NCBI GenBank assembly: GCA_001917905.1
Contig: MNEX01000307.1
Location: 10,592 to 52,970 of the forward strand
DNA length: 42,379 nt
Direction: 5' to 3'
From: Acidobacteria bacterium 13_1_40CM_65_14
Lineage (GTDB): Bacteria > Acidobacteriota > Vicinamibacteria > Vicinamibacterales > CAVVIG01
Shown: one piece after another, positions 1-42,379 of the stretch
Position numbering within the stretch: position 1 is the first letter of the stretch
How the letters are laid out: every line of letters starts with the position of its first letter
Made by a program: the position numbers and the translations under genes
Notes under the pieces: model-generated
Database searches by the model: none
Told to the model about the DNA's origin: nothing
What the model saw: only the letters and a program-made list of their open reading frames with translations

Positions 1-2
1 GC

Positions 3-878
3 CTTCGGCGCTTCCTGCGATCGGCTGTATCCGCTGAAGTACCACCGTTCGCTGGCGGCCCGCAGGATCACGATCGACGCGAGCGCCGTCGTCCACAGCG
101 CGCCCGCGTGAAGCAGATCGCGTCCACCTCGAAGCGTCGCGAAGATCGTCTCGCCGGCCCAGAACGAGGGCAGCAGCGGCGTGATTGGCGACTGCAGCGT
201 CGCGAAGAAATCGGTGAGGTCGGGGAGCGACTCCACTTTCATCAGCTGCTCGGGACGGATGAACCGCAGCAGGATGACGAGGCTCGCCGCGAACAGCAGG
301 CCCATCAACATCAGCAGGTCGCGCGCGCGGCGCGCCGGAAACGTGTTGACCAGCACGAGCGTCGCCGCGGTCCCCGCCGCGACCGGGATGATCGCGAACG
401 GCACGACGGTGAGCACCGCCGTCAGGTAGTACGCCGGCGTGGCGCACCGCGCCCATCCAACGCCCATCAGGACCGGCACGAGAAAGATGACGACCATCCA
501 CGACGACTGCACGACGGTGCGAACAAATCGCGCGTGAAACAGCCGGCGCGTCGCGACGGGCGCCGCCACGAGCAGGCGCAGATCGTCGGAGAGAAAAAAC
601 GTCGACAGCGCCGTGACGACGCCGCTGAAGGCGAGGAACGAAAGAAACGTCAGAAACAGCCACGAGAGCCCGAGCCGCAGCAGGTAGTCGCCCAGCTCCG
701 CGTAGCCGGTGAGCTGACCCGCCAGCCACGCAGACGCGCGAAAGAGCACCGCGCACACGACCACGCCGATGCCGCCGAACAGCAGCCCGCGTGACAGATC
801 TCCGCGCTGGCGCCGGCGCGCGCGGTTGCGCGACGCCAACACGTGAGGCCGAAGCAGGAAAGGAAACGCGCGGACCAT
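3..878 (-). CDS. Putative ABC-2-type transporter permease, 3' end cut off by the window edge
   Basis: Reverse-strand frame open to the window edge, starting ATG at 878: MVRAFPFLLRPHVLASRNRARRRQRGDLSRGLLFGGIGVVVCAVLFRASAWLAGQLTGYAELGDYLLRLGLSWLFLTFLSFLAFSGVVTALSTFFLSDDLRLLVAAPV...; multiple hydrophobic segments; lies downstream of an ABC ATPase. Absent from the ORF track because it is truncated. Confidence 0.78.
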   Translation of the reverse strand, partial: MVRAFPFLLRPHVLASRNRARRRQRGDLSRGLLFGGIGVVVCAVLFRASAWLAGQLTGYAELGDYLLRLGLSWLFLTFLSFLAFSGVVTALSTFFLSDDLRLLVAAPVATRRLFHARFVRTVVQSSWMVVIFLVPVLMGVGWARCATPAYYLTAVLTVVPFAIIPVAAGTAATLVLVNTFPARRARDLLMLMGLLFAASLVILLRFIRPEQLMKVESLPDLTDFFATLQSPITPLLPSFWAGETIFATLRGGRDLLHAGALWTTALASIVILRAASERWYFSGYSRSQEAPK

Positions 879-989
879 CTAGCGGACCGTTTCAACTGGA
901 GGAGTACTGGTCACAACAAGCCTTCGACCGCAATTTTCGGGCCGCGACATCGGAGCGGCCCGGTAGTAAATCCGAGCAGACACGCCTAG
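879..989 (+). mobile_element. Element F copy 1: ~111-nt MITE-like element flanked by CTAG
   Basis: CTAG-CGGACCGTTTCAACTGGAGGAGTACTGG...CGGGCCGC-GACATCGGA-GCGGCCCG-GTAGTAAATCCGAGCAGACACGC-CTAG; matches the reverse complement of 30088-30199 end to end (about 88% by eye). Confidence 0.75.
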
Positions 990-1738
990 ATGATTTCGTC
1001 GATCTCCTGCAGTCCGCTCCCGCCCGTCAGCTTGAGGAACACCGACGTCAGATGATCGTCGTGGCCGTCGCCCATCGCGCGGATCTCGGGGACCGTGCCG
1101 CGCGCGATGATCCGGCCCTTGAGGATGATGCTGATCCGGTCGCACATCTCCTGCGCGACTTCGAGCGTGTGCGTGCTCATCAGAATCGCCACGCCGCGCG
1201 CGCTCATCGTCCGGAACACGTCTTTGATCAACCGTGCGCCGCGCGGATCGAGACCGACCATCGGCTCGTCCACGACGACGGCGCGCGGACGATGGAGGAA
1301 GGCCGCGCTCATCACGAGCCGCTGCTTCATGCCGTGCGAAAAACTCTCGACGAGCTCGTTCTCCCACCGTCCGAGGTCGAAGAGCTCGAGCATCTCGCGC
1401 GCGCGGCCGTCGAGGCCATCTTCGCCGAGACCGTAGAGTCCGCCGTGAAACCGGAGAAACTCGCCGGCCGTCAGCTTCTCGTAGATGAATGGACGATCGG
1501 GAATGAACCCGAGCGACGCCTTCGCGGCCTCGGGCTCAGTCGCGACATCGTGGCCGTTGACGAGGACGCGGCCGGAGGTCGGCTTCAGGAGTCCCGCGAT
1601 CATGCGGAGCGTGGTCGTCTTGCCCGCGCCGTTCGGGCCGAGGAACCCGTGGATCTCTCCCGGCGACACGTCGAGGCTCACGCCATCGACCGCCGTGAAC
1701 TTGCCATACTGCTTGACGAGATCCTGAATGGAGATCAT
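986..1738 (-). CDS. ABC transporter ATP-binding protein
   Basis: MISIQDLVKQYGKFTAVDGVSLDVSPGEIHGFLGPNGAGKTTTLRMIAGLL: Walker A GPNGAGKTT, signature-like SHGMKQR, Walker B AVVVDEP. Start overlaps the upstream stop (ATGA). Confidence 0.95.
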   Translation of the reverse strand: MISIQDLVKQYGKFTAVDGVSLDVSPGEIHGFLGPNGAGKTTTLRMIAGLLKPTSGRVLVNGHDVATEPEAAKASLGFIPDRPFIYEKLTAGEFLRFHGGLYGLGEDGLDGRAREMLELFDLGRWENELVESFSHGMKQRLVMSAAFLHRPRAVVVDEPMVGLDPRGARLIKDVFRTMSARGVAILMSTHTLEVAQEMCDRISIILKGRIIARGTVPEIRAMGDGHDDHLTSVFLKLTGGSGLQEIDEII

Positions 1739-3342
1739 CGGCGACACGCGCAGCACGACGACTCGCGGCCAGGGATCGGAATCGCGATCGCACCGAGATC
1801 GATCGGCGTCTTGCCCGCCAGAATCGGCGTCGAGTTCGGCGCCAGCTCCACGTCGAGGACGTCCATCTTCAGCCGTCCGATCATCGGCAGAATCGCCGCC
1901 TGCTTGTCGAGACCGCCGCGCGCGAGACGCAGATGCGTCGCGTCGGCGGGAAACTGATTCAGCGTCGGGTCGACCGGCAACCACAATCCGCGGCCGCCGC
2001 CATCGTCGATGTACACCTCCGGCCACGCGTGGTAGTAGAACGCGCCGTGGATGAAGACCAGGCCGACCGCAATCCGCGCCGGGATGCCGGCCGCGCGCGC
2101 CATCGCGACGTAGAGCGCCGTGTGCTCATTGCAGTCGCCGACTTTCGTGCGCAGCACCTCGCGCGCCGACGGCAGGCTGACCGTCGGTTTCTTGTCGAGC
2201 AGCGCGTTGACGTAGCGCGTCAGTTTTTCCGCGCGCGCGCGATTGTCCGTCGCCCCGCGGACCGCGATTTCCGCTTCCGCGCGAATTTCCGGCGCGTCGC
2301 TCTCGATGAACGGCTCCGGGGCGAGAAATTTCTTCGCATCGGGATCGGCGCGCTCCGGCTGGAGGGTCTGCGGATCGCGGAGCTCCACGATGTTGCTATC
2401 GACACGCTGCGTGACGCCCTGAAGATCGGCGCCGGAGAGGTCCGCGCCGTCCAGTCGCAGCCGCATCCTGCGCACGTCACGCGACTCGGCAATCCGCGTC
2501 GGCATGGTGCGGGGTACGACGGCGGCGGCCTGCAGCATGTCGACCTGGAGACTGCGCGACACCGCCATCGCGCGGGCGCTCTCGGCGGACTCGCGCACGG
2601 TGATGAGTCCGAGCGGACTTTCCTCGCGCACGACCTCGCCGGTGTCGGTGACCCACGACGTCGTGCGCAGGCCGGCGAATTCCATCTGCACGCGAAACGC
2701 CGGCGTCGGCCTGCCGAGGTTGTTCACCAGCTCACGCTTGCCGACCTCGAGGTCCATCGGCGCGTTGCTGAGCGTCGCCGGATCGAAGATGGTCCATCGG
2801 TGACGCGCGCCGACGATCAGGCCCCCGTTCGCGAGCCGGCGCGACAGATTCAGACTGAGCGCGGGCGGCTCGTCGAGCTCGCGCACTTCGCTGCGCGTGC
2901 CGCTCTCGGTTTTGATCTCGAGCGCGAGACGGCGGCCATCGAGCCGGCCGCGGATTTCGAGCGGCCCGGTGCCGGGATCGAGCGAGAACACGAACGAGCG
3001 CAGCGCAAAGGCCGCGTCGACCTGCGCCGTCGTACGGATGGTCGCCGCCGTCGTCGCGCCGAGCAGCGACATCTGCAGCCGGCCGTCCTCCTGCAACTCG
3101 AAGCCGTCATCGCTGGGGACGGTCTGACTGACCGTGAATCCGATTTTGTCGCCGCGGTAGTACACGCCGCGCCACACCGCCGCCGATCCGTAGCGCGCGA
3201 GATCGGTCGCCAGCGTCGTCGACGAGGCCTGCAGGTACGATCGGTTCACCAGCGCCGCCATCGCGGCGGCCCAGACGATGAGCAGGAGGATTGAGATCGG
3301 CCGCGTAACCGATCGTGGCAAGGGTCTGAAAATCGGGCGCAT
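1735..3342 (-). CDS. Transglutaminase-like domain protein with N-terminal membrane segment
   Basis: ISILLLIVWAAAMAAL near the N-terminus; VGDCNEHTALYVAMARAAGIPARIAVGLVF...YHAWPEVYID...WLPVDPT gives the Cys-His-Asp transglutaminase-core arrangement. Confidence 0.9.
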   Translation of the reverse strand: MRPIFRPLPRSVTRPISILLLIVWAAAMAALVNRSYLQASSTTLATDLARYGSAAVWRGVYYRGDKIGFTVSQTVPSDDGFELQEDGRLQMSLLGATTAATIRTTAQVDAAFALRSFVFSLDPGTGPLEIRGRLDGRRLALEIKTESGTRSEVRELDEPPALSLNLSRRLANGGLIVGARHRWTIFDPATLSNAPMDLEVGKRELVNNLGRPTPAFRVQMEFAGLRTTSWVTDTGEVVREESPLGLITVRESAESARAMAVSRSLQVDMLQAAAVVPRTMPTRIAESRDVRRMRLRLDGADLSGADLQGVTQRVDSNIVELRDPQTLQPERADPDAKKFLAPEPFIESDAPEIRAEAEIAVRGATDNRARAEKLTRYVNALLDKKPTVSLPSAREVLRTKVGDCNEHTALYVAMARAAGIPARIAVGLVFIHGAFYYHAWPEVYIDDGGGRGLWLPVDPTLNQFPADATHLRLARGGLDKQAAILPMIGRLKMDVLDVELAPNSTPILAGKTPIDLGAIAIPIPGRESSCCACRR

Positions 3343-3439
3343 TCGTCCGGTATCTTTATCGGCGCTCCGGGCGCGCAGCAGTAGGAGGGTTGGACTCGTG
3401 GAACGCGACGATCTGATCTCGGACGTCCTGACGACATAG

Positions 3440-3522
3440 AAGACTCGAAGACACGAAGAACGTCTGGTACAAGAACCATTCTCTTCGTGCCTTCGTGCCT
3501 TCGTGGTTGCGTTTAGTTAGCC
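3440..3522. repeat. Family C hairpin copy 1 (CACGAAGAC-type, ~9-nt period)
   Basis: gaagactcgaagacacgaagaac...cattctcttcgtgccttcgtgccttcgtggttgcgtttagttag; right arm is the reverse complement of 22909-22963. Confidence 0.75.
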
Positions 3523-3562
3523 AAGTTACGCGGTCATTTCTTCACCGCGAAGTAGTCTCAGA

Positions 3563-5449
3563 CTAGGTTTTCGATCCTTTCAGATGCTGTTCGAGGAAGC
3601 GGAGGACCGCGCTGTATCCCAGGATTTGGTTCTGCTTCTTCGTGAAACCGTGCCCTTCGTCCGGGAAGGTGATGTATTCGACCGGCACTCCATTCTTTTT
3701 GACGGCCGCGACGACCTCGTCTGACTCGATTTTCAACACGCGCGGGTCGTTCGCGCCTTGAAGGACGAGCAGCGGTTTCCGAATCAGGTCCGCATGCAGC
3801 AGTGGTGACACCTCCTCGAGCATACGGCGGTCGGCCACCGGATCCCCCAGTTCGGCGTACAGCGCCTTGCGCTGCGCCTCCCAATACGGGGGAATGCTTT
3901 CGAGCGTGCGGATCCAGTTCGCGACGCCAAACAGATCGACCCCGACCTTGAACTCCTCCGGCTGGAACGCGAGCGCGGCGAGCACCATGTAACCGCCATA
4001 GCTGCCGCCGATGATGCCGATTCGATCGGGATCGACGTAATCCAGCGACTGCAGGTATTTCTTGGCGTCGACGCAATCCCAGAGCGGCTCGTGGCCGTGT
4101 TTCCGGTCGTCCGCGGCGAAGAATGTCTTCCCGTAACCAGAGCTCCCGCGATTGTTGATCCCGAGCACGACGTAGCCGTGGTTGGCGAGGTACTGAATCA
4201 CGGCGCTGTACGCAGGAACCGTCTGGCCGCCGGGACCACCGTGCACCCAGACGAGCGCCGGCGCTTTGCTGCGCGCTGTCGCCTGGTGCGGTTTCCACAG
4301 GAAGTTCGGGATGGTCATCCCGTCGCGCGCGTTGAAGCGCACCGTCGCGACGTCGACAAGGTCCTGTGGATCGATGTCCGGGCTGAGCGAGTTGGTCAGC
4401 TTCGTGAGTGTGTTCGTGCCGAGCTCGAGCACGTACAGGTTGGTCGGCGAGCGATCGCCGTTGACGGACAACGCGATTTTCGTTTCGCTGCGGGCGAATG
4501 CCGTCCGGCTGACGCCGCCGTTCGGAATCGACGGCAGCGTCACTGGCTTATCGGTCGCGGTTTCAACGATCGTGATGCGCGGCCGCCCATCGTCATTGAT
4601 CACTGTCGCGCGGTACCGGCCGTTGTGAGAGAACACCGTCGACTCGATATCCCACTGTGCGGTCTGCACGTCCTCCTGGCGGCCGTCAGCCAGACCGTAC
4701 CGCCGGAGCTTCGTGAACTCACCACCCTCATCGGTCGTGAAATAGAGATATTTCGACGCAGGGTCGAACGTCGCCGTCGAATAGTTCGCGTCTCCCCGGT
4801 GCTCCGATATGCGTTTAGTGGTCTTCGTGTTGGCGTTCCAGAGATAGATGTCGCTGTCGTTGGTTGTGTTCGCCTTCGCCAGCGCCACCCACTTCGCGTC
4901 ATCGGACACCCGATCCGGAGAAAAGCCGTCGTTGTTCTGGAAGAACATCGTCCGGCCGTAGCTCTTCGCATCGTAGCGATAGATGTCGAAGAACTTCGCG
5001 TCGCGCTCGTTCGAGCTGACGTAGAAGGCATTGCCGTCGTGCGCCCAGCCGACAAACTGCGCCTTGAGCTTCTCGCCCGGTGTGAGGTCGCGCGCTTTCC
5101 CGTCTGATGCGATCACGTACAGGTGGTTCAGTTCGTTCCCGCCTTGATCGCGCGTAATCAGAATTCGATCATCACGCGGGAAGTACGAGACGGCGTACGT
5201 CGAGTCTCTGGTCGACGTCGTGACCGGTGCCCACGCTCCTCCACCGACCTGCACGGTGTACGCGTTCCAGATACCGGTCTTGTTCGACGAAAAGAGGAGG
5301 CGCGACTGGTCGGCCGAAAATGACGCGCCCGTGATTGACGTCGTGTTGAGGAACTGCTCAATCGTGTACTGCTTGAGCGGCCGGGCGTTGTCCTGACCCT
5401 CGACGAACGCCGCCGCTATCGTGACGATGACCGCTGTGAGCCATTTCAT
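3563..5449 (-). CDS. S9 family peptidase (prolyl oligopeptidase type), exported
   Basis: Signal-like MKWLTAVIVTIAAAFVEGQ; beta-propeller-like N-terminal domain; catalytic GIIGGSYGGYMVLAAL and DEGHGF. Confidence 0.93.
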   Translation of the reverse strand: MKWLTAVIVTIAAAFVEGQDNARPLKQYTIEQFLNTTSITGASFSADQSRLLFSSNKTGIWNAYTVQVGGGAWAPVTTSTRDSTYAVSYFPRDDRILITRDQGGNELNHLYVIASDGKARDLTPGEKLKAQFVGWAHDGNAFYVSSNERDAKFFDIYRYDAKSYGRTMFFQNNDGFSPDRVSDDAKWVALAKANTTNDSDIYLWNANTKTTKRISEHRGDANYSTATFDPASKYLYFTTDEGGEFTKLRRYGLADGRQEDVQTAQWDIESTVFSHNGRYRATVINDDGRPRITIVETATDKPVTLPSIPNGGVSRTAFARSETKIALSVNGDRSPTNLYVLELGTNTLTKLTNSLSPDIDPQDLVDVATVRFNARDGMTIPNFLWKPHQATARSKAPALVWVHGGPGGQTVPAYSAVIQYLANHGYVVLGINNRGSSGYGKTFFAADDRKHGHEPLWDCVDAKKYLQSLDYVDPDRIGIIGGSYGGYMVLAALAFQPEEFKVGVDLFGVANWIRTLESIPPYWEAQRKALYAELGDPVADRRMLEEVSPLLHADLIRKPLLVLQGANDPRVLKIESDEVVAAVKKNGVPVEYITFPDEGHGFTKKQNQILGYSAVLRFLEQHLKGSKT

Positions 5450-5460
5450 GATGGAGGTCC

Positions 5461-5895
5461 TCAGGCCCTCGGTTTCAGAGTCAGTCCGACGCGCGGCAGA
5501 CCTTCTGAGACGGTGCGGCCCGCGGCCTGCGCCGCGGACGGGTGATTCACTTTCGAGATCTTGCCGCTCGTGCTCACGCGCTGATGCGCCTCCTCCATCG
5601 ACGGAATCGCCGGCGCCTCGGCGGTCCAGTGCGCGTACGACGCTTCGTCGCACCAGTTGAGGAGATGCGGCATCGCGCCGCGATGCGCGCCCGAGTTTCT
5701 GAACGCGCGCATGTCGGCGTCGCTGTCCCACAGCGTGATCGTCCACGCGCCGCCCTGCGCGTCGCCGCCGAGGATGCCGCCGCGAAAGCCTTTACTCCGT
5801 TTCAACTGCAGCCAGCAGCGCAGTACGTAGATCTGGAACTGCAGAAAGTACAGCTTCGATCGCACATGCAGGCGAGTGGCGGAAATGTGGGTCAT
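5461..5895 (-). CDS. DUF3291 / monooxygenase-like small protein
   Basis: 144 aa; YVLRCWLQLKRSKGFRGGILGGDAQGGAWTITLWDSDADMRAFRNSGAHRGAMPHLLNW. Confidence 0.7.
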   Translation of the reverse strand: MTHISATRLHVRSKLYFLQFQIYVLRCWLQLKRSKGFRGGILGGDAQGGAWTITLWDSDADMRAFRNSGAHRGAMPHLLNWCDEASYAHWTAEAPAIPSMEEAHQRVSTSGKISKVNHPSAAQAAGRTVSEGLPRVGLTLKPRA

Positions 5896-5997
5896 CGTTA
5901 CACCGCAGGAGAGACTGACGTGATGCAGAAATCCTCGATGTTCATCGGCGGCACGAGCGCGGTGCCCGGATTGTCATAGCGTCCGAGTATAAATTGA

Positions 5998-6465
5998 TTG
6001 AGGGACGCTGTGACGAATCGTCGACTGGTCTTCGTCGTCGCCGTGCTGCTCACGGTCGTAGCCGCGTCGGGGTTCTGCCTTTCTGTCGCTGCGATCGCAG
6101 CTTCGCTGTACTACCGGCCGACGGTCGAAAGCAGTGGGAGCGGTGGAATCGGCGTATCCATCGGCATCCTCGAACCTACCGTTCTCATCACGCTGCTCTT
6201 CGTCGCCGCCGCGGTCTTCGTGAACGTGTCGGTCGCACCGGAGGCCAAACGCCAGGGGCGCGCCGCCGTCCGCATTCGACGCGCGCACCTCGCCGTCACT
6301 GTGGTGACCCTCTTCTGGCCGGTCCTGGTTGTGGTCTTGTGGATGTCGCTCGCTCAGTGGCGCATTGAGAATCTGTTCACCGTCACAGCCGCGTGTGGCG
6401 CGCTGGTGAGCGCGGTCCATGGTGCATTCGGCGTCCTCGCGATCAGATTGCTGCGTCACGCTTAG
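5998..6465 (+). CDS. Hypothetical multi-pass membrane protein
   Basis: 155 aa with about four hydrophobic segments; start codon uncertain (TTG 5998 or GTG 6010). Confidence 0.55.
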   Translation: MRDAVTNRRLVFVVAVLLTVVAASGFCLSVAAIAASLYYRPTVESSGSGGIGVSIGILEPTVLITLLFVAAAVFVNVSVAPEAKRQGRAAVRIRRAHLAVTVVTLFWPVLVVVLWMSLAQWRIENLFTVTAACGALVSAVHGAFGVLAIRLLRHA

Positions 6466-6545
6466 CGGCGCCTCTTCGCCGGCGCAGGTACCACTCGGCG
6501 GAGACAGCTGCAAACGGAATCATCCACCACGGCGGCCGTCGGACG
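6443..6545 (-). pseudogene. Possible C-terminal remnant of a membrane protein
   Basis: Reverse frame reads RRPPWWMIPFAAVSAEWYLRRRRGAAKRDAAI*, like the C-terminal TM helix plus Arg cluster of large membrane proteins; no intact upstream frame. Confidence 0.3.
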
Positions 6546-6672
6546 ATCGCGCATCGACTCGTATCTCTCGCGGGGAGCGTTGCTCACGCGCGTAGGGCCC
6601 CGCTCCCACGCGGCCTTCCGCTTGGCGTGTCGCGCCGGTGCGCGGGGCATCCGCAGGCGCTTCGAATTGTAA

Positions 6673-7395
6673 GTGAAGACGATGATCAAGACCATGATGA
6701 GACCGATGATGCTGATCGTCGCGATCGGACTGGCGTCTCCGCGGCTGGCGGGCGCGCAGACCGTGGCCGACGTGCTGACGTTCCTCGTCACGAACCAATC
6801 GGTGCAGACGGGCAGCGTCGACCGCGATCGCGATGCCGCGCGGGCGACGGCGGTCGGGCTTGCGGACCTGGTCGTGCGGACGAAGTACACGCTGTACGAC
6901 GAAGACGGCGCGGGCATCGCGACGGCGGTCGACGTGCGGCTGCCGACCGGCCGGCAGGAGGATCTGCTTGGCGCGGGCTCGACGTCGCTCAAGTTCTCGG
7001 CGATTGGATCGATCGAGCGCGGACGCACCTCAGGTCATGCGAACGCGGGGATCAGCCTCGGCGGCCTCGCGCGCGAGGTCAGCGACGGCGGGGCGCTCGC
7101 GCTGGCCGCGACCGGCCGCGTCACCGTCACCGGCGAGCTGCTCGGACGCTGGCTGGACAGCTCCGGCCACATCACCCGCTTCGTGGCGCCGCATCCACGA
7201 CTGACCGGCGTCCAGACGATTCGCTTGACACCCGACGCGTCGACGCTCCACATCATCACGCTTGTGCCCGGGGTGAAATGGAACGTCAGCGACACGTGGG
7301 TCCTCGCGGCGAATGTCAGCGTGCCGCTGACCAGCGGCGGCCTCACGTCCCGGTTCACGCCGTTTGTTGGACTCGACTACGCGCGTTCACGATAA
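6673..7395 (+). CDS. Putative outer-membrane transporter / MetA-pathway-of-phenol-degradation-like beta-barrel protein
   Basis: Signal peptide MLIVAIGLASPRLAGAQ; NVSVPLTSGGLTSRFTPFVGLDYARSR beta-barrel-like C-terminus. Confidence 0.65.
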   Translation: MKTMIKTMMRPMMLIVAIGLASPRLAGAQTVADVLTFLVTNQSVQTGSVDRDRDAARATAVGLADLVVRTKYTLYDEDGAGIATAVDVRLPTGRQEDLLGAGSTSLKFSAIGSIERGRTSGHANAGISLGGLAREVSDGGALALAATGRVTVTGELLGRWLDSSGHITRFVAPHPRLTGVQTIRLTPDASTLHIITLVPGVKWNVSDTWVLAANVSVPLTSGGLTSRFTPFVGLDYARSR

Positions 7396-7470
7396 AGCAA
7401 CCGCGGAGCACGCAAAGCACGCTGAGAAAAGTTTTCTCGGCGGTCTCTGCGAGCTCCGCGGTTGATTGCT
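7396..7470. repeat. Family B-core hairpin copy 3 (CGCGGAGCACGCAAAGC-type)
   Basis: agcaaccgcggagcacgcaaagcacgctgagaaaagttttctcggcggtctctgcgagctccgcggttgattgct: imperfect inverted repeat starting at the base after stop codon 7393-7395. Confidence 0.8.
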
Positions 7471-7632
7471 AGCGTTCAGCGCGAGCGCGGCGTCGATCGC
7501 TTCGAGCGCCCTGGCTCGATCGCCGGCGTCCACGAACGCGCGTGCCGCACCGAGATGCGATTGAAGAGCTTGCCACCGTTCTCGCTGATCCACGCCCGGC
7601 CGAGGCGCAAGATGAGTTCCCGGTCAGCGGCG

Positions 7633-8610
7633 TCACCGATTCTGACGAGGCGGTGGCAGGTACTTCTTCTCGATCCCGGCAATGACGACGTAATTGGGGT
7701 CGACCATTTCCGCAAGATGGATTTTCGCGACCTTCGACAGCAGTTCGTAGGAATCCAGTTCCGACAAGTCGTAGTCGGTGTGAATCCAACCGACCAGTTC
7801 TGTGAAAGCGATTCGCAGCGCATCGTCCAGCGGCCGGTACGCACCCACGGCCAGAAGCATCGAGTCGTTTTCGAAGCGCGGCCATGCGATCTTCTTCCTC
7901 TTGATGAGGTCCACCTGTAGGCGGACGCGCAGCGGGACTTCAATCGCGGTTCCCGCGACCTCGCCGTCGCCCTGCGCGGCATGACCGTCTCCGATGTAAA
8001 GCAGCGCGCCGGGCGCGTTGACCGGCAGATACAGCGTGAACCCAGGTCGCGCTTCCGACGCATCCATGTTGCCGCCGAATTCCGCGGGCACGATGGAGCT
8101 GCGCGCTTCGCCGCCGGCGGGCGCGACGCCGATGCAGCCAAGGAAGGGCTGCAGCGGAATCTTGACCGAGAAGCTCGAGTCGAGCGCATGAAACGTCGCC
8201 TGATTCGTTTTCGCGTCGATGTCGTAGAACCAGACCTTTTCAGGGAGAGTCTGATTCAGCATCGGCGTGTAGCTGGTGGTGTTGAGGGCGCCGAATCCGG
8301 GCGCAAGTGCGCCGACGCCTTGTGTTGAATCGACGGTCAGCTGGAGGATCTTCACGACGAGCGTGTCGCCCGGCTCCGCGCCGGCGATCGCGAACGGACC
8401 CGTGAGCGGGTTGTCGCCTTTCACCATCGCCATCGTGTCGCCGCGCTTGCGAATCACGTTGCCGAAGGCGTCGAAGGTCTTCGTGTCGAGCGTATCGCCT
8501 GGCTTCAGCGTCGCGACCGGCGGCGCGGTCGCGTAGACGAACTTGAGATCTTTTTCGGTCGGCTCGTACCGAACGACTTGCTGCGCGGCCGCTGGTGCGA
8601 TACTGAGCAT
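7633..8610 (-). CDS. Acetamidase/formamidase family protein
   Basis: VVRYEPTEKDLKFVYATAPPVATLKPGDTLDTKTFDAFGN...FLGCIGVAPAGGEARSSIVPAEFGGNMDA...LYIGDGHAAQGDGEVAGTAIE. The longer track ORF (to 8895) only adds repeat-encoded residues. Confidence 0.9.
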   Translation of the reverse strand: MLSIAPAAAQQVVRYEPTEKDLKFVYATAPPVATLKPGDTLDTKTFDAFGNVIRKRGDTMAMVKGDNPLTGPFAIAGAEPGDTLVVKILQLTVDSTQGVGALAPGFGALNTTSYTPMLNQTLPEKVWFYDIDAKTNQATFHALDSSFSVKIPLQPFLGCIGVAPAGGEARSSIVPAEFGGNMDASEARPGFTLYLPVNAPGALLYIGDGHAAQGDGEVAGTAIEVPLRVRLQVDLIKRKKIAWPRFENDSMLLAVGAYRPLDDALRIAFTELVGWIHTDYDLSELDSYELLSKVAKIHLAEMVDPNYVVIAGIEKKYLPPPRQNR

Positions 8611-8625
8611 CAGCAGGCAGCCCGC

Positions 8626-8713
8626 CGCCTTCGCGCCTCCGGCGCTTCGGCGAGCCTCGCCGAAGCTCGCTCGATCTCTCAAGCGAGCGGAGGCGGGAAG
8701 GGCTGCGCTACCG
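8626..8713. repeat. GCGAGCGGAGGCGGGAAGGGCTGCGCTAC hairpin module next to A1
   Basis: Imperfect inverted repeat ccgccttcgcgcctccgg...gcgagcggaggcgggaagggctgcgctac; the right arm recurs at 34276-34305. Confidence 0.6.
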
Positions 8714-8724
8714 AAGCAGGAGTC

Positions 8725-8872
8725 GCGTAGCCCTTTAGAGCGCGTTGCAGAATTAAGCTCTCCACCACGGAGGACGCGGAGGAAAATCCCGTTTTGAACA
8801 GGATTGAACCTCCTATCCTCCGTGTCCCCCGTGGTGGCGAGGTCATTTTGAAATGCACTCTTAGGGCTGCGT
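8725..8872. repeat. Family A hairpin copy 1
   Basis: Outer arms gcgtagccctttagag / gcactcttagggctgcgt; inner arms ctccaccacggaggacgcggagga / tcctccgtgtcccccgtggtggcgag. Core 8738-8850 matches 20203-20316 with 4 visible differences. Confidence 0.88.
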
Positions 8873-8893
8873 GGACGAGTGAAAGGAGCAAAC

Positions 8894-9532
8894 ATGCGGC
8901 GGAGTCTAACACCCCTGGTGACGACGGCGGCGACGGCGGCGATCCTGTGCGCGTTGGTCGCGCTCGCGACGCGCGTCGCGGCCGACGATGCGAGTCAGGC
9001 GGCGAAGTTGTACGAGTTGCTGGAGCTGGAGCCGGACATGGCCATCGCGGACATCGGCGCGGGCAGCGGTGAGATGACGATCCTGATGGCGAAGCGGATG
9101 AATGCGTCAGGCAAGGTCTACTCCACCGACATCAACCAGGATCGACTGACAGAGATTCGCGCCGCCGCGTCGCGCGATCATCTCGACAACATCGTCGTCG
9201 TCGAAGGCGCGGAGAAAGCGACGAACCTGCCCGACCTGTGTTGCGACGCGATCTTCATCCGCAACGTGTACCACCACTTCAGCGATCCGCCAGCGATGAA
9301 TCGGAGTCTGCTCGCGGCGCTGAAGCCGGGCGGCCGGCTCGCGATCATCGACTTCGTCCCGCGTCGCGGATCGGAGCTGCCCGCCGGCGCGCCCGCCGAC
9401 CGAGGCGGCCACGGCGTCACCGCCGACGTCGTCAACGGGGAGCTGACGGCGGCCGGCTTCACGCGCGTGCAGACGATCGACAACTGGGACGGCAGCCGGG
9501 GGGAATTTCTGGTGTTATTCCGAAAGAATTAG
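8894..9532 (+). CDS. Class I SAM-dependent methyltransferase with N-terminal signal-like segment
   Basis: MRRSLTPLVTTAATAAILCALVALATRVAADD then IADIGAGSGEMTILMAKRM (motif I) and LKPGGRLAIIDFVPR; AAGGAG ribosome site at 8883-8888. Confidence 0.9.
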   Translation: MRRSLTPLVTTAATAAILCALVALATRVAADDASQAAKLYELLELEPDMAIADIGAGSGEMTILMAKRMNASGKVYSTDINQDRLTEIRAAASRDHLDNIVVVEGAEKATNLPDLCCDAIFIRNVYHHFSDPPAMNRSLLAALKPGGRLAIIDFVPRRGSELPAGAPADRGGHGVTADVVNGELTAAGFTRVQTIDNWDGSRGEFLVLFRKN

Positions 9533-9542
9533 GAATTTGGCC

Positions 9543-11279
<1,737 letters not shown>

Positions 11280-11315
11280 TGATACCTATTCTACGTAGGC
11301 GGGCATCCACGAACG

Positions 11316-11352
11316 CAACCGCGGAGCACGCTAAGAGCGCAGAGCCAAACTT
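11316..11352. repeat. Degenerate half-copy of the family B core
   Basis: cgaacgcaaccgcggagcacgctaagagcgcagagcc resembles the left arm of 7396-7470; complementary right arm not recognisable. Confidence 0.5.
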
Positions 11353-11393
11353 TCTCCCGTCGTGCGCGCTCTTACGAGAGACTGGCAGCGTCC

Positions 11394-11538
11394 GCGCAGC
11401 CCTTCAGAGGATGTGAAGAAATCACGTCAACGCAAAGGCCGCTAAGACCGCAAAGGAAGAATCTTTCGAAAAGATGCTTTGCGCGCTTTGCGATCTTTGC
11501 GTTCAACGTGATTCTTTCACAAGCTCTTCAGGGCTGCA
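11394..11538. repeat. Family B hairpin copy 1 (128-nt core 11402-11529)
   Basis: gcgcagccc-ttcagaggatgtgaagaaatcacgtcaacgcaaaggccgctaagaccgcaaaggaagaatctttcgaaaagatgctttgcgcgctttgcgatctttgcgttcaacgtgattctttcacaagctcttc-agggctgc; reverse complement of 30314-30441 with 2 visible mismatches. Confidence 0.93.
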
Positions 11539-12196
11539 GTAGTGTAGCCAATCGGGCCACCGTGAGCTCGCCGGCGTGCGCGACGCGCAGATCGGCGGCG
11601 CTCAACTCGTGCCGCTCGGTGAGCCAGTGCGGAATCGCGACCGTCTTCAGGCCGGCCGCTCGAGCCGACGCGACACCCGGTCCGGAGTCTTCGATCGCGA
11701 CCGACTTCGCCGGATCGGCGCCGAGCCGTCGCGCCGCCTCCAGGTACACATCGGGCGCCGGCTTGCCGCGAGCCACATCGTCTCCCGTGACGATCGTGCG
11801 AAACAGCGGCGTTATGCCGATCCGTTCCGCGGCTGGGACGACCCAGCGCGCCGGCCCGCTCGACGCGATCCCCGCCGGCACGCCCGCATCGCGGAGCGCC
11901 TCGAGCAGCTCGCGGATGCCGCGGCGTGGCTCGCCCGGCACGAGCTCGGCAAAGTGTCGCCGCCGCTCGGCGTCGTACTCCTCGTGGGAGGGCGCCTGAC
12001 TCACGCGCTCGCACAGCCGGAGAAACCAGCGCTTCTCTTCACCCTCGGTGTAGATGCCGATCTGATGGCACCACTCCTCGACCGTCAGCGTCGCGCCGCA
12101 GCGCTCGTAGATCCGCCGGTGCGATTCGAACTCGGGGGTTTCGCTGTCGAGGATCACGCCGTCGAAGTCGAAGATGACGGCCGCCAGAGAGGACAC
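11528..12196 (-). CDS. HAD family hydrolase (beta-phosphoglucomutase-like)
   Basis: AAVIFDFDGVILDSETPEFESH (DxDG), PAGIASSG, GKPAPDVYLEAARRLG, VAIEDSGPGVASARAAG. Confidence 0.94.
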   Translation of the reverse strand: MSSLAAVIFDFDGVILDSETPEFESHRRIYERCGATLTVEEWCHQIGIYTEGEEKRWFLRLCERVSQAPSHEEYDAERRRHFAELVPGEPRRGIRELLEALRDAGVPAGIASSGPARWVVPAAERIGITPLFRTIVTGDDVARGKPAPDVYLEAARRLGADPAKSVAIEDSGPGVASARAAGLKTVAIPHWLTERHELSAADLRVAHAGELTVARLATLLQP

Positions 12197-12210
12197 GATG
12201 AAATCATAAT

Positions 12211-12376
12211 CTCTCCACCACGGTGGACACGGAGGACGAAAACCCAGAACTAAGAACTTAGAACTAAGAACTTACAACTGAGAACCGACGCTCTGAGAAG
12301 TTCTCAGTTCTCAGTTCTCAGTTCAGAGTTCTAAGTTCTCGACCTCCGTGTCCCCCGTGTCCTCTGTGGTGGAGAG
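12211..12376. repeat. Family A hairpin copy 3 with nested family D hairpin
   Basis: Outer arms ctctccaccacggtggacacggaggac / cctccgtgtcccccgtgtcctctgtggtggagag enclose agaactaagaacttagaactaagaactt...aagttctcagttctcagttctcagttc (7-nt period). Confidence 0.85.
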
Positions 12377-12390
12377 TTACAGCGGGCTCC

Positions 12391-13236
12391 TTACTCGGCT
12401 CGAAGCACGTCGATGCGCGCCCCGAGCGGTGCGACCGCTGGAGTCGGTCCCTTCCATTGCAGCTCGTCTACTGATTCAAACACGTCGATGTCGGTGCGGA
12501 GCGTCGCGAGCGTGCGGAAGAGGAACGCGCGATCGCGCTCGCGTGACAGCGTGTTGGCGAGCGCACCTGCGCTGGCCGCGTTCACATGCCACTCGCGCCA
12601 GTCGGCGGGAATCGATTCGAGATGGCCGTACTTGGCGAGAACCGCCGCCGTCGACTTCGCGCCCCAGCCGGGCAGGCCGGGATAGCCGTCCGCCGCATCG
12701 CCGACGAGCGCAAGGTAATCGGGCATCGATGCCGGCGGCACGCCGAACTTCGCGACGACGCCCGCTTCATCGCGAAGGGTGCGCGTGCGGCGATTCAGCT
12801 GCACGATGCGCGTGCCGCGCACGCACTGTGCGAGATCCTTGTCGGGCGTGCAGATGATCACGCGATCGACGCGCGGATCGCGCGCGGCGATCTCGGCCGC
12901 CGCCGCCAGCGCATCGTCCGCCTCGAACTCGATCATCGGCCAGACGACGATGCCGGCCGCTGACAGCGCCTCTTCGAGCAGCGGAAACTGCGCGACGAGA
13001 TCCGGCTCGATGCCTTCGCCGGTCTTGTAGCCGCTCCACAGGCGGTTGCGGAACGACTCGATGACGTGATCGGTCGCGACCGCGACGTGCGTGGCGCCGC
13101 CCGTGATCATGCCGAGCACGGAGGTGACCACGCCTCGCACCGCCGCCACTTCCCGGCCGTCCACGTCGCGAGCGGGCGGCATCGCGTAGAAGTGCCGGAA
13201 CAACTCGTACGTGCCGTCTATCAGGTGGATATCCAC
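12391..13236 (-). CDS. Stand-alone 5'-3' exonuclease (FEN/Pol I N-terminal domain-like)
   Basis: GTG start; MDIHLIDGTYELFRHFYAMP; FEADDALAAAAEIA; ICTPDKDLAQCV; LVGDAADGYPGLPGWGAKSTAAVLAKYG. Confidence 0.9.
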   Translation of the reverse strand: MDIHLIDGTYELFRHFYAMPPARDVDGREVAAVRGVVTSVLGMITGGATHVAVATDHVIESFRNRLWSGYKTGEGIEPDLVAQFPLLEEALSAAGIVVWPMIEFEADDALAAAAEIAARDPRVDRVIICTPDKDLAQCVRGTRIVQLNRRTRTLRDEAGVVAKFGVPPASMPDYLALVGDAADGYPGLPGWGAKSTAAVLAKYGHLESIPADWREWHVNAASAGALANTLSRERDRAFLFRTLATLRTDIDVFESVDELQWKGPTPAVAPLGARIDVLRAE

Positions 13237-13262
13237 AATGGCTGATGGCTAATGGCTGAGGG
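13237..13262. repeat. Family I short tandem repeat (ATGGCTG/ATGGCTA, 7-nt period)
   Basis: aatggctgatggctaatggctgaggg fills the whole gap between the stop at 13263-13265 and the start at 13236. Confidence 0.7.
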
Positions 13263-15680
13263 CTACTCAGCGCGCAGCGCAATCATAGGATCAACTGCCG
13301 TCGCGCGGCGAGCGGGAACCCACGCGGCGACGACGGCGACGAGCGCGAGGAACGCAGCCGTCAACAGAAAGCTGAGTGGATCGGTCGCGCTGACGTTGTA
13401 GAGCAGACTGTTGACCACACGCGTGACGCCGATCGCGCCAATCACGCCGCACACGATGCCGATGCCGGCAAGCTGCGCCCCGTGCGCGACGATGAGGCCG
13501 AACACGTTCTGACGGCTCGCGCCAAGCGCCATGCGGACGCCGATTTCCTGCGTGCGCTGCGAGACGGCGTACGACAGCACGCCGTAGACGCCAACCGACG
13601 CGAGAATCAGCGCGACGGCGCCGAAGATCGAGAACATCCACCCGAACAACCGGTACTGCCAGAACGTGTTGAACCTCGCCTCTTCACCCGTGCGCGCGTT
13701 GAAGATCGGCAGCGTCGGATCGGCTTTGCGGATTTCCTGCCGAACCCCGCTCGTGATCGCCGCCGGCGATCCGCCGGCGACGCGAATCGTCAGCCCCGTG
13801 TTCCGCGCGGGATCGTAGGGATACGGCACGAAGACGTACGGCGTCGGCTTGCTGTTGCGGACCGAGAACAAGCGGAAATCGCCGACGACCCCGATGACGG
13901 TGATCCACTCATTCTGCTTGTCGTCGAGCAACCGGAAGCGTTGACCGACGACATCGGTTCTGTTGGGCCACATCCGTTTCGCAAACGCGCCGTTCACCAC
14001 GGCCACGCCCGAGCGGCCTTGACCCTCGGCGTCGGTGAAGTCGCGGCCGGCGACCAGCGGCACCTTCAGCGCTCCGAGCATGTGCGGCGTCACGCCGAAG
14101 TAGCTGGACGTCGGCTCCTGTCCCGGTGTGATCGCGACGCCCTCGGGTACCACCCCGCCTTCCGATCCGCCGAACGCCAACGGCACCATGTTCGATGCGG
14201 CCGCCGCCACGACGCCGGGCAGCGCTTCGACTCGCCGCACGATGTCGTCGACGCGGCGGACCATCGCGTCGGTTGGCTCGTACTGATCGCCTGGCATGTA
14301 GAAGCGCATCGTCATCAGGCGCTCGGTGTCGAACCCGGCGCGCGCCTCCTGCAGATTCAGAAAGCTGCGGATGAACAACGAGGCGCCGACGAGCAGGACC
14401 AGCGACAACGCGATTTCGGCGACGACGAGGGCGCTGCGCAGTCGATTGCGGCTGCCGCCGGCGCTGGCGCCGCGGTCCTTCAACGCGTCCTGGAGATTCG
14501 CGCGCGCCGCCTGAAGGGCCGGTGCAAGACCGAAGAGAATGCCAGTCACCGCCGCGATCGCGATCGTGTACACGACGATGCGCGGGTTCATGCTCCAGTC
14601 GATGTAGTACGGCGGGTTGTTCTGCGGCGGAATGGACGCCGTCAGCCACCACAGGCCGACGTAAGCGACGGCGATTCCCAGCGGCGCACTGGCAACGGCG
14701 AGCAGGAGGCTCTCGGTCAGCAGTTGACGCACGATGCGGCCCCGGCCGGCGCCGAGCGCGGCGCGCACCGCGATCTCGCGGTGCCGGACCGTCGCGCGCG
14801 CGAGCAGCAGGTTCGCCACGTTCGCGCACGCGATGAACAGCACCAGACTCACCGCCCCCATCATCGTCATCACGACCAACCGGATGTCGGACGGGATCAT
14901 GTCGTCGCGGAGCGTCAGCGCGGTCGCGCCCCAGCCCTGATCGTCCCGCTGCTCCGTCGCGAGCTGCCCGGCGACGGTCGCGATGTCGCGTCGCGCTTCG
15001 GCAAGCGAGACGCCGGGCTTCATGCGCGCGAACGCGGCCAGGCTCCGCGCCGACCGTGGCGTGGCAAATTCGATCGGCGTCTGCGGGATCCAGAGCTGCG
15101 CGCTTTCCGGAAACAGAAACTTCGGCGGCATGACACCGACGACGGTGTGCGGATTGCCGTTCACGGTGATCGTGCGACCGACGATGTTCGGGTCGCCGCC
15201 GTAGCGGCGCTGCCAGACACCGTGACTCAGCAGCACGACGCGGGGACCGCCCGGCGTGTCTTCTTCCAAACGGAACTGGCGACCGAGAACGGGCTGCACG
15301 CCGATCATCGGAAACATGTTCCAGGTGACGGTCGCACCCGACAGCCGCTCCGGTTCGTCGCCGTCCGAGAGCGTCAGACTTCGTCCGGTGACGGTCGCAA
15401 TCTCGACGAACGCGTGCGTCCGTTCCCGCCAGTCGCGGGCGTCGAGAAACGAGACGCCGCCCGACTCGATACCGTTGGCCTGATGTGTCGTGTGCAGCGC
15501 GACGAGCTCCTGAGGATCGTGAAACGGCAGCGGCCGGATCGCCACGGTGTCGACGACGCTGAAGATCGTGCTGTTGACGCCGACGCCGAGCGCCAGGCAC
15601 ATGATCGTCAGCGCGGCGAACCCCGGATTCTTGACGAGCGTGCGGCACGCGTAGCGGAGATCCTGGAGGAGCGCGTCCAT
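13263..15680 (-). CDS. ADOP/MacB-type ABC transporter permease
   Basis: MDALLQDLRYACRTLVKNPGFAALTIMCLALGVGVNSTIFSVVDTVAIRPLPF...ACANVANLLLARATVRHREIAVRAALGAGRGRIVRQLL...ATAVDPMIALRAE. Confidence 0.95.
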   Translation of the reverse strand: MDALLQDLRYACRTLVKNPGFAALTIMCLALGVGVNSTIFSVVDTVAIRPLPFHDPQELVALHTTHQANGIESGGVSFLDARDWRERTHAFVEIATVTGRSLTLSDGDEPERLSGATVTWNMFPMIGVQPVLGRQFRLEEDTPGGPRVVLLSHGVWQRRYGGDPNIVGRTITVNGNPHTVVGVMPPKFLFPESAQLWIPQTPIEFATPRSARSLAAFARMKPGVSLAEARRDIATVAGQLATEQRDDQGWGATALTLRDDMIPSDIRLVVMTMMGAVSLVLFIACANVANLLLARATVRHREIAVRAALGAGRGRIVRQLLTESLLLAVASAPLGIAVAYVGLWWLTASIPPQNNPPYYIDWSMNPRIVVYTIAIAAVTGILFGLAPALQAARANLQDALKDRGASAGGSRNRLRSALVVAEIALSLVLLVGASLFIRSFLNLQEARAGFDTERLMTMRFYMPGDQYEPTDAMVRRVDDIVRRVEALPGVVAAAASNMVPLAFGGSEGGVVPEGVAITPGQEPTSSYFGVTPHMLGALKVPLVAGRDFTDAEGQGRSGVAVVNGAFAKRMWPNRTDVVGQRFRLLDDKQNEWITVIGVVGDFRLFSVRNSKPTPYVFVPYPYDPARNTGLTIRVAGGSPAAITSGVRQEIRKADPTLPIFNARTGEEARFNTFWQYRLFGWMFSIFGAVALILASVGVYGVLSYAVSQRTQEIGVRMALGASRQNVFGLIVAHGAQLAGIGIVCGVIGAIGVTRVVNSLLYNVSATDPLSFLLTAAFLALVAVVAAWVPARRATAVDPMIALRAE

Positions 15681-15717
15681 CGGGAGGTTAGACGATGGAC
15701 CCCGGTTGAAGTTTCGA

Positions 15718-15730
15718 TAGAATTCGCCCC
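15718..15730 (+). promoter_or_regulatory. Candidate -10 element 7 nt before ATG (leaderless promoter)
   Basis: TAGAAT-TCGCCCC-ATG, same layout as 24896 and 32483. Confidence 0.45.
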
Positions 15731-17008
15731 ATGAAACATTTTCTTATCTCTCGCGGGGCCCCACCCCCGCTCGCTGACACGCTCGCACCGTTGTGCTCGC
15801 GTGTATTCAAAACAGAACGTCGCAGACAGATCTGCGGCCTGCTGCTGCTCCTCTGCAATTTGATCGCGTTGACGATCGTTCGCGCCGCCGACGACTCTGC
15901 GCCAGCCGAGATGCTGGCACGTGTCGAAAACGCCCAATCGCCGAATCGACAGGGACTCGATGGCTACACGCTGCGGCAGGTGATGGACCGGTTCCACGTA
16001 CCGGGCGTCAGCGTCGCCGTCATCAAGGACTTCGAGATTCACTGGGCGAAGGGCTACGGCGTGGCGGACGTCGAATCGGGCGCCGCGGTCGAGACCAACA
16101 CGCTCTTTCAGGCCGCGTCGATCAGCAAGCCGGTGGCCGCGATGGCTGTCGTCCGCGCAGTCCAGGACGGACGCTTCTCGCTGGATGACGACATCAACAC
16201 GATTCTCACGTCGTGGAAGCTGCCCGACAGCGAGCTCACGCGCGGCCATCCGGTCACGCCGCGCGCGCTCCTCAGTCACACCTCGGGGCTCGGCGACGGC
16301 TTCGGATTTCCCGGATATCACCCGTCAGCGCCGCGGCCGACTGTCGTCGAGATTCTGAACGGCAGCAAGCCGTCCAACGTCGGGCCCGTGTTGATGGAGC
16401 GGCCGCCGTTCACCGCCTACAAGTACTCAGGCGGCGGCGTGACGGTGATGCAGCTCGCGATGACGGATACGTTTCGCAAGCCCTATCCCGAGATCGTGCA
16501 GAGCCTCGTGCTCGGACCGATCGGCATGAGCGACAGCGCATACGACCAGCCGCTCTCGAGCGAGCGAGACCGGCATGCGGCGCGCGCACACAACGGCGCT
16601 GGACGCGCGATGGACGCGAAGTGGCACGCGTATCCCGAGCTGGCAGCAGCAGGCCTGTGGACGACACCGACCGACCTCGCGAAGTTCGCGATCGAGATCC
16701 AGAAGACGGCGCTCGGACGATCGTCCAAGGTGCTGACGCAAGCGAGCGTGCGCGAGATGTTGACGCCAGTTGGCGTCGGCGACTACGCAGTCGGTCTGGG
16801 ACTCTCGAAGCTGGGGCAGGGTTGGTACTTCGGCCACGGCGGCTCGAACTGGGGCTTTCAGTGCGATTTCATCGCGCATCGCCTCAAAGGGTACGGGGTG
16901 GCGATCATGACCAACGGCGACGCCGGCCGCCCGGTGATCGACGAAATCCGCGCGCGCGTTGCCGCCGCGTACGGGTGGGATTCGCTCGATAAGCCGGTTC
17001 TTCGCTGA
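15731..17008 (+). CDS. Serine hydrolase (beta-lactamase class C / esterase family)
   Basis: FQAASISKPVAAMAV (SxxK), YKYSGGGV (YxN-like), HGGSNWGF; exported-type N-terminus, part of which matches repeat family G. Confidence 0.92.
   Translation: MKHFLISRGAPPPLADTLAPLCSRVFKTERRRQICGLLLLLCNLIALTIVRAADDSAPAEMLARVENAQSPNRQGLDGYTLRQVMDRFHVPGVSVAVIKDFEIHWAKGYGVADVESGAAVETNTLFQAASISKPVAAMAVVRAVQDGRFSLDDDINTILTSWKLPDSELTRGHPVTPRALLSHTSGLGDGFGFPGYHPSAPRPTVVEILNGSKPSNVGPVLMERPPFTAYKYSGGGVTVMQLAMTDTFRKPYPEIVQSLVLGPIGMSDSAYDQPLSSERDRHAARAHNGAGRAMDAKWHAYPELAAAGLWTTPTDLAKFAIEIQKTALGRSSKVLTQASVREMLTPVGVGDYAVGLGLSKLGQGWYFGHGGSNWGFQCDFIAHRLKGYGVAIMTNGDAGRPVIDEIRARVAAAYGWDSLDKPVLR
15751..15803. repeat. Family G element copy 1 (GGGGCCCCACCCCC...), inside the 5' end of the serine hydrolase CDS
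   Basis: ggggccccacccccgctcgctgacacgctcgcaccgttgtgctcgcgtg aligns with the reverse complement of ~24820-24867. Confidence 0.6.
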
Positions 17009-17009
17009 A

Positions 17010-17031
17010 GGCACGGTCTGAAGACCGTGCC
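17010..17031. terminator. Perfect 22-nt palindrome after a stop codon; terminator-like or REP-like
   Basis: GGCACGGTCTGAAGACCGTGCC directly after TGA 17006-17008; no clear T tract. Confidence 0.55.
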
Positions 17032-17054
17032 CTATCGGCACTTCCAGTACGGAT

Positions 17055-17152
17055 CATCACGAAACGCGAAACCACGAAACCACGAAAACGCGAAAACGCG
17101 AAAACGCGAAAACGCGAAAGATAGGTTTCGTGGTTTCGTGCTTTCGTGGCCG
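17055..17152. repeat. Family C hairpin copy 3 (9-nt period, ACCACGAAA / AACGCGAAA)
   Basis: cacgaaacgcgaaaccacgaaaccacgaaaacgcgaaaacgcgaaaacgcgaaaacgcgaaagataggtttcgtggtttcgtgctttcgtgg. Confidence 0.88.
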
Positions 17153-17199
17153 GGTAGAGAACGCGCGGGAACCTCGAATCGGCGCCCGTCGCCTATGAC

Positions 17200-19245
17200 T
17201 TGGCCGACGATCGTCCCGGTGCAACACCGGTCGTCGTGATCAGCGAGTCGCTCCGGCAGCGACGGTTCGGACCAGATTCGGATGTCGTCGGCCGTCAGGT
17301 GCTGCTGACCGGCATGCCCTACGCGATTGTCGGCGTCGTCGATCGATCGTTCATTGGCAGCTTCATCGCGGCACCGATTGATCTCTGGATGCCGATCGAA
17401 ATATCGGGGAAGGCGCTCAGTCCGAATTGGAAGACCGATCGAGCGGACAAATCGCTTTCGATCATCGGACGGCTGAAGCCGGGCGTCACCGCGGACCAGG
17501 CGCGCGGCGAGTTGCAGGCGATTGCCGGCGTGCTGACGCGCGAGCTCGCGTCGGCACAGCGGTTGATGAGCATCGACGTACTGCCCGGCACATTGGCGGC
17601 CGGCGAGCAACGACGTCTCGCGCGCGTGTTCCTGTCGCTGCTGCTCGGACTCGTTGCGCTGGTGCTGCTCGTGGCGTGCGCCAACGTCGGCAACCTGATG
17701 CTCGCGCGCGTGCTCGGCCGGCGCCGCGAGCTCGCCGTTCGCGTCGCCCTCGGCGCGAGCCGCGCGCGGCTGGCATGGATGTTACTGACGGAGAGCGCGC
17801 TCGTCGCCGTCGCGGGCGGAGTGGTCGCGCTCGTGTTGTCGCTGAGGACCAGCCGCGTGTTCGCGTCGATCACGCCGCTGCCGAATCTCACGCTGCGGCT
17901 CGATCTTCGCCCCGACGTCCGCGTCATCGGACTCGCCGTGCTCGCGACGCTCGCGGCCGCGGCCGTCCTCGCGATCGTCGGCGCGTTCCAGGCGATGCGC
18001 GCCGAGACGGCGCCGGCGCTCAAGGAAGACGCGGCGTCGTCGATCGGCGGTCGATCGCCGGCGCGCCTGCGTGCGGCGCTCGCCGCTGTTCAGATCACGG
18101 TGTCGCTGGTGCTGCTGATTGGCGCCGCCCTCTTCCTGCGCAGCGCGCGCAACGCCGAAGCGATCGAGCTCGGATTCGAGACGCGCGGCGTCCTCGCCAC
18201 GGATCTCGACGGCGCGGGCCGCAGCACGCCGGCGGCGAACCGCCGCCTCTTCGACGAGATCGTGCTGCGGGTGTCGGCGCTGCAGAGCGTCGAAGCCGTC
18301 GCGCTCTCGACGCGCGCACCGCTCGACAGCTCGACGCCGGTCGTGCGCGTGAACGCGCGCGAGCCGATCACGCCGGCAACCGAATCGACCGCGACGACGG
18401 CGAGCATGCTCGTCGTCAGCCCGAAGTATTTCGACGTCGTGAAAACGCCGGTGGTCGCCGGCCGCGTGTTCAGCGATCGAGACGATCCGGAACGCGCGCC
18501 CGTCGTCATCGTCAACGAGACGCTCGCCGCGCGGCTGTGGCCGGATGGAGATGCGATCGGACGCCGGCTGTGGCTCGATCCGTCGGTGTCAGAGGTGTCA
18601 GACACCTCGGCGCAGGTGATCGGCGTCGCGCGAAACAGCAAGTACCTGACGCTCGGTGAAGAGAAGCAGGGTCACATCTATCTGCCGTTCGCGCAGCATC
18701 CGCGTCCGGGGATGGCGCTGCTCATCAGGTCTTCGGACCTCACCGATCGCCTGACGAACGCGGTGCAAGGCGCGCTGCGTTCAGTCGATCCGAATGTCCA
18801 GGGATTCTTCACGCGGACGCTGACCGAGCATGTCGGCGTCTCGATGCTCCCGGTCCGGCTCGCCGCCAGCCTCGCGACCATCGTCGCAGCTCTGGCGCTC
18901 GCATTGGCGGTGGTTGGCCTCTACTCGCTCGTGTCCTACCTGGTGGCCGAACGCACGCACGAGATCGGATTGCGCATGGCGCTCGGCGCCAATGCGGCCG
19001 ACGTGGGACGGCTCGTTCTTGGCTACGGTTTCAAGCTCGCGTTGGCTGGGCTCTCGATTGGTGTACCGCTGGCGCTGGTCTCGTCGCGTCTGCTCGGCAG
19101 TTTGCTCTACGTCGTGAGCCCAACCGATCCGCTCGTCTTCGCGGTGATGTCGGCGACGATCCTGATTGTCGCCGTGCTCGCCTGTTATTTGCCCGCGCGC
19201 CGGGCGATGCGTCTCGATCCGTTGACGGCGCTCAGGCGTTCATGA
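17200..19245 (+). pseudogene. 5'-truncated ADOP/MacB-type permease
   Basis: Homologous frame begins GNLESAPVAYDLADDRPGATPVVVISESLRQRRFG after an in-frame TAG at the edge of hairpin C3; lacks the N-terminal TM helix seen in 13263-15680 and 34306-36711; remainder intact to MRLDPLTALRRS. Confidence 0.75.
18593..18607. repeat. 15-nt perfect palindrome AGGTGTCAGACACCT inside a permease reading frame
   Basis: cggtgtcagAGGTGTCAGACACCTcggcg, encodes SVSEVSDTS in frame. Confidence 0.65.
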
Positions 19246-19303
19246 CAGCATGTGCCGCACGTTAGAGTCACGTCGCGGTCCGGATTTTGCTTTCGCGACG
19301 CGT

Positions 19304-19606
19304 ATGGCCCAATTAGTTCACGAACACGAGACGCACGTCCGTACGCCGCACGGCGACACGTACGTCGCTCGAACGTATGCCGAAGAGGAGCGCGGCGGCA
19401 CGTGGGTCGGATGGATCGAATTCGTTCCGTTGAGCGGCCGCGGGCCGACGCTCCGAACTGCACGTGAGACGACGCAGCCCTCGTTGGACGCGGTTGCCTA
19501 CTGGGCGTCAGGGCTCGAGCCGGTCTACCTCGAGGGCGCGTTCGAGCGCGCGCGGAGCGAGAGACGTACGCTCCGACGCCCGCGTCCGATTGTCAAAGTG
19601 CGATGA
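19304..19606 (+). CDS. Conserved small hypothetical protein
   Basis: MAQLVHEHETHVRTPHGDTYVARTYAEEERGGTWVGWIEFVPLSGRGPTLRTARETTQPSLDAVAYWASGLEPVYLEGAFERA; protein-like composition. Confidence 0.65.
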   Translation: MAQLVHEHETHVRTPHGDTYVARTYAEEERGGTWVGWIEFVPLSGRGPTLRTARETTQPSLDAVAYWASGLEPVYLEGAFERARSERRTLRRPRPIVKVR

Positions 19607-20176
19607 CGGCTCTTTCACGAGCCAGAAGATCACGGCCGCACCGAGCAGCAGCTTGATCATCTCGAGGGTCGTGTAGGCGGCGTGAAGGATCCAGAAGCGC
19701 CCCATCCCGGGCGGCGCGGGATCGCGGGGCACGAAGTCGAGGCTGCGGCCGAGCGAGACGATCGCGGGCGTCAGGTAGACGAGCATCAACACGACGATCG
19801 CGAGCATCGAGATCACGCCCAGCGCCACACGTTTGAACGCAAAGGCCGCGAAGGCCGCAGAGAAATCTTGGCTTTGCGTTCTTTGCGGACTTTGCGTTCT
19901 CGCTCGGGCGACGAGCCACAAGGCAAGCCCGCCGAGCGCGAGCTGGGTGATGTTCCATATCTGGAAGTACAGACGATTCAGCTCAGACGAAAGATATCGA
20001 AGCAGATCGCGGCCGGTCGGCGAGCCGAGGCGATCGACGGCCGATGCGAACGCCGGATTTGCGCGATCGGCGAGCAGCCGATCGATCGTGTAGAAGTTCT
20101 CGGTGGCGACGATCGACATGCAGATCGTCCCCATCAACCAGGCCCCCATCACGACCAGCGCCCAACGTTGTTTCAT
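19508..20176 (-). CDS. Hypothetical membrane protein with in-frame repeat insertion
   Basis: MKQRWALVVMGAWLMGTICMSIVATENFYTIDRLL...; hydrophobic helices; ARTQSPQRTQSQDFSAAFAAFAFKR segment encoded by a family B-core hairpin. Confidence 0.7.
   Translation of the reverse strand: MKQRWALVVMGAWLMGTICMSIVATENFYTIDRLLADRANPAFASAVDRLGSPTGRDLLRYLSSELNRLYFQIWNITQLALGGLALWLVARARTQSPQRTQSQDFSAAFAAFAFKRVALGVISMLAIVVLMLVYLTPAIVSLGRSLDFVPRDPAPPGMGRFWILHAAYTTLEMIKLLLGAAVIFWLVKEPSSHFDNRTRASERTSLAPRALERALEVDRLEP
19835..19903. repeat. Family B-core hairpin copy 4, inside a CDS
   Basis: gaacgcaaaggccgcgaaggccgcagagaaatcttggctttgcgttctttgcggactttgcgttct. Confidence 0.85.
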
Positions 20177-20186
20177 CGTGCTCCAG

Positions 20187-20331
20187 GGCAGCCTTAACTT
20201 AAGAGCGCGTTGCAGAATTAAGCTCTCCACCACGGAGGACGCGGAGGAAAAATCTCGTTTTGAACAGGTTTGAACCTCCTATCCTCCGTGTCCCCCGTGG
20301 TGGCGAGGTAATTTTGGCACGCACCCTAGGC
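20187..20331. repeat. Family A hairpin copy 2
   Basis: gggcagccttaacttaagagcgcgttgcagaattaagctctccaccacggaggacgcggagg...cctcctatcctccgtgtcccccgtggtggcgagg...cgcaccctagg; core nearly identical to A1, same orientation. Confidence 0.88.
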
Positions 20332-20334
20332 CCG

Positions 20335-22890
20335 CTAGTACGCCACTAGTAACCTCGCCGCACGCTCGATTTGCTCCTCGCTAGGCAGATAGACCTCCTC
20401 GAGCGGCGGCGAGTACGGGACCGGCGTGTCGAGCGCGCCGACGATGCGGACCGGCGCGTCGAGCGATTCGAAGGCTTCCTCCTGAATGATGGCCGCGAGG
20501 CTCTCGCCGATGCCGCCGGTGCGTGAATCCTCGTGGATGATCAGGACTCGATGACAACGGCGCGCGAGCGCGAGCACGGCCGCGCGATCGAGCGGGACCA
20601 GACTGCGCAAGTCGAGGACACTCGCGTTGATGCTTGCTTTGGGGCCGTCCTTCGCGAGCCGCTCGGCGATGCGCAGGCCGACGTGAACGAAGGCGCCATA
20701 CGAAATGATGGCCAGGTCGTCGCCGCTGCGGCGCAGCGCAGCCCGGCCGAGCGGAATCGGCGCGGGCGCTTCGTCCGTCAGGATCTGCTTGATTCGCGGA
20801 TCGCGATACAGCGCGATGTGCTCGTAGTAGAGCACCGGATCCGGATCGGCGACCGCTGACGCCATCAGCGCGCGCGCATCGTGCGGTGTGGACGGGACGA
20901 CGATCTTCAGGCCGGCCGTGCGATAGAACCACGGCTCCGTGTTCTGCGAGTGGTACGGACCCGCGTGACGCAAGCCGCCGAACGGCATGCGCACGACCAT
21001 CGGGACACCAGTGCCAGGACCGCCCCACCGATAGCGAATCTTCGCCGCGTTGTTCACGAGCTGGTTGAAGCCAGTGGCGACGAAGTCGTTGAACTGGATC
21101 TCGCCAATCGGCCGCTGCCCGGCGAGCGCCGCGCCGACGCACACGCCGAGCACGGCGCCTTCGGCGAGGGGCGAATTGATGATCCGATCGCCGAACTCTT
21201 TCAGCAGCGGCCGCAGCAGCAGGAACGCGTTGCCGTACGCGCCGCCGACGTCCTGGCCGTACACGAAGACGCGCGGATCCGCGCGCATCGCATCGCCGAT
21301 CCCGAGCATCACGGCGTCGAGAAGCGTGCGGCCCTTCGGATCGAATGGCGGCGCCGATTCCACCGTCAGCGACCTGTCGCGACGATCACCCGCGGAGCTC
21401 GCAGAAATCGCAGAGCTGGTTTTCTCTGCGTGCTCAGCGTCCTCTGCGGTTAAACGTACGTTGGGATCCAGAACCTCGACGTGTTTGCGCGGCGGCTCGT
21501 TCGCGAACACGCCGACGCCCGCTTGCGCGCCATCGGGCCATGGCGCGTCGACGACCGCGCGTGCCTGCTCTTCGACGGCCGCCTCAGCCTCACGCTTGAA
21601 GCTCTCGACATCGCCAGGCGTGATAATGCCGGCGGCTTCGAGACGCGACGTATATAAAAGGATAGGATCGCGGGCCGCCCAATAGTCGTACAGCTCGCGA
21701 TTTGCGTAGCCTTGTTCGGTCAGCGCCGCGTAGTCCCACGACGCCTGCGGATCCTTTCCGAGATACAGCATGTCGTCGTGGTGCGCGTGGCCACACATCC
21801 GCATCGACACCGTTTCAATCAGCGTCGGACCTTGTCCCGCTCGCGCGCGCTCCGCGGCCCACGTGAACGCGGCAAAGATCTGATCCGGATCGGTGCCGTC
21901 GACGGTGACGCCCGGAATGCCGTACCCGATCGCTTTGTCCGCGAACACGCGAACGGCCGACTGATCGGCGAGCGGCGTCGACAGCGCCGTCTGATTGTTC
22001 TCGACGCAGAAGATCGCCGGCAGCTTCCGCGCCGCACAGAGGTTGATCGCTTCGTGCCATTCGCCGAGCGACGATCCGCCTTCGCCGATGAACGACACCG
22101 CCACCCGGCCGGAGCCGTCGCGCCCGAACGCCATCGCCATCCCCGCAATCGTCAGCGTCGCCGTCGTCAGCGGCGCAGCCGGCGGAAGGATGCCCCACTC
22201 GAAATCGCCGATGTGCAGGTCCTTGCCCTCGAGGGGCGCGCCGACTTTTCCCATCTGCGCGTTGAGGACCATGCGCACCGTGTCGGGCTCGGGCCGCATC
22301 GCCAGCGTGATGCCGAGATCGCGAATCACCGGACCGATGACGTCGCCGGTCCAGCGGCCGTCCGATCCGCGGTACTTCTTGCCGCGACGCAGACGGATGC
22401 CCGCCGCGTAGATCGCTTCCTGACCGAGCGAGCGGAAGCCTTTGCCCTGGAACGCGGCATTGCGGTAGCGAATTTCGCCGCTCGTGAAGAACGTTTTCAG
22501 ACGATTGTCGGTCGCCCGCGTCAGGAGCATGCCGCGCAGGATCTCGATCCGCTCATCGCGCGTGAGTGACGCTTCGAGGGCGGCGCGGCGCAGGAATCCG
22601 TCGCAGTCGTCGAGCAACTGCGCGTACGCCTGGCCGAGGCGCATCTCGGGAGACGTGCGTGGCGTCGTGTCGTTGAGACCCTGCGGGACGGCGCGAAGCT
22701 GTAACCGCCGCGTCAGCTCGCGATGAAAGGCGGGCCGCAGCGCGGCTTCGTCTCCAGGCTCGCATCCGCTCGCCGCCGCCTCGAGCGCATCGAGCGCGTC
22801 CGCCAGCGCGAACGGATGCCGCTCGGCGACAAACGCGCCGAAGCGGCTCGCGATTCCGGTCAGCTTCTCGAGCTCCGCGGGTTTCGCCAT
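20335..22890 (-). CDS. Fused 2-oxoacid dehydrogenase E1 alpha-beta subunit (thiamine-dependent)
   Basis: E1 alpha half: FIGEGGSSLGEWHEAINLCAARKLPAIFCVENNQTA; E1 beta half: RVFVYGQDVGGAYGNAFLLLRPLLKEFGDRIINSPLAEGAVLGVCVGAALAGQRPIGEIQFNDF. Confidence 0.93.
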   Translation of the reverse strand: MAKPAELEKLTGIASRFGAFVAERHPFALADALDALEAAASGCEPGDEAALRPAFHRELTRRLQLRAVPQGLNDTTPRTSPEMRLGQAYAQLLDDCDGFLRRAALEASLTRDERIEILRGMLLTRATDNRLKTFFTSGEIRYRNAAFQGKGFRSLGQEAIYAAGIRLRRGKKYRGSDGRWTGDVIGPVIRDLGITLAMRPEPDTVRMVLNAQMGKVGAPLEGKDLHIGDFEWGILPPAAPLTTATLTIAGMAMAFGRDGSGRVAVSFIGEGGSSLGEWHEAINLCAARKLPAIFCVENNQTALSTPLADQSAVRVFADKAIGYGIPGVTVDGTDPDQIFAAFTWAAERARAGQGPTLIETVSMRMCGHAHHDDMLYLGKDPQASWDYAALTEQGYANRELYDYWAARDPILLYTSRLEAAGIITPGDVESFKREAEAAVEEQARAVVDAPWPDGAQAGVGVFANEPPRKHVEVLDPNVRLTAEDAEHAEKTSSAISASSAGDRRDRSLTVESAPPFDPKGRTLLDAVMLGIGDAMRADPRVFVYGQDVGGAYGNAFLLLRPLLKEFGDRIINSPLAEGAVLGVCVGAALAGQRPIGEIQFNDFVATGFNQLVNNAAKIRYRWGGPGTGVPMVVRMPFGGLRHAGPYHSQNTEPWFYRTAGLKIVVPSTPHDARALMASAVADPDPVLYYEHIALYRDPRIKQILTDEAPAPIPLGRAALRRSGDDLAIISYGAFVHVGLRIAERLAKDGPKASINASVLDLRSLVPLDRAAVLALARRCHRVLIIHEDSRTGGIGESLAAIIQEEAFESLDAPVRIVGALDTPVPYSPPLEEVYLPSEEQIERAARLLVAY
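21389..21455. repeat. Family B-core hairpin copy 5, inside the E1 alpha/beta linker
   Basis: cccgcggagctcgcagaaatcgcagagctggttttctctgcgtgctcagcgtcctctgcggttaa encodes LTAEDAEHAEKTSSAISASSAG. Confidence 0.85.
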
Positions 22891-22908
22891 CTGCGCCTGG
22901 TCTTAGCC

Positions 22909-22963
22909 TAACTAAACGCAACCACGAAGGCACGAAGGCACGAAGAGAATGTTTTCTTGTACA
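22909..22963. repeat. Family C half-element copy 2
   Basis: ctaactaaacgcaaccacgaaggcacgaaggcacgaagagaatgttttcttgtac, near-identical to the reverse complement of the right half of copy 1; ends at the stop codon at 22964. Confidence 0.8.
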
Positions 22964-23383
22964 TCACCTCTCTCGGATGAGGCCGGAACGCTCGACGATG
23001 AGTCGACGACCCGACTGCAACGACGCGAATGCGTCGGGCTCGAGCGCGATCACGGGAAACGATTTACCGTACATCACGTCCGCGACAATCGAGGCGAGCG
23101 CGAAGAACGAGTCGGCCCCCGTCGTGAGAATCGCGGCGGGCGCCGTGCCGGCACGCACGGCCTCGAGGAGGACCGCGGTGGTCGTCGACGATCCTTTGCT
23201 GAACGGCACCGCGAGAATCCGTCCCGCCGCGCGGACGCCGACAAGCGGGTGATGCTTGTCGATGATCTCGCCGGTTTGAAAATCGTAGCCGCCCCAGAAC
23301 GACAGCGCCTCGTGCGTCACGAGCGCCTCGCCTTCGGCTTCGCCCTCGACAACCGGACGGCCGGCAATCAGGCGGTCTGCCAC
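22964..23383 (-). CDS. Aconitase X swivel domain protein (DUF126)
   Basis: AGRPVVEGEAEGEALVTHEALSFWGGYDFQTGEIIDKHHPLVGVRAAGRILAVPFSKGSSTTTAVLLEAVRAGTAPAAILT. Confidence 0.92.
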   Translation of the reverse strand: MADRLIAGRPVVEGEAEGEALVTHEALSFWGGYDFQTGEIIDKHHPLVGVRAAGRILAVPFSKGSSTTTAVLLEAVRAGTAPAAILTTGADSFFALASIVADVMYGKSFPVIALEPDAFASLQSGRRLIVERSGLIRER

Positions 23384-24633
23384 AGTGAATCGTCCCGGAC
23401 GACGCGGCCTTCGATCGCAGAGCGGACGCAGTCGGCGAGGCTGCCGAAGGTGACGCGCGTGTTCAGCAGGCTCGGCGCGTAGTACGCGTACTTCGCCGAG
23501 TTGGTCATCAGCGTCTTGATCTCGGGCGGCAGCATCGGCGATGCGAGGATGCAGGTGTCGAGCGTGATCTGCGCGCCGAACTCCACGATGGGCGCGAGGA
23601 CGCCGGCTTCGGCGGCCATCTCTTTCATCAGCCGGCTCGACGTGATGAGAAACCTCACGCGCGGGTCGGTGTGTTGGCCGGCGACGAGCGGCGCGAGATT
23701 TCTGAACTCCGCGAGCGAGAAATGCGGGCTGCCGAGAATCACCATATCGAGCTCACGGCCGTCGGCGGTCGTCAGCTCGCTTCGCGCGCCGCGGAGATCC
23801 GTCGCGGTGATGTCGAGCGTTTGTTGGGGGGCGCGGCGCTGAAACGCGGCGTCCAGCGTCGGCGCCTCCGGCGTGACGCCGACGATGTGGAACAGGGCGA
23901 CGCGGCCGGAGGACGCGACGGCGGCGGCGAAGGCCTTCAAGTGATCTTCAGCCGGCTGCACGGCGACGCCGTCGATGACCGGAATGAGATCCCCGGCGAG
24001 CTTGCCGACGAGATGACCGAGGACGGCGAAGAACTGATCGTCCTGCTGCAGCGCGAGCGGGACATCGATGAGACGCAGCAGCATCTGCCCCGCGCGATTC
24101 TCGGTCACGTGCAGGCCAACGGCAGGCACACGGGCGGTAATCGCGCAGCAGATGTCGAGCAGATCGGGATACCGTTCGGTCCGTGCGCCGATCACCGAGT
24201 TGGCGAATGCGATCGCGTTCGATTCACCCCACGCAATCTGCTGGCCGAACGACGGCCGCATCTGCGTCTGGTACGGCGCGCACGTCCACGTCGGCACCGC
24301 GCCCATCTTTTCGTACGCGAGCATCTGCCGCGCCGCCTTCGCCGCCCACTCCGGCGACACGGCCCAGTCCTTCCAGCCGCACTCGTCGACGCCGCTGACG
24401 TTCAGGCTCGTCGGCACCGCGACGCGCGCGCCCAGCGACGCAAGCCGCTCGGCGAATTCGAGCGTCGCGTCGCCGAGATACATCGTGCTGTCGATGTGCG
24501 CCTGCGAGATGTCCATCAGCTCGCCGGCGCCGTACACGTCGGCCATCCGCACGAGAATCGACATCGCGAGCTGTGGCGCGGGCCCGTGGTCGCCGTTCAG
24601 CATGGCGCGATCGCGATCGGAGAGTTGCAACAT
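23368..24633 (-). CDS. Aconitase X catalytic domain protein
   Basis: MLQLSDRDRAMLNGDHGPAPQLAMSILVRMADVYGAGELMDISQAHIDSTMYLGDATLEFAERL...SLNVSGVDECGW...GESNAIAFANSVIGARTERYPD; overlaps the small subunit by 16 nt. Confidence 0.93.
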   Translation of the reverse strand: MLQLSDRDRAMLNGDHGPAPQLAMSILVRMADVYGAGELMDISQAHIDSTMYLGDATLEFAERLASLGARVAVPTSLNVSGVDECGWKDWAVSPEWAAKAARQMLAYEKMGAVPTWTCAPYQTQMRPSFGQQIAWGESNAIAFANSVIGARTERYPDLLDICCAITARVPAVGLHVTENRAGQMLLRLIDVPLALQQDDQFFAVLGHLVGKLAGDLIPVIDGVAVQPAEDHLKAFAAAVASSGRVALFHIVGVTPEAPTLDAAFQRRAPQQTLDITATDLRGARSELTTADGRELDMVILGSPHFSLAEFRNLAPLVAGQHTDPRVRFLITSSRLMKEMAAEAGVLAPIVEFGAQITLDTCILASPMLPPEIKTLMTNSAKYAYYAPSLLNTRVTFGSLADCVRSAIEGRVVRDDSLWQTA

Positions 24634-24671
24634 CCTTGACAGTTTACTCGCCAACTTTTCTCATTGGCGGC

Positions 24672-24867
24672 GGGGCCCCACGGCACCCCCGCCGCCCGTC
24701 GCGGCTCGCTCGATCGCTCGCCGCGGTGATGACAAGCGCCTTGCCGCTGGGAGAACAATCGCTTAGCTTGCGTCGCGGCCGCGTGTGCACCGAAGGTGCC
24801 CGCGGCCATTGAAAGTTACGCGCGAGCGCCACGGCGCGAGCGCGTCAGCGCGTGGGGGTGGGGCCCC
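24672..24867. repeat. Family G element copy 2, bounded by GGGGCCCC on both sides
   Basis: ggggccccac...gcgagcgccacggcgcgagcgcgtcagcgcgtgggggtggggcccc. Confidence 0.55.
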
Positions 24868-24895
24868 ACGCGTGAAGAAAACGTGAGCCGTTAAC

Positions 24896-24908
24896 TATAA
24901 TTCGCCGC
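24896..24908 (+). promoter_or_regulatory. Candidate -10 element 7 nt before ATG (leaderless promoter)
   Basis: TATAAT-TCGCCGC-ATG. Confidence 0.55.
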
Positions 24909-26171
24909 ATGCGAAAGACGTGCGTTGCAGTTGGCATTGCCCTCCTTCTCGCCGCGTGGCCTACGGCGCAGGCACCTTCGCCGATACCGACGGTGACGGT
25001 TCTCAAGCCGGCGCGCGTGTTCGACGGCGACGCGATGCACGAAGGCTGGGCCGTGCGGGTGAAGGGCGAGCGCATCGACGCGGTCGGACCGGCAGCCAAC
25101 ATCGCCGCTGCGGACGCGCGCGTCGTCGATCTCCCGGGCACGACGCTGACGCCCGGTCTCGTCGAGGGGCACTCGCACGTGCTGCTGCACGCCTACAACG
25201 AGACGTCGTGGAACGATCAAGTGTCACGTGAGGGACTCGCGTTGCGCGCGGCGCGTGCTGTGAATCATCTGCGGGCGACGCTGATGGCCGGATTCACGAC
25301 GATTAGAGATCTTGGCACCGAAGGCGCGCAGTACGCGGACGTCGAGCTGAAGCAGGCGGTGAATCAGGGCATCATCCCTGGCCCGCGCATGCTTGTCTCG
25401 ACCAAAGCGATCGTCGCGACCGGGAGCTACCAGCCGAAGACGTTCGTGCTGGAGTGGACGATTCCACAAGGCGCCGAAGAAGCCGACGGCGTCGACAGCC
25501 TCATCCGCGTCGTGCGCGATCAGATCGGGAAAGGCGCCGATTGGATCAAGGTGTACGGCGACTACCGATGGGGACCGCTGCCCGGCTCACATCCGACCTT
25601 CTCGGCCGAAGAAATGAAGCTCGCCGTCGAGACGGCGAAGAGCGCGGGTGTGCCGATCGCGGTTCACGCGAACACCGCCGAAGGGATGCGGCGCGCGGCG
25701 CTGGCCGGCGTCGAAACGATCGAGCACGGCGGCGAGGGCACGCCTGAAATTTTCAAGCTGATGGCCGAGCGCCACGTCGCGCTGTGCCCCACCATCACGG
25801 CCGGCGCCGGTCCATGGCCGCCGGCGAATCCCGACTCGCCCGCCGCACGCCGCAAGCGCGCGAGCTTCAAGGCCGCGCTCGACGCGGGCGTCACGATTCT
25901 GAACGGCAGCGACGTCGGCACGTTTCCTCACGGCGACAACGCGCGCGAGCTCGAGGCGATGGTGACGTACGGCATGCCGATCGCCGACGCGCTCAAAAGC
26001 GCGACGTCGGTCGCCGCGCGCGTGTTTCATATGGAGAGTCAGATCGGTCGCGTGAAAGAGGGATTGTTCGCGGATCTCGTCGCGTTCGACGGCGACCCGA
26101 CGAAGGACATCAGCGCGCTGAGGCGCGTGAAGCTCGTGATGAAGAACGGAACGATCTACAAGCAGCCTTGA
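24909..26171 (+). CDS. Amidohydrolase family protein (imidazolonepropionase-like), exported
   Basis: Signal MRKTCVAVGIALLLAAWPTAQA; PGTTLTPGLVEGHSHVLLH; PIAVHANTAEGMRRAALAGVETIEHG; GSDVGTFPHGDNARELE. Confidence 0.95.
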   Translation: MRKTCVAVGIALLLAAWPTAQAPSPIPTVTVLKPARVFDGDAMHEGWAVRVKGERIDAVGPAANIAAADARVVDLPGTTLTPGLVEGHSHVLLHAYNETSWNDQVSREGLALRAARAVNHLRATLMAGFTTIRDLGTEGAQYADVELKQAVNQGIIPGPRMLVSTKAIVATGSYQPKTFVLEWTIPQGAEEADGVDSLIRVVRDQIGKGADWIKVYGDYRWGPLPGSHPTFSAEEMKLAVETAKSAGVPIAVHANTAEGMRRAALAGVETIEHGGEGTPEIFKLMAERHVALCPTITAGAGPWPPANPDSPAARRKRASFKAALDAGVTILNGSDVGTFPHGDNARELEAMVTYGMPIADALKSATSVAARVFHMESQIGRVKEGLFADLVAFDGDPTKDISALRRVKLVMKNGTIYKQP

Positions 26172-26189
26172 ATCATCCGATACAAATCC

Positions 26190-26290
26190 AACCACGAAAC
26201 CACGAAACCACGAAACCACGAAACCACGAAACCACGAAACGAAAATAGGTTCTTTTTCGTGTTTTCGTGCTTTCGTGTTTTCGTGATCGC
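26190..26290. repeat. Family C hairpin copy 4 (9-nt period ACCACGAAA)
   Basis: Left arm (aaccacgaa)x5; right arm ttttcgtgttttcgtgctttcgtgttttcgtg. Confidence 0.9.
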
Positions 26291-26316
26291 GTTTTGGCGG
26301 GCGTCAACCCGGCTTG

Positions 26317-28839
26317 CTAGTAATTCAACCAGTACGCCAGCTTCACGAGGAACACGTTGCGCGGCGTGGCGCTGAAGATGTCGTGCACGTCGCGCCCGAA
26401 CCGGAACCCGCCTGGCACATCGTCGTTCTCGCGCGCCTGCTGCCAGACGACGAAGAGCGTCGAGCCCGGTTTGTATTCCCACCGCAGCACGTTCGTCGTC
26501 CGGAACGACTTCACGTTGAAATCGGGATTGTCGGCGTACGCGAACGGCGCGTAGCGGCCGTCGTACGCGCGGCTGCGGCCGTTCACGAGCTCCTTGAACG
26601 CGCCATAGTCAGCGGCCGACACGAACGGCTGGGCGTAGACCTGGATCGACAGATTCGGCGTCAGCGTGTAGTTCACGCGCTCGGTCAGCGCGACGGTCGT
26701 CTGATTGATTCGCGCGAAGGTGAAGTGATCGCTGGTGTCGGTCACCTTGCCGACCCACTGCTCGTTGTTCACCGACCGGCTCACGCGGACACCTTGCGTA
26801 AAGGTGAACGCCGACATCGGGCGATAGGTCGCTTCGAACTCGTGATCGCGAAACGACGAGCCGACGCCGTTCCTGCCGCCGCCGTTGAACATGTTGAGCG
26901 ACAGGCGCCGGCGCGTATCGGAGTTGAGCCACGACCACCCGGTGCCGTAGCCGTCCGTGAATCCCCCGGGCCCGCCGCGCGTCAGCCGATCGTCGAACCC
27001 GATCTGGCTCCAGTTGAAGCCGCCGCCCATCGACCAGTTGTTGAGGAACGTCACGTTGCCGTTGACGTTCTCCCCGCTGAACAATCGATCGCCGTCGTAA
27101 TTCCAGGCCGCCCACTGATTGATGTTGAAGTTGCGGCTGCGGAACCACTTGTTCGGCTTGTCGCTGCGGATCTGAAACCAGTTCGAGGTCCACTTCTGAT
27201 CGGCGCGCCGCAGGAAGCCGACGTCGTTGAGATCGAACCCGGGCGACTTGAAGCCGACCTGCGCGTTGAATCGCACGCGCTGTCCGGCGATCTTGCCGAT
27301 GCCCACCCGCCCGCTCGCGCCGTTCAACGACGTCGCCGACGGATCGAGATCGAACGAGGCAGCGTCGGGACGCTGGAAGTAGTGGCGGCTGTTCTGCTCG
27401 ATCGCGCTGATCGCGCCGGCATCGCCGCGCACGTCGCTCGCCGCGAGAAACCCGGTGACGCTGTAGCGCGTCTTGAAGCGGACGTCCCAGTCCATTCCGC
27501 CGCTGTACGCGCTCGACGGTAGCAGCGATTGCATCGTCTCGGTGAGCTGCCGGTTCGTCGCCGTGAGCATGAACCCGACCGACGACTGGTTCGCGAACTC
27601 ACGGCGCACGCGGCCGATCGAGTACGTGGACATCGGCTCGACCGGCTGCTCGTACTTCTGTGTGAGGTCGAGTACCGTACCGTACTCGCGCTGCGTGATA
27701 GCCGTCATCGCGCCGACCGAGAACTTGCCGACGCGTCCAGTCAGCTTCCCGGCGCCGAGAATCGTTGTCTGCGCCGGCGACTCCGTGTAGATGTTGTCGC
27801 CGCTCGGCAATCCGCCGGTCGCCTGCGGCGATCGGCCGACGCGCCGCGAGTAGAACATCTGACACGGACCGTCCATGCAGTCCGAGTCGAAGCGGAACAT
27901 GCCCGACCCTTCGACGAAGAACGGCCGGCGCTCGGAGAAAAATGTTTCGAACGCGCTCAGGTTCACGACCGCCGGATCCGCTTCGACCTGGCCGAAGTCC
28001 GGATTGATCGTCGAGGTGAATGTGAGCCCCGGCGTGAGCGCGTACTTCATGTCCATCCCAAGCGACGCGCCGGGATTGGACGCCTTTGCCAGCGGATTGC
28101 CGCCTGTCCGCTGGCGCGTGAGATCGGTAACGGCGTAGGGCATCACTTCGAGCCGCTTGGGCGACGCGGTCATCGTCAGCCCGCCGAGCTCGCCGAACGA
28201 CGACACGTAGCCGGGCGCGCTGCGCGCGAGCAGCGGCCACGTCGACGTTTCGTTCAGGCGTCCGATCGTGCGCGACACCGCGAAACCGAACGTGTTCGAT
28301 CCGTTCGGCGTGAAGCGCAGCTGCGAAAACGGGATGTGAAACTCGGCCGACCAGCCACTCTGGTCGCGCGACACCTTCACGTCCCACACCGCGTCCCATC
28401 CATCGTCGGTTCTGTTGTCGTTGTACCAGTAGCGATCCTGTTTCACGCCCGACGGATTCACCGCGAACTCGTACGCGGTGCGCTTGTCGTGATACGAATC
28501 GACCAGGATGCGCAGCCAGTCCGACGGCGAGTCGTCATCGCGGCGCGTCAGGTAGCTGACGATCTTCCCCGGTTCGGTGTCGAACGCCCGCACCTTCACG
28601 TAGAGCGTCGTCGAGTCGTAGACGACGCGGAACTCGGTGCGCTGGCTCGGCTCGCCGCCCTCGGTCGGATCGCGCTGAACGAAGGCATCCATGGGCGTCG
28701 CGCGCTGCCACACCTCTTCACTGATCTCGCCCGAGACGCGGACGGCCGTCGGGATCGTGTCGATCGATACGGCCTCGACACGGTTGGTCCCGGCCGGCGG
28801 TGCGGATGTGGCGAGCGCAAACGCGAGAGCGACGAACAT
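26317..28839 (-). CDS. DUF5916 / carbohydrate-binding family 9-like outer-membrane protein
   Basis: WQRATPMDAFVQRDPTEGGEPSQRTEFRVVYDSTTLYVKVRAFDTEPGKIVSYLTRRDDDSPSDWLRILVDSYHDKRTAYEFAVNPSGVKQDRYWYND...; beta-barrel-like C-terminus. Confidence 0.9.
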   Translation of the reverse strand: MFVALAFALATSAPPAGTNRVEAVSIDTIPTAVRVSGEISEEVWQRATPMDAFVQRDPTEGGEPSQRTEFRVVYDSTTLYVKVRAFDTEPGKIVSYLTRRDDDSPSDWLRILVDSYHDKRTAYEFAVNPSGVKQDRYWYNDNRTDDGWDAVWDVKVSRDQSGWSAEFHIPFSQLRFTPNGSNTFGFAVSRTIGRLNETSTWPLLARSAPGYVSSFGELGGLTMTASPKRLEVMPYAVTDLTRQRTGGNPLAKASNPGASLGMDMKYALTPGLTFTSTINPDFGQVEADPAVVNLSAFETFFSERRPFFVEGSGMFRFDSDCMDGPCQMFYSRRVGRSPQATGGLPSGDNIYTESPAQTTILGAGKLTGRVGKFSVGAMTAITQREYGTVLDLTQKYEQPVEPMSTYSIGRVRREFANQSSVGFMLTATNRQLTETMQSLLPSSAYSGGMDWDVRFKTRYSVTGFLAASDVRGDAGAISAIEQNSRHYFQRPDAASFDLDPSATSLNGASGRVGIGKIAGQRVRFNAQVGFKSPGFDLNDVGFLRRADQKWTSNWFQIRSDKPNKWFRSRNFNINQWAAWNYDGDRLFSGENVNGNVTFLNNWSMGGGFNWSQIGFDDRLTRGGPGGFTDGYGTGWSWLNSDTRRRLSLNMFNGGGRNGVGSSFRDHEFEATYRPMSAFTFTQGVRVSRSVNNEQWVGKVTDTSDHFTFARINQTTVALTERVNYTLTPNLSIQVYAQPFVSAADYGAFKELVNGRSRAYDGRYAPFAYADNPDFNVKSFRTTNVLRWEYKPGSTLFVVWQQARENDDVPGGFRFGRDVHDIFSATPRNVFLVKLAYWLNY

Positions 28840-28907
28840 GGAACGTTGGTTAGACGGGGACTGTGAAGCGTTGGTTGGCGGAGGAACCGCAATGGTATCG
28901 TTCGGGC

Positions 28908-29753
28908 ATGGCCTTCAAGACGCTGATCTCGACCGACGTGTTAACCAACCATTTATTAGACCCCGCCTTCGTCATCGTGGATTGCCGCTACAAGCTCGAC
29001 GACGAGACGTGGGGTCAGCGGGAGTATGCCGGCCGTCACATTCCCGGCGCGGTGTACGCGCATCTCGGCCACGATCTCGCGGGTCCCAAAACTGGGACGA
29101 ATGGGCGGCATCCGTTGCCGGATCCGCGCACGTTTGCACAGACGCTCGGCCGGCTCGGCATCACGAGCGGCGTGCAGGTCGTGGCGTACGACCAGGACAA
29201 CGGGATGTACGCGAGCCGGCTGTGGTGGATGCTGCGGTGGCTCGGCCACGACGCGGTCGCGGTACTCGACGGTGGTTTCGCCAAGTGGACGCAGGAGGGG
29301 CGCCAGACCGCGAGCGGCGAGGAGCATCGTGAGGCGCGTGAGTTCACCGCGGCGCCGCGAAGCGACATGGTCGTCGACGTCAATCGCGTGGCGTCATCGC
29401 TGACGACGGGCGAGTCGACGCTCGTCGATGCGCGCGCGCCGGAGCGATACCGCGGCGAGAGCGAGCCGATTGACAAGAAGCCCGGCCACATTCCCGGCGC
29501 CGCGAATCATTTCTTTCACTGGAACCTCGACGAGCGCGGCACGTTCCGATCGCCCGAGGATCTGCGTGAACGCATGCAACGATCGATTGGCGACGTTCCG
29601 GCCGATCGCCTTGTGTGCTATTGCGGATCGGGAGTGACGGCGTGCCACAACCTGCTCGCGCTCGAGCACGCGGGACTCACCGGCGCGAAGCTGTATCCCG
29701 GATCGTGGAGCGAGTGGTCTTCGGATCCCGCGAGACCGGTGGAGCGCGGATGA
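28908..29753 (+). CDS. Sulfurtransferase, two rhodanese domains
   Basis: LLDPAFVIVDCRYKLDD...REYAGRHIPGAVYAHL...; C-terminal CYCGSGVTACHNLLALEHAG active-site loop. Confidence 0.94.
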   Translation: MAFKTLISTDVLTNHLLDPAFVIVDCRYKLDDETWGQREYAGRHIPGAVYAHLGHDLAGPKTGTNGRHPLPDPRTFAQTLGRLGITSGVQVVAYDQDNGMYASRLWWMLRWLGHDAVAVLDGGFAKWTQEGRQTASGEEHREAREFTAAPRSDMVVDVNRVASSLTTGESTLVDARAPERYRGESEPIDKKPGHIPGAANHFFHWNLDERGTFRSPEDLRERMQRSIGDVPADRLVCYCGSGVTACHNLLALEHAGLTGAKLYPGSWSEWSSDPARPVERG

Positions 29754-29828
29754 ATTGGGTAATCGGGTAATTTGGTAATCGGGTAATTCCGATTACCAGA
29801 TTTCCCGATTACTCGATTACCAAATTCT
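29754..29828. repeat. Family E hairpin (8-nt period GGTAATCG)
   Basis: attgggtaatcgggtaatttggtaatcgggtaattccgattaccagatttcccgattactcgattaccaaattc; starts at the end of stop codon 29751-29753. Confidence 0.88.
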
Positions 29829-29982
29829 GCATTACGCGCCGGGCTTCGTCCGCGATCGTGCGCACGACGTCGCCGGCGCTCGGCAGATCCCGAATGACGC
29901 CGACGCTCTGTCCCGCATACAGCGGGTTGCCCGATTGAATGATCGGGTGGCGGATCTTCAAGAGTTCGCTGAGCGATGACAT
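29809..29982 (-). pseudogene. Internally deleted nitronate monooxygenase-like relic (57 aa)
   Basis: MSSLSELLKIRHPIIQ (N-terminal type) joined to GNPLYAGQSVGVIRDLPSAGDVVRTIADEARRVMQ (C-terminal type); stop codon supplied by repeat E. Confidence 0.65.
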
Positions 29983-30019
29983 ACTCCGTCATGATATTCA
30001 AAAGCGCGTTCAATGGCCG

Positions 30020-30292
30020 GAAGTAGCGCAGCCCTTTAGGTTAGAGTGCGGTTCAAAACTACCTCGCCGCCACGGGGGACACGGAGGCTAGTGGCGTGTC
30101 TCTTCCGAATTACTACCGGGCCGCTCCGCTGTCGCGGCCCGAAATCGCGGTCGAAGGCTGGTTGTGACTCGTACTCCTTCAGCTGATACGGTCCGCTAGG
30201 AGGCTCAAACCTGTTCAAAACGGGATTCTTCCTCCGCGTCCCCTGTGTCCTCCGTGGTGGAGATCTTGATTCTTCAACGCGCTTAGGGCTGC
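30020..30292. repeat. Family A hairpin copy 4, interrupted by element F
   Basis: gtagcgcagccctttagg...acctcgccgccacgggggacacggagg-[F]-gaggctcaaacctgttcaaaacgggattcttcctccgcgtcccctgtgtcctccgtggtggag...cgcgcttagggctgc. Confidence 0.85.
30088..30199 (-). mobile_element. Element F copy 2, inserted in repeat A4 with flanking CTAG
   Basis: GGAGG-CTAG-tggcgtgtctcttccgaattactaccgggccgctccgctgtcgcggcccg...gatacggtccg-CTAG-GAGG. Confidence 0.78.
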
Positions 30293-30313
30293 CCGGCGGC
30301 CGTCGCCAGGCCT

Positions 30314-30441
30314 GAGGAGCTTGTGAAAGAATCACGTTGAACGCAAAGATCACAAAGCGCGCAAAGCATCTTTTCGAAAGATTCTTCCTTTGCGGTCTTA
30401 GCGGCCTTTGCGTTGACGTGATTTCTTCACATCCTCTGAAG
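30314..30441. repeat. Family B hairpin copy 2 (128 nt)
   Basis: Reverse complement of 11402-11529 with 2 visible differences. Confidence 0.93.
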
Positions 30442-30495
30442 GCCTGCGCTACACGTGGCCGCCGCACGCCGCGTACGGCTTCGGAAAGGAACCGT

Positions 30496-30891
30496 GTGTC
30501 ACACCGCCCCGTGCACGCCAACAATCTCCCCAAGCCAGTCGGACCGTACTCGCCCGGCATGGGGTTCGAGCGGTTGATCTTCGTCTCGGGTCAGGCCGCG
30601 ATGGATGCGGCGACCGGCAAACTCGCAGGCGACGACATCGAGCGGCAGACCGAGCAGTGCCTCGAGAACGTCCGGGCAATTCTCGAGGCGGCGGGATCGA
30701 GTCTGCAGCACGTGCTGCGCTGCGGCGTGTTTCTCGTCGACATGCGCGAGTTCCAGAGGATGAACGCGGTGTACGCGCGAATGTTCGGCGACCACCGCCC
30801 GGCGCGCACGACCGTGCAGGTCGCCGGTCTGCCGGGCGACGGCCTCGTCGTCGAGATCGACGCGGTTGCGTATATCCCGTCGAGCGACTAG
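30496..30891 (+). CDS. RidA family protein
   Basis: NLPKPVGPYSPGMGFERLIFVSGQAAMDAATGKLAGDDIERQTEQCLENVRAILEAAGSSLQHVLRCGVFLVDMREFQRMNAVYARMFGDHRPARTTVQVAGLPGDGLVVEIDAVAY; GTG start with upstream ggaaagga. Confidence 0.93.
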   Translation: MSHRPVHANNLPKPVGPYSPGMGFERLIFVSGQAAMDAATGKLAGDDIERQTEQCLENVRAILEAAGSSLQHVLRCGVFLVDMREFQRMNAVYARMFGDHRPARTTVQVAGLPGDGLVVEIDAVAYIPSSD

Positions 30892-31059
30892 GATGATGCC
30901 TTCATGGAAGATGCCTTCATGCACATTCCGCACGTAGCACCACGCCAGTAACTCCGCCGACCGCACTCCCAGTCCGACGCTTGTAAGGCACGTGTCGACC
31001 GGGCCGCTTGTCGCGGCGCGGCGGTGCATTTGTGCCAGCACACGTAGCGGAGGACAGCG

Positions 31060-32487
31060 GTGAGTAGTTCCGGACTTCCGACTTCAGACTTCGACCTTCA
31101 GCCTTCAACGAACTGGTGGGCCACGATTCGCGAATCGCTCGCCGGCTCGCATCGCGTGTACACCGAAGGCGATATCGGGCGCGCCATCCTGCTGCTCGCG
31201 ATTCCGATGGTCCTCGAGCTCGCGCTCGAGTCGGTGTTCGCGGTTGTGGACGTCTTCTTCGTCTCACAGCTCGGCGCCGATGCGGTCGCGACCGTCGGCC
31301 TGACCGAGTCGATGCTCACGATCGTCTACGCGGCGATGGCCGGACTGAGCGTCGGCGCGATGGCGACCGTTGCGCGCCGGGTCGGCGAGCGCGATCTCGA
31401 CGGCGCGGCGCGTGCGGCCGTGCAGGCGATCGCCCTCGGCGTGATCGTCGCCGTGCCGCTCGGCATCTGCGGCTTCGTGTTCTCGAAGCCGCTGCTCATC
31501 CTGATGGGCGCGACGCCGGGCGTGCTCGCCCACTCGTCGTTCACCACCATCGTGCTCGGCGGCAACATCGTCATCGTGATGCTGTTTCTGATCAACGCCG
31601 TGTTCCGCGGCGCCGGCGACGCGGCGATCGCAATGCGCGTGCTCTGGATCGCCAACGCCATCAACATCGTGCTCGATCCGTGCCTGATTCTGGGTTTGGG
31701 TCCGTTTCCGCAGCTCGGCGTCACGGGCGCGGCGGTCGCGACGACCACCGGGCGCGGGATCGGCGTTCTCGTACAGCTCACCGTCCTGTGGCGCGGTAAA
31801 GGCCGCGTTGCGATCCGCCGCGAACACATGCGCATCGATCCGCAGGTGATGATGAGCATGGTCCGTATTTCCGGAAGCGCAGTGTTCCAGTCGCTCATCG
31901 CGACGACGAGCTGGGTTGGGCTCGTGCGGATCATCGCGTCGTTCGGCAGTGTCGCGGTCGCGGCCAACACCATTGCTATCCGCATCGTCATCTTCGCGCT
32001 GCTCCCGGCCTGGGGCCTCGCCAATGCGGCGGCGACGCTCGTCGGACAGAACCTCGGCGCGGGGAAACCCGAGCGCGCGGAGGCGTCGGTGTGGCGTGCG
32101 TGCGTGTACAACCTCGTGACGCTCGGCACCGTCGGCGCGCTGTTCGTGATCTTCGCCGATGGGATCGTCGGCATGTTCACCGGCGACCCGATCGTGAAAC
32201 CGATCGCCGCTCAGGGGCTTCGCATCATCGGCAGCGGCTTTCCGTTCTACGCGTACGGGTTCGTGCTCACGCAGTCGTTCAACGGCGCCGGCGACACATG
32301 GACGCCGACCATCATCAACGTGTTCTGCTGCTGGCTCGGCGAGATCCCGATCGCGTACGTCCTCGCGCGTCCGCTCGGGCTTGGCCCGACCGGCGCGTTC
32401 TGGGCGGTGCCGATTGCGTTTTCGTCGATGGCCGTTGTCAGCGCGATCATCTTCCGCCGCGGTCACTGGAAGTTGAAACGCGTATAA
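31060..32487 (+). CDS. MATE family efflux transporter
   Basis: 475 aa; GDIGRAILLLAIPMVLELALESVFAVVDVFFVSQLGADAVATVGLTESMLTIVYAAMAGLSVGAMATVARRVGERD; about 12 TM segments. Confidence 0.95.
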   Translation: MSSSGLPTSDFDLQPSTNWWATIRESLAGSHRVYTEGDIGRAILLLAIPMVLELALESVFAVVDVFFVSQLGADAVATVGLTESMLTIVYAAMAGLSVGAMATVARRVGERDLDGAARAAVQAIALGVIVAVPLGICGFVFSKPLLILMGATPGVLAHSSFTTIVLGGNIVIVMLFLINAVFRGAGDAAIAMRVLWIANAINIVLDPCLILGLGPFPQLGVTGAAVATTTGRGIGVLVQLTVLWRGKGRVAIRREHMRIDPQVMMSMVRISGSAVFQSLIATTSWVGLVRIIASFGSVAVAANTIAIRIVIFALLPAWGLANAAATLVGQNLGAGKPERAEASVWRACVYNLVTLGTVGALFVIFADGIVGMFTGDPIVKPIAAQGLRIIGSGFPFYAYGFVLTQSFNGAGDTWTPTIINVFCCWLGEIPIAYVLARPLGLGPTGAFWAVPIAFSSMAVVSAIIFRRGHWKLKRV

Positions 32488-32495
32488 TTCGCGCC
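32483..32495 (+). promoter_or_regulatory. Candidate -10 element 7 nt before ATG (leaderless promoter)
   Basis: TATAAT-TCGCGCC-ATG; overlaps the stop codon of the MATE gene. Confidence 0.5.
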
Positions 32496-34223
<1,728 letters not shown>

Positions 34224-34275
34224 ACACATCGACGGTGTAACGGGCGAGCCTCGTCGTAGCTCGTAGGATTCGGCT

Positions 34276-34305
34276 GCGAGCGGAGGCGGAAAGGCCCGCG
34301 CTACG
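34276..34305. repeat. GCGAGCGGAGGCGGAAAGGCCCGCGCTACG module next to a TTG start
   Basis: Matches gcgagcggaggcgggaagggctgcgctac near 8683-8711. Confidence 0.55.
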
Positions 34306-36711
34306 TTGATCAACGATCTTCGTTACGCCTTCCGCTCGCTGACCAAGGCGCCGGCGTTCACGATCCTAGCGGTCGTGACGCTGGCGCTCGGCATCGGCGC
34401 GACCACCGCGATCTTCAGCGTCGTCTACGGCGTCCTGATGCGGCCGCTGCCCTACCGCGATCCGTCGCGACTCGTGCTCATCGAAGCGTGGCGCGATTTT
34501 TCCGGCCGCACGGTCCGGGCGAATTACTCGCTCGCCGATCTCGAGGACTGGCGCGCGGAGCAGGCGTTCGAATCGCTGGCCATCGCCGGCGTCTGGCCGT
34601 ACGCGCTCTTCGAAGGTGGCCAAACCGAGGTCGTCAGCGTCGCTCGCGTGAGCGGCGATTTCTTCGCCACCGTCGGTGGCGTGATGGCCGCCGGCAGACC
34701 GCTCGCACGGTCCGACGACCATTCAGCGGTGACCGTGATCAGCAGCCGGCTCTGGCAGCGGCGATTCAACCAAACGCCGGACATCGTCGGCAAGCGCATC
34801 GTGCTCAGCGGATCCGCGTACCAAGTCGTCGGCATCGCCGCCGACTCGTTCCAGCTGCCAAGCGATCGGATGGACGCGTGGGTGCCGGCGGCATTCTCCG
34901 TCGTCAGTGATCCGATGGGCGTCTGGCGCGGGTCGGGCGGCTACAACCCGATCGCGCGGCTGAAGCCGGGCGTCGCGATGGCGCAGGCGCAGGCCGGCGT
35001 GAACGGCCTCTCGCAGTCGCTCGCGAAAAACTCCCCGCAGCAGTTTGCTCGCGTGCGCGCCGACGTCGTCGCGCTGCACGAGCGACTGGCCGGCGGCTTG
35101 CGACCGGCGCTGCTCGTCCTGTTCGCCGCGGTCAGCCTGGTCCTCATCGTCGCGTGCGCGAACGTCGCCAACCTGATGCTCACGCGCCAGGCCGTACGGG
35201 CGCGCGAGATTGCGATTCGCCTGGCGCTCGGCGCCTCTCGCGCACAGCTCGCGCGCGCATCGATCGCCGAAAGCGCGGTGTTGTCGCTGGCTGGCGCGAT
35301 CGCCGGCACGCTCGTCGCGAAATGGCTGACGGATCTGCTGATCTGGCTCAAGCCGGCGGGGCTGGCGCGGCTCGACGCCATTCACGTCGACGCTCCGGTC
35401 CTCGCGTTTGCGGCCGCAATCGCGGCGGCGATCGCACTCGTGATCGGCCTGCTGCCGGCGTTCGGTGCGTCGATTTCCGTGGACGCGTTGAGGAGCGGAA
35501 CGACCACGGCCGGCGCATCCGGCGGCCGCCAGCTCCGATCGGCGATCGCCGTCTTTCAGCTGGCGACCTCGCTCGTGCTGGTCGTCGGCGGCGTGCTGCT
35601 CGGGCGCAGCCTGTTCAATCTGCTCGGCAGCGAGATTGGCGTCCCGACCGATCACGTCGCGCACGCGCTCGTCGGCCTGGCGTTTGGACGCTCGTTGCCG
35701 CCCGACGAGCGATCGGCGCTCGCGAATCAGGTGGTCGAGCGGCTCGGCGCCGAGCCAGGCGTCGAAGTCGCCGCGGCCGGGGCGAGCCTGCCGCCGAACC
35801 GGACGCGGCTCCGCATCAGCTTCGGGTTCACCGCCGAGGGATTGAGTCAGCCGGCCGAGTACCTCGTCGACACCGTGGCGGTGACGCCGAGCTTCTTCTC
35901 CGTGCTCCGCATCCCGCTCCTGCGCGGGCGCTTCTTCACCCGGGATGATGGCGCGGACACTGCACCGACGATGATTCTGAGCGCGCGCACCGCTCGACGT
36001 TTGTTCGGCGACCGCGACCCGATCGGCCGATCCGTGCCGCTCGGAGAACCTGGTCCGGACGATCGCAGAGCCGCCGTCACCGTCGTCGGCCTCGTTGGCG
36101 ACGTGAAGTACGCGGCGCTCGACGCGCCGCCCGACGGCGCGATCTATCGGCCGCTGACGCAAATGCCGCTCGACACGTTGTATCTCGTTGCGCGGACGCC
36201 TGGCGATACGGCGCTGGCGATCGCGGCGATTCGCAGAAGCGTCGCGGCCGTCGATCCGGCCATCGCGATCTTCCTCACCGGCACGCTCGACGGTCTGGTC
36301 GCGGAGGCCGCGGCGCAGCCGCGCTTTCGCACCGTCCTGCTCGTGACACTCGCGGCGCTCGCGCTCGTCGTCGCCGCCGTCGGTTTGTACGGCGTCGTCG
36401 CGTACTCGGTCGCGCAGCGAACCGCCGAAATCGCGATCCGCATGGCGCTCGGCGCGCCGTCGTCGAACGTGGTGCGGATGGTGCTGCGGCAGGGACTGCA
36501 GCTGGCTGCGGCCGGCATTCTCGTCGGTCTCGTCGCCGCGTTCGCGCTGGCGCGGACGCTGAGGGCGCTGTTGTACGGCATCGCGCCGACCGACGCCTGG
36601 TCGTTCGGCGCCGCGGCCGCGTGTCTGCTGGCCGTCACGCTGGCGGCGAGCTATGTGCCGGCGAGGCGTGCGACGCGCGTCGATCCGCTCGTCGCGCTGC
36701 GGACCGACTGA
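34306..36711 (+). CDS. ADOP/MacB-type ABC transporter permease
   Basis: TTG start; INDLRYAFRSLTKAPAFTILAVVTLALGIGATTAIFSVVYGVLMRPLPYRDP...ACANVANLMLTRQAVRAREIAIRLALGASRAQLARA...ATRVDPLVALRTD. Confidence 0.94.
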   Translation: MINDLRYAFRSLTKAPAFTILAVVTLALGIGATTAIFSVVYGVLMRPLPYRDPSRLVLIEAWRDFSGRTVRANYSLADLEDWRAEQAFESLAIAGVWPYALFEGGQTEVVSVARVSGDFFATVGGVMAAGRPLARSDDHSAVTVISSRLWQRRFNQTPDIVGKRIVLSGSAYQVVGIAADSFQLPSDRMDAWVPAAFSVVSDPMGVWRGSGGYNPIARLKPGVAMAQAQAGVNGLSQSLAKNSPQQFARVRADVVALHERLAGGLRPALLVLFAAVSLVLIVACANVANLMLTRQAVRAREIAIRLALGASRAQLARASIAESAVLSLAGAIAGTLVAKWLTDLLIWLKPAGLARLDAIHVDAPVLAFAAAIAAAIALVIGLLPAFGASISVDALRSGTTTAGASGGRQLRSAIAVFQLATSLVLVVGGVLLGRSLFNLLGSEIGVPTDHVAHALVGLAFGRSLPPDERSALANQVVERLGAEPGVEVAAAGASLPPNRTRLRISFGFTAEGLSQPAEYLVDTVAVTPSFFSVLRIPLLRGRFFTRDDGADTAPTMILSARTARRLFGDRDPIGRSVPLGEPGPDDRRAAVTVVGLVGDVKYAALDAPPDGAIYRPLTQMPLDTLYLVARTPGDTALAIAAIRRSVAAVDPAIAIFLTGTLDGLVAEAAAQPRFRTVLLVTLAALALVVAAVGLYGVVAYSVAQRTAEIAIRMALGAPSSNVVRMVLRQGLQLAAAGILVGLVAAFALARTLRALLYGIAPTDAWSFGAAAACLLAVTLAASYVPARRATRVDPLVALRTD

Positions 36712-37598
36712 CCGGGCGCGTACTGCACGAGCAGGTCGATGAACTCCCTGACGAAGTCGGTCTTCGCAAGATCCTTCGGCATCACCGCACTCCACCGCCG
36801 ATGCAGCCCGCGCGCGGTGAGCGGGCGCGCGACCAGCGCGCCCGATTTCACGATCGGCTCCACGGCCCACCGCGCGATCACGCTGACGCCCAGTCCCGCC
36901 TTCACCAGCTCGACGATCGCCTCGGTGAGCTGAATCTCGTCGATGCGTCCCGGCACGGCGCCGGCGGGCAGCAGCACCTGGTTCAACACCAGGCTGTCTT
37001 CTTTCGGCGGATACAGCAGCAACGTCTCGCCGTGCATGTCGGCCACTTTGACGTGCGTTTTCTTCGCGAAGGGATGCGTCGTCGCCGCGATCACGATGAG
37101 CTCGTCGTCGAAGATCGGCGTCGCCGTCAGCCGGCGATCGCGGACCGGCGTGCTCATCAGCGCGACGTCGACTTTGCCGGCGAGCAGCGTTTCGACGGGT
37201 TGGCGTGTCGCGTCGACGTCGATCCGCACCTCGACCCGCGGGAACTTGCGGCGGTATTTCGTCAGCAGCGGCGGCAGCCAGTGGTAGCAGGTGTAGCACT
37301 CGGTCGTGAGACGCAGCACACCGGCGTGATCGCGGCCCATCTCCCGGATGTCGTGCTCGGTCTGATGCAGCCGCGCTAGCACCTCGCGCGCCGACGCTAG
37401 CAGGCGCTCGCCGGCCGGCGTCAGCACCAGCCGCTTGCCGACGCGCAGAAACAACGCGGCGCCGAGGCGCGATTCGATGTCGCGCAGCTGATGGCTGAGC
37501 GCCGACTGCGTGAGATGAAGGCGATCGCCCGCGCGCGTGAGGCTGCCGCAGTCGGCGACGGCGGAGACGAGCTGGAGGTGGCGGACTTCGAGATCCAT
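36651..37598 (-). CDS. LysR family transcriptional regulator, MetR-like
   Basis: MDLEVRHLQLVSAVADCGSLTRAGDRLHLTQSALSHQLRDIESRLGAALFLRVGKRLVLTPAGERLL (HTH), RLTTECYTCYHWLPPLL effector-domain start. Confidence 0.93.
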   Translation of the reverse strand: MDLEVRHLQLVSAVADCGSLTRAGDRLHLTQSALSHQLRDIESRLGAALFLRVGKRLVLTPAGERLLASAREVLARLHQTEHDIREMGRDHAGVLRLTTECYTCYHWLPPLLTKYRRKFPRVEVRIDVDATRQPVETLLAGKVDVALMSTPVRDRRLTATPIFDDELIVIAATTHPFAKKTHVKVADMHGETLLLYPPKEDSLVLNQVLLPAGAVPGRIDEIQLTEAIVELVKAGLGVSVIARWAVEPIVKSGALVARPLTARGLHRRWSAVMPKDLAKTDFVREFIDLLVQYAPGQSVRSATSGSTRVARLAGT

Positions 37599-37604
37599 AT
37601 CTGA

Positions 37605-37722
37605 GGCAGGCCTAAGAGCGTCGCGGAATTACCGCGCCACCACTGGGGACACGGAGGACAGGAGGTTCAAACGTGGTGGAGCGTTCAATTCTGCAACGAG
37701 CTCTCCTGAAGGCCTGCGCGAC
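37605..37722. repeat. Family A hairpin copy 5 (degenerate)
   Basis: aggcctaagagcgtcgcggaattaccgcgccaccactggggacacggaggacaggaggttcaaacgtggtggagcgttcaattctgcaacgagctctcctgaaggcctgcgcg. Confidence 0.75.
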
Positions 37723-37772
37723 CCCTTCCTTGTCGATGAGGATACTTCATCGTTGTGATGATGACAAAGAAT

Positions 37773-37807
37773 TTGGCTCATGACCGCCCGCTCCCTACGA
37801 TGGGGTC
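37773..37807 (+). promoter_or_regulatory. Candidate leaderless promoter: TTGGCT-17-TACGAT-6-ATG
   Basis: -35 37773-37778, -10 37796-37801, 6 nt to ATG 37808. Confidence 0.5.
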
Positions 37808-38407
37808 ATGCCGATTCCATCACTGCTGTTGGCGGCCGCCCTGGTGAGCACTGGCCTGCCGCCCGTCCACGTCGCGCTCGCGTTCGGATCCGAACCGACC
37901 CTTCCGCCGGCCGTCGCCGCGGCCGCTGTCCACGAGGCCGCTGACATCTGGTCCCGGTACCGCGTCGTCGTCGATCGCACCATGCCGTGCGCGTCGGCGC
38001 CCGACGAGGCCATTGTCCTGACGGTGCGGGCCGGCCGGTCACGAATTCCCAGCGCGCTCGATACCCCGACGGTCCTCGGCGCGATCAACTTTGCCGAAGA
38101 CGGTACGCCGTATTCGATCCTCACCGTCTTCTTTGACCTGTTGGTGCAATCGGTCGGGCTCGCGCGACTCGGGGACGTCGGCGAGGACCGCTGGCCGCCC
38201 GAGCTGCGCCGGCGGGCCGTTGGCCGTGCGCTCGGCCGCGTGATCGCTCACGAAATCGGTCATTACCTGCTCGGCTCGCGCGGACACAGCTCGAATGGAT
38301 TGATGCGTGCTGTGCAACCGTTCGGCGAGCTCTTCGGTCAATCCGGCGCCGGCTTTCTGCTCTCGCGGGCAGACGAGCGGCGCCTCGCGCGGCGCGTGGT
38401 TCGATGA
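37808..38407 (+). CDS. Exported zinc metalloprotease-like protein (metzincin-type motif)
   Basis: Signal-like N-terminus; VIAHEIGHYLLGSRGHSSNGLMRA = HExxHxxxxxxxH-like motif followed by a Met-turn-like GLMR. Confidence 0.75.
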   Translation: MPIPSLLLAAALVSTGLPPVHVALAFGSEPTLPPAVAAAAVHEAADIWSRYRVVVDRTMPCASAPDEAIVLTVRAGRSRIPSALDTPTVLGAINFAEDGTPYSILTVFFDLLVQSVGLARLGDVGEDRWPPELRRRAVGRALGRVIAHEIGHYLLGSRGHSSNGLMRAVQPFGELFGQSGAGFLLSRADERRLARRVVR

Positions 38408-38516
38408 GCGCGTTGTTGCACGACGTCCGTCAGGCGATCGCGACCTCGTGGCGCCGTCCGCTCTTCACGTTCGTCGATCTACGCGGATCGATCCCGTGCG
38501 CGTGCTGCGCGACTGA
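38404..38516 (+). pseudogene. Internally deleted ADOP permease relic
   Basis: MSALLHDVRQAIATSWRRPLFT (N-terminus) followed in another frame by RSTRIDPVRVLRD* (C-terminus, compare ATRVDPLVALRTD*); ATGA overlap with the preceding gene. Confidence 0.65.
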
Positions 38517-38535
38517 AGGTGACCGTACAAACGAA

Positions 38536-38560
38536 GGGCCGGCACATCAAGTGCCGGCCC
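38536..38560. terminator. Strong hairpin, likely terminator of the convergent GNAT gene
   Basis: GGGCCGGCAC-ATCAA-GTGCCGGCCC, perfect 10-bp stem, 5-nt loop. Confidence 0.6.
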
Positions 38561-38580
38561 ACGTCGGTCTTCAGCTGTTT

Positions 38581-39261
38581 TTAGTGAACGCTCGGCGCGC
38601 TCAGGTACGACCGCGATGTCGTCCGGCGCGTGGCCTGCCAGTCCTCGTCGAGAATCGTGTACAGCACCTGATCGAGGTAACGGCCATTGTGGAGGAACGA
38701 CTTGCGCAGGACCGCTTCCCGCACCGCGCCCAGCTTCTGCAGCGCGCCGTTCCCGCGACCGTTCTGCACCGCGGCACGCGCCTCGAGGCGGTGCACGCCG
38801 AGCGTCTCGAACGCGAACTCGACCACCAACTCGGCGCCGTCCTGGAACACGCCGGTGCCCCAGAACGCCGATCCGATCGCGAAGCCCCATTCGGCGGACG
38901 CGAAGGTCGGGTCGAGCTGCCGGACCTGGAAGATCCCAATCGCCGTATCGAAACCCTGCAGCGTCACCGCGAAGCACGCGTAAGTGCCGGCGCTACGCTG
39001 CCGGATCGTCCACGCAATGAAGCGCTCGAAGCCTTCAACCGTGTTCGGCGGCGGCGAGATGAATCGTGACACTTCCTCGGTCGTCAGGAGCGCGAAGAGC
39101 GACGCGGCGTCCGACGCGCGCAGCTCCCTCAGCACCACCTGCTTCCCACGCAACGTCGGCAGGCCCGCCTGCCAATCGCTGCTCGTGACCTCGGGCGTCG
39201 GTGTCGATGTGACCGTCATCAGCGTCACGTCGAGTTCCTGGCGGTAAGGCATTTTTTCCAT
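38581..39261 (-). CDS. GNAT family N-acetyltransferase (RimJ/RimL-like)
   Basis: LRGKQVVLRELRASDAASLFALLTTEEVSRFISPPPNTVEGFERFIAWT...GFAIGSAFWGTGVFQDGAELVVEFAFETLGVHRLEARAAVQNGRGNGALQKLGAVREAVLRKSF. Confidence 0.92.
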   Translation of the reverse strand: MEKMPYRQELDVTLMTVTSTPTPEVTSSDWQAGLPTLRGKQVVLRELRASDAASLFALLTTEEVSRFISPPPNTVEGFERFIAWTIRQRSAGTYACFAVTLQGFDTAIGIFQVRQLDPTFASAEWGFAIGSAFWGTGVFQDGAELVVEFAFETLGVHRLEARAAVQNGRGNGALQKLGAVREAVLRKSFLHNGRYLDQVLYTILDEDWQATRRTTSRSYLSAPSVH

Positions 39262-39263
39262 GA

Positions 39264-41687
39264 CTAGATACCTCCCCCAGGAACGACAGGTGGCGGCGGT
39301 GGAGGCGGCAGCGCTGGCGGTGCGACCGGCACTGGCGGCGGCAGATCGGCCGGCGCTGCGACAGGCGGTGCCGGCAACGGATCAATCGGTGCCGGCAGCG
39401 GATCGACTGGTAGCGCCGGCGGCGGATCAAGCGGCAATGCCGGCGGTGGCTCGACCGGCGATGGCGGCGGCTCGACGGACGGCGCGGGCGGTGGCACGAC
39501 CGGCGGCCGAGGGCCGGCGCCGAGCGATGACAGCACGGTGAACATCTGCTCGTCGCTGAGCTTGCTGAACATCGACGTCCAGCTCAGAGGAGTGACGTTG
39601 CCGGTAGCCGACGTCCCCCACACGATGCCGGCGAGCGGGTCATTGACGCCCCACACGATGTTGCCCAGGTCGTCGACGCCCCACACGATGTTCTCGTCGC
39701 CCGCAGTGCCCCAGACGATGTTCTCGTCCACAGCGGCGGTGCCCCAGACGATGTTCTCGTCGTCAGCGGCGGTGCCCCACATGATGTTCTCGTCGGCAAC
39801 GGCGGTGCCCCAGACGATGTTCGCGCCATGCGCGGTGCCCCAGACGATGTTCTGTTCATCGACGGTGCCCCAGACGATGTTGTCGCAATCATCGCCGCCG
39901 CAGTTGACGCCCCACACGATGTTTTCATCGCTGCCGGCGGCGCCCGTGCCCCAGACGATGTTCGAGCAGTCGGCATCCGAGCAGTTGACGCCCCACACGA
40001 TGTTGCTGCTGGAGTCGTCGACGCCCCAGACGATGTTGCTGCAGTCGTCGGTCGAGCATTGAACGCCCCAGACGATGTTCTGATTGTCGTCGGTCTTCGC
40101 AACACCCCAGTCGGTGCCGACGCTGTACGCGTTCGCCGACAGCTTCAGATAGCCGCCCTTGAGCTGGTGGTTTCCCCAGATGATGCTCTTGCTCCACATC
40201 GCCTGCGACGGCATCGGCTGCCCAGGCTGCGCGGTCGCGTAGAACTTCGCGAGTCGCACGGCGCCGACCGTATTGAGGAAGCCCGCGCCCTCGGTGAGCG
40301 GGTCATAGCCCGGATACACCTGCGCGGAGTACTGAAGGATCGCCTTCACCGCGTTGGGCGTCAGCGCCGGATTGGCCTGCAGCATCAACGCAACCGTGCC
40401 CGCCACGACCGGCGCCGCCATGCTCGTGCCGCTCAGCGTCAGGGACGCCTGGAACGGCGTCGAGACGAGGCCGTTCGCCAGGAACGGCGCCTTCGTCAAG
40501 TGGAACGTGCCCCACGGATCCGACAGGGACATCGTCCCCCTGCCGGGCGCGACGAGGTCAGGCTTCGCGCCCCAGTCCTTGTACGACGGACCGCGCGAGC
40601 TGAAGGACGCCATCTTGTCGTCGGCGCGATCCGCCGTGCCCTCGTGGCTCGACGCGCCGACGGTCAGCACCCACGGCGCGTTGCCCGGCGCGACGATGCC
40701 GCCGTACTGAATCTGACCCTGTGCGTTCTTGCCGGCGTTGCCCGCGGCACCCACGACGACCACGCCTGCGTCGACGACGCGCTTGGCGGCGAGCGTCAGC
40801 GGGTCGGTCCAGTACGACTCGGTCACGCCGGCGCCGACCGACATGTTGACGACGCGGATGTTGTACTGCCTGTGATTCGCGAGCACCCAGTCGAGCGCCT
40901 GGATGATGTTGCTGATCGAGCCCTGGCCGTTCGCGTCCAGCACTTTCAGAGAGATGAGATCCGCGTCAGGCGCCACACCCGCTTGACGGCTGTTCGTATC
41001 GTAGCCGTTGCCCGCGATGATGCCGGCGACGTGCGTGCCGTGACCCTCATCGTCGTACGGCGCGATTTGGCCGTTCACGAAGTCGACGAACGCCTTCACC
41101 CGCTGATTGCCGTACGGATACAGCGTCGAGGTGCGGTTCGTCAGATCGTCGTGCCACGGCGCGATGCCGGAGTCGATGATCGCGATGCCGACGCCGGTGC
41201 CCGTGAGGCCGAGCGCGCGGTTCACGGCGAGTCCGCCCGTCGTCAGCGCCGTCGTGTAGTTCGCTTGCGCGAGCGGACGGTCGTAGCGGATGTCGAAAAC
41301 GTCAGGATGCTGAGACAGCCGCTTGATCAACCCGTTGGGCAGGCTGAGCGCCTGACCGTTGATGATCCCGAGCCGCTTGTAGGAGTCCGCGTACTTCTTG
41401 AACTCGGTCGGAAGCTGCGCACCCGATTTCAGCGTGACGATGACCTTGCTCTTCGCCAGTGCCGAGTGGTGGTCGGCACGATAAGTCAGTTCCTTATCGA
41501 GCTTGCGATGGTCTCTAGCCTCGGCGTTCGGACGACCGGCGCGGCCCCTGGTCGCACCTCGGTCGTGCGAGCCCGCAGCCAGGGCGTTGGAGGCCAAGCC
41601 GAGCACGAGCACCGCCACGGCGGCCAACGTGCGCTTTGGTCCCCAGACCGCCTTGCGTCTGGTCGTCCGTTCAATCGATGGGATCAT
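39264..41687 (-). CDS. S8 family serine protease (subtilisin-like) with C-terminal NIVWG repeats and Pro-rich tail
   Basis: Catalytic GIAIIDSGIAPWHDDL (Asp), DEGHGTHVAGIIAG (His), LSGTSMAAPVVAGTVALMLQ (Ser); 13 NI[V/M]WG repeats; tail PPPPPPPVVPGGGI. Confidence 0.95.
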   Translation of the reverse strand: MIPSIERTTRRKAVWGPKRTLAAVAVLVLGLASNALAAGSHDRGATRGRAGRPNAEARDHRKLDKELTYRADHHSALAKSKVIVTLKSGAQLPTEFKKYADSYKRLGIINGQALSLPNGLIKRLSQHPDVFDIRYDRPLAQANYTTALTTGGLAVNRALGLTGTGVGIAIIDSGIAPWHDDLTNRTSTLYPYGNQRVKAFVDFVNGQIAPYDDEGHGTHVAGIIAGNGYDTNSRQAGVAPDADLISLKVLDANGQGSISNIIQALDWVLANHRQYNIRVVNMSVGAGVTESYWTDPLTLAAKRVVDAGVVVVGAAGNAGKNAQGQIQYGGIVAPGNAPWVLTVGASSHEGTADRADDKMASFSSRGPSYKDWGAKPDLVAPGRGTMSLSDPWGTFHLTKAPFLANGLVSTPFQASLTLSGTSMAAPVVAGTVALMLQANPALTPNAVKAILQYSAQVYPGYDPLTEGAGFLNTVGAVRLAKFYATAQPGQPMPSQAMWSKSIIWGNHQLKGGYLKLSANAYSVGTDWGVAKTDDNQNIVWGVQCSTDDCSNIVWGVDDSSSNIVWGVNCSDADCSNIVWGTGAAGSDENIVWGVNCGGDDCDNIVWGTVDEQNIVWGTAHGANIVWGTAVADENIMWGTAADDENIVWGTAAVDENIVWGTAGDENIVWGVDDLGNIVWGVNDPLAGIVWGTSATGNVTPLSWTSMFSKLSDEQMFTVLSSLGAGPRPPVVPPPAPSVEPPPSPVEPPPALPLDPPPALPVDPLPAPIDPLPAPPVAAPADLPPPVPVAPPALPPPPPPPVVPGGGI
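39615..40082 (-). repeat. Protein-coding repeat tract (NIVWG units of 10-14 aa)
   Basis: Repeated CC(C)CA(G/C)ACGATGTT at variable spacing in multiples of 3, encoding NIVWG. Confidence 0.95.
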
Positions 41688-41750
41688 GGCGCGCAGCTTA
41701 ACAGCAAAAGCCCCGCCACCTGGGCCATACGTTTATACGCTCAGTACAAC

Positions 41751-41779
41751 TTATTATGATTATTCGAGTTACGGGTCAA
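41751..41779 (-). promoter_or_regulatory. Candidate promoter of the S8 protease
   Basis: Reverse strand TTGACC-17 nt-TAATAA, about 60 nt upstream of ATG at 41687, in a locally AT-rich region. Confidence 0.45.
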
Positions 41780-42009
41780 GGGTCGAGTCCGAGTCCGGCG
41801 TCGGGGATATGACGGCTTGTGCAATTCCAGCACATGCAGATACAGGCATCGTGAGTTTCGTTACAGAAACGCTCAATAAAACTGCACGTACGGTCGTTGT
41901 GTTCTACTTTGAGCCAGGATTGTCAAAATAGAGCACTCAAAAGCGTTAGAAGTCCGATATTGTCATGTCAAGTTCTGCATAGTCGTGCAGATTTGTCATA
42001 TATGAGTGG

Positions 42010-42379
42010 CTAGGAGGCGCTCGCCGTCGTACGATCGCCCACTGTCGCGAGCGTGAACGTCTGGGTGGCCGAACTCGCATTCGACCGGGCGTCTCGGACC
42101 GACACCGTGAAGGTCGTCATGCCCGCCGTACGAGGTGTGCCTGTGACGCGACCGCTCCGCGCACCGAGCGTCAGCCCCTGCGGCAACGAACCCGACACAA
42201 CTTGCCACGTGTAGGGCGCCCCACCGTCAACCGCGATGAACGTCGCCGAGTATGGCTCACCGACCTTCGCATCCGGCAATCGTCGTCGTGGCAATCGACA
42301 CGGCCTTCGGCGCCACCACGACGAACGCGGTTGCAGTGCCTTGCGCCTGTGGCGACGACGAATCGCGAACGGTGACCCG
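42010..42379 (-). CDS. C-terminal part of a putative Ig-domain (He_PIG-like) protein, apparently frameshifted; continues past the window
   Basis: LPDAKVGEPYSATFIAVDGGAPYTWQVVSGSLPQGLTLGARSGRVTGTPRTAGMTTFTVSVRDARSNASS; upstream RVTVRDSSSPQAQGTATAFVVVAPKAVSIATTT is in the neighbouring frame. Confidence 0.7.
   Translation of the reverse strand, partial: GSPFAIRRRHRRKALQPRSSWWRRRPCRLPRRRLPDAKVGEPYSATFIAVDGGAPYTWQVVSGSLPQGLTLGARSGRVTGTPRTAGMTTFTVSVRDARSNASSATQTFTLATVGDRTTASAS

Follow-up and report, generated by a model that had tools for sequence, protein, structure and literature searches.

A candidate MITE-type family duplicating TA and often found at the stop-start junctions of acidobacterial operons

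The 112 bases at positions 30088-30199 of the window (the 42,379-nucleotide stretch of contig MNEX01000307.1, from Acidobacteria bacterium 13_1_40CM_65_14, that was analysed here) hold one copy of a short repeat, F, which is, as judged from its sequence, a previously undescribed MITE-type family of this acidobacterial genome. At least 72 distinct full copies with common ends and unrelated flanks are present in the 1.47 Mb of genome sequence examined, out of a fragmented assembly of 6.33 Mb in 342 contigs that is 87% complete. Very often, F exactly separates a stop codon from the start codon of the following gene, with neither codon broken, including in cell-division and ribosome operons. As a whole, we consider it probable that F is a non-autonomous MITE that is mobilised in trans, duplicates only the TA of a YTAR target, and is tolerated at operon junctions.

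F inside the A4 hairpin and across the genome

Within the window, F copy 2 interrupts A4, a member of the A family of hairpin repeats. The element proper (GTGG...CCGC, 30091-30196, + strand) is 106 bp long and has no extra loop unit. On its left, CTAG (30088-30091, + strand) consists of the target C, the duplicated TA (30089-30090), and the first base of the element, G; on its right, CTAG (30196-30199, + strand) consists of the last base of the element, C, the duplicated TA (30197-30198), and the target G. The central hairpin is formed by a conserved 5' arm, CGGGCCGC (30117-30124, + strand), and a 3' arm, GCGGCCCG (30134-30141, + strand), that is the most conserved stretch of the family. A4 itself, to which no strand is assigned, is split into a left part (30042-30087) and a right part (30200-30286), the outer boundaries of both being approximate. 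Positions 30080-30199 read ...GACACGGAGG-CTAG-TGGCGTG...GGTCCG-CTAG-GAGGCTCAAA..., and the reverse complements of the paralogs A1 (8733-8861, + strand) and A2 (20198-20330, + strand) read ...GACACGGAGG-ATAG-GAGGTTCAA..., which confirms the native ATAG that the initial annotation had placed at the insertion point.

The A family has at least 40 copies in the genome. About 30 A paralogs of the genome can be aligned over the full length of the reconstructed empty A4 site with few or no gaps and identities of up to 93.6%, and at the F point these uninterrupted paralogs read ACGGAGG-ATAG-GAGG or ACGGAGG-ACAG-GAGG. They bear out the initial description of A4 as interrupted by F and resuming exactly after it. 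The further claim that F was mobile and is younger than A4 also holds, because F sits inside A4, is multi-copy in unrelated flanks, and is missing from the A paralogs. Among the 50 matches listed in a genome BLAST search with F, nearly all end where F ends, without running into A. The proposal that F belongs to A as a variant native loop, considered from the outset as the reading that would undo this history, has its sole point of support in the position of F at 30088-30199; it is ruled out by A paralogs that lack F and by F copies elsewhere that lack A flanks, and we give it practically no chance. In G001, a genome of the same genus, ~34 bp stand in place of the whole block 29756-30509, which comprises A4, F, and an adjacent repeat. 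A4 and F appear to be gains of the source lineage, with loss in G001 as the alternative.

Other repeats surround these elements. The A copies (8733-8861, 20198-20330, and 30042-30286) appear to have TA-containing tetramers at both edges and inverted AGAGYGCGTT ends, which suggests that A may be another family of TA-targeted MITEs. A further dispersed repeat family is represented in the window by an inverted pair (11394-11536 and 30307-30449) of 97% identity; elsewhere it is itself hit by an F copy at L041/L160 (L160:3379-3533), and about 12 of its paralogs present the empty site. An in-phase ~33-bp tandem repeat (CCCCAGACGATGTTC...) occupies 39694-40093 within a long ORF. A literature search on the sequences of A-type and AACGCAAAG/CACGAAG-type repeats returned nothing relevant.

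The F consensus is CTAG TGGCGTGTCTC...CGGGCCGCTCCG-(loop units)-TTGTCGCGGCCCGAAAATCGCGGTCGAAGGCTNGTTGTGACTAGTACT...CAGCTGATACGGTCCRCTAG, and its copies form a size ladder of 113, ~155, ~195, and ~235 bp within a full range of 57-253 bp over the 72 copies. The steps correspond to 0-3 extra 42/39-bp hairpin units (e.g. CTCGCACCCCACCGCGCAGGCGTGCGCGGTGGGGACCCCGCG) within the loop of the central hairpin, and the 57-bp copy, at L201, has lost its interior. The terminal inverted repeats, GTGG...CCAC, are imperfect; the consensus ends, GTGGMGTGTC and, reversed, GTGGACCGTATC, agree with the initial annotation, which saw a weak inversion across the outer ~12 nt. Sibling elements at L121, L168, L191, and L202 combine the ends of F with another interior hairpin made of AACGCAAAG-type repeats, and their ends are ~28-bp imperfect inverted repeats that are clearer than those of F. 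At L142:14863-15114, a different element is nested in the internal CTAG of an F copy, with CTAG on either side. F is thus shorter than ~300 bp, non-coding, and multi-copy, with common ends, terminal inverted repeats, and a duplication seen through empty sites, the features by which a MITE is recognised. We propose that it would be a non-autonomous MITE of ~109 bp with optional loop units.

Target site and mobilisation

F is best described as GTGG...CCRC set within a YTAR target, mostly CTAG, of which TA alone would be duplicated. TA is intact on both sides in 51 of the 72 copies, 36 of which are CTAG/CTAG. The other 15 are informative: TTAG on the left with CTAG on the right accounts for six, CTAG/CTAA for three, and TTAG/CTAA for two, and the left and right 4-mers are equal in a single copy. 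The 4-bp CTAG duplication originally proposed gives way here to a duplication of TA only. Across the 72 copies, the outer bases are variable (left C in 53 and T in 15; right G in 63 and A in 9), whereas the inner bases are near-fixed (left G in 67, right C in 68), with changes at 28 of 144 outer versus 9 of 144 inner positions (Fisher p=0.0013). This combination argues that only TA is duplicated and that the G and C belong to F.

Empty sites can be compared directly at several loci. At the junction of a STAS-domain gene, the relative G010 reads GGGGC-TTAG-CGATG, and the source genome reads GGGGC-TTAG-[F]-CTAG-GATG. Joining the flanks gives TTAATG at frdC-frdD and TTAAATG at L184, where the filled site is TTAG-[F]-CTAA-ATG, so that a TTAA target yields TTAG/CTAA. 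Two paralogous empty sites are available, in the A family and in the L041 repeat family (native TTAG or TCAG in the latter); in both, the outermost base on the left is C in the filled copy, in place of a native A or T. Either the occupied paralog was therefore already CTAG by prior substitution, or F chose CTAG paralogs strongly. It is plausible that the occupied A and L041 paralogs had turned CTAG before insertion, CTAG being clearly the preferred target. At ftsL-ftsI and ftsE-ftsX, the pre-insertion sequence is not directly seen because in relatives the stop and start codons overlap and contain no YTAR. CTAG is very rare in this genome: ~1.1 Mb of stretches longer than 6 kb contain 276 sites, counted as 552 hits over two strands, and a sizeable share of the 276 sites are F ends.

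Two alternatives concern how F moves. If F duplicated 4 bp (CTAG), as IS5- or IS481-type chemistry would fit, departures would be the product of later mutation; the 36 of 72 copies with CTAG on both sides accord with this, as do the two paralogous insertions (A4 and L041), both CTAG/CTAG. Mutation should strike the left and right C alike, yet the first base of the tetramer is T on the left in 15 copies and on the right in 3, and its fourth base is A on the right in 9 and on the left in 3. With one equal pair among the 15 informative copies and with TTAG/CTAG and TTAG/CTAA copies that have empty sites, among them the TTAA target of L184, a 4-bp CTAG duplication is contradicted as a general rule, and we regard it as quite unlikely. 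F could also be a single-strand (HUH/Y1) element moved by a RAYT-like Y1 enzyme, in which case there would be no true duplication, and its own end would supply the second TA. The genome has exactly one Y1_Tnp gene (L205, G000:C103:122-460; RAYT-like, with an HYH motif), as in REP/RAYT systems, and both the asymmetric target and the hairpin-rich element would suit such an enzyme. Set against this, no F ends lie in the 1.96 kb around the gene, on a contig that starts 58 bp upstream of the ORF; the inverted-repeat ends and the symmetric variation of the outer bases fit a double-strand duplication; and the GTAG-tagged hairpin that defines REP was not seen. We judge mobilisation of this kind unlikely.

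The reading that we prefer is duplication of TA by a transposase acting in trans. TA duplication and the imperfect inverted repeats of ~28 bp together point towards an IS630/Tc1-like DDE enzyme, and a TA-targeting transposase of this class is, we infer, the most likely to mobilise F. Searches of the assembly for IS630 (PF13358), IS701 (PF13546), and rve (PF00665) gave no match, which is weak evidence in a fragmented assembly that is 87% complete, and the two DDE_Tnp_1 genes present have no F ends nearby. No autonomous partner with F ends was found among these four DDE families and Y1 in the draft, from which a helper could be missing because of its fragmentation and incompleteness.

Operon junctions, orientation, and relatives

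Genes at the ends of F were called with a model of codon usage for which 317 long ORFs of the source genome served as the training set. In 24 of 70 copies, a co-directional gene ends in the TAG at the left end of F, against 8 of 72 in the opposite orientation (binomial p=0.007), and in 23 of 72 a co-directional gene begins no more than 6 nt from the right end, against 6 in the opposite orientation (binomial p=0.002). Stop and start occur together in 14 of the 72 copies; at F-free CTAG sites, they do so in 3 of 221. Counting ATG triplets alone, 31 of 72 copies have one no more than 6 nt from the right end, and 10 of 72 have one as close to the left end. About half of the copies are located elsewhere than at stop/start junctions. 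Pfam confirms junctions between FtsL and the PBP dimer domain (ftsI), an ABC ATPase and FtsX (ftsE-ftsX), S16 and KhpA (rpsP-khpA), an oligopeptide permease pair, and MerR and DnaJ; others, by inspection of their translations, look like rbsB-rbsA, pstS-pstC, frdC-frdD, and rsfS. F copy 1 of the window (879-989, - strand; no TG after the CTAG at its left end) illustrates the arrangement. An ABC-ATPase gene (986-2026, - strand) takes its TAG stop (988-986) from the left end of this copy, and the ATG (878) of a same-strand ABC_tran_2 gene stands directly next to the right end. Both frames survive because TA and the G of F make TAG, and the right TA restores the downstream sequence.

The same logic extends to the family. 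F would enter TA within YTAR, mostly CTAG, duplicating TA only; an insertion in a TAA or TAG stop leaves TAG, since F places a G directly behind the left TA, and the right TA copy would leave a following ATG intact. With CTAG rare in a GC-rich genome and stop and start preserved, survival is therefore expected mostly at junctions and inside repeats such as A4. The flanks are themselves asymmetric. At the first position of the right flank, A is found in 49% and C in 8%, and at the first position outward on the left, A is found in 12% and C in 29%; the A-rich, C-poor right flank is also present in the 41 copies that have no nearby ATG. As the skew persists without ATG, the asymmetry belongs to the target, and target choice accounts for part of the orientation bias. 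Selection for tolerated insertions could explain the rest of the excess at gene starts, and the strong orientation of F along operons would then combine an asymmetric target with such selection.

In relatives, F is rare. It is absent by consensus BLAST from G001, and the same search found it in 2 of 39 sampled relatives, one (G024) with one full and one partial copy and the other (G025) with a weak partial match. When 84,980 species genomes were scanned by pattern, the F core turned up in two Acidobacteria MAGs, in both of which the left end again forms the TAG stop of a co-directional ORF. The core is absent from viral contigs, and 72,556 plasmids gave no F match; on these negatives, carriage by plasmids or viruses was rejected. 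Eleven F junctions are readable in at least one relative, and F is present in none of them. Four of the 11 hold another insert in G001: AACGCAAAG hairpins at ftsE-ftsX and after rbsB, a GCAGCCCGTGGTGAAA hairpin at dppB-dppC, and another hairpin at the ABC junction, a site that in G014 and G024 holds a GGTTCAGGGTTC-type hairpin. In G024, ftsE-ftsX is uninterrupted. Unrelated elements therefore reach the same junctions, as at the four in G001. The foreign hairpins at F junctions are of the AACGCAAAG, GCAGCCCGTGGTGAAA, CTTCGTG, and GGTTCAGGGTTC types and lie at L252, L254, L256, and L301 in G001, L296 in G014, and L299 in G024.

An RNA role of F is possible, and in one account F would be kept as an intercistronic RNA element, with the stop and start at the feet of one stem so that coupling is preserved or tuned, and with its mobility mostly past. 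The junction and orientation bias speaks for this proposal, as do a core that keeps 94-100% conservation in copies that have diverged elsewhere, a consensus fold of -24.6 kcal/mol on the + strand versus -16.5 kcal/mol on the - strand, and an excess of G-U over A-C on the + strand (96 versus 16 cells). On the other side, the covariation term of the consensus fold is -0.18, almost nil; per-copy folding energies show no preference for the + strand (39 of 72, p=0.24); and the folding z-score of a single copy is -1.3. On this ground we do not claim strand-specific RNA selection, the consensus fold and G-U pairs favouring the + strand and the per-copy energies not. About half of the copies lie off such junctions, no resolved relative needs F there, and the shared ancestry of the copies alone could explain the conserved core. 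We hold this account to be doubtful. F was also considered as a known Rfam RNA and set aside, as no covariance model matched it: the window gave no match at the gathering threshold, and nine F loci gave chance hits only, outside F.

Comparison with known repeats and implications

ERIC, the enterobacterial repetitive intergenic consensus (also IRU), is 127 bp long, and the F sequence is not known to be related to it. Unlike ERIC, F is found in Acidobacteria, has a YTAR target, and abuts stop and start codons. Chunjie of Geobacter uraniireducens is reportedly a MITE in an operon whose structure it leaves undisturbed (cited in PMC10969869); a single operon case is cited, whereas F does so repeatedly and with exact preservation of stop and start. 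ERIC and F share a length of ~100-200 bp, an intergenic location, short imperfect terminal inverted repeats, a TA-ended duplication, and a long stem-loop (PMC2229807). ERIC is a TA-flanked intergenic MITE found within operons, where it is co-transcribed, with an effect that varies with orientation (PMC2229807). For F, co-transcription is inferred, as is any effect on neighbouring genes.

RUP, the repeat unit of pneumococcus (107 bp), resembles F in size, TA target, and high copy number and has a candidate helper, IS630-Spn1 (PMC2229807), whereas the assembly with F, 87% complete, has no IS630 match. RUP is over-represented between convergent genes (PMC3049150), in contrast to F, which lies along operons. 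Correia/NEMIS elements (107 and 155 bp) have TA at their ends and come, like F, in size classes, of which there are two owing to an internal ~50-bp segment; RNase III has been proposed to cleave their RNA (PMC2229807). Their terminal inverted repeats and interior are unrelated to F as far as examined, and the ladder of F is built from 0-3 copies of 42/39-bp units. BOX of pneumococcus (boxA-boxB(n)-boxC) is modular, with a variable number of central units, like F (PMC3049150), but F has inverted-repeat ends in a TA target, and the sequences are unrelated. A passage of PMC3733652 describes REP as a 20-40-bp palindrome with a GTAG or CGTC tag at one end; F, in contrast, is at least 113 bp with inverted ends, and the feet of its hairpin carry neither tag. 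We would file F as a new family among the ERIC, RUP, Correia/NEMIS, and BOX kinds, with its own sequence, host group, YTAR target, and junction niche.

A bolder proposal, which we entertain tentatively and think improbable, is that the ends of F and its asymmetric target are shaped for frame-safe entry into operons, with TA and the G of F giving a TAG stop every time, that the RNA stem would set the TAG stop near the next AUG, and that the junctions are landing sites shared by several unrelated hairpin families of this bacterial group. If this were true, mobile RNA-structured elements that alter gene coupling would have a recognised niche in operon junctions. Small bacterial repeats are usually found where they are least harmful, e.g. 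between convergent genes. F, by contrast, is present at high copy number within core-gene operons, exactly at the stop-start junction where coupled translation would operate, and mostly in one direction. It offers dozens of natural filled and empty junction pairs for testing how much separation and RNA structure is tolerated between coupled genes, and its junctions also bear on how mobile DNA avoids harm to its host.
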